Positions 1 to 57,342 of a DNA stretch of 57,342 nucleotides are shown here, piece after piece (the first letter of the stretch is position 1; each line of letters begins with the position of its first letter). The translations under genes and the position numbers were made by a program. The DNA is from a bacterium (lineage in GTDB: Bacteria; UBP4; UBA4092; JAOAEQ01): NCBI GenBank assembly GCA_026416715.1, contig JAOAEQ010000003.1, forward strand, positions 75,698 to 133,039, written 5' to 3'. Under the pieces are notes generated by a model. That model saw nothing but the letters and a program-made list of their open reading frames with translations, was not told the origin of the DNA and searched no databases.

Positions 1-170
1 GATAACGTTAAATTTAAATTAACATTATCATTTAAAATGTCAGTTTTGTCAAATTACACTCTAGGGTTTAATTGCATTTATTTTTCAATTTTGTCTAACA
101 TAGTCTGCTCCATAGCTACCGCATATCTTCGTAAAACAAGTTTGTAAATTAATATACAAGAAATAATCAT

Positions 171-199
171 TTGTTCATTGGTCAAATATTCTTTATAAT
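171..199 (+). promoter_or_regulatory. Candidate sigma-70 promoter of the first glycoside hydrolase
   Basis: TTGTTC (171-176) and a perfect TATAAT (194-199) are separated by 17 bp, about 30 nt before the coding start. The -35 half is weak. The 1-170 stretch holds no gene; an imperfect palindrome lies at its left edge (1-29). Confidence 0.5.
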
Positions 200-229
200 A
201 TTACATCAAACTAAATCAAGGGGAACTTA

Positions 230-1642
230 TTGTTTATGCGATTTATGGTAAGTTTATGCTTATTATGTATATCAATTGTATTGTGGCTCGCGCATTGTCA
301 GAAAACTAATGGTGCAGATATTTATTTCGATTCTCCGTTTGGTATCCATGGGAAAACATTCGAACTTGGTATGCCGAAAAATCCACCTCCAGGATTAAAA
401 GAAAATATCACCGCTCAATATGAGAAATTAGGGGTTAAAACTGGGTCGGACTGGAATACAAAAATTGCAGCTTTTGAAAAAGAACTCGGGATTCGCTGGG
501 ATCGAATGGGAATCGGATTTATGATGGCAGACGATATTTTCTCCCGCACGGATAATATCGTGAAAAATGCAAATAAAGTTGGTGTAAATGTTTTATTCAC
601 GGTGAGCTATCAGAATCGACCGATGCCTGGCACTGCGGAATCCGACCGTATCCAGCAATTGGTCGAACGATATGATGGCGATGGTGTAGATGATATGCCG
701 GGATTAACCAAACCGGTACTGTATTGGCAGATCGGGAATGAACCGGAAAACCGAGTTGACGCTACCGAATATTTAGAATTGCTAAAAATCGGATATACTG
801 CGGTAAAAAATGCGTCGAGTAAATGTCAGGTTCTCATTGCTGGATTGGATATCCAGATGAATTCACAGCCGAATTTCCTAGCAACGATTCTAGAATCAGG
901 TGGTGCTAATTATTTCGATATTCTCGATATCCATGCGTTTGGAAATGCGCAGGGTGATTATCGCCAGATTGAACAGAAGGTGACCGATGCGCAAAAGATA
1001 ATGAAACACTATGGAGTAAATAAACCGATTTGGATAACCGAAACTGGTACTGCGAGTGGTAGCTATAATTTTCCAATGCATCCGGAACAGCAATTATCTC
1101 AAACGGAAAAAGCACAGGCGATAGATTTAGTTCGGCGATATATTTTAAGTTTCGGGCTAGGGGTAAAAAAAGTGTTCTGGGCATGGGGCTTGATTGAGGA
1201 TTATGGTTTTATGAATAAAATAGACGGATATTTCGACCATACCGGATTAATCTATAACGGATTAGGGTTGGCTGATGAAGGGCCGTGGGTAAAAAAATTA
1301 AGTTATTATGCATATAAGAAAATGACTGAAAAACTGGAAGGAGCAGATTGGTCGAAAACCAGCAGATTAACCAATTTACCTGCCGGAGTTTATGGCGTGC
1401 AGTTTACCAAAGCGGGAAAACCAATCTATGTTGTTTGGGTAGATAATGCTTCGCAGGCATCGGTAACGTTAACTCTTCCTGGATTGACCGCTAATAAGGT
1501 AACTATCACTGAAGCTATCCCGAACTATGAAACCGGAAAAAAAGTCACGAATTATGCAACGGCATTTGTCACCACGTCAGCCTCAGTTCAAAACGGGAAA
1601 CTGAATTTAGTTTTGAAAGATAAACCTGTTTATATTGAATGA
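230..1642 (+). CDS. Secreted glycoside hydrolase, GH5/GH39-type (clan GH-A) fold
   Basis: The protein of about 470 residues begins with a hydrophobic export signal (roughly residues 5-25) and continues as a TIM-barrel glycosidase. The motif QIGNEPEN near residue 167 carries the expected acid/base Glu, and WITETGT near residue 271 the expected nucleophile Glu, as in clan GH-A enzymes. Length is normal for a single catalytic domain plus a small beta C-terminus. Substrate cannot be told. AAGGGGA at 218-224 sits 5 nt before TTG 230 and 11 nt before ATG 236, so either start is possible. It is a distant relative of the larger enzyme at 54394-56937. It stands alone, facing the minus-strand ankyrin gene. 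Confidence 0.75.
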   Translation: MFMRFMVSLCLLCISIVLWLAHCQKTNGADIYFDSPFGIHGKTFELGMPKNPPPGLKENITAQYEKLGVKTGSDWNTKIAAFEKELGIRWDRMGIGFMMADDIFSRTDNIVKNANKVGVNVLFTVSYQNRPMPGTAESDRIQQLVERYDGDGVDDMPGLTKPVLYWQIGNEPENRVDATEYLELLKIGYTAVKNASSKCQVLIAGLDIQMNSQPNFLATILESGGANYFDILDIHAFGNAQGDYRQIEQKVTDAQKIMKHYGVNKPIWITETGTASGSYNFPMHPEQQLSQTEKAQAIDLVRRYILSFGLGVKKVFWAWGLIEDYGFMNKIDGYFDHTGLIYNGLGLADEGPWVKKLSYYAYKKMTEKLEGADWSKTSRLTNLPAGVYGVQFTKAGKPIYVVWVDNASQASVTLTLPGLTANKVTITEAIPNYETGKKVTNYATAFVTTSASVQNGKLNLVLKDKPVYIE

Positions 1643-1697
1643 GAAATAACCGATTTCTCCTGAGTCACTGTTTTAATGTGATATAGAAGATTAAATT

Positions 1698-2243
1698 TTA
1701 TTCTTTTGCGCCTGATTGCTTCAGAACCTCAACTATTTCAAAATTGTTATCTTTGATTGCGCGGGTTAGGGCAGTCTCACCGAAATTATCCCGAGCATTA
1801 ATATCTGCTCCTTTACTGATTAAAAAGCGGAGTATAGCAACATGTTTATTTCGTGCAGCTACCATTAGCGCCGTTCTCCCGTCGGTAGTAGTTAGATTGA
1901 TATTAGCGCCACTGCTAAATAATGCGCGCACAATTTCAAGATGTCCTTCTCGTGCAGCAAGCATCAACGCTGACCATCCTTTCGGGTCTAGTTCATCGAG
2001 TTCAGCATGTGCTTCAATGAGTGCCCGAACAATACCGAGATGTCCTTTTTCAGCAGCGATCATTAATGCGGTATGACCGTATTTATCTTTTGCTTTCAGA
2101 TTTATTCCAGAAGTAATAAATAATTTTACTACGGTAATATCGCTATGTTCGACCCGTTTTAAAAACGTTTCTTCACTGTAGATAAGTCCGAGTCGTGAAA
2201 TCTCATTAACCGCTTCTTTTTTAGGATTTTTAAAAAATAACAT
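1698..2243 (-). CDS. Ankyrin-repeat protein, cytoplasmic
   Basis: This 181-residue protein is almost entirely ankyrin repeats: about four units of about 33 residues with the signature G-x-TALM-x-AA-x-x-GH-x-x-IVRALI and a terminal half repeat. No signal peptide or membrane segment is visible, in contrast to the ankyrin lipoprotein at 12712-13413. Ankyrin repeats bind other proteins; the partner is unknown. It is monocistronic and divergent from yggS across 188 bp. Confidence 0.8.
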   Translation of the reverse strand: MLFFKNPKKEAVNEISRLGLIYSEETFLKRVEHSDITVVKLFITSGINLKAKDKYGHTALMIAAEKGHLGIVRALIEAHAELDELDPKGWSALMLAAREGHLEIVRALFSSGANINLTTTDGRTALMVAARNKHVAILRFLISKGADINARDNFGETALTRAIKDNNFEIVEVLKQSGAKE

Positions 2244-2431
2244 AATACTCTCGTGGTAAAATTTTTCGAAATTATTATTTATTATATCCCAACTTACTTA
2301 TAGTGCCTATTAAATTTTGATACGTGATACGGTTCGTGAACTCTGAACTCACACTAATCTATATACAGTATGAAAAAATGAGGATTTCAAGGTATAATAT
2401 CTACTAATGTAGAATCCTTATTACCCATTGT

Positions 2432-3124
2432 ATGTCTCAAGTTACGGACAATTTGCTTCGTTTGAAAGAGCGAATTCATGAGATAGCATTACGGAGTCAT
2501 CGGAATCCAGAAGAAATCATTGTAGTTGCAGTAACTAAGACTGTTCCTATCGAAAAAATACTGGAAGCGATTGACGCTGGAATACATAATATCGGTGAAA
2601 ATCGAGTACAGGAAGCTCGAGAGAAGTTCAACCAAATTGGGAATAAGGTAATCTGGCACTTAGTCGGACATTTACAAACGAATAAAGTTAAACCGGCAGT
2701 TGCGATGTTCGAGTTGATTCAATCAATTGACCGTATCGAGGTCGCGAGAGAAATAGATAAACGCGCCCGCCAGATTAATAAAGTTCAGAACGTTCTCATC
2801 GAAGTTAATACCTCGGGAGAAGAGACTAAGTTTGGAATAGAACCTGATAGATTAATGCAATTGATTGAACAGATTTTGCCCTTGCCAAACATTCGAATCC
2901 AAGGGTTAATGACTATTGCTCCATTAGTGGCTGACCCAGAACGAGCGCGACCGAGCTTTATCCAGTTACGAGAGTTGGCTGAACAGATTCAACGTCAGCA
3001 TATAGCTGGTGTTGAAATGCGGTATCTTTCAATGGGGATGACGAACGATTATCCGGTAGCTATTCAAGAAGGAGCAAATATGCTTAGAATCGGAACCGCG
3101 ATATTCGGAGCGCGACTTCCGTAG
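2432..3124 (+). CDS. yggS: YggS/PROSC-family pyridoxal-phosphate-binding protein
   Basis: The 230-residue length and the motifs match the PLP homeostasis protein family (YggS, PROSC, YlmE): AVTKTVPIEKI near the N-terminus with the PLP-binding Lys, then IGENRVQEA, WHLVGHLQTNKV, the glycine-rich GLMTIAP and LSMGMTNDYPVAI. It binds PLP without known catalysis and buffers PLP and amino/keto acid pools. No Shine-Dalgarno precedes ATG 2432; a TATAAT at 2393-2398 may be the -10 box. proC follows after 23 bp, a pairing found in very many bacteria. Confidence 0.93.
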   Translation: MSQVTDNLLRLKERIHEIALRSHRNPEEIIVVAVTKTVPIEKILEAIDAGIHNIGENRVQEAREKFNQIGNKVIWHLVGHLQTNKVKPAVAMFELIQSIDRIEVAREIDKRARQINKVQNVLIEVNTSGEETKFGIEPDRLMQLIEQILPLPNIRIQGLMTIAPLVADPERARPSFIQLRELAEQIQRQHIAGVEMRYLSMGMTNDYPVAIQEGANMLRIGTAIFGARLP

Positions 3125-3147
3125 CGAGCCGGAAGGAGGGCTGTAAT

Positions 3148-3969
3148 ATGAGTAAAGAAAAACGACTAGCGTTTATTGGTGCAGGGAATATGGCTGAAGC
3201 ATTGATTCGCGGGATACTCTATTCGAAATTAGTGAAACCGTCAGCGATTATTGCCAGTGATACACTTGATACCCGAGTAGAATATATTAGTCGTCGTGTG
3301 GGAGTGAGAGCAACACGAGATAATCGAGAAGCGATTCAAGAAGCAAATATTATTTTTCTTGCAGTAAAACCGAACGTAGTTGATACCGTTTTATCAGAAA
3401 TCGGGACGCTGTTAACGAAAGAACAATTATTAATCAGTATCGCTGCTGGTATTACTATTGCTCGAATTGAGAAACAGTTAACTGGACATATTCCAGTAAT
3501 CCGGGCGATGCCGAATACTCCCGCGTTAGTTCTCGAAGGAGCGACGGCCATCTGCCCTGGGTCGTTTACGTTAAAATCCCATCTTGAACTAGCTCAGCAA
3601 TTACTCGGTGCGGTAGGGAAAGTGGTGGTCGTAGATGAAACGGTTATGGATACCGTAACTGGTTTATCTGGTAGTGGTCCAGCATATATTTTTATGGTTA
3701 TTGAAGCGTTAGCGGATGCAGGAGTTAAAGAAGGATTAGAACGAGGAACTGCTCTGTTGCTGGCAGCGCAAACGGTTTTAGGTGCAGCAAAGATGGTTCT
3801 CCAGACAGGGGAACATCCTGCGGTGTTGAAAGATAAAGTTGCATCCCCAGGCGGGACAACAATTGCCGGGATTGCTGTATTAGAATCAGCTGGATTGCGG
3901 AAATCGCTCATTCAAGCGGTATCCGCAGCTACAGCGAGGTCGAGAGAATTAAACCAAGCTAAAAAATGA
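3148..3969 (+). CDS. proC: Pyrroline-5-carboxylate reductase
   Basis: ProC performs the last step of proline synthesis, NAD(P)H-dependent reduction of 1-pyrroline-5-carboxylate. The 273-residue protein has the N-terminal dinucleotide motif FIGAGNMAEALIRG, a central RAMPNTPA and the C-terminal signatures SGSGPAYIF and ASPGGTTIAG. Length is typical. A strong AAGGAGG (3132-3138) precedes ATG 3148. It lies between yggS and asd in one plus-strand operon. Confidence 0.95.
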   Translation: MSKEKRLAFIGAGNMAEALIRGILYSKLVKPSAIIASDTLDTRVEYISRRVGVRATRDNREAIQEANIIFLAVKPNVVDTVLSEIGTLLTKEQLLISIAAGITIARIEKQLTGHIPVIRAMPNTPALVLEGATAICPGSFTLKSHLELAQQLLGAVGKVVVVDETVMDTVTGLSGSGPAYIFMVIEALADAGVKEGLERGTALLLAAQTVLGAAKMVLQTGEHPAVLKDKVASPGGTTIAGIAVLESAGLRKSLIQAVSAATARSRELNQAKK

Positions 3970-3997
3970 AAATTTAATGTTAAAGGAGAAAAAACAT

Positions 3998-5044
3998 ATG
4001 GAAATCGATAAGGTAGGTTATAAAGTTATTATTGTAGGAGCAACAGGAGCGGTTGGAATCCAGTTCCGAGAAATTTTAGAACAACGCCGATTCCCAGTAA
4101 AGGAATTGCGGCTATTAGCTTCATCGCGGTCAATCGGTAAAACTATGGTCTTTAGGGGAAAAGAAATTCCAGTAGAAGAGCTGAAACTCGAATGTTTCAA
4201 AGGAGATGAAATTGTTCTCGCATCAGCTGGTGGCGATGTGAGTAAGTGGTTTGCGCGTGATGCAGCAAAAAAAGGATGTATCACGATAGATAACACCAGC
4301 GCGTTTCGTATGGAGAAAGATGTGCCATTAGTTGTTCCGGAAGTTAATCCGCAGGACGTTACCTGGCATTCGGGGATCATTGCGAATCCGAATTGTTCAA
4401 CAATTCAGATGGTAGTTCCATTGAAGCCGATCCATGACGTTGCAAAAATTAAACGGATTGTTGTTTCAACCTATCAATCTGTATCCGGAAAAGGACTGAA
4501 GGCAATTGATGAATTAGAAAAACAGACGCGCGCGTGGGCAGAAGGGAAACCATATCCTGCGCCAGCCGTATTCCCACATCAGATTGCGTTCAATTGTTTA
4601 CCACATATCGATAGTTTTTTACCGAATGGATATACCAAAGAAGAAATGAAAATGGTTAATGAAACTAAGAAAATTATGGGTGACCAGAGTATCCAGGTTA
4701 CTGCGACTACGGTTCGTGTACCGGTTTTTTATGCACATAGCGAGTCGGTAAATATTGAGACGGAAAAGAAATTAACCGTTGCCCAAGTTAAAGAGTTATT
4801 AAAAAATGCGCCTGGCGTAATTGTAGTTGACGACCCGAGTAAAAATGAGTATCCATTAGCAATTAATGCTGCAGGAAAAGATGAAGTATTTGTTGGTCGG
4901 ATTCGGGAAGATGAATCTATTCCAAATGGTATCAATATGTGGATTGTAGCTGATAATATTCGAAAAGGCGCAGCATTAAATGCAATCCAGATTGCGGAAA
5001 TAATGCATACTATGGGGCTGCTTAAAGATAGATGGTTTGAATAA
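3998..5044 (+). CDS. asd: Aspartate-semialdehyde dehydrogenase
   Basis: Asd converts aspartyl phosphate to aspartate semialdehyde with NADPH, feeding lysine/diaminopimelate, threonine and methionine. GATGAVG near residue 14 is the nucleotide-binding loop and NPNCSTIQ carries the catalytic Cys (about residue 133). The reading frame is open from ATG 3977, but AAAGGAG at 3982-3988 is well placed for ATG 3998, giving 348 residues as in the family. It closes the yggS-proC-asd operon, which ends at the terminator 5082-5111. Confidence 0.95.
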   Translation: MEIDKVGYKVIIVGATGAVGIQFREILEQRRFPVKELRLLASSRSIGKTMVFRGKEIPVEELKLECFKGDEIVLASAGGDVSKWFARDAAKKGCITIDNTSAFRMEKDVPLVVPEVNPQDVTWHSGIIANPNCSTIQMVVPLKPIHDVAKIKRIVVSTYQSVSGKGLKAIDELEKQTRAWAEGKPYPAPAVFPHQIAFNCLPHIDSFLPNGYTKEEMKMVNETKKIMGDQSIQVTATTVRVPVFYAHSESVNIETEKKLTVAQVKELLKNAPGVIVVDDPSKNEYPLAINAAGKDEVFVGRIREDESIPNGINMWIVADNIRKGAALNAIQIAEIMHTMGLLKDRWFE

Positions 5045-5081
5045 AGAGTTTCATTGCAACGAGATAAACCATACAACCATA

Positions 5082-5111
5082 GGCGCAAACAAAATTGCGC
5101 CTTCCTTTTTT
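5082..5111 (+). terminator. Rho-independent terminator after asd
   Basis: A 7-bp GC-rich stem (GGCGCAA / TTGCGCC) with a 6-nt loop is followed by TTCCTTTTTT. It ends only about 4 nt before the most likely start codon of the following YjbQ gene. Confidence 0.85.
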
Positions 5112-5114
5112 ATT

Positions 5115-5510
5115 ATGATTAAGATAGAAATCAATACTCCTACACGGACTGCGTTAGTTGATATAACTGCGCAGATTGAAGATGCGGTCAGAAAAAGTAA
5201 AGTAGGTAATGGCGTATGCTATGTATATGTTCCGCATACTACTGCCGGGATAACAATTAACGAAAATGCAGACCCATCAGTTCCAGCCGATATTATAAAA
5301 GAATTGAATAAACTCGTTCCGTTTGATGACCATTATCAGCATTCGGAAGGGAATTCCGCGGCGCATATTAAATCAACATTCGTTGGGTGTTCACAGGTTA
5401 TCCTGATTGAAAATGGCCGGTTAGTTTTAGGGACATGGCAGGGGATATTTTTCTGTGAATTTGATGGACCGCGACATCGACAAGTCTGGATTAAAATAAT
5501 TCCTTCTTAG
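5115..5510 (+). CDS. YjbQ / UPF0047-family protein (secondary thiamine-phosphate-synthase type)
   Basis: The 131-residue core matches the YjbQ fold: VYVPHTTAGITINENAD with the conserved His and Thr, DDHYQHSEGNSAAHIKS, a second His cluster, then LGTWQGIFFCEFDGPR. Some family members have weak thiamin-phosphate-synthase activity; the true role is unsettled. The frame is open from 5037, overlapping asd, but homology begins at ATG 5115. That start has no Shine-Dalgarno and sits directly behind the asd terminator. A paralogue lies at 48951-49364. Confidence 0.88.
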   Translation: MIKIEINTPTRTALVDITAQIEDAVRKSKVGNGVCYVYVPHTTAGITINENADPSVPADIIKELNKLVPFDDHYQHSEGNSAAHIKSTFVGCSQVILIENGRLVLGTWQGIFFCEFDGPRHRQVWIKIIPS

Positions 5511-5564
5511 AACTTTATCGTAATAAACTTTATATAAAAGAAAGAACGCAAAAAAACCGATACT

Positions 5565-6764
5565 ATGCAATATGAAAAAATCGTATCAGGCATATTAATA
5601 TTCATTTGTTTTTCGTTCAGTTTCGCTGACCGAGTTGATGATTTAATATCGCAATTAAAGCATAAAGATTTTTGGGTTCGTCGCCCTGCTGTTTTAGCAT
5701 TACGTAAAATTCAAGATCCGAGAGTGGACGAATCACTAATTTCATGTTTGAAGGATGAGGATTTTTGTGTTAGAAGATTCGCTGCAGAAGCAATGATATT
5801 GAAGGGAGACGGTCGTGCTATAGAATCATTAATTTTATGTTTAAGAGATACAGATGATGAAGTCAGACGATTTGTAGCAGAAGCACTGGGTCAGATAGGA
5901 GACGCCCGTGCGATTGAACCATTAACAAAATGTTTACATGATGATAATATGTACGTTCGAATTGCGGTAGTGAATGCATTAAGCAAGATAAAAGATCCGC
6001 AGACAATAAATTCGTTAGTTCTATTTTTAAATGACGAGTGTCCGATGGTACGTTCTTCAACTATAAGGGCGTTAGGCGAAATTGGCGATAATCGAGCAGT
6101 TACATATTTAATTCCTTTTTTAAAAGATAACGCTGTGCATGAAACAGCAGCAGTAGCTTTAGCAAAAATAGGCCAACCTTCGATAGACTCATTAATATCG
6201 GCTTTAAAAGATACTGAAGAGGAATCCTGGATACAAGGAATAGAACGGGAATCGGTTATAAAAGCATTGGTTTTGATTGGTAAGTTATCTGTTGAGCCAA
6301 TGATTGCTTGTTTAAAAGATAAGGACGCAAGTATACGGACGATAGCAGCGCATGTTCTTTATGAGATTAAAGACGTTAAAGCAGTTAATCCATTAATTGA
6401 ATGTTTAAAGGACGATAATTGGATGGTACGGGCAATAGCAGCGAATGCGTTAGGCGAAATTAAAGATGAGCGGGCAATTGCACCGCTAATAGTATGTTTG
6501 GAGGATAATCATTACGATGTGTATAATTCTGTTTCCAATGCGCTCATAAAGATCGGTCAACCAGCGGTGACTCATTTGCTTGAACATTTGAATGATAGAA
6601 ATCCTAGGTTATGCACTTCTGCTGCTGTAATACTGGGAGAAATTAAAGACACTCGCGCAATCGAACCGTTAATAAACTTAATACAAAATAACAATAAATA
6701 CATACGAGGAACCGCAATAGACGCATTAGGCAATATTGGCGACAAAAAGTTATTCCTTATTTAG
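5565..6764 (+). CDS. Exported HEAT-repeat (PBS-lyase-type) protein, 5' part of a frameshifted gene
   Basis: A signal peptide (about residues 1-21, ending FSFA) is followed by about a dozen 31-residue HEAT repeats of the EZ/PBS-lyase type, with the recurring pattern D-x-RAIEPLI-x-CLKDD-x-x-x-VR-x-x-AA-x-ALGEI-x-D. Such solenoids serve as protein-binding scaffolds; the partner is unknown. The frame stops at 6764 in the middle of a repeat, after ALGNIGDKK. The missing half (VIPYLVNSLPDW) reads on in the -1 frame from 6749, so the gene should extend to 7210. A run of five A at 6744-6748 marks the break. Confidence 0.85.
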   Translation: MQYEKIVSGILIFICFSFSFADRVDDLISQLKHKDFWVRRPAVLALRKIQDPRVDESLISCLKDEDFCVRRFAAEAMILKGDGRAIESLILCLRDTDDEVRRFVAEALGQIGDARAIEPLTKCLHDDNMYVRIAVVNALSKIKDPQTINSLVLFLNDECPMVRSSTIRALGEIGDNRAVTYLIPFLKDNAVHETAAVALAKIGQPSIDSLISALKDTEEESWIQGIERESVIKALVLIGKLSVEPMIACLKDKDASIRTIAAHVLYEIKDVKAVNPLIECLKDDNWMVRAIAANALGEIKDERAIAPLIVCLEDNHYDVYNSVSNALIKIGQPAVTHLLEHLNDRNPRLCTSAAVILGEIKDTRAIEPLINLIQNNNKYIRGTAIDALGNIGDKKLFLI

Positions 6765-7210
6765 TAAACAGTTTGCCCGATTGGGACATTCAAGGTAGAA
6801 TTGTGGCGGCTTTAGAAAAATTAGATTGGATACCGAAAACTGAAAAGGAACAGATATATTCCATGATTTGTAAAAGAGATGTGCAAAATCTTATTGACAA
6901 CTGGGAATTAACCAAACGAATTTTAATACAGGATATAGAAACTTCTGATATTCGAAAAATTGAAAACGGAATCTATTCTTTTATCTGTATCGGTAGAGCA
7001 GAAATTATTCATTATCTTGTAACAGTATTATATGCAAAAGGTAATAATGATATAGCAGCTACTTATATTTCCTGTGGGAATAAAACACTGGCTAAAGTTG
7101 GTTACAATTGGTTAAAGAAACAACGATATAAAACAATTTCTAGCGCAGGTAAATATGGAGTTAGTTGGGGACGCTGGATGTTTCCTCCTGATCCTGTAGT
7201 AACCCCCTAG
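6749..7210 (+). CDS. Frame-shifted continuation of the HEAT-repeat protein
   Basis: Read in the -1 frame from GTT 6749, this stretch completes the interrupted HEAT repeat and adds another helical pair, RIVAALEKLDW, then about 120 residues of uncharacterised alpha-helical sequence ending near KYGVSWGRWMF. An internal ATG at 6773 exists but would start inside a repeat and has no Shine-Dalgarno. The stop at 7210 is 1 bp before the next gene, as in an operon. The full product would be about 548 residues. Confidence 0.7.
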   Translation, partial: VIPYLVNSLPDWDIQGRIVAALEKLDWIPKTEKEQIYSMICKRDVQNLIDNWELTKRILIQDIETSDIRKIENGIYSFICIGRAEIIHYLVTVLYAKGNNDIAATYISCGNKTLAKVGYNWLKKQRYKTISSAGKYGVSWGRWMFPPDPVVTP

Positions 7211-7211
7211 T

Positions 7212-8798
7212 ATGTTCATGAAATTAATACAAAGAAATAATTGGCATGTAATATTATTCATTTTAATAGTTTTTATTCCTTGTAGAACATTTGGTTTTTC
7301 GAATCCTACTTCCGAGAATTGGTTGAATGTGTTTCTCATGGGCGAAAAGATAGGGTATTATCATGAGACCAAACAGGAAACACTTTTTAACGGTGAAAAG
7401 GTCTATGAAATCAACAGCGAGATGATATCGAAACTTGCACGGTTCGGAATCGAGTTCAATGTAATTCAGAGATCGCAGGTATATCTAGCGAAAGATTATT
7501 CCGCTCGTTTTTGTAAATATGAAGAAGAAATGATGGGAAGTAAAAAAATCGTTACCGCAACGGTGCAAGGAAACAAATTATTGGTAGAAATCAATCTGAA
7601 TGGTGAAATAACCAAGCAAACGTTAGCTTGGGCTCCGTCAAATTATTTTGATGCGGCTGTAGTTGAAAAGATTGTGCGAGATGGCTTACCTGTGGGAAAG
7701 ACGTATCAGTTTAAGGTATATAGTCCGGAGTTAGCGCGATGGTTTGATGTGTCAGTATCAGTTGGGACAACCGAAAAGGTAGAGGTAAATGGCATCATCC
7801 AAGACGCAGTAGTTGTATATACGGAGTATTTACAAGCGCCAGAGTTGACATCTCGAACGTGGATTGGGAAAGATAACCGAGTGGTCAAAGCAGAGGTTGG
7901 GAATTATGGGATGGTTATGGTTCAGGTACCGGAAGCGGAAGCGAAAGAGTTTAAGCAGAAAATGGAAATCAAGAATCTCGCAATGTTAAAAAGTAATGTA
8001 ACTTTCGATGAGCCAAAAGAAGTAACCCGAATGCGAGTTAAAATAACTTATACTGACGGTGACCCGAGAACCTTTATTCCTGAGGATGACCGGCAGAAAT
8101 GGGAACAGCTATCCGATACAACTGTTCAATCGCGAGTGTTAATTATAACCGCAAATCCGATTGATGAAAATACAGTGCTGGAACTACCGTTAAAAATTAA
8201 AGATAAGAATATAACGAGGTTCTTATCAAATACGCCCTATATTCAATCAGATGATTCGGCAATAGTTGCTATTGCAAAGCAGATTGCTGGTTCTGAAAGA
8301 AACTCCGTAAAAGTAGCAATAGCATTATGCCATTGGGTAAATAATTATGTTGAGAATAAAGGGTTTGATACGGGGTTTGCATCAGCTAAGGATACGCTGG
8401 TAACCAAACGCGGAGATTGCACTGAACATTCGGTTTTATTAGCAGCATTAACTCGTGCGGTTGGAATTCCGACCAAAATTGTTACTGGAATAACCTATGC
8501 TGAAGATGGTTTTTACTACCATATGTGGGTAGAAGTGTATGTTGGCAAATGGATTGCATTAGACCCGACGATGGATGAAATCCGGGTGAATGCGACACAT
8601 ATAAAACTTGCGGAAACTGAGACTCAAGAAGATGAATTAAGTGACTATGCATTGAAACTCCTCCGTTCTCTTAAAAAAATTACATTAGAGATACTTGACT
8701 ACGATATGGCAGGGGAATATTATTCTTCCCAAGATACTCAAATGTCAAGTCAAAATGAGATGTATAAAGTTTTAGAAAACCTGCTAAAATCCCAATAG
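7212..8798 (+). CDS. Exported transglutaminase-like (papain-fold) protein
   Basis: A signal peptide (about residues 1-29) precedes a long beta-rich region and a C-terminal transglutaminase core. The triad is visible: Cys403 in RGDCTEHS, His437 in YYHMWVEV and Asp451 in ALDPTMDE. In bacteria such proteins act as periplasmic proteases or amidases, or bind peptides; the substrate is unknown. The start ATG is 1 bp after the HEAT gene's stop, so the two are probably co-translated and may form a complex at the envelope. Total length 528 residues. Confidence 0.85.
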   Translation: MFMKLIQRNNWHVILFILIVFIPCRTFGFSNPTSENWLNVFLMGEKIGYYHETKQETLFNGEKVYEINSEMISKLARFGIEFNVIQRSQVYLAKDYSARFCKYEEEMMGSKKIVTATVQGNKLLVEINLNGEITKQTLAWAPSNYFDAAVVEKIVRDGLPVGKTYQFKVYSPELARWFDVSVSVGTTEKVEVNGIIQDAVVVYTEYLQAPELTSRTWIGKDNRVVKAEVGNYGMVMVQVPEAEAKEFKQKMEIKNLAMLKSNVTFDEPKEVTRMRVKITYTDGDPRTFIPEDDRQKWEQLSDTTVQSRVLIITANPIDENTVLELPLKIKDKNITRFLSNTPYIQSDDSAIVAIAKQIAGSERNSVKVAIALCHWVNNYVENKGFDTGFASAKDTLVTKRGDCTEHSVLLAALTRAVGIPTKIVTGITYAEDGFYYHMWVEVYVGKWIALDPTMDEIRVNATHIKLAETETQEDELSDYALKLLRSLKKITLEILDYDMAGEYYSSQDTQMSSQNEMYKVLENLLKSQ

Positions 8799-9166
8799 TT
8801 CTGTTGTGCCATTTTGGCAGTGTGCAATGGTACATTATGACACCCTAATCAACAATTTACTCCTATAATAACTTTTATAATTCCAACATTGTTCGCTGAA
8901 CACTTGATTTTAAGCTGAATTTGTACCTGTTTGACTATTGTATCGAATCCGAATTTTGTGAGTTAACTCTGGTATAGAAATTGCTCGAATGATTAAACGG
9001 AAAATAATTCAAATTATACTTTTCATACTTTCTGTGAGTGATATAAATAAAGGGAAATCTTGGCAGAGTGTTAAGCTGAACTTGATTTGAATATCAATTA
9101 AAATTATGCTATTCTTTTTCAGGTGAAGTTAATTGTTCAATCATAACATAAGGCAAGGTGCAAATT
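8799..9166 (+). promoter_or_regulatory. Intergenic region with candidate promoter for the response regulator
   Basis: No coding sequence was found in this gap of about 370 bp. TTGATT (9082-9087) and TATGCT (9105-9110), 17 bp apart, form a plausible promoter for the downstream gene. A small hairpin TGCCA-TTT-TGGCA (8807-8819) follows the transglutaminase gene but has no T-run, so it is not a clear terminator. Confidence 0.45.
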
Positions 9167-9556
9167 ATGACCTTTGCAATTTCACCTTATAACAAACAAA
9201 AAATTCTTATTGTTGACGATGACCGATATACTCGGTTGACACTAGAAGATGTTTTACAACGGGAAGGATTCAATACGTTCGGTCTGCCGGATGGGAACCA
9301 AGTAGCTGAAATTGTTATGAACGAATTAATTGATTTAGTTCTGCTTGACCTAAATCTTCCCGATCGAGATGGAATAGAAGTTTTGCGTGAAATAAGATAT
9401 ATGTGGTCGCAATTGCCAGTGATTATGATAACAGCTTCACGAGCGCCAGATTTATTCCATGCATTGATGGAACTCAATGTATTCTCGTTACTTCCGAAAC
9501 CTATTGATATAGCGCTATTACGACATGCGGTACGTCACGCATTATTTAAGTTGTAA
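9167..9556 (+). CDS. Stand-alone response-regulator receiver protein
   Basis: The 129-residue protein is a single CheY-like receiver domain: acidic pair in ILIVDDDRYT, phospho-acceptor Asp61 in LLDLNLPDRDG, the switch Thr in MIITAS and the invariant Lys in LPKPID. There is no output domain. The frame is open from GTG 9158, but AGGCAAGG (9151-9158) is better placed for ATG 9167. No kinase is adjacent; the closest is the NtrY-like gene 4 kb downstream. Confidence 0.9.
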   Translation: MTFAISPYNKQKILIVDDDRYTRLTLEDVLQREGFNTFGLPDGNQVAEIVMNELIDLVLLDLNLPDRDGIEVLREIRYMWSQLPVIMITASRAPDLFHALMELNVFSLLPKPIDIALLRHAVRHALFKL

Positions 9557-9591
9557 CCAAAAAATACAACGATATTTTTTTGCTAGTATAA

Positions 9592-9635
9592 ATCCCATTA
9601 GTTGCAGATACACGCTGTGATAGTACTAATGGGAT
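9592..9635 (+). promoter_or_regulatory. Leader hairpin in front of htpX
   Basis: A perfect 11-bp inverted repeat (ATCCCATTAGT / ACTAATGGGAT) with a 22-nt loop ends 7 nt before the AGGAGG ribosome site (9643-9648) of htpX. There is no T-run, so it is more likely a leader structure or operator than a terminator. Confidence 0.5.
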
Positions 9636-9657
9636 AAATTATAGGAGGTTGATAGAG

Positions 9658-10524
9658 ATGAATGTACTTAAAACCACCATGCTAATGGTTGTTTTAACCA
9701 TGATTTTAGTGTTTATCGGTTCATTTTGGGGAACCGAAGGAATGGTATTTGCGTTAATCTTTTCCTTAGGAATGAACTTATTTATGTATTGGTTCAGTGA
9801 TAAGATGGTATTAATGATGTATCGAGCGAGACCAGTAACACCGCAAGAAGCACCGCAGTTATACCAGATGGTTGCCGAATTGACACAAAATGCGGGTTTA
9901 CCGATGCCAAAATTGTATATAATTCCAACCGATACGCCGAATGCGTTTGCTACTGGACGGAATCCGAACCATGCAGCAATTGCGGTTACCGAAGGAATTC
10001 TACGTATTCTCGATTATAATGAACTTAAAGGGGTACTAGCGCATGAATTAGCGCATGTGAAAAATCGAGATATGCTGATTGGAACGATTGCTGCAGGGAT
10101 AGCTGGTGCGGTGATGATGCTAGCGCGGATGGCGCAATTTGCTGCGATGTTCGGTGGGGTCGGTGGTCGCAATGACCGTGAAGGAAATAATCCCTTAGCG
10201 TTATTGGTTATGATAATCGTTGCACCATTAGCTGCGTTACTGGTTCAGTTGTGGATATCCCGCACGAGAGAATATGAAGCTGATGCGACCGGAGCACGGT
10301 TCGCAAAAAATGCTGATGGGTTAGCGAATGCGTTATATAAATTAGAACAAGCAGCAAAGTTATTACCAATGAATGCGAATCCTTCGACGGCGCATTTATT
10401 TATCGTTAATCCATTATCTGGTCGTTCTTTCCTAACATTATTTTCGACGCATCCACCGATCTCGGAACGAATTAAACGGCTTCGAGCGATGTCATTAACC
10501 GAGTTACTCGGTGCAATGAAGTAA
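9658..10524 (+). CDS. htpX: HtpX-type membrane zinc metalloprotease
   Basis: HtpX is an M48 membrane protease that degrades misfolded inner-membrane proteins. The 288-residue protein has two N-terminal membrane helices (about 5-45), the zinc motif HELAH (about 129-133) in GVLAHELAHVKNRD, another hydrophobic pair (about 140-200), and the third ligand Glu in SRTREYEAD. AGGAGG at 9643-9648 supports ATG 9658 over TTG 9649. It lies just upstream of an HtrA protease, so the two form an envelope quality-control pair. Confidence 0.94.
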   Translation: MNVLKTTMLMVVLTMILVFIGSFWGTEGMVFALIFSLGMNLFMYWFSDKMVLMMYRARPVTPQEAPQLYQMVAELTQNAGLPMPKLYIIPTDTPNAFATGRNPNHAAIAVTEGILRILDYNELKGVLAHELAHVKNRDMLIGTIAAGIAGAVMMLARMAQFAAMFGGVGGRNDREGNNPLALLVMIIVAPLAALLVQLWISRTREYEADATGARFAKNADGLANALYKLEQAAKLLPMNANPSTAHLFIVNPLSGRSFLTLFSTHPPISERIKRLRAMSLTELLGAMK

Positions 10525-10642
10525 CCCTAACCCTAAAATATTCATTACAAAAAATTTTGAATAAACCCTTAGGGTACGGTGTTAGATAGAGATATTAAAT
10601 GTGATTAATAAAAAATATCCATTAGATGTGTGGGAGGATACT

Positions 10643-12157
10643 ATGCGTCACAATCTAAACCGATTATTAGCTCAATATCTATTCGGAGTTTCATGCATTC
10701 TCATTCTATCCTTTTTTTCTTTCTCGGTTTCTGCTGAGGGACCAACGAAATCAGACGAGAATGTAATCTCCGCCGCAGAAGCTTTAGAAAAAGCATTTGT
10801 TGAAGTAGCGAAAAAAGTTAAACCTGCAGTCGTTAATATCAGTACCGAAAAAACAGTCCTAACTCGATCTTCAAATCCGTTTTGGTTCGACCCGTTTGGC
10901 GATGATGAATTTTTTAAACAATTTGAGCCATTTTTTAGAAGGATGGTTCCGCCAGAAGTGCAGAAACGAGTTATACCGAGTCTTGGTTCTGGGGTTATTG
11001 TTCGGGACGATGGATATATTTTAACCAATAACCATATGGTAGATGGGCTAGACTTGGAGAAAGATAAAATCATAGTTACCTTAGCTGATGGCCGGAAATT
11101 CACCAATGTTAAAGTGGTCGGTAAAGACCCGAAAACTGATGTTGCCGTAATTAAAGTTGATGGAGATAATCTTCCGACTGCAAAACTGGGCGATTCGAAT
11201 ACCGTACAGGTCGGTCAGATTGTTATCGCTATTGGAAATCCGTTTGGATTAGCGGAATCGGTAACGCAAGGAATTGTGAGTGCACTCGGTCGCTCAATAG
11301 GTCTTGCAGATTATGAAGATTATATCCAAACGGATGCGCCGATAAATCCGGGCAATTCCGGCGGTCCATTAGTGAATCTACGTGGTGAAGTTATCGGAAT
11401 CAATGCGGCGATTAAAACCGGTGGAATAGCGCAGAATGCTGGAATTGGGTTTGCGATTCCGATAAATTTAGCCAAAAAGGTTATGGGTGATTTAATTGAG
11501 TCTGGAAAAGTTGTACGGGGTTGGCTCGGTGTTCAACTGAATCCGGAAGAAATCGATGAGAAAATGGCAAAAGCGCTCGGGTTAAAGGAGAAGAAAGGTG
11601 CGTTAATTGCTAATGTTTTAGAGGGTCCGGCAAAAGAAGCAGGAATCGAACCTGGAGATGTTATCATCGAAATAAATGGGGTTCCGGTAAATTCTAATAC
11701 CGAATTGCGAAATCTAGTAGCGCAGGCTAAGGTAGGAGAGAAGGTTCCGGTGAAACTGATTCGTGACGGCAAAGAGAAAATCGTTATTGTTAAAATCGCC
11801 GAACGAACCGAAGATGTTGAACTCGCAAGTAAAGATGCGGCGACAAAATGGGGATTAACGGTGCAAACATTCACGAAAGAACTAGCGCAGCAATTGAATC
11901 TCTCGTTTGAAGAAGGATTAGTGGTTACCGAGGTTAAATCGAAATCGCTTGCTGATGAAGCTGGATTTCAAAAGAACGATATTATTATCAAAATCAACAA
12001 TAAACCGGTAAAAGAGATTAAAGAGTTCAATGATATCAGCAAAGAAATTAAACCGGGTGATAGTGTGAAGTTTTATCTAAAACGTGGTAATGGATATATG
12101 TTTATCATCTTGCAAATTCCAGAGAAAAAAGAAGAAAAGAAAGAAGAGAAAAAATAA
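10643..12157 (+). CDS. Periplasmic DegP/HtrA-type serine protease with two PDZ domains
   Basis: After a signal peptide ending SVSAEG (about residue 31) comes a trypsin-like domain with His131 (LTNNHMVDG), Asp166 (DPKTDVAVI) and Ser239 (NPGNSGGPL), then two PDZ domains (about 275-375 and 395-490) and a charged Lys/Glu tail. It degrades or chaperones unfolded envelope proteins. The frame is open from GTG 10601, but GGGAGG (10632-10637) and the signal peptide fit ATG 10643. The product is 504 residues, normal for DegP/MucD. It follows htpX by 118 bp that contain CCCTAA repeats. Confidence 0.93.
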   Translation: MRHNLNRLLAQYLFGVSCILILSFFSFSVSAEGPTKSDENVISAAEALEKAFVEVAKKVKPAVVNISTEKTVLTRSSNPFWFDPFGDDEFFKQFEPFFRRMVPPEVQKRVIPSLGSGVIVRDDGYILTNNHMVDGLDLEKDKIIVTLADGRKFTNVKVVGKDPKTDVAVIKVDGDNLPTAKLGDSNTVQVGQIVIAIGNPFGLAESVTQGIVSALGRSIGLADYEDYIQTDAPINPGNSGGPLVNLRGEVIGINAAIKTGGIAQNAGIGFAIPINLAKKVMGDLIESGKVVRGWLGVQLNPEEIDEKMAKALGLKEKKGALIANVLEGPAKEAGIEPGDVIIEINGVPVNSNTELRNLVAQAKVGEKVPVKLIRDGKEKIVIVKIAERTEDVELASKDAATKWGLTVQTFTKELAQQLNLSFEEGLVVTEVKSKSLADEAGFQKNDIIIKINNKPVKEIKEFNDISKEIKPGDSVKFYLKRGNGYMFIILQIPEKKEEKKEEKK

Positions 12158-12216
12158 GTCTTAACCATAGAAACATAGTGACACCGAATTGATAATATAT
12201 AATATGATAATACCAA

Positions 12217-12250
12217 ACCCCGTTAGAAAACTTCCACCTGCTAACGGGGT
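12217..12250. terminator. Hairpin between convergent transcripts, probable terminator
   Basis: A perfect 10-bp stem (ACCCCGTTAG / CTAACGGGGT) with a 14-nt loop lies 60 bp after the HtrA gene and 70 bp after the minus-strand small ORFs. The T-tract is weak (ATTTATT), so it may work in both directions. Confidence 0.55.
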
Positions 12251-12319
12251 ATTTATTACCTAAAAGACGCGAGCATAGTCTTCCTCGAATCCCGCACAAA
12301 TTCGTTGCGCAAGTTATCT

Positions 12320-12460
12320 CTATGCTGTCATACCAGAGGTAGGTTCTTTATCTACCGGAAACGGTTTTTCAATTGATTTCATTATCTCCCAATACACTTT
12401 TCTAATGAGCAAAAAACATAACACGAGAAACAGTATTCCCTCAATCGAATTCCTAATCAA
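12320..12460 (-). CDS. Small membrane protein of 46 residues, candidate
   Basis: Read on the minus strand from TTG 12460, this ORF encodes one hydrophobic helix (GILFLVLCFLLI, residues 8-19), a basic-aromatic segment RKVYWEIMK and a polar tail ending PTSGMTA. It overlaps the end of the next upstream ORF (12453-12632) by 8 nt. It could be a translationally coupled partner, or the 3' half of one three-helix protein split by a frameshift. No family is recognised. Confidence 0.45.
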   Translation of the reverse strand: MIRNSIEGILFLVLCFLLIRKVYWEIMKSIEKPFPVDKEPTSGMTA

Positions 12461-12632
12461 ATAAAGACGCAGATGTAAGAATAATAAATGATCCTATACC
12501 GATTATGAATCCCAAAAGGGCTTCTAATTTTTTTGAGTAATTAAAATATTTTCTTCTAATAACGGTAATTACCTTATTATGAATTAGCCAGACAAGTATC
12601 AGAGAAACCAAGATAGTATAGAATAATAAAAT
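12453..12632 (-). CDS. Small two-helix membrane protein of 59 residues, probable ATT start
   Basis: A perfect AGGAGG (12643-12648, minus strand) is followed 10 nt later by ATT 12632 and an open frame with two clear membrane helices: residues 1-17 (LFYTILVSLILVWLI) and 39-56 (LLGFIIGIGSFIILTSA), joined by a basic loop with VIRRKYFNYSKK. A TAA lies just before ATT in the same frame, so no ATG, GTG or TTG is available in front of the first helix. ATT starts are rare but known (infC). It lies 79 bp downstream of the ankyrin lipoprotein gene, probably on the same transcript. Confidence 0.5.
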   Translation of the reverse strand: MLLFYTILVSLILVWLIHNKVITVIRRKYFNYSKKLEALLGFIIGIGSFIILTSASLFD

Positions 12633-12711
12633 TGCTTTTTATCCTCCTATTTGGGGTAATCGTGAGCAGGGGTTAGATCGCTAGGAACGATGTTTCGCAC
12701 TATGTATTTAA

Positions 12712-13413
12712 TTATTCGGTTGCGCCCGCGTCGGTAAGCAGTTGAACGATATCTTTGGCACCACGAGCTTTCGCGAATTTCAACGCAGTTTTCCCGCCGG
12801 TATTGGTTAAATTCGGATTCGCTTTTCGTTCAAGGAGTAATTTCACAGTATCAGTTTTACCTTCTTTTGCTGCATACATCAAAGCGGTATTGCCCCATTT
12901 ATTCTGATAATTAATGTTTGCTCCTTTAATCAAGAGCGCTTCACAACATCGGGTCTGTCCATATTCTGCCGCATACATCAGCGGTGTTGAACCAAATTTA
13001 TCTTCCGCATCAACGTTCGCTTGAAAACTTAATATCGTTTGTACTGCTGCAGTACATCCTTTTCTTGCCGCAAGATGTAATGCGGTTTCTTCTTGTGGAC
13101 CTTTCGCGTTCGGGTCAGTTTTTTTGTTTTTTAATAACGATTTACATACTTCTGTATGGCCATTTAATCCAGCAAGCATTAACGCCGTATATCCATTCGG
13201 ATTCTTGATATTCGGGTCAATCCCTGCGGTTAAAAATAAATCTACTGCGATAATATTTCCTTCCGTAGCAACTTTAAAAAAGTTTTTATCGGTATACTCC
13301 AAATCCATTTGAAGTAATTCCGATTTTGCGCGGTCTGAACTTTTCCCGCAAGAGATTAACGGGATTAGTGAAACAATTAACATCATGAGCAAAACCAGTT
13401 TTCTTTTGAACAT
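12712..13413 (-). CDS. Ankyrin-repeat lipoprotein
   Basis: A lipoprotein signal (MFKRKLVLLMM to LISC, lipobox Cys near residue 22) precedes a linker and five to six ankyrin repeats of about 33 residues (TALMLAGLNGH, TALHLAARKG, TPLMYAAEYGQ, TALMYAAKEGK, TALKFAKARG). The frame runs further upstream, but GGGAGG at 13422-13427 and the lipobox fix ATG 13413, giving 233 residues. It is membrane-anchored, probably facing the periplasm, where ankyrin repeats are less usual. The two tiny membrane ORFs downstream may be co-expressed. Confidence 0.85.
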   Translation of the reverse strand: MFKRKLVLLMMLIVSLIPLISCGKSSDRAKSELLQMDLEYTDKNFFKVATEGNIIAVDLFLTAGIDPNIKNPNGYTALMLAGLNGHTEVCKSLLKNKKTDPNAKGPQEETALHLAARKGCTAAVQTILSFQANVDAEDKFGSTPLMYAAEYGQTRCCEALLIKGANINYQNKWGNTALMYAAKEGKTDTVKLLLERKANPNLTNTGGKTALKFAKARGAKDIVQLLTDAGATE

Positions 13414-13746
13414 AAGATAATCCTCCCTGGAGTAAAATATAGGTGATTTGACCCTTATTCTAACTCTCTTTATATAATTCGTCAAGCGAAATTTGACTTT
13501 TTATCCTTAATTATATGGATTACAAATAAATGGATGAGTGTCTAATGCTAAAAATAGCAAATTTAAACCGTAGTAGTATTGGAATTTGAATTTGTAAGCG
13601 GTTGCGACAAGACTTATCATTTAGTTTAGACGTGAAATTCCTTAATCACTTTTGATATTAAATCACCTAATTTTGATTTACCATGTGCGCTTTGACATTT
13701 AGCAGTATAGTTGTATATGCTATAATGAATGTTACTGAAGGAAAAC
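13414..13746 (+). promoter_or_regulatory. Divergent intergenic region with histidine-kinase promoter
   Basis: This region of about 330 bp has no gene. TTGACA (13692-13697), 18 bp, and TATGCT (13716-13721) form a good plus-strand promoter, partly overlapping a TATAAT at 13721-13726. Transcription would begin near 13728, which argues for ATG 13747 as the kinase start. The remainder holds the ankyrin lipoprotein's leader and otherwise nothing recognisable. Confidence 0.6.
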
Positions 13747-15603
13747 ATGACGCCGCAAATTATAATTCAGAAATTTAAAGAGCCGTTTAAGAAAATCGTT
13801 AGGGTAACCTTACGAACGAAATTAATGATTGCATTTTTCCTTACCGTAATCGTTTGTTTAGCGGTAGTGTTCGTTTTATCCCAACGAGTTATCAAACATC
13901 GATTCGATGAAATAGCTAAAGAGCAAATAACCGATGCATTATCTCGGATTGATAACGAACTGAAAATAACTGGAAATGAAATCACTGGCAAACTAGAAAA
14001 AATCGCGCAAATAACTGAACTGAAACGGAAAATGCTGATGCGGTATGAAAGTTCCGGGTTCGATTATCTCGGGTTATCCAACCAATTGATAGATTTAATG
14101 CAATCAACCGGGTTAGATATTCTAGAAATAACTGACCATGATGGGAAAGTTTTGGCATCAGCGCACGAACCTGGAAAAATCGGTTCCATCAAATCGGATG
14201 ATGTCTTTCTGCAGACTGCGCTTACCGGAAAAAATGCTCAGGGGATTAGCATTGAGAATCTAGTTTCCGGAAGTTATTTGGCATTGAAATCGAGTGTACC
14301 GATATATCACCGAGGAGAAATTATCGGCGTACTTACCGGCGGATACTTAATGAATTCGGAATTTATCCAGCGATTGAAACGGGTTGGTGCGGTTGACCTT
14401 GGGCTGGTTCAAGGAAATAATCTGGTAGTGAGTACTCTCGTTGATAGTCAAGGGAAACCAATAACGCAACTACACCTAAGTGCTGAATTCTTGAGTTCAA
14501 TTCGGTCGTCGAAAATCCCGTTGATGCAGCGGTTTGTTTTGAATCAAACCGAGTTCAGTATTGGTGGTATGCCGTTGATAACCGGAAACAAATCAGTAGG
14601 TATTCTACTCGTTGCTGTATCACAGGAGAAACTCCAGCAGACAGTAGCAGATTTACGTCGTAATATTATCTGGTTTGGGTTTTTCGGTATGTGTATTGCG
14701 CTGTTGGTAGCATATCTTATTGCGAAACGAATCACGTATCCACTGGATAAATTGGTTGAAGGGTCAGTTGCAATTGCAAAAGGAGATTATGATATCCAAA
14801 TTCCGATAACCAGCAAAGATGAACTTGGAGCGCTCGTATCATCTTATAACTATATGGCGAAAGAATTACGTGAGAATCGGGAGAAACTGATTACGGCAAT
14901 GCGAGTTGCCGAATGGCAGGAAGTCGCTAAACGGATTGCGCATGAAATCAAAAATCCGTTAACTCCGATTCAGCTCTCAATCCAGAATCTTCAACAAAGT
15001 TATAATCGCAAAGCGGCTAATTTTGATGAGGTATTGCAGGAGTCAACTCAAACGATTCTTGAGGAAGTCGAGAATCTCTATAAAATCGTCAACGCGTTCT
15101 CCGAATTCGCTCGGATGCCAAAACCCCAGCCGGAATGGATAGAATTGTCGGAAGTGATAGAAAGTACCGTTACCCTCTATTCCAGTGGACAAGACCAGAT
15201 ACAATTTAAGGTTAAGGTAAACGAACAAATCCCGAAAATATATGCTGACCCGGAACAGTTACGGCGTGCGTTTTCAAACCTGATTAAAAACGCTATTGAT
15301 GCAATGCCGAACGGTGGAACGTTGACTATCTCCGTTCAGCCGACAATACTAAACGAGCGACCAGCGGTTCAAATATCTTTTGCTGATACTGGGGAAGGAA
15401 TGACGCAGGAAACGAAAAGTAAACTCTTTATGCCATATTTTTCTACTAAACAGAAAGGTACTGGACTGGGACTCTCCATGGTTGACCGTATCGTTTCCGA
15501 CCACGGGGGAAAAATTGAAGTTGTATCTGAAGTGAATCAAGGGAGTACGTTTATTATTGTTATCCCGGTTTACAATGAAGCATTTAACGTGTCGAAAGAA
15601 TAA
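13747..15603 (+). CDS. NtrY-like membrane sensor histidine kinase
   Basis: Order of parts: N-terminal helix (about 25-48), extracytoplasmic sensor with Cache-like features (about 50-295), second helix (about 300-325), HAMP (about 328-380), HisKA with phospho-acceptor His399 in RIAHEIKNPLTPIQLS, and HATPase with N-box NLIKNAIDAM, G1 DTGEGM and G2 KGTGLGLSM. The H-box wording is typical of NtrY kinases, which sense nitrogen or redox state. GAAGGA (13737-13742) and the promoter support ATG 13747 rather than 13729. No response regulator follows; the orphan receiver at 9167-9556 is a possible partner. Confidence 0.9.
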   Translation: MTPQIIIQKFKEPFKKIVRVTLRTKLMIAFFLTVIVCLAVVFVLSQRVIKHRFDEIAKEQITDALSRIDNELKITGNEITGKLEKIAQITELKRKMLMRYESSGFDYLGLSNQLIDLMQSTGLDILEITDHDGKVLASAHEPGKIGSIKSDDVFLQTALTGKNAQGISIENLVSGSYLALKSSVPIYHRGEIIGVLTGGYLMNSEFIQRLKRVGAVDLGLVQGNNLVVSTLVDSQGKPITQLHLSAEFLSSIRSSKIPLMQRFVLNQTEFSIGGMPLITGNKSVGILLVAVSQEKLQQTVADLRRNIIWFGFFGMCIALLVAYLIAKRITYPLDKLVEGSVAIAKGDYDIQIPITSKDELGALVSSYNYMAKELRENREKLITAMRVAEWQEVAKRIAHEIKNPLTPIQLSIQNLQQSYNRKAANFDEVLQESTQTILEEVENLYKIVNAFSEFARMPKPQPEWIELSEVIESTVTLYSSGQDQIQFKVKVNEQIPKIYADPEQLRRAFSNLIKNAIDAMPNGGTLTISVQPTILNERPAVQISFADTGEGMTQETKSKLFMPYFSTKQKGTGLGLSMVDRIVSDHGGKIEVVSEVNQGSTFIIVIPVYNEAFNVSKE

Positions 15604-15671
15604 AAGTTCATTATTCAGTAATCGATAGAAATTTAATATTTTAATTTTATATTTTGAAAGGAAGATACCCT

Positions 15672-16046
15672 ATGTTTTGTCCGAAATGTCAAGCGGAATA
15701 TGAAGTGGGAATAACTGAATGCTCTGATTGTCAGATTCCGTTAATGGAGCGATTACCTGAAGAAAAAGATAAACCGGTGCCAGAAGCGGAATTGGTGTCG
15801 GTTATTCAAATTATGGATGAATCGGAAGCAGTATTCTATTGCGAATTGTTAAAACAATCGGGTATAACCGCTACGTTCCGTTCATTTATCATTCCGGGAT
15901 ATGATGGAATAACAGAATCAACTCCATATAAAGGTGAAGTGTTGGTTCTCGAAGAAGATGCCGACCAAGCAGAACAGATTATAGCTGATTATTTAAAGAC
16001 TCTCGATAATTTTGAACTTGAAGAAGAACCGGAAGAAGAACCATAA
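15672..16046 (+). CDS. Zinc-ribbon protein with DUF2007-like signal-transducing domain
   Basis: The 124-residue protein starts with a zinc ribbon (FCPKC-x11-CSDC) and continues into a ferredoxin-like domain (about 45-110, VSVIQIMDESEAVFYCELLKQ and VLVLEEDADQAEQIIADYL) as in DUF2007 proteins, and ends in an acidic tail. Function unknown, perhaps metal or protein binding. AAAGGAAG (15657-15664) supports ATG 15672. A nonsense-mutated tandem copy follows at 16131. Confidence 0.75.
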   Translation: MFCPKCQAEYEVGITECSDCQIPLMERLPEEKDKPVPEAELVSVIQIMDESEAVFYCELLKQSGITATFRSFIIPGYDGITESTPYKGEVLVLEEDADQAEQIIADYLKTLDNFELEEEPEEEP

Positions 16047-16130
16047 AATGTATTTCAAATTTAGCATTTAGCATTTGAAATTTTAATAAACAATGTTAAT
16101 TTTGCATTTTACGTTGAGATGGGTTTACCG

Positions 16131-16502
16131 ATGCCGTTTTGTCCGAAATGCCGAACTGAATATGAGTTTGGAATTATGAGATGTTCCGACTGCCAGATTC
16201 CGTTAGTCAGTCAGTTGCCGGAACCTAAATGAGCTGAAATTGAATCCGCAGCAGTACATTTATGTACTGTCGCAAGCGAATTTGAAGCTATCGTAATTTG
16301 TGAAATTTTAAAACAAGCGAATATAGAAGCGAGTTATCGGTCGTTAAAATTATCTCGATATATTGACCTTTCCATTGATGAACTGTTCAAAAGCTATTGG
16401 GGAGAAGTTATTGTTTTGGAAAAAGATTATAATGCTGCTAGAGAGATAGTTGCCGATTATTTGAAAAGTATAGAAGAAAATCGGCAACCAGAAGATAATT
16501 AA
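16131..16502 (+). pseudogene. Tandem copy of the zinc-ribbon/DUF2007 gene, interrupted by one TGA
   Basis: From ATG 16131 the frame encodes a close paralogue of 15672-16046: FCPKC, CSDCQIPL, then a TGA at 16230-16232 after LPEPK, then AEIESAAVHLCTVASEFEA through YWGEVIVLEKD and VADYLKSIEE to TAA at 16502. Apart from the single stop, all 124 codons are intact. The paralogue has the same length, so the TGA interrupts the linker between the ribbon and the DUF2007 domain. Recent pseudogene, sequencing error or a split gene are all possible. No Shine-Dalgarno precedes the start. Confidence 0.75.
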
Positions 16503-16962
16503 TGAAGAGAATTTTTTAGCTTGTAATATATCTTCGATAGTAACACTAATAAAATCAATTAAAAATCTTCTTGTTGTAGGTTTGTCCAGTAAGCGGTTAT
16601 TTATTTGACAAAATCAAACTCACCACTGGTAAGTTTGATTTTGTGCGTCGTGGTATCCTATTTTAAAAAATGAAATTATGGAAATTGACCGTGTTACAGT
16701 TGGTTAAAGCATGACATAAAACATGGTTGATATGATATAAAGTACCGTTTCAAGAAATAATTATTTCTATCCTAGGATTAGACGTAGAGAAAGTTTTCGT
16801 GTAACTTCATGATATTAATGGAGGACTATTTCTGAAGAAAAGAACCTGCTGGACTTATTCTTAGCGAAGATTTAAAAGCTGATTTAAGGAAGCTTTTGTA
16901 AATATATAGTCAGTTCACCGAAATAACCCATTGAGGTTTTGTTTACGCTTTCACGGAAACAA
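16503..16962. other. Intergenic region with long hairpin and a degraded ORF
   Basis: No intact gene was found in these 460 bp. A perfect 13-bp inverted repeat lies at 16608-16644. At 16809-16901 an ATG-TAA frame of 31 codons, interrupted by TGA at 16833, gives a protein-like C-terminus (RKEPAGLILSEDLKADL) and may be a gene remnant. Confidence 0.4.
16608..16644. repeat. Perfect 13-bp inverted repeat with short centre
   Basis: ACAAAATCAAACT (16608-16620) and AGTTTGATTTTGT (16632-16644) are exact reverse complements around an 11-nt centre that itself contains ACC-ACT-GGT. No T-run follows on either strand, so it is not a standard terminator. It may be an operator or an RNA structure. Confidence 0.6.
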
Positions 16963-18753
16963 CTATTTATTCTTCGATAGTTCAGCGAATTTGAGCATCT
17001 CTGCCGTGGCTAACGCTTCTTTACCCTGTTCTGCATAAATCTGGGCAAGTTGATAGTGGTACGCGGGTTTATTCGGATAATGTGCAATCGCTAATTTCGC
17101 TTCTCGTTCCGCTTCCGGATATCTGCCGATAGCCCGATACGCTTCCGCTAAATCCGAATGATAATAGGCGGTATTTGGATTCAGTTTAACTGCGAGTTCT
17201 AGATGTCGTATTCCCTGTTCAACTGCGTTCAATTGGAGAAGCGTATTGCCTAAATGTTGATGGTATTCAGAATTCATCGGGTCACAAACCAGCGCTGCTT
17301 TATATCCGGCAACCGCAGAAACCAGTTGTTTTTCTTTTAGTCGGGTCAGTGCAGTGTTAAAATAGAGTTGACCGAGATAAGGAGAATATACCGCAAAATA
17401 CCATACTCCAGCTAAGATAAGAAGAATAATACCAAAGATTACAAACGAAACTAACGAAGGTTTTTGAGGTTCAAGTTCAGATTGAGGTTTCGACGGACGA
17501 ATTGACCCAATATATACCCCAAGGATACAACAAAAAAGATAAAACAATTCAAGCGTATAATATCCGAATCCGAAAAAACCGTCGGTAATAAACGCGAACA
17601 AACTTCCCGATAAGGCATACGCAAGGTTCAATTCAGTTTTTTTCAAATACCTGAATGTGAAATACACCAGCGTAATCATTAATCCGATAAAACTTAAGAG
17701 CCCGAGTAAACCCTGTTCAACCCAAATCTGCAGGAATAGATTATGCGCATATTTCGTCTCGCCAACTCCGACCGGCTTATATTTCCCATACCGGATTGCA
17801 AAACTCCCGATACCGGTTCCAACGAACGGATGGTCGGAAATCATCTGTTTAGCGATATTCCAATATTGGAATCGTTCACTAACCGTGCTGGTTGGTTTAG
17901 TCAACCGTGAAGAGAATGTTTCCAATTTTTCCGATTGCAATTCCATTTTCGGAAATTGGGAACAGATTGTAATAAGAGCAATTGAGATGATAATCAAACT
18001 GCAAATCCAGAAGAGCTGGTTTAGATTGATTTGCTTTTTGAATAAAAATATTAGTGGAATTAACCCGAACATTGAACAAAGATATCCACCGCGGGAATAA
18101 GTAAATGCGAGTGCAGTCAGGAGAATTCCCGTTGCAATAAGGAGCAGAGTCTTTTTCCCAACTTGTGTTGAGTTTAAAAAGTAGTAAGTTGATATCGGGA
18201 GAATCATTGCGAGAAAGAGCGCATATACATTTGGATTGCCGAACGTTCCGATAATCCGATGTGTCTGCAGTGCATGGAGTATCCCTGTATAATACTGGGT
18301 AGAAATTAAATCCGGATTCTGCGAAATTAGTTGAATTGTATACTTGAACCCATAAACATATTGATAAATACCATAACCCGCTTCAAGAATTCCGAGCAGA
18401 ATCAATCCGTATCCGATAAATTCGTAAGCGGGACACTGCCGTGCAATCGGATAGGTTAGGGAACCAGATGAACTTAACCAATAGATAAGAAATCCGATGA
18501 ACAGATTTAACCAACCGAGCCAACTGCCGTTAAGATATACCGCATTAAATATCGAGAATGCACTAAAAATGACATAAATCAGAAAAGCCGTTGCGACCGA
18601 TTCCCATTTTCTGAAATAGTTTCTGGTCGGAATTAAGGCGACCGCTAAAATTATGAAAACGAAACTCTGGATGAGCACTTTAGACCAGAGATAAACTGCA
18701 GATGGAAAGAGAACAATTATAGCTAGGAAAATAACAAGCAGCGAAGCAATCAT
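16963..18753 (-). CDS. O-antigen ligase/polymerase-like membrane protein with C-terminal TPR domain
   Basis: The 596-residue protein has about eleven membrane helices (residues 1-450) with the Wzy_C/WaaL-type region: TFGNPNVYALFLAMILP, YSRGGYL, then FVGTGIGSFA and KYAHNLFLQIWVEQG with the conserved His. After another membrane helix (about 430-450), three TPR repeats fill residues 465-590. Such proteins ligate or polymerise surface glycans or glycosylate proteins in the outer leaflet of the inner membrane. Seven bases separate the start from the scpB stop codon, so translation is probably coupled. Confidence 0.82.
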   Translation of the reverse strand: MIASLLVIFLAIIVLFPSAVYLWSKVLIQSFVFIILAVALIPTRNYFRKWESVATAFLIYVIFSAFSIFNAVYLNGSWLGWLNLFIGFLIYWLSSSGSLTYPIARQCPAYEFIGYGLILLGILEAGYGIYQYVYGFKYTIQLISQNPDLISTQYYTGILHALQTHRIIGTFGNPNVYALFLAMILPISTYYFLNSTQVGKKTLLLIATGILLTALAFTYSRGGYLCSMFGLIPLIFLFKKQINLNQLFWICSLIIISIALITICSQFPKMELQSEKLETFSSRLTKPTSTVSERFQYWNIAKQMISDHPFVGTGIGSFAIRYGKYKPVGVGETKYAHNLFLQIWVEQGLLGLLSFIGLMITLVYFTFRYLKKTELNLAYALSGSLFAFITDGFFGFGYYTLELFYLFCCILGVYIGSIRPSKPQSELEPQKPSLVSFVIFGIILLILAGVWYFAVYSPYLGQLYFNTALTRLKEKQLVSAVAGYKAALVCDPMNSEYHQHLGNTLLQLNAVEQGIRHLELAVKLNPNTAYYHSDLAEAYRAIGRYPEAEREAKLAIAHYPNKPAYHYQLAQIYAEQGKEALATAEMLKFAELSKNK

Positions 18754-18760
18754 TTAATCC

Positions 18761-19423
18761 TCAAGATGCTGATTCAGGATTGGTTTGTTCTTCAGGTTGG
18801 TTAGAATTTCCGATTTCATCAGGTTTACGTTCCGCTTCCGGTTGCGTCTGGGTAAAAAGGTCTATTCCAGTTTCAGTTGAGGCGGGACCAACCGCTGATT
18901 CCGGAACGACTTCTTCAATGGTCGGTAAATCGCTTAAATTCCGTAGTCCAAAATGGTCAAGAAACTCTTGCGTGGTTCCATAGAGTAACGGACGTCCGAC
19001 AACTTCTTTTCTGCCAGTAACCCGAATCAATTTTTTTTCAAGTAAGGTTTGGATAACACCACCGGAATCAACTCCACGAATAGCTTCAATTTCTGCACGC
19101 ATTACCGGTTGCCGATATGCGATGATCGTTAACGTTTCTAATGCTGGTTTGGTTAATCTGAATTTGGTGGTAGATTGAATTAGTTTCTTGACCCACTCTG
19201 CATATCTTGGTCGAGTAGCGAGTTGATATCCATTAGCGATTTCAACCAGTTGAATTGCGCGTCCGTTTTGAGAGTATTCCAACTTCAATTCTGCAAGCGC
19301 CTGTTTAATGGTAGCCTCATCAACATCTTCAATAATCTGTTTGAATTTTCGGATAGTTAACGGTTCATCGGCAACGAATAACAAAGACTCAATAATTGGT
19401 TTAACTTCAGATATTTCGAGCAT
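18761..19423 (-). CDS. scpB: Segregation and condensation protein ScpB
   Basis: ScpB is the winged-helix kleisin partner of SMC-ScpA in chromosome condensation. The first 160 of 220 residues match it (PIIESLLFVADEPLTI, YQLATRPRYAEWV, LETLTIIAYRQPVMRAEI, RGVDSGGVIQTLLEK, GRPLLYGTT). The C-terminus is a disordered Pro/Glu-rich tail. ScpA is not in the window. No Shine-Dalgarno is seen; a TATAAT sits 8 bp before ATG 19423, pointing to a leaderless mRNA. Confidence 0.93.
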   Translation of the reverse strand: MLEISEVKPIIESLLFVADEPLTIRKFKQIIEDVDEATIKQALAELKLEYSQNGRAIQLVEIANGYQLATRPRYAEWVKKLIQSTTKFRLTKPALETLTIIAYRQPVMRAEIEAIRGVDSGGVIQTLLEKKLIRVTGRKEVVGRPLLYGTTQEFLDHFGLRNLSDLPTIEEVVPESAVGPASTETGIDLFTQTQPEAERKPDEIGNSNQPEEQTNPESAS

Positions 19424-19431
19424 AATAATTT

Positions 19432-19461
19432 ATTATATCCTATCTTGCAACATATACCCAA
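19432..19461 (-). promoter_or_regulatory. Candidate promoter of scpB giving a leaderless mRNA
   Basis: On the minus strand TTGGGT (19461-19456), 18 bp and TATAAT (19437-19432) lie just before scpB. Transcription would begin at about 19425, 1-2 nt from the ATG. Confidence 0.45.
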
Positions 19462-19483
19462 GCGCAACTCAGGTTTATTTAGC

Positions 19484-19513
19484 TTGACAATTATATCCTT
19501 TGAGAGAGATAAT
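19484..19513 (+). promoter_or_regulatory. Promoter of the initiator tRNA gene
   Basis: A perfect TTGACA (19484-19489), an 18-bp spacer and GATAAT (19508-19513) precede the tRNA 5' end by about 19 bp. Confidence 0.75.
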
Positions 19514-19531
19514 ATTATATGCAACTAATGA

Positions 19532-19608
<77 letters not shown>

Positions 19609-19621
19609 ATCGTGATCTGAG

Positions 19622-19655
19622 GCTGAATAATAATGATTATTCAGCTTTTTTATTT
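19622..19655 (+). terminator. Terminator of the tRNA gene
   Basis: A 10-bp stem (GCTGAATAAT / ATTATTCAGC) with loop AATG is followed by TTTTTTATTTT. It abuts the end of the minus-strand TrkA gene. Confidence 0.88.
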
Positions 19656-20308
19656 TAGTAGAATAACTCGCGAAACTGCTCGCGACTTGACGAAGGGATA
19701 ATTGCGATAATCGTATCCCCTGGTTTCAGTTCTGTTTCCCCTTTAGGTATAACCACCGTTCTTTCGCGAATAACCGCAATTAGAATACAGTCGTTAGGTA
19801 ATTGTATTTTTTGAATCTGTTTATTAACCACAGGTGCATCTTTTGATAGTTCTATTTTAACAATTTCAACATTTCCGCCTTGTAGTGAAAGCAACGGGAT
19901 TACCATACTCGAATCAACTTTCTCTTCTATCAAGGTATTAATAATTCGAGTACTATTTACCGTAACATCAATACCAAGCATTTGCATGATTTCTTCATTT
20001 TTCGGATCGTTAACCCGAGCAATAGTTTTTGGAATAAAATAAACAATTTTCGCCATCTGGCAGATAATCAGGTTATCTTCATCCGAACCGGTCACAGCAA
20101 CTAAGACATCTGCCCGGTTCATCCCTGTAACTTTTAAGGTCTCGAGTTCAGCACCGTCACCGAGTATAACCGTTTCGCCTAATTCTTCGTTTAGTTTGGT
20201 ATATCGAGCTGGGTCTTTTTCAACGAGGAGAACCTCATGTCCTTCTGCTAATAGGACTTTGGTTAAGTTATACCCTACCTTCCCTCCACCTACGACAATA
20301 ACATACAT
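19655..20308 (-). CDS. TrkA-family (RCK) potassium-transport regulatory protein, N and C domains
   Basis: The 217-residue protein has a Rossmann RCK-N domain (GGGKVGYNL near residue 7, acidic VEKD at the end of beta-2, VTGSDEDNLI) and a TrkA-C domain (about 135-217, VVIPKGETELKPGDTIIAI). RCK subunits bind NAD(H), ATP or c-di-AMP and gate transporters from the cytoplasmic face. No TrkH/KtrB channel is in the window; an APC permease lies upstream in the same direction, probably the regulated transporter. Confidence 0.88.
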   Translation of the reverse strand: MYVIVVGGGKVGYNLTKVLLAEGHEVLLVEKDPARYTKLNEELGETVILGDGAELETLKVTGMNRADVLVAVTGSDEDNLIICQMAKIVYFIPKTIARVNDPKNEEIMQMLGIDVTVNSTRIINTLIEEKVDSSMVIPLLSLQGGNVEIVKIELSKDAPVVNKQIQKIQLPNDCILIAVIRERTVVIPKGETELKPGDTIIAIIPSSSREQFRELFY

Positions 20309-20378
20309 ACGATTATAACATCTTCAATCCAAACCAAATGCTATGATTTAATATTGGATTTTTGATTTTTTCCTTTTT

Positions 20379-20798
20379 TTATTTCTTTTTTCCGGATATT
20401 TTCGGAAATAACGTTTCTTTTAACATTTCGGTTATCATAATGGTCGGGCAAACCGTAATAATCCCAATTTCTTTAAACGCAGCCGCTCGTTTCGGGTCAT
20501 AGACTCGCGCGATACTCCGATTAATGCCAAATTTCTCTTTGACAAACTGTGCTGCCATTAAATTCATATTATCTGAATTAGTTACCGCAATAAATGCATC
20601 TATTTTAGTTAATTCCGCTTCGCGAATAACCGCATCGTCAAGCCCATGGCCAACAAGGATTGTCCCTTTAAAGTTTTCATCGAGATGCTGAAACGCTTGC
20701 CGATTCTCATCTATAATCGTAACTTTATGTCCTTCAGCATCTAGCTGGGATGCTAACCGTGCCCCCACTCGACCACAACCTAAAATGACGATTCGCAT
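20379..20798 (-). CDS. TrkA-N (RCK_N) single-domain protein
   Basis: The 139 residues form a Rossmann domain: GCGRVGARLASQL near residue 7, acidic IDEN after beta-2, VTNSDNMNLMAAQ. It lacks the TrkA-C domain of its neighbour and ends in a Lys-rich tail. The pair resembles the two-gene ceoB/ceoC arrangement of actinobacteria, with this subunit shortened. It lies 70 bp upstream of the full-length TrkA gene in the same direction. Confidence 0.85.
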   Translation of the reverse strand: MRIVILGCGRVGARLASQLDAEGHKVTIIDENRQAFQHLDENFKGTILVGHGLDDAVIREAELTKIDAFIAVTNSDNMNLMAAQFVKEKFGINRSIARVYDPKRAAAFKEIGIITVCPTIMITEMLKETLFPKISGKKK

Positions 20799-20892
20799 AC
20801 ATAACCTTTCTATTTTATAAACTGCAAATTAAGTACATTCTATAATAATATACCAATCCCAATACCTATGTCCCAAATTGATGACTTCGCAA

Positions 20893-21528
20893 TTATTTCT
20901 CTAGTTTTGGTCGGTCGATGATTACCTCGCAATGAGCGCGTCGAAGGAGAACATCCGTAGTTTTGCCCAGAACCATTTGCGCCGGGTTAACCCGAGGACG
21001 AACGCCCATAACAATCATGTCTACATCATATTCCTTAGCGGAGCGGATGATTTCTTCCGCTGCAACTCGGGCACGTTCGATTTTCCGAATCGCGGGTAAT
21101 CCACGTAATTGAACAATCGCTTCAGCTCGGTCAAGCGCTTGTTTTGCTTTTTCTTCTTCTTTTGGCAACTTTGCTCCTAGCGGTAAAGTTCGTGGGACTT
21201 CAACGATATACGTTAACACAATTTCAGCGTTCTGTTCAGCGCCGAGCCGACACGCGAGTTCTACTCCTCGGTCAGAATATGAAGTTCCCTGTGTAGGGAC
21301 CAGAATTCGTTTAATTGCATCAACCGACCGTATTGCTTTAGCGACATCACGAGATACCATTGGCGGCGGATGCAGCATCCACCACATTATCCCGCTCAAC
21401 GATGCGGTAAAGAGCAGAGCGAGCAGCAATCCTATCCAGGAAAACGATATTTCCCCGGTAGACTGCGGGACAATCAATAATGATGAAACAAAATTAGTTG
21501 TGGTTTCGCTAGCAGTCGTTAATTGCAT
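20893..21528 (-). CDS. Membrane-anchored universal stress protein
   Basis: The N-terminus has one strong membrane helix (about residues 30-52, WIGLLLALLFTASLSGIMWW). Residues 70-211 form a UspA domain: RILVPTQGTSYSDRGVELA at its start, and MGVRPRVNPAQMVLGKTTD near the end, resembling the G-2x-G-9x-G(S/T) ATP motif but imperfect. Usp proteins bind nucleotides and often regulate transporters. It lies between the permease pair and the TrkA genes, matching a transporter-regulator role. Confidence 0.82.
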   Translation of the reverse strand: MQLTTASETTTNFVSSLLIVPQSTGEISFSWIGLLLALLFTASLSGIMWWMLHPPPMVSRDVAKAIRSVDAIKRILVPTQGTSYSDRGVELACRLGAEQNAEIVLTYIVEVPRTLPLGAKLPKEEEKAKQALDRAEAIVQLRGLPAIRKIERARVAAEEIIRSAKEYDVDMIVMGVRPRVNPAQMVLGKTTDVLLRRAHCEVIIDRPKLEK

Positions 21529-21545
21529 ACATTTGATTTTAAAAT

Positions 21546-21770
21546 TTATCTTTTTGATTCGGATGTGATTTTTAGATTATTTATTGCCCGATAAAACAGC
21601 CACATCCGGTATACCCCAGCTAGAAAAAACAATATTCCGATTAGAACACCGTACCAGGTTGGGACTTTCAACGATCGATAAATTAAAATCGGACCAAGTA
21701 TCGTTAAGATAATTCCGAATGCAATTCGGAAATAATCTAGCGTTGGAATACTAATTTTCTTAGGTGACAT
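21546..21770 (-). CDS. Small two-helix membrane protein
   Basis: Starting at ATG 21770, which overlaps the permease stop by 11 nt, the 74-residue product has two hydrophobic segments, FGIILTILGPILIY and GVLIGILFFLAGVYRMWLF. A TTG at 21782 would add four residues. No family is recognised. The overlap with the permease and the 17-bp gap to the Usp gene suggest an accessory subunit of the transporter. Confidence 0.65.
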   Translation of the reverse strand: MSPKKISIPTLDYFRIAFGIILTILGPILIYRSLKVPTWYGVLIGILFFLAGVYRMWLFYRAINNLKITSESKR

Positions 21771-23352
21771 TTTCTGATTCAATTAATGGCGCTCTTTTTC
21801 GGTCGCGTTCCGCGAGTGCATTTTTATATTGTTCTAGCAAATCGAATTCCTCTGCGGATTCGAGCACCTGTTTCTGTTGTTCTTCCCAATTACGTTTAAT
21901 GCTACCAAAAATTGGAAATCCTCGTCTTTTCCGATACCAAGCATAATAGATGAAACAGCCGAATACCCATAGTGGACCAGCAATGCGTCCGATTTCATGT
22001 GTTAGGACTACCATAACCAGAACTAAAAATACACCAAATAAACCTATCACTCCAAGAATCGGGAATTCGACCACCTGATGTTTTAATTTCAATTTCAGAT
22101 TTAATGGGACTTTATAGGGTCTTGGTGTATAAGGGTCAGAAAACCTAAGTTTTATTAGTGCAATAAAAACTAAAGTATAACCTAATGATGCACCAAATGC
22201 ATACATATTTCCTAATGTATCCAATGCATTTTTACTTAAGAACGATAATAATAATTCGATAATTCCGATACTAGAAAAAACCACAATTGTTCGAACCGGA
22301 GTTTTATATTTTGGGTGAACTTTATCAAACCATTCACTTATGCATTCCATTTTACTCATAGAATACGTTAGCCGAGAAGCCCCGACAATTCCACTGTTTG
22401 TGGAAATGAATAAAAAACATGCGCCAAGAATTGCAGTTAACGGTCCGGCAACTAATCCGATAAATGAGATATTACTCGCTAATTTTGCGACTGGATCACC
22501 GTAAGAAACTTCTGTCCATGGAAGAATACCTAAACTTAGAGTTGAAAATGCGGTTGCGAAAATAAAAACATTAAAAATAAGACTTAACGAAGTCCGAGGG
22601 ATAATTGTTGCTGGACGACGGGTTTCCTGTGCTGCCTGCGATATTGATTCTAATCCTACATAGGAAATAATCGCTAAGCTTGAACCGTACATAAAATTAT
22701 TCCAGCTTGGGAATTGAGTTTGCCAATGCCAGATTAGCATTTCCGGTTTCCACGTGAAAATGAATCCTACAACAATGATGATTCCTTCTACAACAATTCC
22801 GAAAACACCAAGAATTTCATTCAATAACGATGATTCGCGAATCCCTTTAATATTTAGCCAGATTAATATTACAATTAAGAGAAGAGCTTCTAAACACCAT
22901 ATTGGATTCAAATTGGTAAATTGACCGAAAGAAATATTTAGGTCGCGGATGGCTGGGAAAAAGAAGTTGATGTAACCTGCGGTTCCGGTAGCGAATAGGG
23001 CAATATCAATAGTATAGTCTAATAGCAAAGCACTTCCTGCCACAAATCCCCAGAAATCACCGAGACCACGTAAGGTAAAATACTGTCCACCTCCAGCAAC
23101 GGGATATGCAGACGCAAGTTCAGTATAAGCTAAACCGATAAGGATATAGACAAGTCCGGCTACGGCAAATGCGATATTAGTTGCGCCTTGTGCAGCTGCC
23201 ATAACGATACCGAGTGCAACATAAATATCTGCGCCGACATCAGCATACCCCCACATGAACGAACCCCACACGCTTACATTCCGCCGGAGTTCGGGTTGAG
23301 GAAATTGATGATTAGAACTGGTAGCAGGCGTATCGCTAGATTCACCAACCAT
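21760..23352 (-). CDS. APC-superfamily permease (amino acid or cation)
   Basis: The 530-residue protein has about twelve membrane helices and the APC signatures WGYADVGADIYVALG (helix 1), AYTELASAYPVAGGGQYF (helix 2) and SYVGLESISQAAQETRRPA. It ends in a charged cytoplasmic tail with EEFDLLEQYKNALAERDRKR. APC proteins carry amino acids, polyamines or, as in KimA, potassium. The downstream Usp and two TrkA genes make a regulated K+ or amino-acid transporter plausible, but the substrate cannot be read from sequence. No Shine-Dalgarno precedes ATG 23352. Confidence 0.85.
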   Translation of the reverse strand: MVGESSDTPATSSNHQFPQPELRRNVSVWGSFMWGYADVGADIYVALGIVMAAAQGATNIAFAVAGLVYILIGLAYTELASAYPVAGGGQYFTLRGLGDFWGFVAGSALLLDYTIDIALFATGTAGYINFFFPAIRDLNISFGQFTNLNPIWCLEALLLIVILIWLNIKGIRESSLLNEILGVFGIVVEGIIIVVGFIFTWKPEMLIWHWQTQFPSWNNFMYGSSLAIISYVGLESISQAAQETRRPATIIPRTSLSLIFNVFIFATAFSTLSLGILPWTEVSYGDPVAKLASNISFIGLVAGPLTAILGACFLFISTNSGIVGASRLTYSMSKMECISEWFDKVHPKYKTPVRTIVVFSSIGIIELLLSFLSKNALDTLGNMYAFGASLGYTLVFIALIKLRFSDPYTPRPYKVPLNLKLKLKHQVVEFPILGVIGLFGVFLVLVMVVLTHEIGRIAGPLWVFGCFIYYAWYRKRRGFPIFGSIKRNWEEQQKQVLESAEEFDLLEQYKNALAERDRKRAPLIESENVT

Positions 23353-23382
23353 ATTGAGTTTAACCGGTAATTTGAAACTTTT

Positions 23383-23718
23383 CTAAAATCCTTTTTTTAC
23401 GAAAACGAGAATCGTTGCACAAACCAACCACACTAATAGGGATAGTAAAATACTCGGAAGTATTTTAAACCGATAGCTGCACCAATATAAGGTTGACGCA
23501 AATGCTATCCAGACCGGAATCGCCCAGAAACTCCAGATAATCGTTTCCCGCATTCGGTCGCCATTGCCGTTGCTTCCTAAAAAAAAGAATGTCGGAAGGC
23601 TAATGATTGGAAAAAATAGGAGCAATCCAGCAAGATAACTCAATTTCGTCTGGGAAAGCCATAGAATCAAACCAATAAATGCGCCGCCAATGACCGCTTT
23701 GATTAAAATTTGAGTCAT
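23383..23718 (-). CDS. glpM: GlpM-like (DUF3147) membrane protein
   Basis: The protein of about 111 residues has four membrane helices and matches GlpM: TQILIKAVIGGAFIGLI, LSYLAGLLLFFPIISLPTF, then RMRETIIWSFWAIPVW. GlpM is a small inner-membrane protein linked to alginate and membrane stress in pseudomonads; its action is unclear. The frame is open from ATG 23739, but a -10 box ends 1 bp from that codon, so ATG 23718 is preferred. Confidence 0.75.
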   Translation of the reverse strand: MTQILIKAVIGGAFIGLILWLSQTKLSYLAGLLLFFPIISLPTFFFLGSNGNGDRMRETIIWSFWAIPVWIAFASTLYWCSYRFKILPSILLSLLVWLVCATILVFVKKGF

Positions 23719-23740
23719 AAACAATATTGTAACATACATT

Positions 23741-23749
23741 ATTATACCA
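23741..23749 (-). promoter_or_regulatory. Extended -10 promoter of glpM
   Basis: On the minus strand the sequence reads TGGTATAAT (23749-23741), a perfect extended -10 element. It would start transcription near 23734. Confidence 0.5.
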
Positions 23750-24347
23750 TAATTTTAACCTTATAGATTAAATCACATCACGGTTTTATTTTAGGAACCG
23801 AATGATAATCAATCTCCTAGGAGATATATTGACCATTTTTAAATGTAATGATGTACTAAGGGTTTCCTTGAAGTTGAAGTGAAGTAGAGTTAAGGCACTA
23901 CGCAATAACCTTGATTATTTCCCATTATTCATTCTCATGAAAAATATAATAAAATAGCACTCCTATGAAAATAATAAGGTTGCAGTTACTTTTGGTATTT
24001 TAACGATTATCATGAAATAGTCCGGGGAATCTCCTCGCTATGTTTCTCGCTTTGAAAAACCACAAAACAAGACATTGAAATTGTGATTGAAGAAAAACCA
24101 AGTTTCGATTCCATGTCAGGCGCATATTTTTCGTTGACGGCAACAGTTAAGTTCGATACCCAGATTTATACCGGTAATGCATTATCAGGGTGGGAAAAAT
24201 ACAGTGCCATTTTTCCGACTGATCCTTCAAAATTTTTCATTCAAATAATCCTTTGTGGAAAATAAATCCGTAGTTACTCTATCACGGCATAGGTATCCGT
24301 CAGAAGTTAAGTTATACTTAAATATTTCAAAAAATATTAAATAATAC
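23750..24347. other. Gene-poor stretch with palindrome and an ORF fragment
   Basis: Most of this 600-bp stretch is non-coding. A perfect 14-bp palindrome ATCTCCTAGGAGAT lies at 23812-23825. On the plus strand 24056-24265 is an open frame giving IEIVIEEKPSFDSMSGAYF and more protein-like sequence, but it has no start context or Shine-Dalgarno and its upstream frame is closed; it may be the tail of a decayed gene. Confidence 0.35.
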
Positions 24348-24376
24348 TTGACAAACATCTTTTTGTGGTGTATACT
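24348..24376 (+). promoter_or_regulatory. Near-consensus promoter of the HTH-cupin operon
   Basis: Perfect TTGACA (24348-24353), 17-bp spacer and TATACT (24371-24376). Transcription should begin near 24383, leaving a leader of about 17 nt that contains GAAAGGT as ribosome site. It is one of the best promoters in the window. Confidence 0.8.
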
Positions 24377-24399
24377 ATTTGGTGAAAGGTAGAAATACA

Positions 24400-24951
24400 A
24401 TGAAACTAGTTGGAGTTAATATAAAGCGATATCGGGAAGAGCGGCAAATCACTTTACGCGATTTAGCGAGCAAATTGAACGTCAGCGCAAGTTTCTTATC
24501 ACAGGTTGAAACCGGAAAAGCATCGCCGTCATTATCAACCTTAAAGAACATTGCCGATGCGTTACACACCACGGTAGGGAGTTTAATCGGTGAAACAGAA
24601 CCTACGGCGACCCAACCAGTCGTTCGTGAGAAGGAACGCAAATCGCTCAAACAGTTAGGGAAAGGGATTAAATTATATTTATTAACTTCACCGGATCCGA
24701 ATAAACAGATGGAACCGTTATTGTTTAAACTGGATAAAGAGGCTAATTCCGGAGAAGCGTCATATCGCCATTTTGGTCAAGAGTTTGTTTTGGTTTTGAA
24801 AGGAACATTGGAAATCACACTCAATGAGAGCAAGTATATTTTGAAAAAAGGAGATAGTATTTATTTTAATTCCAGTATTCCGCATCTGTTTCGAAATGTC
24901 TCTAAAGGGACTACTGAAGCACTATGGGTGGTAACCCCACCAACTTTTTAA
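24400..24951 (+). CDS. XRE-family HTH regulator with C-terminal cupin domain
   Basis: An N-terminal XRE helix-turn-helix (residues 5-60: ITLRDLASKLNVSASFLSQ, GKASPSLSTLKNIADAL) is joined to a cupin domain (about 105-180: FGQEFVLVLKGTLEITLN, LKKGDSIYFNSSIPHLFRN). Regulators of this design sense small molecules such as amines, amino acids or phosphonates through the cupin and control adjacent catabolic genes. GAAAGGT at 24384-24390 favours ATG 24400. The three-gene M20/acetate-kinase-like cluster begins 96 bp downstream and is the likely target. Confidence 0.9.
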   Translation: MKLVGVNIKRYREERQITLRDLASKLNVSASFLSQVETGKASPSLSTLKNIADALHTTVGSLIGETEPTATQPVVREKERKSLKQLGKGIKLYLLTSPDPNKQMEPLLFKLDKEANSGEASYRHFGQEFVLVLKGTLEITLNESKYILKKGDSIYFNSSIPHLFRNVSKGTTEALWVVTPPTF

Positions 24952-24953
24952 GT

Positions 24954-25027
24954 GCAGTAAACTGCTCTATTTTTTTATACGCTATGTTAATTATTACTTA
25001 ATATAGTTAATTTATATAAAACTAACT
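24954..25027 (+). promoter_or_regulatory. Possible attenuator and operator between regulator and downstream genes
   Basis: A short stem GCAG-TAAA-CTGC (24954-24965) followed by a T7 run (24970-24976) could stop part of the transcripts. Behind it a 10-bp arm dyad (8 of 10 matching) spans 25005-25027, just before the GGGAGGT ribosome site of the next gene. Its position suits binding by the HTH-cupin protein; both roles are inferred. Confidence 0.35.
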
Positions 25028-25047
25028 AGTAATGGGAGGTAACAGGT

Positions 25048-26286
25048 ATGTATAACATTCTAAAAACCAAACTAACCGGATTACAAAATCCCATGCAGGA
25101 TTTTTCCGGTCGATTATCTGAGTTTAATCTTGATGAAAGGAACATGACTGAATTTATTACTTTGATCTCGCAAGAGATGAAAAAGTTAGACTTTGATGAA
25201 GTGGTTCAAGACCATGCCGGCAATATTATCGGTATCATTAATGGTTATGACGCTCAGGAAGATTTAATTCTGATATCCCATATGGATTTTTCTGTGTTCT
25301 CTGGATTACAATCGTTCAGGTCATACCAACCAGAACTGGATATGCTGACTTTTAAAGCCGGAATAATTTCATCGATATACGCCGGGGGATTAATGAAGCG
25401 GGTGTTAATGCCATTGAAGGGGAATCTAATCGTTTGCTGTGTTCCCCGAAGTGAAAGTTGCGGAATAGGTATCAAATATCTATTCGATAATTTCTTACGG
25501 GAACGACGCAAACATATTCAGGGAGTCATTCTTTGTGAGCCAACTGACTTTAATATCAATCTTGGTCATAAAGGAAAAATGGAGTATGAGATTGTGGTGA
25601 AAGGGAAAATTGGGAAAGATGAATTTTTCGAACAACGGGGAATAAATATGCTCGGGACTATGTTTCCGTTAATCAACGAATTAGAGAAATATTCACAAAC
25701 GTTACCTCGCGATTTTACATTAGGTCCATCGAGTTTACGGATTAAAGATGTTAGCTATAGCGGTTACGGTAGTCCGTATCAGCCATTGGAAGATTTACGA
25801 GAATGTCGGGTGGTCGTTGATCGCACCTATGTTCCGGAAGAAAGAGAGGAAACGATTTTAAATAAAGCCAAATCGATTGCGAAAAGTGTTTATCGAGAAA
25901 AACCGGAAGTAATAGTTGACACTGCGGTGGCAACGCGCAGAGTTAAAACCCTAGCTGGAACAGAAGTTATTGCTGAAAAAGAATATAAACCATGGAGAAT
26001 GGAAGAACATCATCCATTTGTTCTCTCTTCGTTAGGAGTACTGAGAGAAAACGGATTTAATGCTACACTTGGATACTGGAAAAAAATTATTACCGAAGGT
26101 TCATATACTTGTGGTGAATTACAGATACCAACTATTGGTTTTGGCGCTGGTTCGGAAGAGATGCTAACTGTCGGCAAACCTATGATATCGATCGATGATT
26201 TAGCTAAATCAGTATATGGACAAACCCTGATAATTCACCGGAATCTTGGTATGCCAACGTTTGGGTGGTGCGAAGATGAAATCTAA
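25048..26286 (+). CDS. M20 (YgeY-like) peptidase-fold protein with lost catalytic site
   Basis: The 412-residue protein follows the M20 hydrolase YgeY along its length: GNIIGIINGY, ISHMDFS, CEPTDFNINLGHKGKMEYEI and IPTIGFGAGSEE align with it. Compared with YgeY as remembered, the first metal His survives (SHMD), but the bridging Asp (TSDQEGG) is replaced in LTFKAGI, the catalytic Glu-Glu (VQEEDC) is RS in VPRSESC, the dimer-domain His is gone, and the last His (after FGPG) is missing. Hydrolysis is therefore unlikely; a binding or structural role is inferred. GGGAGGT (25034-25040) fixes ATG 25048. The next gene overlaps its end by 11 nt. Confidence 0.8.
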   Translation: MYNILKTKLTGLQNPMQDFSGRLSEFNLDERNMTEFITLISQEMKKLDFDEVVQDHAGNIIGIINGYDAQEDLILISHMDFSVFSGLQSFRSYQPELDMLTFKAGIISSIYAGGLMKRVLMPLKGNLIVCCVPRSESCGIGIKYLFDNFLRERRKHIQGVILCEPTDFNINLGHKGKMEYEIVVKGKIGKDEFFEQRGINMLGTMFPLINELEKYSQTLPRDFTLGPSSLRIKDVSYSGYGSPYQPLEDLRECRVVVDRTYVPEEREETILNKAKSIAKSVYREKPEVIVDTAVATRRVKTLAGTEVIAEKEYKPWRMEEHHPFVLSSLGVLRENGFNATLGYWKKIITEGSYTCGELQIPTIGFGAGSEEMLTVGKPMISIDDLAKSVYGQTLIIHRNLGMPTFGWCEDEI

Positions 26287-27508
26287 TGCTACTCCAATTA
26301 ACATTCTAGTACTGAACTGCGGAAGTTCATCGCTAAAATATAAAATTATTCGGATGCCGGAAGAACAGGAATTGGTTTCAGGTGAAGCGGAACGGGTTGG
26401 AATAAAAACACAAGATACCCCGATGATAACCCATTATGTTTTCGGCCAAAAACGGGTGGTTAAAACTGAAATTCCGAATCATACCGTAGCGTTCCGAAAA
26501 GCGTTATCACTGATTAAAGAAGACCATAAAACCCATAAATCGGTTACGTTCGATATCTTTGCCCATCGATATGTTCATCCGGGAACGTGGTTTTCAAAAA
26601 CAACAAAAATCACTAATGCCAGACTCGAACGGTTGCGAGAAACATTGCAATTAGCGCCGTTACATAATCCGATATCATTTGCGTTGGTCGAACTTTGCAC
26701 ACAAGAGTATCCGGAAATTCCGCAATATGTGGTGTTCGATACCGCGTTTCATTCAACGATTCCAAAGGAATTGTATAGCTATGCGTTACCCATGAAACTG
26801 GTAAAAAAATATGGGCTAAGAAAAATAGGGTTCCATGGTATCTCACATCAGTATGTAAGTAGGGAAGCTTGCCGATATCTAAATCGAGATTATAGAACTC
26901 AACGGATTATTAGTTGTCATTTAGGTACGGGTGGTTCCAGTGTATGCGCGATAGATTGTGGGAAATCAATCAACAATTCGATGGGATTTACTCCGTTAGA
27001 AGGATTAATGATGAACACCCGTTCCGGGGATTTAGATTTAGGGTTGCTCTTTTATATTATGTTTAAAGAAAATATCTCGCCTGAAGATACCGAGACAATT
27101 TTAAATAAAAAAAGTGGAGTCCTTGGCATATTTAAGAATTCATCGGATTTACGCGATGTGATTAAAAGTATTAATAACGATTATAAAGCCAAAATGGCGT
27201 TTAATATGTACGTCCGCCGGGTAAAAAAATATATATGTTACTATATACTCTTATTAAGAAAAGCAGATATTATTTTGTTTACTGATTCAATCGGAGTTGG
27301 AGTCCCGTTGATTCGAGAAGAGATTTGCCAAGGATTGGATTTCTTTGGAATCAAGTTGGATAAATTCAAAAATGCAAATTATACTAATGGAATACAAGAT
27401 ATTTCAACCTTAGATTCAGAAACCCGAATTCTGGTACTACCGACCGATGAAGAAATTATGATTGCGCGAGAGGCATATAAGGAGTTTAACCATGATAATC
27501 GTTATTGA
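26276..27508 (+). CDS. Acetate-kinase-like protein, near-complete active site
   Basis: The 410-residue ASKHA-fold protein keeps most acetate kinase motifs: LNCGSSSLKYK, AHRYVHPG with the substrate Arg, APLHNP, VFDTAFHST with the catalytic Asp, GFHGISHQYV, CHLGTGGSSV, TPLEGLMMNTRSGDLD with the transition-state Arg, SSDLRDV and a C-terminal TDEE. The nucleotide loop, normally GGIGEN, reads FTDSIGVGV instead. It may phosphorylate a different carboxylate or act with its neighbour. ATG 26276 overlaps the M20-like gene by 11 nt, and the next gene overlaps its end by 17 nt, so translation is coupled. Confidence 0.85.
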   Translation: MKSNATPINILVLNCGSSSLKYKIIRMPEEQELVSGEAERVGIKTQDTPMITHYVFGQKRVVKTEIPNHTVAFRKALSLIKEDHKTHKSVTFDIFAHRYVHPGTWFSKTTKITNARLERLRETLQLAPLHNPISFALVELCTQEYPEIPQYVVFDTAFHSTIPKELYSYALPMKLVKKYGLRKIGFHGISHQYVSREACRYLNRDYRTQRIISCHLGTGGSSVCAIDCGKSINNSMGFTPLEGLMMNTRSGDLDLGLLFYIMFKENISPEDTETILNKKSGVLGIFKNSSDLRDVIKSINNDYKAKMAFNMYVRRVKKYICYYILLLRKADIILFTDSIGVGVPLIREEICQGLDFFGIKLDKFKNANYTNGIQDISTLDSETRILVLPTDEEIMIAREAYKEFNHDNRY

Positions 27509-28571
27509 ACCGACATTACGTGAAATTACATTTTGGGGTTTTACGAAAGGTAAAACTGGTAAGACCGAAAATACTTGTTTACTTAAAAAAACAGATGAGG
27601 TTCGTGATATTATCGGTTTAAAAACAGTAATAGATACTATATTAAACCAGGAGAAACTAGAAGCGATTGCATTCCATATTTATTTCGGTGCTGACCTATT
27701 CGATCAGGCAGTTTTTGTCGACCGAACTTTTTTCGATAAATTCCGATCGTTGGTTAAATTTTTCCCTTTTTATATTCCGTTCATTGAAGATTTACTCCGG
27801 TCGGTATATGAGAAATATACTACTGTTCCGATACTAGCATTTTTCGAGACAGCATTTTTTACTGATTTGCCAGAAGAAGAGAAATATTATGCGATTCCCT
27901 ATGAGTATTTCCAGAACACTAATATCAAACGTTGGGGATACCACGGCATCTATCATAAGTTCAATGCTCAGATATCAAAATCAGACAACCGAATTATTTC
28001 AATCGTTTTTGATAAGCAGACTACCGTTTGTCCTATATACCAAAATCGACCATTAGCGATTAGTCTGGGATATACACCTTTGGAAGGGATAATGAGCCGA
28101 ACCAGTTGCGGTGATATAGATCCAGGGATAGTGTTCTACCTTATGAAACAATATAACTATTCGATATTCCAAATCGATGAAATCCTAAAAAGAGATAGCG
28201 GGTTCTATGGACTTACGGGCTACGATTTGAGTATGGAAGAGTATTTCAAATTATATGGGAAAGATGAAAAACTTAAACTCGCGTTTGATATCTACGAAAA
28301 CCAAATCTTAAAATATATCGGAGAAGGAATTTCGGTTCTCGGTGGAGTAGATATATTGGTTTTTTCTGGTGGTTTGATCAGATATGCACAATCACTCATA
28401 TTGCATCTGCTCGAAAAGATAAGATTTTTAGGGATTAATCTCAAAGAATTACCGTGGAAGAATAAAACCAACATAATGTCTATCACTTCTCCAGATTCGA
28501 AAATTGGAGTATATCTCAATTTAGAGAATCTTGCACAAATTATCTATGATGAAGCAGTAAAATTACTTTAG
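27492..28571 (+). CDS. Degenerate acetate-kinase-like protein (pseudokinase candidate)
   Basis: The 359-residue protein is clearly related to acetate kinase (RWGYHGIYHKF, LGYTPLEGIMSRTSCGDIDPG, LVFSGGLIRYA) but shorter and stripped of key residues. The N-terminal N-x-GSSS is absent (MIIVIEPTLREITF), HRVVHGG is lost, PLHNP is lost, the catalytic Asp of FDTAFH is Glu in FETAFF, the HLG motif is lost and the transition-state Arg is Ser. It keeps the GG of the nucleotide loop that its partner lacks. AAGGAG (27479-27484) drives ATG 27492, inside the preceding gene. A regulatory or heterodimeric subunit is inferred. Confidence 0.8.
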   Translation: MIIVIEPTLREITFWGFTKGKTGKTENTCLLKKTDEVRDIIGLKTVIDTILNQEKLEAIAFHIYFGADLFDQAVFVDRTFFDKFRSLVKFFPFYIPFIEDLLRSVYEKYTTVPILAFFETAFFTDLPEEEKYYAIPYEYFQNTNIKRWGYHGIYHKFNAQISKSDNRIISIVFDKQTTVCPIYQNRPLAISLGYTPLEGIMSRTSCGDIDPGIVFYLMKQYNYSIFQIDEILKRDSGFYGLTGYDLSMEEYFKLYGKDEKLKLAFDIYENQILKYIGEGISVLGGVDILVFSGGLIRYAQSLILHLLEKIRFLGINLKELPWKNKTNIMSITSPDSKIGVYLNLENLAQIIYDEAVKLL

Positions 28572-28808
28572 TCTTTTGAGTGTCGTGAGAGTTCAATCCA
28601 ATTCGCATCGCAATATCTTGTTCACGCTTTTGATTTTTTAACTATCTTGCCTTGAATTGAAATTAATATGAGTGTATAATAAGCTCAATTTGTTAGATAG
28701 CTAATTTTTATGATTTCGATTTCATATTCGAACCTAATTTTAAGTCATAGATAAAGTTGTTTTTCAGGCATGAATGATATAATAATATAACGATAAAGGA
28801 GGTAAAGT

Positions 28809-29285
28809 ATGCCGAAGGTTTTGATTATTTACTATTCCCGCAGTGGAAATACTGAAAAGTTGGCGAAGTATATCGAAGATGGCATTAAATCTGAAGGAGT
28901 TGAGGTTATCTGTAAGAAAGTTCAGGATGTTAGTGTTAAAGAATTATTGGATTATGAGGGAATTGTAATCGGTTCACCGGTATACTATGGAACGATGGCA
29001 GCGGAAATTAAGAAACTCCTCGATGATAGTGTTCAGTTCCATGGAAAACTGGATGGGAAAGTCGGTGCCGCATTTTCTACTTCAGCGAATATCGCTGGCG
29101 GAAATGAAACAACGATACTTGATATTCTTGCGGCAATGCTGATTCACGGAATGATAATTCAAGGCGACCCGAAAGGAGACCATTACGGCTCTGTTGCTAT
29201 CGGTAAACCCGATGACCGCGCGAAAGATAACGCTATTCGCCAAGGGAAACGAATCGCGAAATTGGTTAAAAGAATCAGCGGATAA
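28809..29285 (+). CDS. Flavodoxin-family FMN protein
   Basis: The 158-residue protein has the FMN phosphate loop YYSRSGNTEKLA near residue 9 and the second loop GSPVYYGTMAAEIKKLLD, as in WrbA/NAD(P)H:quinone oxidoreductase and flavodoxin-like proteins. It probably shuttles electrons in the cytosol. TATAAT (28778-28783) and AAAGGAGGT just before ATG 28809 give it its own strong expression signals. It is monocistronic and converges with the STN gene. Confidence 0.88.
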   Translation: MPKVLIIYYSRSGNTEKLAKYIEDGIKSEGVEVICKKVQDVSVKELLDYEGIVIGSPVYYGTMAAEIKKLLDDSVQFHGKLDGKVGAAFSTSANIAGGNETTILDILAAMLIHGMIIQGDPKGDHYGSVAIGKPDDRAKDNAIRQGKRIAKLVKRISG

Positions 29286-29351
29286 CCAATAAGTATTTTT
29301 TATCGATAATTTTAAGTAGAGTTAATTTGTAGTAAGCTAAGATTGTTTTTC

Positions 29352-29948
29352 TTATTTTTTAAGCTTCTTTCCGCAGTATGGACAATAGCACCAATCAGGG
29401 TCAGTAATCTTTTTCGCGCAGGATTTGCATTTTGTTACCATACTCGCTCCGCAATACGGGCAGAATTCCGGTTTCGCATACGCGCGAAATTGCTTGGTGC
29501 ACATCGGACAAGTTTGCAGTATCGGCGTGGATATTTTTTCTTCTATTACTTTTTTCGCTTCACTAATCGCTGAAGGAACTATCTCACGCATCATTTCAGA
29601 AATATCGCTATCGCGCCAACCTTTTATCGAAATGAGATAAACATTCGCTTCTTTCTTCTGAATCGTTAACCCGGCAGCATCACAGACGGTCTGCAACGCA
29701 AGGTCTGCCGGAACATTTTTGAACGTTGCTGTTATCATTACATTCGGTACTTCCGGTGAAATAACCACGCTAAAATTTCCGGATTTCGCAATTTGCGTAA
29801 TTGCCGTAGTGATAGGAATATTAGTTAATTCTAGCGAAATTTTCATTAGCTCCTTGCTTAATTTCTCCGCCGGTTGTTCAGCATAACTAATAGAGATAAT
29901 GGAAAAAAAGAGAATTCCAATTACTAAGATAATTGGTTTTTTATCCAT
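29352..29948 (-). CDS. Exported STN (secretin/TonB N-terminal) domain protein with double zinc ribbon
   Basis: A signal peptide (about 1-23, ending SYA) is followed by an STN-type domain (about 32-110: ISLELTNIPITTAITQIAKSG, ATFKNVPADLALQTV), a helical linker and two zinc ribbons (CPMC-x13-CPYC and CKSC-x8-CYCPYC). STN domains normally sit on secretins or TonB receptors as periplasmic plugs. Here there is no secretin and the zinc ribbons are an unusual addition. It is the last gene of a sigma / anti-sigma operon. Confidence 0.78.
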   Translation of the reverse strand: MDKKPIILVIGILFFSIISISYAEQPAEKLSKELMKISLELTNIPITTAITQIAKSGNFSVVISPEVPNVMITATFKNVPADLALQTVCDAAGLTIQKKEANVYLISIKGWRDSDISEMMREIVPSAISEAKKVIEEKISTPILQTCPMCTKQFRAYAKPEFCPYCGASMVTKCKSCAKKITDPDWCYCPYCGKKLKK

Positions 29949-29990
29949 ATATTCTATACCTCCTGTAGTCTTTGGGTTCTCTGTGCTGTA

Positions 29991-31124
29991 TTATTTTTCA
30001 TTAAATTCCATTTTTATCTGCAAATGCCGTGGTGATGAACTTTCGGCTTGTGGTATTTCCCGAATTTCAATGAACCGCTGAATCTGAAGGTCAGGCGAAT
30101 GAGTTTGAATGGATAGTTCCATGGCTTCTTGTATCATTCTGGCTCTGATAGAGTCGAATGCAAGATGAGGTTGGGCAACAGGTGGTAATGCCGACGGAAC
30201 TATTTGAATTACCGTTCGGTAGTCATAAGAAGCCACCTGTTCCATTCGTTGTGGAGTAAAAGATACTGAAGTCCCCCGTGCAAGTCCGATACTTTGAGAG
30301 AGAGTATCTCCAGTAGTTGCCGCTTGACTAATACCGAATTCTCCTCCTTTTACCTCAGGAGTAGATACAGACTTAGTTTTACCAATTGGATACGCTTCTT
30401 TAGCATATTTCGCTTCTCCTGCTATCTCCTTCGGCGAGAATGGAGCTATAGCTGTTGGCGTAGCGGCAAGTTCCCTGCTTGTTATGTTCCCGCCGACACT
30501 TTTCATCTTTGTTAATGTTTGATTCTTTTCAGCTTCTTCAGAAGAAATATCACCATGGGTAACTTTCGGCTCTCCGAACGCAGTAATATCTTGTTCTTGC
30601 ATCGTTGGAGTTCCGTGCGTAGCAGGTTGTTCTGCTGGTTTCGGTTGCAGCCGATTTGCTTGAACACTTCTTTCTGGCTTATCCGCAGTAGGTTGCCTAG
30701 CTAGAACCATCGGTGGGTTAATTTCTTCTTTTGGTAATATCGTAGTCACAGGTTGATTGATTATGTTGATACATAGAATAATCGCAACAATTGATATCGT
30801 TGCCGATGCTATTGCAAGTTTTCCCCAGACCGGTTTCTGCCAGCGTAAACGAACCGCTGGTTCCGGTTTCTTTCCAGATTTTACTGCAGCAAGTTTCTGT
30901 TCAATTGCTTTCAATTGGTTCTGCCAATATAATGGTGGCCGTTCTTCTAGTTTTGGAAAACGTTCAATAATTCCATTCAGTTTCTTATACGATTCAAGTT
31001 CAGCGGAACAGACCGGACATCGGGCTAAATGCAATGTTAACCTATCCGATTTCCGACCGGATAATTCGTTATCCAGATATGCTACAATTAATTTTTGAAC
31101 CTTTTTACATCGCATAATTTTCAT
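29991..31124 (-). CDS. Transmembrane anti-sigma factor with zinc-finger domain
   Basis: The first 60 residues form an anti-sigma zinc finger (zf-HC2: YLDNELSGRKSDRLTLHLARCPVCSAEL, with H-x3-C-x2-C). One membrane helix follows (about 105-125, LAIASATISIVAIILCINII) and then about 250 low-complexity, Pro/Thr/Glu-rich periplasmic residues, with a folded-looking C-terminus (RTVIQIVPSALPP, RFIEIREIP). It should hold the ECF sigma factor encoded 51 bp upstream at the membrane. ATG 31124 and ATG 31115 are both possible. Confidence 0.85.
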   Translation of the reverse strand: MKIMRCKKVQKLIVAYLDNELSGRKSDRLTLHLARCPVCSAELESYKKLNGIIERFPKLEERPPLYWQNQLKAIEQKLAAVKSGKKPEPAVRLRWQKPVWGKLAIASATISIVAIILCINIINQPVTTILPKEEINPPMVLARQPTADKPERSVQANRLQPKPAEQPATHGTPTMQEQDITAFGEPKVTHGDISSEEAEKNQTLTKMKSVGGNITSRELAATPTAIAPFSPKEIAGEAKYAKEAYPIGKTKSVSTPEVKGGEFGISQAATTGDTLSQSIGLARGTSVSFTPQRMEQVASYDYRTVIQIVPSALPPVAQPHLAFDSIRARMIQEAMELSIQTHSPDLQIQRFIEIREIPQAESSSPRHLQIKMEFNEK

Positions 31125-31175
31125 GAGTGTTACATTATCAATTTTATCAGACTAATTACTCCAATTTAACATTTT

Positions 31176-31925
31176 TCATAAATATTTTTTTAGTTTCTTA
31201 CGCAGTTCTCGTTTCGCATGATATAACCGAGACATCACCGTACCTATCGGGCATTGCATTATTTCCGCAATTTCTTTATATGATAATTCCTGTTGTTCGT
31301 GGAGAATAAATGCTATTCGATGTTCTACAGATAATGAATTCAATGCGGTCTGGATGAGAGCATTCAACTCTTGATTAACCAGTTCTTGTTTCGGGTTCAT
31401 ACTGTCGTCAGGTATAACATCAGCTAACTTCGATGGTTTCTCTGACTCCTCCGAGATATAAACCGGTGCATCGAGTGATTCTTCTCGACGTCGGTTCTGT
31501 TTTCGTATCTGGTTTCGGCATAAGTTCACGGTTATTCGGTATAACCAACCTGCAAACGTAGCGTTCGGTTGCGATTTGAATCGCTTGATGTGCCGAAATA
31601 CCGCAACGAATGTTTCTTGGGTAATATCATCCGCTTCCGCATGGTTGCCTAAAACCCGATAGCAGAGTGAATATACCCATTTCTGATATTTAACCACCAA
31701 TTCCTGAAACGCAATAGCATCCCCTTGTTGTAACCGGAGAACTAACGCTAAATCTGCATCAAGGTTAATATCTTCCAATACACGCGCAGAAGATGCGCCG
31801 GTTGATATCGATACAGCGCAGGTATCTGACATATCTTCGTCTGAGCCAATCGGTTGATTTACCTCTTTATTTTCAGGGTTGTCTTTGCCAATCATACTAA
31901 CAACCGAACTCAATACTTTATTCAA
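31176..31925 (-). CDS. ECF-type RNA polymerase sigma factor (RpoE-like)
   Basis: Sigma region 2 is at about residues 75-145 (FQELVVKYQKWVYSLCYRV, EADDITQETFVAVFRHIKRF) and region 4 at about 185-245 (HRIAFILHEQQELSYKEIA, MSRLYHAKRELRKKLKKYL). The approximately 60-residue N-terminal extension is acidic and unusual. The start is uncertain: TTG 31925, ATG 31895 and ATG 31832 lack clear ribosome sites, and the domain starts after them. The anti-sigma gene follows after 51 bp in the standard order. Confidence 0.9.
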   Translation of the reverse strand: MNKVLSSVVSMIGKDNPENKEVNQPIGSDEDMSDTCAVSISTGASSARVLEDINLDADLALVLRLQQGDAIAFQELVVKYQKWVYSLCYRVLGNHAEADDITQETFVAVFRHIKRFKSQPNATFAGWLYRITVNLCRNQIRKQNRRREESLDAPVYISEESEKPSKLADVIPDDSMNPKQELVNQELNALIQTALNSLSVEHRIAFILHEQQELSYKEIAEIMQCPIGTVMSRLYHAKRELRKKLKKYL

Positions 31926-32022
31926 AAATAAAAGTGATTTTTCCGCTCAACGATTACACCACAAATACAATTTATATTGATATAACCATTTTCGACTACT
32001 ATTATGCCATACTGTAAGTTTA

Positions 32023-32052
32023 TTGCTAAAGCATAGATGAATACGTTATACT
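32023..32052 (+). promoter_or_regulatory. Candidate promoter for the 32108 gene
   Basis: TTGCTA (32023-32028), 18 bp and TATACT (32047-32052) read toward the plus-strand gene. A minus-strand candidate, TTAGCA (32029-32024) and CATAAT (32006-32001) with 17 bp between, could serve the sigma gene, making this a divergent promoter region. Confidence 0.45.
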
Positions 32053-32107
32053 GTATAGCTAAATAATAGTACAATTCATCAGATTTTTTATTGTATATAC
32101 CTAAAAC

Positions 32108-32548
32108 ATGGCTAAATTGCTTACTTGGAAGAAGTTTTTGATGGCGTTGGTAATAAACCATATTGTCGTGACTCTGTTGGTTTTATTAGGAAATCGTATT
32201 TTCACCCCTCTTGCAGAAAGGAAATGCCAGCAGCAGATGGAGTATATCCAAGCCGGGATTAATGCCTATAATCAATCGCATCCGAATGATAAAAAGCTGC
32301 AGATGGAGTTCGGCTTTCCCGGGTTTATCGAGCAAACCTTGATACCGCAAGGATATATCAAACAACCGATAGTAGATATTCGCGAAACGCATAGTTATTA
32401 TCTGGAACGGAACGGATTTGTCAACTGCCGAATCCATCAGCGGAACCCAGCGTCTATAACTATATTAGGCATCGTGATACTATCGGTTTTAGCTACTATT
32501 TTAGAGTTTGCTTTTTTAGGATATCAGATTCAATATAGAACAAATTAG
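32108..32548 (+). CDS. Uncharacterised two-helix membrane protein
   Basis: The 146-residue protein has a membrane helix at about 8-28 (FLMALVINHIVVTLLVLLG), a soluble middle of about 85 residues with QQQMEYIQAGINAYNQSH and a Cys in FVNCRIH, and a second helix (about 117-138, ITILGIVILSVLATILEFAF). The start of the soluble part resembles the alpha1-C of type II pseudopilins, but no prepilin cleavage site is seen. It lies 96 bp before the phosphatase-like lipoprotein gene and may be co-transcribed. Confidence 0.6.
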   Translation: MAKLLTWKKFLMALVINHIVVTLLVLLGNRIFTPLAERKCQQQMEYIQAGINAYNQSHPNDKKLQMEFGFPGFIEQTLIPQGYIKQPIVDIRETHSYYLERNGFVNCRIHQRNPASITILGIVILSVLATILEFAFLGYQIQYRTN

Positions 32549-32644
32549 CCACGGATTAGCACGGAGGCAAAAATTGGTTTTGATAAAAAAATAATGTGTA
32601 ACTGTGGCTTAATTTTTTAGGAGATTAATTGTAGGAGATTAATA

Positions 32645-34654
32645 ATGGATAGATATAGATGGTTGATTTGGCTAGTTAGTTTGGGTTTGATTATTAGCCT
32701 CGGGAGTTGTGGGAAAAATAAACAGACGAATTATAAATCGTTACCGCAGAAAGTTGTTGTGCTTGGTTTTGATGGGATGGATGCTGGTTTAACCGCAAAA
32801 TGGATGAAAGAAGGGAAACTACCAAATTTTTCGAAGTTAGCCGAAGTAGGTACTTTTAGTCCGTTGCAGACGACGAATCCTGCGGAATCGCCAGTATCAT
32901 GGGCGACGTTTATTACCGGCTGTAATCCGGGAAAACACGGAATATATGATTTTTTAAAACGGAACCCAGCGACCTATATGCCGGAATTAGCGCTAGATAC
33001 GCTAATTTTTCCGAAGCGATTTATTCATATTGGCAAATGGCGATTCCCACTCGAGAGTCCCAAGGTGGTGAATAATCGTAAAGGGATACCATTATGGGAA
33101 TATACAAGGCGAGAGAATATCCATACGGTCGTTTTGCATTGTCCGGATACATTTCCAGCGGAACCATGTTCTGGGGCGATGTTATCCGGATTAGGGGTAC
33201 CTGATTTACGTGGGACAATGGGCACATTTAGTTTTTATTCCGATGCGGTAACTGATGCGGATACGGAGATGGGCGGGAAAATAATCAAGGTTGAGCTCAA
33301 TAACGATACGATTGCAACGAAAGTTATCGGACCCCGAAATCGGTTTCTAAAAAAGCATCCCGGTGGGATTGATGTCACCTTACCGCTGCATATTACCATT
33401 GACCGGCACAGTAAACGGGTTACGCTCGAACTGCAAGGGCAAAAACAGACGATTGGACTTCGGCAATGGAGTGATTGGTTTACCGCAGAGTTTAAATTAT
33501 TACCGTTTCGCAGTGTAAGCGGGATAGCGCGATTCTATCTGATATCTATCGAACCAGAGTTTAAGTTATATTTATCGCCATTTAATTTCAATCCGGAAAA
33601 TCCTCCGTTTCAAATCAGTTATCCGGCTGATTTTGCGAAGAAACTTGCAAAACGATTTGGATTATATAAGACGTTAGGTTGGGCAGAAGATACTTGGGCG
33701 TTAAATGAAAATCGGATTGATGAAGATACCTTCCTTGAAGACCTTTATTACACGTTTGAACAGCGAAGTCGCTATGCTTTGGAATTATTAAAAGAACTGG
33801 ATGCGAATGTATTTATTGCCGTTTTTGAAGGAACTGACCGAGTCCAGCATATGTTCTGGCGTTATATGGATCCGAAACATCCAATGTATACCAAAGAAGG
33901 TGCAGCGCAATATGGTGATACGATTCTGAAGTTCTATCAGAAGATGGATGAGTTTGTCGGTCAGGTGATGCAAGAGTTACCACCGAATACGACGTTGATT
34001 GTTCTATCAGACCATGGGTTTCATAGTTGGCGGTATACAGTGAATACGAACACGTGGTTAGTGCAGAACGGGTTTATGGCATTACGAGAAGATACGCAAT
34101 TTCAGGAGAAGAATTTATCGCAGTTTTTCGGGCAGGGGACATTTTTCGAACATGTGGATTGGAGTCGGACGAAAGCGTATGCGCTGGGATTAAGCGAGAT
34201 TTATATTAACCTGCTGGGTCGGGAAGGGCAGGGGATAGTCTTGCCTGGGGAAGAGTATGAGCAGGTGCGTAATGCGATTATTCAGAAGATGAAACAGTAT
34301 CGAAATCCGCTCAATGGCGAACGGGTTTGGTATAATGTCTATAAACGGGAAGAGGTGTTCCACGGTGAGTATGCAGAAGAATCCGGTGATTTAGTGGTCG
34401 GATTTAATGATGGATACCGCACTTCATGGCAGACTTCACTTGGTGGAACACCAGAGAACATCATCGAAGTTAATAAACGGAAATGGAGCGCTGACCATTG
34501 TTCTTTCGACCCGCATATTACGCCGGGAATCCTGCTAATGAACCGAAAGTTAACTCGACCGAATCCGGCGATTCAGGATTTAGCACCGACTATCCTCCAT
34601 CTTCTTGGTCTCGAAAAAGGACCGCAAATGGATGGAACGACGTTTATCCAATAG
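32645..34654 (+). CDS. Alkaline-phosphatase-superfamily phosphodiesterase lipoprotein
   Basis: A lipoprotein signal (LIISLGSC, Cys22) precedes a type I phosphodiesterase/nucleotide-pyrophosphatase-like domain: metal ligands in VLGFDGMDAG, the nucleophile region SPVSWATFITGCNPGKHG, FEGTDRVQHMFW with D-x3-H, VLSDHGFHSW and SFDPHITPG. Substrate is unknown; nucleotides, phospholipids or glycolipids are possible. At 669 residues it is longer than the core family owing to an inserted beta-rich section (about 200-320). A tandem repeat of TAGGAGATTAAT (32618-32629 and 32632-32643) gives it two ribosome sites in a row. Confidence 0.85.
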   Translation: MDRYRWLIWLVSLGLIISLGSCGKNKQTNYKSLPQKVVVLGFDGMDAGLTAKWMKEGKLPNFSKLAEVGTFSPLQTTNPAESPVSWATFITGCNPGKHGIYDFLKRNPATYMPELALDTLIFPKRFIHIGKWRFPLESPKVVNNRKGIPLWEYTRRENIHTVVLHCPDTFPAEPCSGAMLSGLGVPDLRGTMGTFSFYSDAVTDADTEMGGKIIKVELNNDTIATKVIGPRNRFLKKHPGGIDVTLPLHITIDRHSKRVTLELQGQKQTIGLRQWSDWFTAEFKLLPFRSVSGIARFYLISIEPEFKLYLSPFNFNPENPPFQISYPADFAKKLAKRFGLYKTLGWAEDTWALNENRIDEDTFLEDLYYTFEQRSRYALELLKELDANVFIAVFEGTDRVQHMFWRYMDPKHPMYTKEGAAQYGDTILKFYQKMDEFVGQVMQELPPNTTLIVLSDHGFHSWRYTVNTNTWLVQNGFMALREDTQFQEKNLSQFFGQGTFFEHVDWSRTKAYALGLSEIYINLLGREGQGIVLPGEEYEQVRNAIIQKMKQYRNPLNGERVWYNVYKREEVFHGEYAEESGDLVVGFNDGYRTSWQTSLGGTPENIIEVNKRKWSADHCSFDPHITPGILLMNRKLTRPNPAIQDLAPTILHLLGLEKGPQMDGTTFIQ

Positions 34655-35247
34655 CTAAAATCAAACAATGATATTCTGATGTTCCACACGTCCACCTCGA
34701 ATAATTTTAAATCAAATTTTCATTTCGCCATTCTTGCTGACAAAACTTCGACACTTCATTTCCTATCTTTCCTAGAAATACACTAAATTTGATATAGACA
34801 ATTGATTTAGTTAAGGATATATATAAATTATTAGAACTAGGTTAAGGGAGAAGAGTGGGTATTGCTCGGAGCAATACCCACCCATCTCCGCTCGTGGTTC
34901 TGAGCTAGTCAATTCAGAGGGATGAATAGCCCCGAGCTTGAGTTTGAACGGAATAATATATAAAACATCTTGAGGTTTTAAGGGTTTTAACCCCCAAAAT
35001 ACCTGATTCCATATAGTGTGAAATTAAAGATAGAATGTCTCCAATTAGAAAATGTAGGTTTATCCCATTTAACGAACTGTTTTACTCTTGAAATATTCTG
35101 ATGTATACTTGTAGTATGTAAAGTAAGAACGGGTTACCGAAGAAATGAAAAGCCAGTAGGATGGAGGTATCATTAATTTTTGTATTAAAGTATTAAGCAT
35201 TTTTTCGAACATCATCTAACAAAAATTTTTCGAAAGGAGATGTTTTT
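34655..35247. other. Long non-coding region before the phosphoketolase gene
   Basis: No protein gene was found in these 593 bp. It holds a strong hairpin (34847-34889), a shorter dyad GGGTT-TTAACCC near 34980, and a possible promoter TTGAAA (35088-35093), 18 bp, TAGTAT (35112-35117). A small dyad ATACT-TGT-AGTAT (35105-35117) covers the -10 box. The length and structure suggest an untranslated regulatory leader or a decayed RNA element. Confidence 0.45.
34847..34889. repeat. Long hairpin without T-run
   Basis: GTGGGTATTGC (34855-34865) pairs perfectly with GCAATACCCAC (34871-34881) around a 5-nt loop; outer GGAGA (34847-34851) and TCTCC (34885-34889) extend the stem. No T-run follows on either side, so it is not a typical terminator. 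Confidence 0.6.
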
Positions 35248-37656
35248 GTGTCGAAAAGAAAAAGCAATAAACCAAATCACATGCGCACCAAAAATAGCAA
35301 TGCTCCATTAACACCTGATGAACTTCGGAACCTTGATGCTTATTGGCGAGCAGCAAATTATCTATCCGTCGGGCAGATATATCTGTTGGATAATCCGCTG
35401 TTAAAAACTCCGCTAAAAAAAGAACATATCAAACCACGACTGTTAGGTCATTGGGGAACAACTCCCGGATTAAATTTTATTTATGTCCATTTAAATCGGG
35501 TAATTAAAAAATTCGGGTTAAATATGATTTATATCATCGGACCCGGTCATGGCGGACCCGGGTTAGTAGCGAATGCGTATCTTGAAGGGACGTATACCGA
35601 ATTCTATCCGCATATTTCGCAGGATGTTGAAGGAATGAAAAGATTATTCAAACAGTTTTCTTTTCCGGGCGGGATACCGAGTCATGTCGCTCCGGAGACG
35701 CCCGGTTCGATCCATGAAGGTGGTGAACTCGGTTATGCGCTAGCGCATGCGTATGGTGCCGCGTTCGATAATCCGGATTTAATTGTTGCCTGTATCGTTG
35801 GAGATGGCGAAGCGGAAACCGGACCATTAGCTACGAGCTGGCATTCGAACAAGTTTTTAAATCCTGTAACTGACGGTGCGGTTCTGCCGATTCTGCATCT
35901 GAACGGATATAAAATCGCTAATCCAACCGTTTTGGCTCGTTTACCGCATGACGAACTTGAAAGCTTATTCATCGGGTATGGATATAAACCCTATTTTGTT
36001 GAAGGTGATGATCCCAAACACATGCATCAGCTTATGGCAAAAACGTTAGATACCATCATCAACGAACTCCATGCTATCCAGAAAAAAGCAAGAATAACTG
36101 GCAACCGTTTTCGTCCAATCTGGCCAATGATTATCCTGCGAACACCAAAAGGATGGACTGGGCCAAAAGCGGTTGATGGTAAACAAATTGAAGGAACGTG
36201 GCGGTCGCACCAAGTTCCGTTATCAAACATAGCGTCTAATCCCAAGAATATTAAACTATTAGAAAAATGGATGAAAAGTTATCAGCCGCAAAAACTGTTT
36301 GATACCACCGGAAAGCTTCGACCAGAATTAGCAAAGTTAGCGCCGATAGGTTCTCAACGAATGAGCGCAAACCCACATGCGAACGGCGGTCTTTTGCTCA
36401 AAGATTTGAAACTACCTGATTTTAAAAATTATGCGGTTGATGTTCCATCTCCCGGAACCGTAGTTGCGGAATCGACTCGAATTATGGGTAAATTTCTCCG
36501 TGATGTTATGAAATTGAACCAGGAGACGAAAAATTTCCGGATATTCGGTCCTGACGAAACAGCATCGAACCGATTAGATTCGGTATTTGAGGTGACTAAC
36601 CGGACTTGGATGGCGCAACGGATTCCTGAAGATGATTATCTATCTCCTGATGGACGGGTTATGGAAGTATTGAGTGAACATTTATGTCAAGGATGGTTAG
36701 AAGGATATTTGCTAACCGGTCGACATGGATTTTTCTCCTGTTATGAAGCGTTCATCCATATCGTGGATTCAATGTTTAACCAGCATGCGAAATGGCTAAA
36801 AGTAACCCGGCATATTCCCTGGCGTAAACCGATTGCATCATTAAATTATCTCCTAACGTCGCATGTCTGGCGGCAAGACCATAACGGATTCTCGCATCAA
36901 GACCCCGGATTTATTGACCACGTGGTGAATAAAAAAGCGGAAATTATTCGGGTATATCTTCCACCGGATGCAAACACCTTGTTATCGGTTACTGACCACT
37001 GTTTACGAAGTCGGAATTATGTGAATGTTATCATTGCAGGGAAACAACCGGCGTTGCAATATCTGGATATGGACTCAGCGATTAAACATTGCACGGCAGG
37101 TATCAGTATCTGGGAGTGGGCGAGTAATGATAAAGGCGGAGAACCAGATGTGGTTATGGCATGTGCTGGAGATGTTCCGACATTAGAAACTCTCGCTGCG
37201 GTTGATATTTTACGGCAAAATTTCCCTGACCTAAAAATCCGGGTGATTAATGTTGTTGATTTGATGGCACTGCAGCCACCGAGCGAACATCCGCATGGAT
37301 TGTCAGATAAAGATTTCGATGCGATGTTTACAATCAATAAACCGATTATTTTTGCATTTCATGGATATCCGTGGCTTATCCATCGGTTAACCTATCGGAG
37401 AACTAACCACCCCAACCTCCATGTCCGTGGTTATAAAGAAGAAGGAACTACAACTACGCCATTTGATATGACCGTTCTGAATCAGGTTGACCGATTCCAT
37501 CTAGCGAATGATGTTATTGACCGGGTTCCGAAACTCGGTTCCGCTGCTGGATATGTTAAACAACTCATTCGCGATAAACTCATCTTGCATCGTCAATATA
37601 TTACCCAAACCGGTGATGATTTACCGGAAATTCGTAACTGGAAATGGCCATATTGA
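35248..37656 (+). CDS. xfp: Xylulose-5-phosphate/fructose-6-phosphate phosphoketolase
   Basis: Phosphoketolase is a thiamine-diphosphate enzyme that splits xylulose-5-P (and fructose-6-P) with phosphate to acetyl phosphate and an aldose phosphate. The 802 residues show the family motifs [30 protein letters not shown] and [19 protein letters not shown] (ThDP-binding), and [11 protein letters not shown]. Length is normal. It starts at GTG 35248 with AAAGGAG just upstream. Acetyl phosphate would normally go to acetate kinase or phosphotransacetylase; neither is adjacent, but two acetate-kinase-like genes lie 7 kb upstream. Confidence 0.95.
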
Positions 37657-37791
37657 ACAAAATGCATCGACCGACTAGGTATCATCTTGCAAGTGGAGAT
37701 AAATTTTCAGTATAATTTTTTACTCAAACTCTTATAATTTCTTAATAATGATTACTATGAGAACAACATCAAGGTAATCATTTTTTTATAT

Positions 37792-38733
37792 ATGATTGAG
37801 GTAAATAATCTTACCCGATATTATGGGAATTTAGCAGCGATTCGGGACGTGAGTTTTAAAGTGCAACCGGGAGAAATTCTTGGTTTTCTTGGACCGAATG
37901 CGGCGGGAAAAACGACTACGATGCGTATCATTACCGGATTCCTACCCGCAAATAGCGGGACGGTTCGAGTAGCAGGATTTGATATCGCGACGCAAAGTCT
38001 AGAAGCACGGAAACGTATCGGTTATCTTCCGGAAAACGCGCCGTTATATCCGGATATGACGGTTGCTGGATATTTATTATTCCATGCAAAAATTAAAGGG
38101 GTCGCAAAAAAAGACCGAGCTGACCGAGTTGAAGATGTGCTGAAAAGCTGTTATATAACCGATGTTCGGGATAAACTGATTGGCAAGTTATCGAAAGGAT
38201 ATCGCCAGCGGGTAGGACTAGCGCAAGCGATAATCCACAATCCGCCGGTATTGATTCTCGATGAACCGACCATAGGGCTAGACCCGATAGCTATTCGGGA
38301 AACGCGCGATCTAATTAAAAGTCTTGCTGGAAGGCATACCGTTATATTAAGCACACATATTCTTCCGGAAGTAAGTATGACCTGTTCCCGAGTGGTAATT
38401 ATCAATAAAGGACAAGTTGTCGCAGAAGATACTCCGGAGAATTTAACCGCGCAACTTCGTGGTTTTCAACGATTTTTTATCGAAATTAAACAGTCAGCTA
38501 ATGAACTGGTTGATATTTTAAAAAAGATACGCGGGGTTACTAACATTGTTCAAGAATCAGAACGGCAATTTGTAATTGAAAGTGAAATGAATACTGATAT
38601 TCGTGATGAAGTTGCGTCAATAATCGTTAATCGCGGGTTAGGGTTACTTGAACTTCGGCCAATCCGAATGACTTTAGAAGATGTTTTTGTGCAATTAACG
38701 ACAAAAGAAGAAACAGAAGCAACAAAAGATTGA
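37792..38733 (+). CDS. ABC transporter ATP-binding protein (GldA-type)
   Basis: The 313-residue ATPase has Walker A GPNAAGKTTT (about 36), the signature LSKGYRQRVGLAQ and Walker B LILDEPTIGLDP, with the switch His in LSTHILPE. It resembles GldA/CcmA-type subunits, followed by a C-terminal regulatory domain (about 220-313). No Shine-Dalgarno precedes ATG 37792. It is followed by the permease (29 bp) and a GldG-like protein, forming a three-gene system. Confidence 0.92.
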   Translation: MIEVNNLTRYYGNLAAIRDVSFKVQPGEILGFLGPNAAGKTTTMRIITGFLPANSGTVRVAGFDIATQSLEARKRIGYLPENAPLYPDMTVAGYLLFHAKIKGVAKKDRADRVEDVLKSCYITDVRDKLIGKLSKGYRQRVGLAQAIIHNPPVLILDEPTIGLDPIAIRETRDLIKSLAGRHTVILSTHILPEVSMTCSRVVIINKGQVVAEDTPENLTAQLRGFQRFFIEIKQSANELVDILKKIRGVTNIVQESERQFVIESEMNTDIRDEVASIIVNRGLGLLELRPIRMTLEDVFVQLTTKEETEATKD

Positions 38734-38762
38734 AACGAACCGTAACGGGTGGATAACCGTAT

Positions 38763-39473
38763 ATGAGAAATGTATATTATATTGCGCAACGAGAAATAAA
38801 ATCATATTTTAGTTCACCGATTGCTTATGTGTTAATAGCAGCGTTTTTATTAGTCAGCGGATTTTTCTATGTGGTTATTATTAATTTTACCAGAACCGCA
38901 GAGTTGGGTTTGTTGTTCCATAATATAGCGATTATGTTACTGCTGTTAAGTCCGGTGATAACCATGCGGTTGATTGCTGAAGAACGTCGAACCGGAACTA
39001 TCGAATTGTTGTTAACTGCGCCGATAACTGAAACCGAAGCGGTGGTTGGAAAATACTTCGGAGCGGTATGCGTGTATCTACTTATGCTCATATTAACGTT
39101 GCATTTTCCGCTTTTCTTAATCGCGTTCGGCAATCCGGATAAAGGACCAATTATTTCTGGATATCTCGGGTTATTCCTCATGGGAAGTTCGTTTTTAGCT
39201 ATTGGCATATTAGCTTCATCATTCGCTCGAAACCAGATAGTCGCTGCTGTTTTCGGTTTTAGTCTCCTATTACTTTTATGGCTATTTAGCGCTATCGCGC
39301 AACAATTCAGCGGTCCGGTTGGTTCAGTTATCCAGTATCTGTCAATTTACGAACATTTTAATAATTTTATCCGCGGAATTATTGATACTCAAGATATCAT
39401 CTATTTTTTATCGTTTATCATTATCGCGCTATTTTTAGCAGTCAGAGTAATGCACAATAAAAAGTGGAAGTAA
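38763..39473 (+). CDS. ABC-2-type permease (GldF-like)
   Basis: The 236-residue protein has six membrane helices, with the typical N-terminus IAQREIKSYFSSPIAYVLIA and the cytoplasmic loop MRLIAEERRTGTIELLLTAP. It matches GldF-like permeases and pairs with the ATPase before it. In Bacteroidota GldAFG supports gliding; outside that phylum the same trio has an unknown export or membrane role. Confidence 0.9.
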   Translation: MRNVYYIAQREIKSYFSSPIAYVLIAAFLLVSGFFYVVIINFTRTAELGLLFHNIAIMLLLLSPVITMRLIAEERRTGTIELLLTAPITETEAVVGKYFGAVCVYLLMLILTLHFPLFLIAFGNPDKGPIISGYLGLFLMGSSFLAIGILASSFARNQIVAAVFGFSLLLLLWLFSAIAQQFSGPVGSVIQYLSIYEHFNNFIRGIIDTQDIIYFLSFIIIALFLAVRVMHNKKWK

Positions 39474-39628
39474 CCAGGCAAGTAGTTACATAGTTGCATG
39501 GTTACATAGATACATCAGTTTGTATAAGGTAAAGGAATCGGTTTAGGTTGATGTAGCGGATCAATTCGATAATCCGCCTAAGGGCTTGTTCAATCAAGCT
39601 CCTACGTATAAGTTATAATTTTCGAACA

Positions 39629-41182
39629 ATGGTAAACAGAAGAATTATGGTTAGAAAACTTATTCCTGGAATTGGTATTATCGGCATCATAGGACTTATC
39701 ATTTGTCTTGGCATACTGTTGGTTATCCCGACTTTCCCTTTGTGGCTGAAAATTGCTACGGGAATCAGTACAATTTTAACCTTATTGTATGTTGGGTATT
39801 ATTGGGATAACATCATGCGATGGCTAAAAAGTGCTCCATTTCTTACCGGCGCAAACACTACCGTATTTATTCTAGCTATCATCGTCATATTCGGCTTGAT
39901 TAACTATCTCGGGGTTCGGCATCACAAACAATTTGATTTGACCAAAAGTAAAAAGTTTACGTTGTCTGAGCAGACGAAAAAAATCGTTCGTGGGATTAAA
40001 CAGCCAGTGTTAATTACTGCATATTACCGGCAAATCCATCCCGAATATGATACGGTTAAAACGCTATTAAACCAATATACCGCATTAAATCCGAAAATTT
40101 CGGTGCAGTTTGTTGATATTCAGGTTAATCCCAGAAAAGCATTGCAAGACGGGGTTCGGTATGATGGAACCAGTATTCTGGAGTCCGAAGGTAGAAAAGA
40201 ACGAATTACCGGAAATGAAGAACGGGATTTTACTGCAGCGCTCCTGAAACTAACCAAACTCGGGAAAAATAAAATTTACTTTATTTCCGGTCACGGAGAA
40301 CATAGTCTTGATGCGTATAACGAAGATGGATATAGCCAACTAAAAGAAGCATTACTCAATGAAAATTATCTGGTGAATACGCTCTCACTTACCCAGATGA
40401 CTACAATACCAGCCGATGCAGCAGTAATCGTTATCGGTGGTCCGAAAAAAGAATTATTAGCTAACGAGGTTCAATTATTATCCGCATATTTGAAATCAGG
40501 TGGGAAATCCTTAATTCTACTCGACCCAGCTCCTGAAGGTAGTTCACTAGCTCCGATTTTAGAAGAATGGCACATCAAAGCAAATAAGAATATCGTGGTA
40601 GATTTAGCAAGTTATGCATTTCCGAATATCGCCATTCCTGCGGTGAGAGAATATCCCTGGCATGAGATTACTCGGTCGTTAGAAGGATTGAGCACAATCT
40701 ATCCTTTAGCAAGGTCAATCAGTATTGATACTGGATTACCGGACGGTTTAACAGTATATCCATTAGTAAAATCAAGCGATGAAAGCTGGGGCGTTACCGA
40801 CCTAAATCGAGCGAAAATTGACCGAACAAAAGATAGTCCCGGACCGTTAAATCTCGCGGTTACGGTAACTAAAAAAGTAACTGAATTAACTGGAATTGAT
40901 ACGACTATAGCAGTTCCCGAGACACGATTAGTCGTATTCGGTGATTCCGATTTTGTCAGTAACGCATTTCTTGATAAAGTTGGCAATCGAGATATTTTCT
41001 TAAATTCACTTGCCTGGTTAGTTGAACAACCGGAATTAGTTGGTATCCGCGCGAAAGAACCGGAACAGCGGCAGATATTCCTTATTGGTTATCAATGGCG
41101 ATTAGTCGCGTTCACCAGTCTTTTATTCTTACCCTTAATCGTCTTCTTTGCTGGGATAGTGGTTTGGTGGAAACGGAGATAA
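39629..41182 (+). CDS. GldG-like ABC-associated membrane protein
   Basis: The 517-residue protein has three N-terminal helices (about 8-80), a large extracytoplasmic GldG/IFT52-like domain (about 95-470: FDLTKSKKFTLSEQTKKI, ITAYYRQIHPEYDTVK, FISGHGEHSLDAYNEDGY) and one C-terminal helix (about 485-510). This domain order is typical of GldG. A DUF4340 gene often found fourth in these clusters is missing here. The 156-bp gap before it has no strong signal. Confidence 0.88.
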   Translation: MVNRRIMVRKLIPGIGIIGIIGLIICLGILLVIPTFPLWLKIATGISTILTLLYVGYYWDNIMRWLKSAPFLTGANTTVFILAIIVIFGLINYLGVRHHKQFDLTKSKKFTLSEQTKKIVRGIKQPVLITAYYRQIHPEYDTVKTLLNQYTALNPKISVQFVDIQVNPRKALQDGVRYDGTSILESEGRKERITGNEERDFTAALLKLTKLGKNKIYFISGHGEHSLDAYNEDGYSQLKEALLNENYLVNTLSLTQMTTIPADAAVIVIGGPKKELLANEVQLLSAYLKSGGKSLILLDPAPEGSSLAPILEEWHIKANKNIVVDLASYAFPNIAIPAVREYPWHEITRSLEGLSTIYPLARSISIDTGLPDGLTVYPLVKSSDESWGVTDLNRAKIDRTKDSPGPLNLAVTVTKKVTELTGIDTTIAVPETRLVVFGDSDFVSNAFLDKVGNRDIFLNSLAWLVEQPELVGIRAKEPEQRQIFLIGYQWRLVAFTSLLFLPLIVFFAGIVVWWKRR

Positions 41183-41256
41183 ATAAGATGATTATCCACA
41201 GATGTTCGAACTAGATACTACGATTTTTTAATCTATGTAGTCATTTAAGAAATCTG

Positions 41257-41262
41257 TATAAT
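41257..41262 (+). promoter_or_regulatory. TATAAT box directly before comEC
   Basis: A perfect TATAAT lies 7 bp before ATG 41270, with no convincing -35 and no Shine-Dalgarno. Transcription would begin at or next to the start codon. Confidence 0.4.
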
Positions 41263-41269
41263 CAGGTAT

Positions 41270-43675
41270 ATGGACCGGCCGCTGGTCGTTATTACCCTAT
41301 GTTTTATCTGTGGTCTTACCCTTGGCCATTATGTTAGTATTTCTATTTCCTTCCTATTTGTTATCAGCCTTCTTTTACTCATTATTTCTGCTATTCTGAT
41401 TCATCACGAAAAAGATGCTTCGGTAATTATTCTAGTTCTCGCAGGATTATTGGGTGTTATCCATATAGAACGAACGGAACGGAACAACCGTTTTCGGTTA
41501 GCATATATTGACTCGATTTCAAAGTATTCACCGATTAATCTAACCGGAAGAGTAGTTGATAGTTCACATAGAACGAATGGGGAAATGGCGTTAACCATTG
41601 ACCGAGTAAAATTCTATTATAACCAAACGTGGTATGATTTCAGCGGACAAATTTTGGTTATCCTACCTGCTCAAGAGAATATATCCGTTGATTCCAATTC
41701 GGCTAAAGAACCAACTCGGTATTTTTACGGCGATAGAATACAAGTGTATGGAACAGTCCAGATAGCTCCAGAACCTGCCAATCCCGGTGAATTTAATTAT
41801 CGCGAATATTTATTGCAAGAAGAAATATATGGCATTGTTAACTGCTGGAACGCTGCTGATATTCAAAATCTTTCAGTGAGTTCTTTTGGAGTTTGTGAAC
41901 GCATTCTTCGCCTCGCATCAAAAATTAAATATTATTACGTTTGCATTAATAATGCTACTCTTCCACCTACACACGCCGCATTATTAAACGGGATTGTTCT
42001 TGGTGAAAAAACTGAATTAGCCGATGATATAAAAGAAGCATTTATTCGTTCTGGAATATTTCACCTCTTGGTCGTTAGTGGGAGCAATGTCATGTTAATT
42101 GCGGTTATCGTTTTCGTTGTGCTAAAGGTATTCCGAGTGAAACGGAGAATCGCTGCGTTGGTTTCGATTCCATTAGTTATCCTGTATGCGCTGGTTGCAG
42201 GATATCAACCGCCGGTATCTCGTGCGACAATTATCGCGGTTATGGTGCTGCTTGGGCTAGCTACGAAACAAGATGTACAAATTATTAATAATCTCGGGAT
42301 TGCTGCATTGATAGCTTTGATAGTTAATCCGTTGGATATTTTCGGTGCAAGTTTCCAACTTTCTTTTTTAACCGTTTTAAGTATCATCCTAATCTATCCG
42401 ATTCTACAGCAATGGATGCCGTTTCCGAAGAAACTTTTTTCAGTGCAGCTAATCCTATATAGTTCCATTGCTGCGTTTATCGGGATTGCGCCGTTGTCAG
42501 CGTATTATTTTAATCTTTTACCGTTGATATCTCCGGTAACCAACTTACTCGCTGTTCCAATCGTTACTATTAATCTGTCCGCCGGATTGGTTTCAGGTAT
42601 TGTTTACCCTTTTTCACCAGCATTAACCCAGTTGGTTGCAAATACGAACTGGTTACTGCTAACGATTCTCATGAAAGTAGTTACATTTTTCTATTTCATT
42701 CCGGGAAGTTATATCTATGTTGCTAGACCAGCATTATGGGTTATCGTTCTTTATTACCTTTTTCTACAAGGTTTTATTTATGGCTTTTATCCAACGGTTT
42801 ATGCGCCGAATTATGCGTTCCGTAAAAAGTGGCTGGTGGCTGTTTGGGGAGTTCTACTCCTTATCGTAGTGAATGCATTGATTCCGTGGAATCGGAACCT
42901 AGAACTAACCTTTTTGTCAGTCGGACAAGGGGATAGTGCATTCATTAAATTTCCAAATGGGAAAACGATGTTGATTGACGGCGGCGATTATTCTGCTGGG
43001 AAACGGATTGTAATACCATATTTACGTCGGCAAGGAGTCCATCATTTAAATACGGTGGTATTATCCCATCCGCATAATGACCATCTCGGTGGTTTGATTC
43101 ATGTATTAAGTAATATTCCAGTTGAAATGTTCATAGACAGTAACCAAATGAGATATGATTCCGAGTATTATCCAAAGTTGTATGAAATAATTAATAAAAA
43201 AAATATAAAGACGGTCAAGGTGGCTCAAGGATACCAGATATCTCTGTTTAGCAGAGCAACGATAACTATTCTCCATCCACCAACTGAATTTCTTCAAACT
43301 ACTCGTTCTGAAACGAATAATAATTCTATCGTGTTACGTGTAATTTATGGTAAAGTAACCACGATATTTCCGGGAGATATTGAACAAGAAGCAGAACGGT
43401 ATCTAGTCCGGAAAAGAATCACACTCGCAGCGACAATTTATAAAGTGCCACATCATGGTTCTGCTAGCTCGAATGAGTTAAGTTTTTTGCGCTCTGTTCG
43501 ACCAGAAATAGCGATTATCTCAGTCGGGAGAAATAATTGGTTTAATTTACCATCGCTAGTTGTTCTGGAATCTTTGAAAAAAGATAATGCCCAGATATAC
43601 CGAACTGATATCAACGGTGCGATTCGTCTTTGGACGGATGGCGATAAAATAAAAATTGCATCAATGAGAGATTAA
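41270..43675 (+). CDS. comEC: ComEC/Rec2 DNA-uptake channel protein
   Basis: ComEC moves single-stranded DNA across the inner membrane in natural transformation. The 801-residue protein has an OB-like N-terminal domain between helices (about 75-205), the competence domain with many membrane helices (about 230-540; LLNGIVLGEKTEL, HLLVVSGSNVMLIA) and a C-terminal metallo-beta-lactamase domain (about 550-790) with LSVGQGDSAFIKF, VLSHPHNDHLGG and KVPHHGSASSNE. All parts are present and full-length. No other competence gene is in the window. Confidence 0.94.
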   Translation: MDRPLVVITLCFICGLTLGHYVSISISFLFVISLLLLIISAILIHHEKDASVIILVLAGLLGVIHIERTERNNRFRLAYIDSISKYSPINLTGRVVDSSHRTNGEMALTIDRVKFYYNQTWYDFSGQILVILPAQENISVDSNSAKEPTRYFYGDRIQVYGTVQIAPEPANPGEFNYREYLLQEEIYGIVNCWNAADIQNLSVSSFGVCERILRLASKIKYYYVCINNATLPPTHAALLNGIVLGEKTELADDIKEAFIRSGIFHLLVVSGSNVMLIAVIVFVVLKVFRVKRRIAALVSIPLVILYALVAGYQPPVSRATIIAVMVLLGLATKQDVQIINNLGIAALIALIVNPLDIFGASFQLSFLTVLSIILIYPILQQWMPFPKKLFSVQLILYSSIAAFIGIAPLSAYYFNLLPLISPVTNLLAVPIVTINLSAGLVSGIVYPFSPALTQLVANTNWLLLTILMKVVTFFYFIPGSYIYVARPALWVIVLYYLFLQGFIYGFYPTVYAPNYAFRKKWLVAVWGVLLLIVVNALIPWNRNLELTFLSVGQGDSAFIKFPNGKTMLIDGGDYSAGKRIVIPYLRRQGVHHLNTVVLSHPHNDHLGGLIHVLSNIPVEMFIDSNQMRYDSEYYPKLYEIINKKNIKTVKVAQGYQISLFSRATITILHPPTEFLQTTRSETNNNSIVLRVIYGKVTTIFPGDIEQEAERYLVRKRITLAATIYKVPHHGSASSNELSFLRSVRPEIAIISVGRNNWFNLPSLVVLESLKKDNAQIYRTDINGAIRLWTDGDKIKIASMRD

Positions 43676-43747
43676 CCGCAATAATCTCAAAACTGAATAG
43701 ACCAAGCGGTTGGTTATCGTTCGAGAACAAGAAAGTTTTCATCCCCT

Positions 43748-45160
43748 ATGCATAATCGGAATTATATATCAAATGGACTGTTAATCTTTATCTTTTTTTT
43801 ATCGTACTATTTACTTACCTTTGGTCGGTCACAAGAGTATTCCTATTTTGATGGTTCGATAATGTTTAATGTTACAAAAAGTATTGTCGAAGATGGCAGT
43901 TTAAAATCACGGGTACCGGGCATATATCGCGGCGGAGTTGAAGTAGTACATTCGCAGTATGGTTTAGGATTTTCAATTGTGACTATTCCAATGTACCTAT
44001 TGTTGAAATTTATTGCACAGCAGACTGGAATATTTCAGTTTGAATCAATTGCTCGAGCAGCACCGATGCTAACGAATGTATTGATTACTGCTTTAACCTG
44101 TACACTACTATTTTCATTCGGGAATCAATTGTTTCGCAACAAACGGATAGCGTTTTTCATAACCGCTATTTATGGACTTGCGACAATGGCGTGGCCATAT
44201 TCCCGCTATGATTTTTCTGAACCGTTAGCCGGTTTATGTATCTTCGGAGCGATATATACATTATTTCTTTTTCAACAGGGGAAACAGAACTATTGGTTGG
44301 TGATAAGTAGTCTTGCAATAAGTTTTGCGTTATTTACTCGAATTGTTGAAGTGATTTCGTTGCCATTTTGGTTTTTGTATTTATATCAACTCTTGAAAGA
44401 AAAGAAAGCAACGGTTAGTAAACGGTTCTTCATCCAAATATTCTTACCGTTAATATTAACCGGAATCGCTTATTTCTGGTACAATTATTACCGCTACGGC
44501 AACATTTTTACTACCGGCTATGGATTAGATTTACGGATTCAAACTTTAGTCCGGAATTTTCTGCCTGGGTTGTATGGACTTTTGTTAAGTCCGGGAAAAG
44601 GATTGTTCTGGTATAATCCGCCATTATTGTTATTTCTGACATCAATCCCAATTGTATATAACCGAGACCGGTCGTTATTTTATTGTGCAAATGGAATTAT
44701 CCTTGCCCATTTGGTTACCTATTCTGCATGGACTGCTTGGGAAGGTGGTTGGTGCTGGGGACCGCGCCTGCTATTGCCGATACTCCCTTGGTTGGTTTTA
44801 TTAAGCGGGTATTGGCTTGAAACTAGGCGCATCCAAATGCTTAGCTGGTTTTTATTTTTATGCGGATTTATTATCCAGTTTCTCGGAATTGTCTTTCCTT
44901 ATAACCACTATATCTATTCTACCTTATCCAATGGTATCCCGTTTTCGGCGTTACTGTTTCAAGTTCAACATAGTCCGATTCTAGGACATTTGATTTTGCT
45001 TTTTCAATATCCGATGTATCTCTGGGATTTCGCGTTGGTAGCTACTGTTCCTGATTCGATTAGATACTATAAACTCGGTGCAATAGTTATTCTGGTATTT
45101 ATTTTTATTTCTTCAACCGTCATTTTAACGAAACGAGTCATCAATCCGTATGAAAATTAA
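43748..45160 (+). CDS. GT39-like integral membrane protein (putative lipid-linked glycosyltransferase)
   Basis: The 470-residue protein has about ten membrane helices and the loop motifs YFDGSIMFNVTKSIVEDGSL and GGWCWGPRLLLPILPWLVL seen in PMT/ArnT-like transferases. No biochemical function can be assigned. It is a paralogue of 46795-48243, which shares the loop arrangement and the GGW-x-x-GPR-x-L-x-P motif. The end overlaps the next gene by 11 nt. Confidence 0.7.
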   Translation: MHNRNYISNGLLIFIFFLSYYLLTFGRSQEYSYFDGSIMFNVTKSIVEDGSLKSRVPGIYRGGVEVVHSQYGLGFSIVTIPMYLLLKFIAQQTGIFQFESIARAAPMLTNVLITALTCTLLFSFGNQLFRNKRIAFFITAIYGLATMAWPYSRYDFSEPLAGLCIFGAIYTLFLFQQGKQNYWLVISSLAISFALFTRIVEVISLPFWFLYLYQLLKEKKATVSKRFFIQIFLPLILTGIAYFWYNYYRYGNIFTTGYGLDLRIQTLVRNFLPGLYGLLLSPGKGLFWYNPPLLLFLTSIPIVYNRDRSLFYCANGIILAHLVTYSAWTAWEGGWCWGPRLLLPILPWLVLLSGYWLETRRIQMLSWFLFLCGFIIQFLGIVFPYNHYIYSTLSNGIPFSALLFQVQHSPILGHLILLFQYPMYLWDFALVATVPDSIRYYKLGAIVILVFIFISSTVILTKRVINPYEN

Positions 45161-46715
45161 TTCGATCTCAGCCATGAAAAAATGGTTATTCTGGTTAGGT
45201 TTATTGGTCGTTATCGGATTAAGTATCTATCTCCGATTCTGGAACTTGGAGACAAATCCCCGCTGGTATAATGATGAATGTATTTATCTCAATGCTACGA
45301 GAAATCTTCTTCATGGAAAGTTACAAATGCAAGCGGTAACCTGGACTTTTTTCTCCCCGCATCTACCACATCCGCCGTTGTTTTTTCTGCTCAGTGCGAT
45401 TGCGTTGGTTCTTTATTCTAATGGAGTGATAGCATTACGGATTATCGTAGCGCTTGCTGGGATCGCTACGACCATTTTACTCTATTTTACAGGAAAAGAA
45501 ATTCGTGATGAACAAACCGGTTTATGGGCTAGTTTCTTGTTCGCCATTTATCCTTTGTCGGTAATTTATACCCGTTGGGCGTTTCCCTATGCTTTGGGAA
45601 TGTTCTGGATTCTGTTTACTATTTATTGGTTACTTAGGTATGTTAGTATACGAAAAGAGAAGTATTTGTATTTTGCAGGAATAACGGCTATGTTATCGGT
45701 ATTAACCATTTATGATGCGCTCGAACTTATCCTTTTTCTAGCAGCCGGTATGATATTGATGAAAATTGATTGGAAAAAAATCGGTTTGATACTTAGTATT
45801 GCACTAGGTCCATTAATCCTGCTTTTTTTAGGTATGCTAATGGTAGATTGGCAATCAGTAATATATGATTTGCGAATGCTTGTCGGGCGGTTCGTACACG
45901 AAAGTATACCGCCGCATAACTTCTGGTTACTCGTAGCCGGATATAAGAAATTGTGGTTATTAGATAGTTTTATGTTTTTTGGAATTATTGGATTATTATT
46001 CGTCAAACGAGAATACCGATTATATCTCGCGCTCGCTTTCCTATGTATCAGTATTCTTCCGGTTGCTCGACTTGGAATTTATCTTGATATATTTTTCCAT
46101 CCGATAATGATTTGTTTACCACTCATTATTCTTGGATTAGCCAATATTGTTACCGGTATACTCGAGCAATGCTATCGCCGATTAAATTACGTAATAAAAA
46201 AAATACCAGCTTTATCACAATTTACCATTCAATTTATTCAATTAGCCCCGATAATAATCATTTTCATTTTGTTAATCCCATGTGTGGTAACCGATATTCG
46301 GAGCGTAAATAATGTTTTTATAGCGAAAATGAATTATTTCGCCAATCGGAATAATAACCATACGGTTGCTTTAGCGCAGTATCTCAATCAACATACTGAA
46401 AAGAATGACGTGGTCATAGCGCCGTTATGCGTGCAACAATTTCTCCAATGTAATAGTACCGATTTATTTCAATCTGCCGCATATAGCGGTTGGGACACCC
46501 AATATTATTCAGCTGAGCTTCCCAAAGAACGTTTTAAGTATCCATGTGCATATTATTGGGTTAAATATATTGTGGTTTCGGAAGTTGACCGAGTTGATAC
46601 GATAACCAAACCAGGCGTTAAGGAACTGTGGCAGAGAATTCAGGCAGATAAGTGGCAAATTGTCTACCAGCTTGGTGAGTATGATGTATATTTAAATCCG
46701 TTGTATAAGAGCTAG
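45150..46715 (+). CDS. GT39/ArnT-family glycosyltransferase
   Basis: The 521-residue protein has the PMT_2/ArnT layout: a first luminal loop with RWYNDECIYLNATRNLLHGK, where the acidic pair is the expected catalytic/metal site, ten or so helices (LHPPLF-like PHPPLFFLL, WASFLFAIYPLSVIYTRW) and a C-terminal soluble domain (about 400-521, VALAQYLNQHTEKNDVVIAP). It would move a sugar from a polyprenyl phosphate donor onto lipid or protein in the periplasm. ATG 45150 overlaps the previous stop; ATG 45174 is an alternative. Confidence 0.82.
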   Translation: MKINSISAMKKWLFWLGLLVVIGLSIYLRFWNLETNPRWYNDECIYLNATRNLLHGKLQMQAVTWTFFSPHLPHPPLFFLLSAIALVLYSNGVIALRIIVALAGIATTILLYFTGKEIRDEQTGLWASFLFAIYPLSVIYTRWAFPYALGMFWILFTIYWLLRYVSIRKEKYLYFAGITAMLSVLTIYDALELILFLAAGMILMKIDWKKIGLILSIALGPLILLFLGMLMVDWQSVIYDLRMLVGRFVHESIPPHNFWLLVAGYKKLWLLDSFMFFGIIGLLFVKREYRLYLALAFLCISILPVARLGIYLDIFFHPIMICLPLIILGLANIVTGILEQCYRRLNYVIKKIPALSQFTIQFIQLAPIIIIFILLIPCVVTDIRSVNNVFIAKMNYFANRNNNHTVALAQYLNQHTEKNDVVIAPLCVQQFLQCNSTDLFQSAAYSGWDTQYYSAELPKERFKYPCAYYWVKYIVVSEVDRVDTITKPGVKELWQRIQADKWQIVYQLGEYDVYLNPLYKS

Positions 46716-46794
46716 TCAGAATAATTTAATTGAGAGTATAAGATGGAGTAAAGAAGAATTTTTGTCATTCTCTTAGCAATACTTTGATTTGATT

Positions 46795-48243
46795 ATGCGA
46801 CGAATTTGGATCAAGTATCGAATAGAAATAATACTGTTTTTATTGTTCTTCTTTTGCTATAGTTACATTTGGCATAAGCCGAGTTGGAACGATTTGGGGA
46901 GATATGACCTAATTATGGCTATAGTCGAACAAGGAACAGTCTGCATTGATTCGTATCACCAGAACACCGGGGATAAAGCATTTTATCAAGGTCATTATTA
47001 TTCGGATAAAGGCCCTTTTCCTGCTTTTCTTGGCGTTCCGATATATTGGTTGTTATCGAAACTTTTTACAAAAATGGAACCTCAGTTGGGATTTGCTGGT
47101 CATAGGCAAGTTAATCTTCTAATTTGGTTTACTAAATTGGTGATTATCCGAATTCTGGTTATTTCCGCTCTATCAGCGTTACTTGCAATAGTTTTATACC
47201 GATTTCTACTTCGGTTGGGAACAGAGCCGAAACTAGCAATACTGCTGACTATTGGGTATGGTCTCGGAACGTTAGCATTTCCATATTCAACCTTATTCTA
47301 TGGACATCAACTAGCAGCAGCGCTTATCTTTATGTCATTTTATATACTATATAATTTGAAACATCCAATTCAGAATATTTCATACAAAAAATCAAACGTA
47401 TGTTATCTAATCTCAGGATTATTATGTGGGCTAGCTATTTTAACCGAATATCCGGTGGTTCTGTTGGTCGTAGTGCTTTTCTTTTATGCTTTTCCAATTT
47501 ACACACAGCAATCTGCATTTCGAAATATTCTATGGTTTTTGCTCGGGTTCGTTGGTCCGATAGCAGTTTTATTTTATTATAATTATCTTTGTTTCGGATT
47601 TCCGTTTACATTCGGTTATTTCTCAGTAGCAGATGAAAACTTCCGCCAACAGATGGCGAAAGGAATTGCTGGGATAACGTATCCTAAAGCAGATGCGCTG
47701 GTTGGTATAACATTCAGTGCATATCGCGGATTATTTTTTATTAATCCATTATTACTATTATCAATTTTCGGGTTCTATTATTTCTATCAAAAACAAGAAA
47801 CACGGAACGAATTCCGGTTTATTCTTGTCGCGTTCATCATCTATCTATTATTTAACGCATCATATTATATGTGGTGGGGTGGATGGACGATTGGCCCGCG
47901 GCATTTGATTCCAATAATTCCGTTCCTCATTATTCCGATAGCATTTATTCCATTGAACACATCTAAATGTTTCAAACCATATCTTCTTTATATTTTATGC
48001 ATGATTTCTATCCTATTTATGGTTATCGGAACGGTTGTTGACCCACAGGTACCGGATACTATCCGCAGATTATCCTGGAGTCCATTATTCGGCTATTCCC
48101 TTCCTAAATTTCTCTCCGGCGATTTTTATGCTAATCTCGGTACCGTTCTCGGTCTCAACGGTCTAGCCAGTATTCTTCCACTGCTAATCGTCATGGTTAT
48201 CGGCATTTCTCATCTTATCTATTTAGCGAAAAGGGCAACATAG
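46795..48243 (+). CDS. GT39-like integral membrane protein, paralogue of 43748-45160
   Basis: About ten membrane helices, luminal loop YDLIMAIVEQGTVCIDSYHQ followed by HYYSDKGPFPAFLGVP, and the family motif GGWTIGPRHLIPIIPFL. It is 482 residues from ATG 46795 (TTG 46789 is an alternative, no clear Shine-Dalgarno). The three genes 43748-48243 form a plus-strand cluster, probably for surface glycosylation. Confidence 0.7.
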   Translation: MRRIWIKYRIEIILFLLFFFCYSYIWHKPSWNDLGRYDLIMAIVEQGTVCIDSYHQNTGDKAFYQGHYYSDKGPFPAFLGVPIYWLLSKLFTKMEPQLGFAGHRQVNLLIWFTKLVIIRILVISALSALLAIVLYRFLLRLGTEPKLAILLTIGYGLGTLAFPYSTLFYGHQLAAALIFMSFYILYNLKHPIQNISYKKSNVCYLISGLLCGLAILTEYPVVLLVVVLFFYAFPIYTQQSAFRNILWFLLGFVGPIAVLFYYNYLCFGFPFTFGYFSVADENFRQQMAKGIAGITYPKADALVGITFSAYRGLFFINPLLLLSIFGFYYFYQKQETRNEFRFILVAFIIYLLFNASYYMWWGGWTIGPRHLIPIIPFLIIPIAFIPLNTSKCFKPYLLYILCMISILFMVIGTVVDPQVPDTIRRLSWSPLFGYSLPKFLSGDFYANLGTVLGLNGLASILPLLIVMVIGISHLIYLAKRAT

Positions 48244-48328
48244 GATTAGAAGTGTTAATAGGGAAGAGATAGAGCTATACAATATAGCGCTATTCACTGT
48301 GTCGAATTTATAAGCTTTATGGCAACGT

Positions 48329-48362
48329 AAAAAAAGGGTATCTCATTATTCAAGAGATACCC
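48329..48362 (-). terminator. Terminator of the bacterioferritin-like gene
   Basis: A 9-bp stem (GGGTATCTC / GAGATACCC) with a 9-nt loop is preceded on the plus strand by seven A (48329-48335), which is a T7 run on the minus strand. It terminates the minus-strand gene beginning at 48820. Confidence 0.88.
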
Positions 48363-48391
48363 CTATAAATGGTAAAGTATGTTAGTCTCGT

Positions 48392-48820
48392 TTATTTTTT
48401 AATTCCGAGGATGGTTTCGAATTGGTCAGCGTGTCCTTCTTCTTCAGCTAGAATTTTCTCGAATAACAGGCGGGTGGTTGAATCATCCGATTCCGCAGCA
48501 AGCTTTATAATCTGCTTATACATTTCGATAGCTTCTTCTTCAGCTTCCAAATCAGCTTTTACCATTTCTGGCAAGGAACCACCAACTTTAATCGGGGTTG
48601 GTTTAGTCGTCGGTGTTCCACCAAGATAAAATAACCGTTCCGCAATTTGTTCCGCATGTTTCATTTCTTCAATGGCAATATCTTCAAAAATATCTTTAAT
48701 TTCCGGACTCTGCATTCCGATAGCCATTACATGCTGCCACATATATTGAATCGTAACCCCGATTTCTCGCGCAATCGCTTTATTCAACCATTCTAATAAC
48801 TCTTGTTTACCTTTAGCCAT
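48392..48820 (-). CDS. Bacterioferritin-like diiron protein
   Basis: The 142-residue four-helix bundle shows the ferroxidase ligands: Glu in AIAREIGVTIQY, E-x2-H in IEEMKHAEQ, Glu in LEAEEEAIEMY and E-x2-H in AEEEGHADQ. It belongs to the bacterioferritin/ferritin-like group and stores or detoxifies iron. The Met that binds haem in classical Bfr is not obvious. AGGAGG just upstream gives a strong start. A good promoter lies at 48918-48947. Confidence 0.88.
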   Translation of the reverse strand: MAKGKQELLEWLNKAIAREIGVTIQYMWQHVMAIGMQSPEIKDIFEDIAIEEMKHAEQIAERLFYLGGTPTTKPTPIKVGGSLPEMVKADLEAEEEAIEMYKQIIKLAAESDDSTTRLLFEKILAEEEGHADQFETILGIKK

Positions 48821-48917
48821 AATTCATTGAAACCTCCTATTTTTTAATGGGTATAGTTGTGCAGCTAAGTTATTTAAGCATCGTTTAGCTGGATTTAAGC
48901 TATGCAATCAGTTAATT

Positions 48918-48947
48918 AAGATACCCAAAAACGCTTTATTTCGTCAA
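48918..48947 (-). promoter_or_regulatory. Promoter of the bacterioferritin-like gene
   Basis: On the minus strand TTGACG (48947-48942), 18 bp and TATCTT (48923-48918). The leader of about 90 nt contains a 7-bp hairpin (CAGCTAA / TTAGCTG, 48862-48891). No convincing Fur box was found. Confidence 0.55.
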
Positions 48948-48950
48948 GGA

Positions 48951-49364
48951 TTATTCACCAATCGCTTTGATAATAACCCGTTTTTTTCGTTGCCCATCGA
49001 ACTCGGCATAATATATCTGCTGCCATGGACCTAAGTCTAACCGACCATTAGTTACCGGAACAATAACTTGATGATGTATCAGAAGACTTTTTAAATGCGC
49101 ATCTCCATTAGTTTCTCCGGTTCGATGATGCCGATATTCCGATCCTTCTGGAGCCAATTCCTGCAACCAATCGTCAATATCAGCAATAAGACCAGATTCC
49201 GCATCATTAACATATACCCCTGCAGTAATATGCATCGCTGAAACAAGAATAAATCCTTCTTTAATTCCACTTTTTTTAAGAACTTTCTCAACTTCATCGG
49301 TAATATTGATATATTCTCGTTTTCGAGAAGTATTAAACCAAAGATATTCAGTTATTGCTTTCAT
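48951..49364 (-). CDS. YjbQ / UPF0047-family protein, second copy
   Basis: The 137-residue protein has the family motifs [34 protein letters not shown] and [20 protein letters not shown]. It is only distantly similar to the copy at 5115-5510, so the two are old paralogues rather than a recent duplication. No adjacent thiamine gene is seen. It is monocistronic, upstream of the bacterioferritin-like gene. Confidence 0.88.
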
Positions 49365-49452
49365 AATAAACCTCTTGAAATATTTCTTTTAACAATAACT
49401 ATATCAATGCTTTATAATTTATTGATATTGAATAAAAAATTGACTATTAACC

Positions 49453-49482
49453 TTGATTTATTATGTGTATGTATGTTATAAT
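49453..49482 (+). promoter_or_regulatory. Orphan plus-strand promoter
   Basis: TTGATT (49453-49458), 18 bp and a perfect TATAAT (49477-49482) point into a region with no plus-strand gene. A plus-strand terminator ends 78 bp later. Confidence 0.6.
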
Positions 49483-49488
49483 ATTATT

Positions 49489-49560
49489 GTATAAAAATAA
49501 AATTTTGTCCATTCGGGCTGGAAATGGAATTTCGGTTCTGTTTCTGGCCTTTCTTTTTTA
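49489..49560 (+). ncRNA. Candidate small RNA of about 72 nt
   Basis: The predicted start at about 49489 is set by the promoter 49453-49482. The 3' half is a 14-bp stem (49517-49530 with 49537-49550, hexaloop TTTCGG) followed by TTTCTTTTTT, an intrinsic terminator. Four G-U pairs in the stem pair only in the plus-strand RNA, which fixes the strand. About 27 nt of AT-rich unpaired sequence precede the stem. No protein start with a ribosome site lies inside. It runs toward the 3' end of gltX. No known RNA family was recognised. Confidence 0.5.
49517..49560 (+). terminator. Intrinsic terminator of the candidate small RNA
   Basis: Stem GGCTGGAAATGGAA with TTCTGTTTCTGGCC, loop TTTCGG, then TTTCTTTTTT. 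No plus-strand protein gene ends nearby: the last one ends at 48243, beyond a minus-strand block. Confidence 0.7.
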
Positions 49561-49634
49561 ATACCGAAATTAAGCGAATACAGAAAGAAATAATGCAAAT
49601 AAAACAATTTATTTCATCTGCTCTCTCGTTCGGT

Positions 49635-51059
49635 TCATTTGGATTCAAGGACTGCCTTAATTCGTTTAACCGCAGTTTCTTTTCCCATAGCAAATAGCAA
49701 CTCATAGATACCCGGACCAACAGTTTTCCCAGTTAATGCAACTCGGGCGGGATGAACGAGTTGACCGAGTTTAACCCCTTTTTCGGTTGTGATTTTAATG
49801 AATAACTTTTCAATATTTTCTATCGTATACGGTTCCAATTTATCCAATTCCGTTTCTAACATTAAAAGAAGAATTCGAGATTCTGCTGGTGAAAGATGTT
49901 TTTTCGCTGCTTCCGGCTCAATTGTAATCTTATCAGCTAAATAGTAATCGAAATTTGTGGCGATATCTTTAACTGTTTTTGCCCGTTGTCGTTCGAGTTC
50001 GATAACTGAATGTAACCAGGTTTTATTGATCTTCTCAATATCATACCCTTTCTCTTTTAGTAATGGGATGAGTAACTCTTCTAATCGGGAGAGGGGAACC
50101 CGTTTAAGATAGATACTATTCATCCACGAAAGTTTATTATGGTCAAATATTGCTGGGTTCTTCGATACTTTATCAAGAGAAAACTTTTCAATTAACTCCT
50201 CTTTCGAGAAAAATTCGGTTTTATCATCATATGCCCAACCGAGTAATGCGAGATAATTCATCAATGCTTCCGGCAGGTATCCAAGCTCGCGGAATTCTAG
50301 AACTGACGCTGCTCCATGCCGTTTGCTCAGTTTCGTTTTATCCGGCGCAAGGATAACCGACACATGGGCGAAGTATGGCGCTGGCTGACCGAATGCTTGA
50401 TATAGCATCAACTGTCGAGGTGTATTGGAGAGATGCTCTTCACCGCGGATAACGTGGGTTATTCTCATTTCAATATCATCAACTACAACCGTAAGATTAT
50501 AAACGGGCGTTCCATCTGAACGCAGAATAATAAAATCATCGAGAACGCGATTATCAAAAGTAACTCTACCGCGTACCAAATCGTTGATGTCAGTGAACCC
50601 TTCTAATTTTCGAAACCGAACCGCCGCTTTTTCACCGTTATCAATTCGGGTTAACGCTTCTGCTTTTGTCAGGGAAGCACAGGTACCATCATATTTCGGC
50701 GGAAGTTTTGCCGCTAATGCTTTTTTGCGTTTCTCTTCGAGCAATTCCGGTGAACAAAAACAAAAATACGCTTTATTTTCATCTAATAATTTCTGTACAT
50801 ACTTTTGATACAATGCAGTTCGTTCTGACTGAAAGAACGGTCCTTCATCAAAATCGAGACCTAGCCAGGCTAAACTATCCAAAATCGCGCGCGTTGATTC
50901 TTCTGTAGACCGTGCAGCATCGGTATCTTCGATGCGTAGAATGAATATACCGCGATGATGCCGAGCAAATAACCAATTAAATAACGCACTTCGCGCGCCG
51001 CCAACATGCAGATACCCCGTTGGACTTGGCGCAAACCGAACTCGTACTTTATTCTCCAT
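49635..51059 (-). CDS. gltX: Glutamyl-tRNA synthetase
   Basis: GltX charges tRNA-Glu (or both Glu and Gln tRNAs in non-discriminating forms). The protein has the HIGH-type motif FAPSPTGYLHVGGARSA at its N-terminus, ILRIEDTD, the KMSKS-type motif DKTKLSKRHGA and an all-helical C-terminal anticodon domain. The frame is open to 51128, but homology starts with MENKVRVRFAPSPT at ATG 51059, giving 474 residues, normal for the family. That start has no Shine-Dalgarno. Confidence 0.95.
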   Translation of the reverse strand: MENKVRVRFAPSPTGYLHVGGARSALFNWLFARHHRGIFILRIEDTDAARSTEESTRAILDSLAWLGLDFDEGPFFQSERTALYQKYVQKLLDENKAYFCFCSPELLEEKRKKALAAKLPPKYDGTCASLTKAEALTRIDNGEKAAVRFRKLEGFTDINDLVRGRVTFDNRVLDDFIILRSDGTPVYNLTVVVDDIEMRITHVIRGEEHLSNTPRQLMLYQAFGQPAPYFAHVSVILAPDKTKLSKRHGAASVLEFRELGYLPEALMNYLALLGWAYDDKTEFFSKEELIEKFSLDKVSKNPAIFDHNKLSWMNSIYLKRVPLSRLEELLIPLLKEKGYDIEKINKTWLHSVIELERQRAKTVKDIATNFDYYLADKITIEPEAAKKHLSPAESRILLLMLETELDKLEPYTIENIEKLFIKITTEKGVKLGQLVHPARVALTGKTVGPGIYELLFAMGKETAVKRIKAVLESK

Positions 51060-51148
51060 AAAATAAAACGATTCAAACGGATAGTTATGGACGCACACGA
51101 ATAGTGAATCCATTTGTATCAGAATCAATCCGTCTGAATCAGATTGAG

Positions 51149-51478
51149 TTAGAATAACGATTTAATCCAATCAATTCCTTCTTGAATGCTAGTTATCCCG
51201 AGAACAAAATAAGCGACTGCAGCTATGATCGCAAGTAGTATCGCTAATCCGATTAACCGGCGTAACCATTTAGAGACTACCCAATGCCATTTCGGTTTCT
51301 TTTCATACGCTCCCTGCCGAGCCATAAAATTTTTCATCTGGATATAACAAGCTTCACTACAGAATATCCCCATATCAGTTGTTACCTGACAATCACGACA
51401 TACCGGCTTCAAGCAGTTCTTACATCGGGCAACCGCTTTAACTAGCGGATGATTAATACAATATCCCTTCACCGCCAT
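51149..51478 (-). CDS. B-box-type zinc-finger protein with membrane helix
   Basis: The 109 residues carry an N-terminal B-box-like zinc finger (CINHPLVKAVARCKNCLKPVC, then CRDCQV, and CSEAC) and one membrane helix (about 72-92, RLIGLAILLAIIAAVAYFVLG). Such proteins are common and uncharacterised in bacteria. GGAGGT lies just upstream of ATG 51478. A TATAAT on the minus strand (51523-51518) may be its -10 box. Confidence 0.75.
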   Translation of the reverse strand: MAVKGYCINHPLVKAVARCKNCLKPVCRDCQVTTDMGIFCSEACYIQMKNFMARQGAYEKKPKWHWVVSKWLRRLIGLAILLAIIAAVAYFVLGITSIQEGIDWIKSLF

Positions 51479-51807
51479 AAAAGTTACCTCCGAATTTCCG
51501 TCGTTATTGTAAAGATATTATACCACGAAGATATCAATACACAAAGGTTAGAAAATAGTATAATTGTACTGAAAATTCTATACTTTTTCTTCACTTAGAA
51601 CTCATGCAGCCTCTAATTTATAACATAATTCATTCAAATCGGCAACCCGTTGTTATATCCATATAGGTTAACTTGTCTTGGTATCTTAATGTTTCGGTGG
51701 TTAAATTATACCATTTCGTTTGACAAGAATAGTCGTTCCATTTTACTATTTTTAACCACAGATTAGAAAGCTTTCATTGCTATAACGTTTAAAAGGAGAA
51801 AAGATTG
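51479..51807 (+). promoter_or_regulatory. Divergent intergenic region with dacB promoter
   Basis: No gene is seen. Perfect TTGACA (51720-51725), 18 bp and TACTAT (51744-51749) form the likely dacB promoter. On the minus side a TATAAT (51523-51518) may serve the zinc-finger gene. The middle is AT-rich and featureless. Confidence 0.55.
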
Positions 51808-53280
51808 ATGCGGAGAATAGGTTATTTTTTAAATCTCATTTTTTGTTTAGCTATAACCGCAATCGTTTTTGCGGTAGATAAACCTGACGTGCGGTTGAAA
51901 GAATTAAGAAAAGATTTAGATGAAATTCTCGCTTCGCGAACAATTCGGTCAGCGCAGGTTGGAGTCTGTATCGTATCATTACGACCAGATAATGGCGTTA
52001 TCTACGCGCATAATGCCGAAAAAGCGTTCATCCCAGCGTCTTGTATGAAAATATTCACTTCCGCAGCTGCGCTGGATACGCTCGGAAGTCAATATACGTA
52101 TAAAACGGTTATCTATCAAAAAGGGAAAATTGATTCTAATGGGGTTTTACAAGGGGATTTAATTATTCGCGGTACTGGTGACCCATCTATTTCCGGCCGG
52201 TATCGAAACAAAAATGTTCTCGCAATTCCGCAAGAGTTTGCTGACCAATTACTTGCTGCCGGAATTCGGAAAGTGCAAGGGAACTTGATAGCTGATGCGA
52301 CTTATTTCGACAATCGTGAACTTGGCTGGGGTTGGTCGTATGATTATCTTGATGCATGGTATGCGGCGAAAGTTGCAGCGTTATCGTTCAATGATAATTG
52401 TATTGATGTTTATATCAGACCGGGGAAAAATGTCGGTGACCCAGCGGTTATCCGATTCAATCCGCCGACAAACTATGCTACTGCTATAAATAAAATTACT
52501 ACCGCTCACCGAGGGACGCGCGCATCAATCCGCTGGGATTGGATTCCCAATAGTCAACAAATTGAATTTCGCGGTAGTGTACCCTTACATTCAGGTGAAA
52601 CGCTTCATTATATTGCAGTAGATAATCCAACAATGTATACCTTGACTGTTCTAAAAGAGACGTTCGAACAGAAAGGTATCCAGATTACCGGACACCTACT
52701 CGAAATTCGGCAACCGCTACCTTCACCAATCAATATGGATTGTAAACCGGTAGCGAATTATACCTCGCCGCCGTTAGGTGAACTGCTAAAAAAAGTAAAT
52801 AAAAATAGCCATAATTTTTTCGCTGAACAGCTCTTAAAAACTGTTGGAGCAGTGAAATATCAGGATGGCAGTTATGATGCTGGTGTGAAAGTTGTTCAAG
52901 AGCTTATGCAACGGGCGAAAATTGACTCAGAAGGGTTTGAACAGGTTGATGGTAGCGGATTATCCGCATATAATAAAGTTACTCCGGAACAGTTGGTGGG
53001 AATGCTGAAATATATGTATCGGCATCCGGAACATCAGAGTTATTATGATTCATTTTCTATTCCCGGAGTAGATGGTACTTTACGCAGTCGGTTTAAAGGA
53101 TTAGGTAGTCGAATGCGTGCGAAAACCGGGTCGATTAAAATGGTATCATCGTTAGCAGGATATCTGACTACGAAATCCGGTGAGCCAGTAGCGTTTGCGA
53201 TTTTATTCAATAATATGGCGAATCGTGGAGCAGCAGTTGCGGTTGAAGATAAAATTGTCAATCGATTGGCTGAATTTTAA
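51808..53280 (+). CDS. dacB: D-alanyl-D-alanine carboxypeptidase/endopeptidase, PBP4 type
   Basis: The 490-residue exported protein (signal peptide ending about residue 20, ITAIVFA) has the three penicillin-binding motifs: SxxK in IPASCMKIFTSAAAL, SxN in KNSHNFFAEQLLK and KTG in RAKTGSIKMVSSLAG. The long insertion between the first two motifs is typical of class C PBP4. It trims or cleaves peptidoglycan cross-links in the periplasm. AAGGAG just upstream best fits ATG 51808. Confidence 0.93.
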   Translation: MRRIGYFLNLIFCLAITAIVFAVDKPDVRLKELRKDLDEILASRTIRSAQVGVCIVSLRPDNGVIYAHNAEKAFIPASCMKIFTSAAALDTLGSQYTYKTVIYQKGKIDSNGVLQGDLIIRGTGDPSISGRYRNKNVLAIPQEFADQLLAAGIRKVQGNLIADATYFDNRELGWGWSYDYLDAWYAAKVAALSFNDNCIDVYIRPGKNVGDPAVIRFNPPTNYATAINKITTAHRGTRASIRWDWIPNSQQIEFRGSVPLHSGETLHYIAVDNPTMYTLTVLKETFEQKGIQITGHLLEIRQPLPSPINMDCKPVANYTSPPLGELLKKVNKNSHNFFAEQLLKTVGAVKYQDGSYDAGVKVVQELMQRAKIDSEGFEQVDGSGLSAYNKVTPEQLVGMLKYMYRHPEHQSYYDSFSIPGVDGTLRSRFKGLGSRMRAKTGSIKMVSSLAGYLTTKSGEPVAFAILFNNMANRGAAVAVEDKIVNRLAEF

Positions 53281-53325
53281 ATAGCATACACAGATTGCAA
53301 AAAACGGTTATACAGATTGAGAAGT

Positions 53326-53682
53326 ATGGCACATGAACCAGTTAAAATTGGCGATATCCTTTGGCAGAGTATAGATACGTTAGAATTCAAGCGAAACATT
53401 TATCCGAAACTTATCGAATTGAGTTGGCATCATATCCTTGGTTCGACATTAGCTCAACATTGTAAATTTCGGAAAATAGAAAAAGATAAAATCTATATAA
53501 AAGTTAATTCACCGGAATGGTTCAAGGAACTTAACGACCATAAACCGTTATTGATCGAAAAGATTAATCGCTATTTCAACAAGCCGCTTATTGCTGACAT
53601 AGAATTAGAACTGCCAGCGTATGCCCGACCAAAACCAAAACCAAGAACTCGACCAAGAAATAAAAAGAATTGCTCGAAATAA
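53326..53682 (+). CDS. DUF721/DciA-like protein
   Basis: The 118-residue protein matches DUF721: WHHILGSTLAQHCKFRKIEKD, KIYIKVNSPEWFKELN and LLIEKINRYF, ending in a Pro/Lys/Arg tail. DciA members help load the replicative helicase in bacteria without DnaC; short ones like this are common. The frame runs from TTG 53317, but ATG 53326 fits the family. The last 62 nt overlap the next gene in another frame. Confidence 0.8.
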   Translation: MAHEPVKIGDILWQSIDTLEFKRNIYPKLIELSWHHILGSTLAQHCKFRKIEKDKIYIKVNSPEWFKELNDHKPLLIEKINRYFNKPLIADIELELPAYARPKPKPRTRPRNKKNCSK

Positions 53683-54310
53683 CGGAATAGCGTTATTGAG
53701 TGTAGCTGATGTTTCTTCAGTTGCGGATATGATACATCCGGAAGTGCAATTAGCGTTGCAAGGGTTACCCTTTGCGATTTCAATTGGTATCCGCTTGTCC
53801 GACCGGATTATTGAATCCCTGATTGATAAACCGACGAAATTATATCTCCATCATTATAAAACCTGTAATCAAGTTCTTGACCATACATCGCTTAAACTAA
53901 CGAATATTATTCAAGCGTATGGATACCATGCACTTCCGATACCAGCTTCACAGTTAGTTGATTGGGGTGGAACTACTTCCGGTCATATTTCACATCGAAA
54001 AATCGCACATCTTGCTGGACATGGTTGGTTCGGACGAAGCGGGTTGATTATCCATCCAGTGTATGGTGCACGAGTTCGGTATACAACAATATTTACAGAC
54101 GCACCACTTTCCATAGCGAATCCGTTTCAAGGAGATTGTAGTGAATGTAGGTTATGTATTGCGATATGTCCAGCGGGAGCGATTACTGAAAACGGAGTCG
54201 ATATCCAAAAATGTTTTACTCAATTAAAACAGTTTGCTAAACATTTGGGCGGAACGCAATATATTTGCGGATTATGTATTAAAGCGTGTAAAGGGAAACG
54301 GGAGACCTAA
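53621..54310 (+). CDS. QueG-like (epoxyqueuosine-reductase-related) 4Fe-4S protein, short form
   Basis: The 229 residues match the DUF1730 and ferredoxin parts of QueG: HYKTCNQVLDHTSLKL, IPASQLVDWGG, IAHLAGHGWFGRSGLIIHP and CSECRLCIAICP for the first cluster, then Cys residues of QKCFTQ and CGLCIKAC for the second. True QueG needs about 300-380 residues and often a C-terminal HEAT domain; this is shorter, so tRNA activity is not certain. ATG 53621 lies inside the preceding DUF721 gene, with 62 nt overlap. Confidence 0.78.
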   Translation: MPDQNQNQELDQEIKRIARNNGIALLSVADVSSVADMIHPEVQLALQGLPFAISIGIRLSDRIIESLIDKPTKLYLHHYKTCNQVLDHTSLKLTNIIQAYGYHALPIPASQLVDWGGTTSGHISHRKIAHLAGHGWFGRSGLIIHPVYGARVRYTTIFTDAPLSIANPFQGDCSECRLCIAICPAGAITENGVDIQKCFTQLKQFAKHLGGTQYICGLCIKACKGKRET

Positions 54311-54393
54311 ACAGCGTTCGAATGAAAGAACCTGAAAACAAAAAAACGCTTGAATGAAGATATCCACTATATAACCATTTAACAGAATATCTT

Positions 54394-56937
54394 ATGAGAA
54401 TCAGGGTTATTTATTCCGTTACTGTTGTATTATTGTTTTTATATAGTATTAGTATTTGTGCCGAATTTCCACGTCATATCCCAAAGACATTTTTCGCGAT
54501 GCAATCGCATTCGCTGCAAGGTGATACAACTCATCATACACGAACTTGTCAATTAATGGCAGAAGCGGGAATTAAACTTATTCGCGATGAACTCTATTGG
54601 AGTAATCTGGAACGAGAAAAAGGGAAGATTATTTTTCCAGAGAATTATCTCCAGAATGTTGAAATCACCTTAGCGCATGGAATCGAACCGTTAATCATCC
54701 TTGATTATGGTAATCCGAATTATGATAATGGACGAGCTCCGTATACCGATGAGGGTCGAGAAGCGTTTGCCCGGTATTGTACCGCTGTAGTGAGTAAGTT
54801 TAAGGGCAAAATTAAATATTTCGAAATCTGGAATGAACCGAATATACCTGGATTCTGGAAACCGGAACCAAACCCGAAAGATTATTTCTTATTATTAAAA
54901 ACGGTATATCAAGCGTGCAAACAAGCGAACCCGAACTGCGTTATTCTCGCTGGAGCGACCAGTGGTGTAGATTTGAAATTTTTTGAAGAAGTATTCAAAC
55001 TCGGTGGATTGCAGTATATGGATGTTCTTTCGTTGCACCCTTATACTGGCGTATCTCCGGAAGGAAATGATTTAGTCGGTAAACTAATTGCCGCAAGGAA
55101 ACTAACCGAGAAATATCGGAAGTCGCTCCGGATTTGGATAACTGAAATCGGATATCCAACACATACCGGTCCGAATGGTTTTACTGAACAGACGCAATCG
55201 GATTATTTGGTTCGAACCTATTTCCATTCGTTAGCAAGCGGGTACGTTGATGCAGTATTCTGGTATTGGTTTGGTCCTGACGGACCGGATGAAACCTATA
55301 GTGAAGACCGATTCGGTATCATCCGGTCGGATTGGTCGCCGAAACCGGCGTATATTGCGTATAAAACTATGTATGAGCAAATAAACAACGTACAATATCT
55401 TGGTTCGATTGATTCAACGAATCCCGCAGTGGTAGGGTATCGATTCCAAAACGGAAATAATCTGCTCACAGTTCTCTGGTCAGTTAAAGGGCGGATTCCT
55501 ATTGGAATTAAAACGCGAGCGAAAGAAATCCAGATTATTGCTGCTGATGGAACACAACAAACATTAACACCGTTACAGAATGTGGTAACATTCACCTTAA
55601 CCGAATCGCCAATATATATTCATTCAGGGAAAGACCCGATTCAAGTTACGACTCCCTTATTCAAATTCGGGAAATCAAATTATGTTTTCCCGCCGGGCTC
55701 AACGAAATCAGTTACCCTGATTTTGGATAACAAGAGTATTAAACCAAATCAGCAGTTCGATGGATTATGTAAACTAGCTATTAATCCGCTTGAAATCCAG
55801 TTAACCAAAGAAATCATTCCTATCAGACTTGAAAAAATCGGTTCACCGATTTATCGAATCCAGATGATTACTCCTAGATTGCCTTCAAAGAAAACTGCGA
55901 TTTTAACTGCACAGGTAATTATCGGAGGTAAATTAATCGGTGTCGTAGAAACCGAAATTCAACTTACTGAACCAGCAATATTACAATGTTATCCGGAGTT
56001 AGATTTAGTGACCGGAACGAAAAACGTTAAGATTAGATTAGACAATCTGATGGAATCACCGATATCCGGTGAACTTCATTTAAGTTCCCTCAAGGACACT
56101 ATCATTTTCGATCGGGTGATTATTCCATTTAGTGAAATTAGCGCGAAATCCGGCTGGACGTACCTCGCTGAAATTAAAGAAAGTAATGATGCACCGGATA
56201 CATTATATTCACTAGAAGTATCCGCTTATTTAACTGATGGAAATACCTTGCGATTAAATAAAACCATAGCTTATTTACCATGCAAGAAATCGAAACAGAA
56301 TATTGTTATTGATGGTAATCTTGAAGAATGGAAAGATGCGATACCAATCCGATTAACTCGGGCTGAACAGATTACTGTTGGGAAAGAAAATTGGTTCGGT
56401 AAATTCGATGGAAGCGCAACCGTTTCGCTCCTTTGGGATGATAAAAATATTTATGTAAGTGCGATTGTCCTTGATGATAAGAGAAGTAATACCATAAAAC
56501 CGAGTTCTTCAGTTTATCATAGCGATGGTTTAGAAATCTATTTCGATACCGATTTGGTTAGTGATTATACAACCGCAAAATATAACGATGATGATTTTCA
56601 ATTCGGATTTTTCGATACGCCAGATGGACCGATTGTCTGGCGCTGGTCTCCCGGCGATACGCAAGATACTGCGGCACAAATAGCTATCGTCGAACGGAAT
56701 GATTTAGGCGAAAATGCCCAAGCTACCGGATATATACTCGAAGCTAGGATTCCATTGTCAGAATTGAGATTGAGTCCGCAACCCGGAATGGTTATCGGAT
56801 TCACGGTCGCTTTGGACGATGATGATACTCCGAATGCAGTCGACCCGTTCAAACAGGATATGCAGATGATTTGGGCTGGCAGTAAAAATAATTGGTGCGA
56901 CCCGACAGGATTCGGGCAGTTATTTTTTATAGAATAA
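54394..56937 (+). CDS. Large secreted glycoside hydrolase (clan GH-A) with C-terminal CBM9-like domain
   Basis: The 847-residue protein has a signal peptide (about 1-23, ISICAEF), a GH5/GH39-type catalytic barrel (about 30-330; acid/base Glu in FEIWNEPNIPGFW, nucleophile Glu in WITEIGYPTHTG), beta domains (about 340-630) and a CBM9-like carbohydrate-binding domain (about 635-847: IVIDGNLEEWKDAIPI, WDDKNIYVSAIVLDD, GLEIYFDTD). It would act outside the cytoplasm on a polysaccharide; the substrate is unknown. A distant paralogue lies at 230-1642. No clear ribosome site precedes ATG 54394. Confidence 0.82.
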   Translation: MRIRVIYSVTVVLLFLYSISICAEFPRHIPKTFFAMQSHSLQGDTTHHTRTCQLMAEAGIKLIRDELYWSNLEREKGKIIFPENYLQNVEITLAHGIEPLIILDYGNPNYDNGRAPYTDEGREAFARYCTAVVSKFKGKIKYFEIWNEPNIPGFWKPEPNPKDYFLLLKTVYQACKQANPNCVILAGATSGVDLKFFEEVFKLGGLQYMDVLSLHPYTGVSPEGNDLVGKLIAARKLTEKYRKSLRIWITEIGYPTHTGPNGFTEQTQSDYLVRTYFHSLASGYVDAVFWYWFGPDGPDETYSEDRFGIIRSDWSPKPAYIAYKTMYEQINNVQYLGSIDSTNPAVVGYRFQNGNNLLTVLWSVKGRIPIGIKTRAKEIQIIAADGTQQTLTPLQNVVTFTLTESPIYIHSGKDPIQVTTPLFKFGKSNYVFPPGSTKSVTLILDNKSIKPNQQFDGLCKLAINPLEIQLTKEIIPIRLEKIGSPIYRIQMITPRLPSKKTAILTAQVIIGGKLIGVVETEIQLTEPAILQCYPELDLVTGTKNVKIRLDNLMESPISGELHLSSLKDTIIFDRVIIPFSEISAKSGWTYLAEIKESNDAPDTLYSLEVSAYLTDGNTLRLNKTIAYLPCKKSKQNIVIDGNLEEWKDAIPIRLTRAEQITVGKENWFGKFDGSATVSLLWDDKNIYVSAIVLDDKRSNTIKPSSSVYHSDGLEIYFDTDLVSDYTTAKYNDDDFQFGFFDTPDGPIVWRWSPGDTQDTAAQIAIVERNDLGENAQATGYILEARIPLSELRLSPQPGMVIGFTVALDDDDTPNAVDPFKQDMQMIWAGSKNNWCDPTGFGQLFFIE

Positions 56938-57014
56938 TATTCGATTACGATGATTATACTTATACTATCGTCGCCATCAACCACCATAGAATTAGACTTA
57001 TCAAGGAGTTAATA

Positions 57015-57342
57015 TTGAGTATGCAACAGCCATTATCTATTACGGCAAATCAGAATATTATTGAAATGGAATATGCGGTTCGCGGTCCGCTGCCGAAACG
57101 AGCAGCAGAATTAAAAAAGCTAGGGAAACAGGTTATCTTTTGCAACATCGGGAACCCGCAAGCGTTAGGGCAATCGCCGTTAACCTATTACCGTCAGGTA
57201 GTGAGTCTGGTTGAAGACCGGTCGAAAATCGAGCGCGAACGAAAGCTGAAAAAAGTATATCGGGAACATAAAAGTATATTTAACGAAATAAATCCAACTG
57301 AGTTCATTTCAGATTATGTTCTCGATGTAAGTGAACGATTCC
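57015..57342 (+). CDS. Class I/II aminotransferase, alanine-aminotransferase-like, 5' end only
   Basis: The window ends inside this gene. The visible N-terminus (about 109 residues) includes MEYAVRGPLPKRAAELKK, KQVIFCNIGNPQALGQSPLTY and YVLDVSERF, as in the alanine/glutamate-pyruvate aminotransferase group. AAGGAG (57003-57008) is 6 nt before TTG 57015 and 12 nt before ATG 57021; the start is undecided. The PLP Lys lies beyond the window. Confidence 0.8.
   Translation, partial: MSMQQPLSITANQNIIEMEYAVRGPLPKRAAELKKLGKQVIFCNIGNPQALGQSPLTYYRQVVSLVEDRSKIERERKLKKVYREHKSIFNEINPTEFISDYVLDVSERF

Follow-up and report, generated by a model that had tools for sequence, protein, structure and literature searches.

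Three overlapping genes in the window, that is, the whole 57,342-nt stretch of DNA analyzed here, form a rare unit that would encode a three-subunit, PPi-type short-chain acyl kinase, in which an acetate-kinase homolog (AckA1) is the catalytic subunit, a second homolog (AckA2) its pseudokinase partner, and a repurposed third protein carries a conserved C-terminal tail. We assign this reading a probability of roughly 0.5. No described unit of this kind was found in the open-access papers searched. The window belongs to a genome (G000) of 2.96 Mb in 64 contigs, 100% complete, whose phylum is represented by two genomes in the set searched, which was sampled at one genome per species.

The features of the locus are collected in table 1. 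The first-pass annotation had described a near-consensus promoter and gene overlaps of 11 nt (M20/AckA1) and 17 nt (AckA1/AckA2), all of which were confirmed, and it had joined the HTH-cupin gene and the three overlapping genes into one unit. The overlapping part of this unit stood, but a gap of 96 nt separates the HTH-cupin gene from the M20 gene, so that the trio comprises M20, AckA1, and AckA2 only and the regulator is a separate upstream gene. The loss of catalytic residues from the M20-like protein, the altered nucleotide loop of the first kinase, and the absence of most substrate residues from the second had likewise been read from the letters, and all three were borne out by the alignments described below, the altered loop being explained by a PPi-type signature known from Entamoeba. 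Sequencing error was considered as the source of this degeneracy and rejected, since all four ORFs (HTH-cupin, M20-like, AckA1, and AckA2) are intact and the changes in AckA1 and AckA2 are repeated in eight further genomes. In the surroundings of the unit, an APC-type amino acid permease is encoded divergently (21760-23352, minus strand), with a GlpM-family protein between the permease and the unit (23383-23739, minus strand). A gene at 29352-29948 (minus strand) combines, unusually, a weakly matching STN (secretin/TonB short) domain, below the cutoff, with a double zinc ribbon.

Table 1. Features of the unit in the window and FolE2-like genes of other loci (locus handles precede their coordinates).
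Feature	Position	Strand	Basis or remark
Palindrome TTAAGTTATACTTAA, putative HTH-cupin operator	24307-24321	.	Pattern search; putative function
Weaker palindrome copy over the -35 box	24337-24351	.	2 mismatches
Sigma-70-type promoter TTGACA-N17-TATACT	24348-24376	+	11/12 consensus bases
HTH-cupin transcription regulator, PuuR-like architecture	24400-24951	+	ORF; HTH_3 and Cupin_2 domain matches
Second palindrome TTAATTATTACTTAA	24987-25001	.	Pattern search; 46 nt 5' of M20 start
M20/YgeY-like protein without complete metal site	25048-26286	+	ORF, family profiles, alignment
M20 C-terminal tail MPTFGWCEDEI	26251-26283	+	GWxxD(E/D)I ending kept in all module M20 proteins
AckA1, acetate-kinase homolog, Entamoeba PPi-type clade	26276-27508	+	ORF, profile, alignment, trees
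AckA1 PHOSPHATE2 loop HLGTGG, extra Gly	26918-26935	+	Alignment; available text of PMC5517563
AckA1 ADENOSINE loop FTDSIGVG (A330D, G331S, MtACK numbering)	27278-27301	+	Alignment; available text of PMC5517563
AckA2, pseudokinase twin, acetate-kinase fold (predicted)	27492-28571	+	ORF, profile, alignment, predicted structure
FolE2-like genes	L056 7124-7918; L057 7073-7867; L089 9027-9818; L102 441-1238		C-terminus MWVPFSG plus acidic tail

The promoter precedes the HTH-cupin gene, in a region whose total of promoter-like sites is not above that of shuffled sequence. Palindromes related to TTAAGTnnTACTTAA gave nine strand-matches in the whole window versus 3.6 expected, and of three related copies at the locus, two lie by the promoter and one within the 96-nt gap, which fits regulation by the HTH-cupin protein of both its own gene and the three-gene unit. 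The palindrome upstream of the -35 box is likely the operator of this regulator, which has the HTH-cupin architecture of PuuR and reached 67 bits with the curated PuuR model (cutoff 211).

A search with AckA2 as query revealed a second tandem in a genome of another phylum (G229), in which the genes are ordered M20, AckA1, AckA2 and adjoin a divergent gene encoding a V4R/XylR-type sigma-54 activator. Among 44 genomes of this phylum, the three genes and the activator were found together in G229, G387, G412, G406, and G398, and the module M20 scored 464-927 bits in exactly these five genomes and at most 137 bits elsewhere. Sigma-54-like sites (score 9/11) were observed 5' of the M20 gene in loci L052, L053, and L054, where the background of such sites is low (0.03-0.11 per kb and strand); none was found in L039 or L055. 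Two other genomes of the same phylum (G403 and G404) combine AckA1 and AckA2 with a FolE2-like gene, and a third (G397) has, at a contig edge, the FolE2-like gene with the final part of AckA2, AckA1 being beyond the contig end; within the phylum, the FolE2-like protein is confined to these three genomes. The AckA1-AckA2-FolE2-like arrangement was also found in a third phylum (G263). When 386 genomes across the domain were scanned with an AckA1 profile, G229, G000, and G263 stood out. In the same 386 genomes, the DNA pattern of the tail occurred in the window, in G229, and at six other sites, three of which end in a stop and showed no M20 or AckA gene. In a search of named genomes, the AckA1 query returned only an ordinary acetate kinase. 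The first-pass annotation had let its proposal stand or fall with the recurrence of the gene set, and the unit withstood this check, being present in other genomes of at least two further phyla. Its distribution is rare and patchy, for which lateral spread would be a likely cause. Upstream of the unit in G229 (L039, positions 1-4700), sequence reading also suggested genes similar to those for indolepyruvate oxidoreductase subunits, a phenylacetate-CoA ligase, and ACT proteins.

AckA2 scored 174 bits against TIGR00016 (acetate/propionate kinase), below the cutoff of 293.4. In the alignment, R241 and E384 are absent from all nine AckA2 sequences and most nucleotide-loop residues are gone, the window copy having lost nearly every active-site residue. 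The predicted structure nevertheless retains the acetate-kinase fold (AF2 model, pLDDT 77.6, pTM 0.81), and its best matches were all acetate or propionate kinases with a TM of about 0.8. In the trees, all nine AckA2 sequences fell on one side of a branch supported at 100/99, with long branches involved. The open reading frames preserved in nine genomes argue against pseudogenes, and by its residues AckA2 is a pseudokinase.

The third protein was found in two unrelated forms. The window M20-like protein has the YgeY hydrolases (TIGR03526/PRK13004) as its nearest named family, with scores far below the cutoffs (143.5 bits vs. 321 and 113.8 vs. 321.5). It has lost the bridging Asp of the D-x-K-G motif, the EE pair, the last His, and the dimer-domain His, the length of the dimer-domain segment being kept, whereas the five other M20 members keep the metal (Zn) ligands and are missing the dimer-domain segment, His included. 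Different lineages have thus lost different parts of the site, and no M20 member resembles a complete ordinary hydrolase. The structure model of the M20-like protein was of low confidence (pLDDT 52). The FolE2-like form belongs to the fold family of FolE2 GTP cyclohydrolase (Pfam GCHY-1, 84 bits), scored 69 bits with the curated FolE2 model (cutoff 215), and has other residues in place of the conserved Cys and His at the positions of the CPCSK, AHNQ, and ESIHxH motifs, which hold the metal site of FolE2. What the two forms share is the C-terminal end. All six module M20 proteins terminate either with GWxxD(E/D)I itself or with one additional residue, an ending present in none of the seven ordinary YgeY-type proteins compared, which have the dimer-domain His, and few parts of the third protein are as well conserved as its terminal residues. 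The FolE2-like proteins, differing from FolE2 also in this added tail, end in VPFSGYESNEI, VPFSGYESEEV, VPFSGYEGEKI, and WVPFSGHSEEL. When 838 ORF ends were ranked with a profile of the six M20 tails, three FolE2-like tails took ranks 7-9, directly after the profile's own members, and the WVPFSGHSEEL tail took rank 14; since the FolE2-like proteins are mutually homologous, this match amounts to about one independent event, at roughly 1 in 800. The tail is consistent with a docking element of the third protein.

The incompleteness of two of the three window proteins could also be accommodated by a ligand sensor, in which a small acid or amide is bound by AckA2 and a dead M20 or FolE2-like protein, which then gate AckA1, and the acyl phosphate serves for signaling instead of as an energy intermediate. 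The dedicated regulators (HTH-cupin in the window, the sigma-54 activator in five genomes) would suit such a device, but conserved receptor or response proteins were not observed next to the unit, and all Zn ligands are kept in the five other M20 members; we consider it unlikely.

The reading of the unit as a PPi-type kinase is carried by AckA1. With residues numbered as in the Methanosarcina acetate kinase (MtACK), N7, S10-S12, R91, V93, L/I122, D148, H180, P232, R241, and E384 are kept in nine of nine AckA1 sequences and K14 in six of nine, and the acetate pocket of the window copy is intact (R91, V93, L122, P232, D148, H180, R241, and E384). The changes are concentrated in the loops, where the window protein has HLGTGG for HLGNG and FTDSIGVG for FTAGIGEN, and thus Thr at N211 and Ser at G331 instead of the ATP-loop residues of ordinary acetate kinase. 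All nine sequences replace N211 with Thr or Ser followed by an extra Gly, G239 with Ser or Asn, A330 with Asp, and G331 with Ser, Thr, or Asp; the extra Gly occurred in none of the ordinary AckA proteins compared. In the Entamoeba enzyme, the extra Gly is accompanied by Thr (211), Ser (239), Asp (330), and Gln (331), and its ACHLGTGGSS and VFTDQMG align with ACHLGTGGSS and VFTDDIG in the AckA1 of G403. In the available text of Dang and Ingram-Smith (PMC5517563), Entamoeba acetate kinase is PPi-dependent, and the extra Gly and the Asp are restricted, among the sequences examined there, to Entamoeba enzymes and four Anaerolineaceae sequences; the same text leaves PPi use by the D-type bacterial enzymes open and reports that swapping signature residues did not convert donor use. 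As judged from these alignments, the AckA1 loop changes are the Entamoeba-type PPi acetate-kinase signature and not random decay. The trees agree with this, since AckA1 and the Entamoeba enzyme form a clade with support of 100/99, the latter is nested within AckA1 whether the motif columns are included or not (100/95 without them), and AckA1 monophyly excluding Entamoeba was rejected (p-AU 0.0059). Common ancestry of AckA1 with the Entamoeba PPi-type enzyme is thus supported by the phylogeny, and AckA1 would use PPi/Pi rather than ATP/ADP. The window AckA1 was grouped with FolE2-linked AckA1 (96/86), the alternative with M20-linked AckA1 not being rejected (p = 0.40).

That AckA1 is an ordinary ATP-dependent acetate kinase with drifted loops, and its neighbors unrelated passengers, would agree with its score against TIGR00016 (386.6 bits, above the cutoff) and with its intact catalytic residues. 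This view is decidedly improbable, as the loop changes recur in nine genomes of three phyla, always with a neighboring AckA2, and the window's genome contains two more AckA homologs, one divergent and both on other contigs. Even more doubtful, in our view, is a reaction of AckA1 on the tail itself, whose C-terminal carboxylate would be phosphorylated to give a protein acyl phosphate for later transfer, as in LysW carrier-protein systems, for while carboxylates are the targets of acetate kinases and the end of the third protein is highly conserved with a similar ending on an unrelated fold, the kept pocket residues V93, L122 (Leu or Ile), and P232 suit a small acid and no transferase is conserved beside the unit. 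In the LysW/LysZ/LysK system, too, one pathway includes an M20 enzyme together with a carboxylate kinase and an acidic C-terminus that is conserved, but its kinase is of an unrelated family and the window tail is located on the M20 protein itself.

In the preferred reading of a three-subunit PPi-type acyl kinase, the intact acetate pocket and the PPi-type loops point to the reaction acetyl phosphate (or a close analog) + Pi <-> acetate + PPi, which AckA1 would most likely catalyze in preference to ATP use. AckA2 would be a non-catalytic partner, perhaps in a heterodimer, and the third protein, M20-like here and FolE2-like elsewhere, would have given up its ordinary enzyme role and hold the complex or present a ligand, docked by its conserved tail, with the unit controlled by the HTH-cupin protein. 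PPi use, complex formation, tail docking, reaction direction, and this regulation are all inferences. The genome also encodes a membrane H+-pyrophosphatase and Pta, and a phosphoketolase (XFP) gene lies at 35248-37656 (plus strand), about 6.7 kb downstream of the unit; the former is a plausible PPi sink and the latter two plausible sources of acetyl phosphate, any tie to the unit being hypothetical. A bolder version remains tentative, with the odds somewhat against it: a novel complex in which a PPi-linked acyl kinase needs a pseudokinase twin and a tailed ex-hydrolase, the tail serves as a signal for docking that is portable across unrelated folds, and the Entamoeba enzyme descends, as a lone protein, from the catalytic subunit. 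The earlier suggestion of repurposed enzymes with a new joint task holds insofar as the unit is conserved and its members appear repurposed and probably work together, but the "unknown acid" invoked for it is less likely than an acetate-sized one, given the intact pocket of AckA1. From the parallel drawn with E. coli, where a YgeY-type M20 gene neighbors carbamate kinase, only the kinship of the M20-like protein with YgeY survived; the parallel was dropped because AckA1 and AckA2 belong to a different kinase family, and a FolE2-like protein can replace M20.

Among known enzymes, the Entamoeba histolytica PPi acetate kinase (PDB 4h0o) shares with AckA1 the extended PHOSPHATE2 loop with its second Gly, Thr for N211, Asp 330, the replacement of G331, and the clade; it differs in having Gln at G331 and Ser at G239, where the window AckA1 has Ser and Asn. 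It is described as the sole PPi user among characterized acetate kinases, and its reaction runs in the direction of acetate and PPi (PMC9983610). This literature (PMC9983610 and the available text of PMC5517563) presents it as a single enzyme, whereas the window AckA1 is accompanied by AckA2 and a tailed M20 protein. The putative PPi-ACKs of Anaerolineaceae (Ornatilinea, Longilinea, Flexilinea, and Leptolinea), as given in the available text of PMC5517563, have the extended loop and Asp of AckA1, and their Asp at the G331 position is also that of FolE2-linked AckA1 (FTDD). A 2022 study described the role of the Entamoeba enzyme as undefined and its acetyl phosphate partner enzyme as unidentified, and GAPDH was then proposed (PMC9983610). 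Since a bacterial family encloses this enzyme, and the family members found here are accompanied by a pseudokinase and a tailed partner, both the origin of the Entamoeba enzyme and its natural reaction can be tested with recombinant proteins. The third protein would further be a case of an enzyme-derived protein that keeps a short C-terminal tail and not its catalytic site. Finally, the divergent AckA homolog of the window's genome (L003; G000:C40:5357-6523, minus strand) carries R91 to Lys, L122 to Ser, D148 to Glu, and N211 to Gly, and is a possible candidate for a kinase with a non-acetate substrate.
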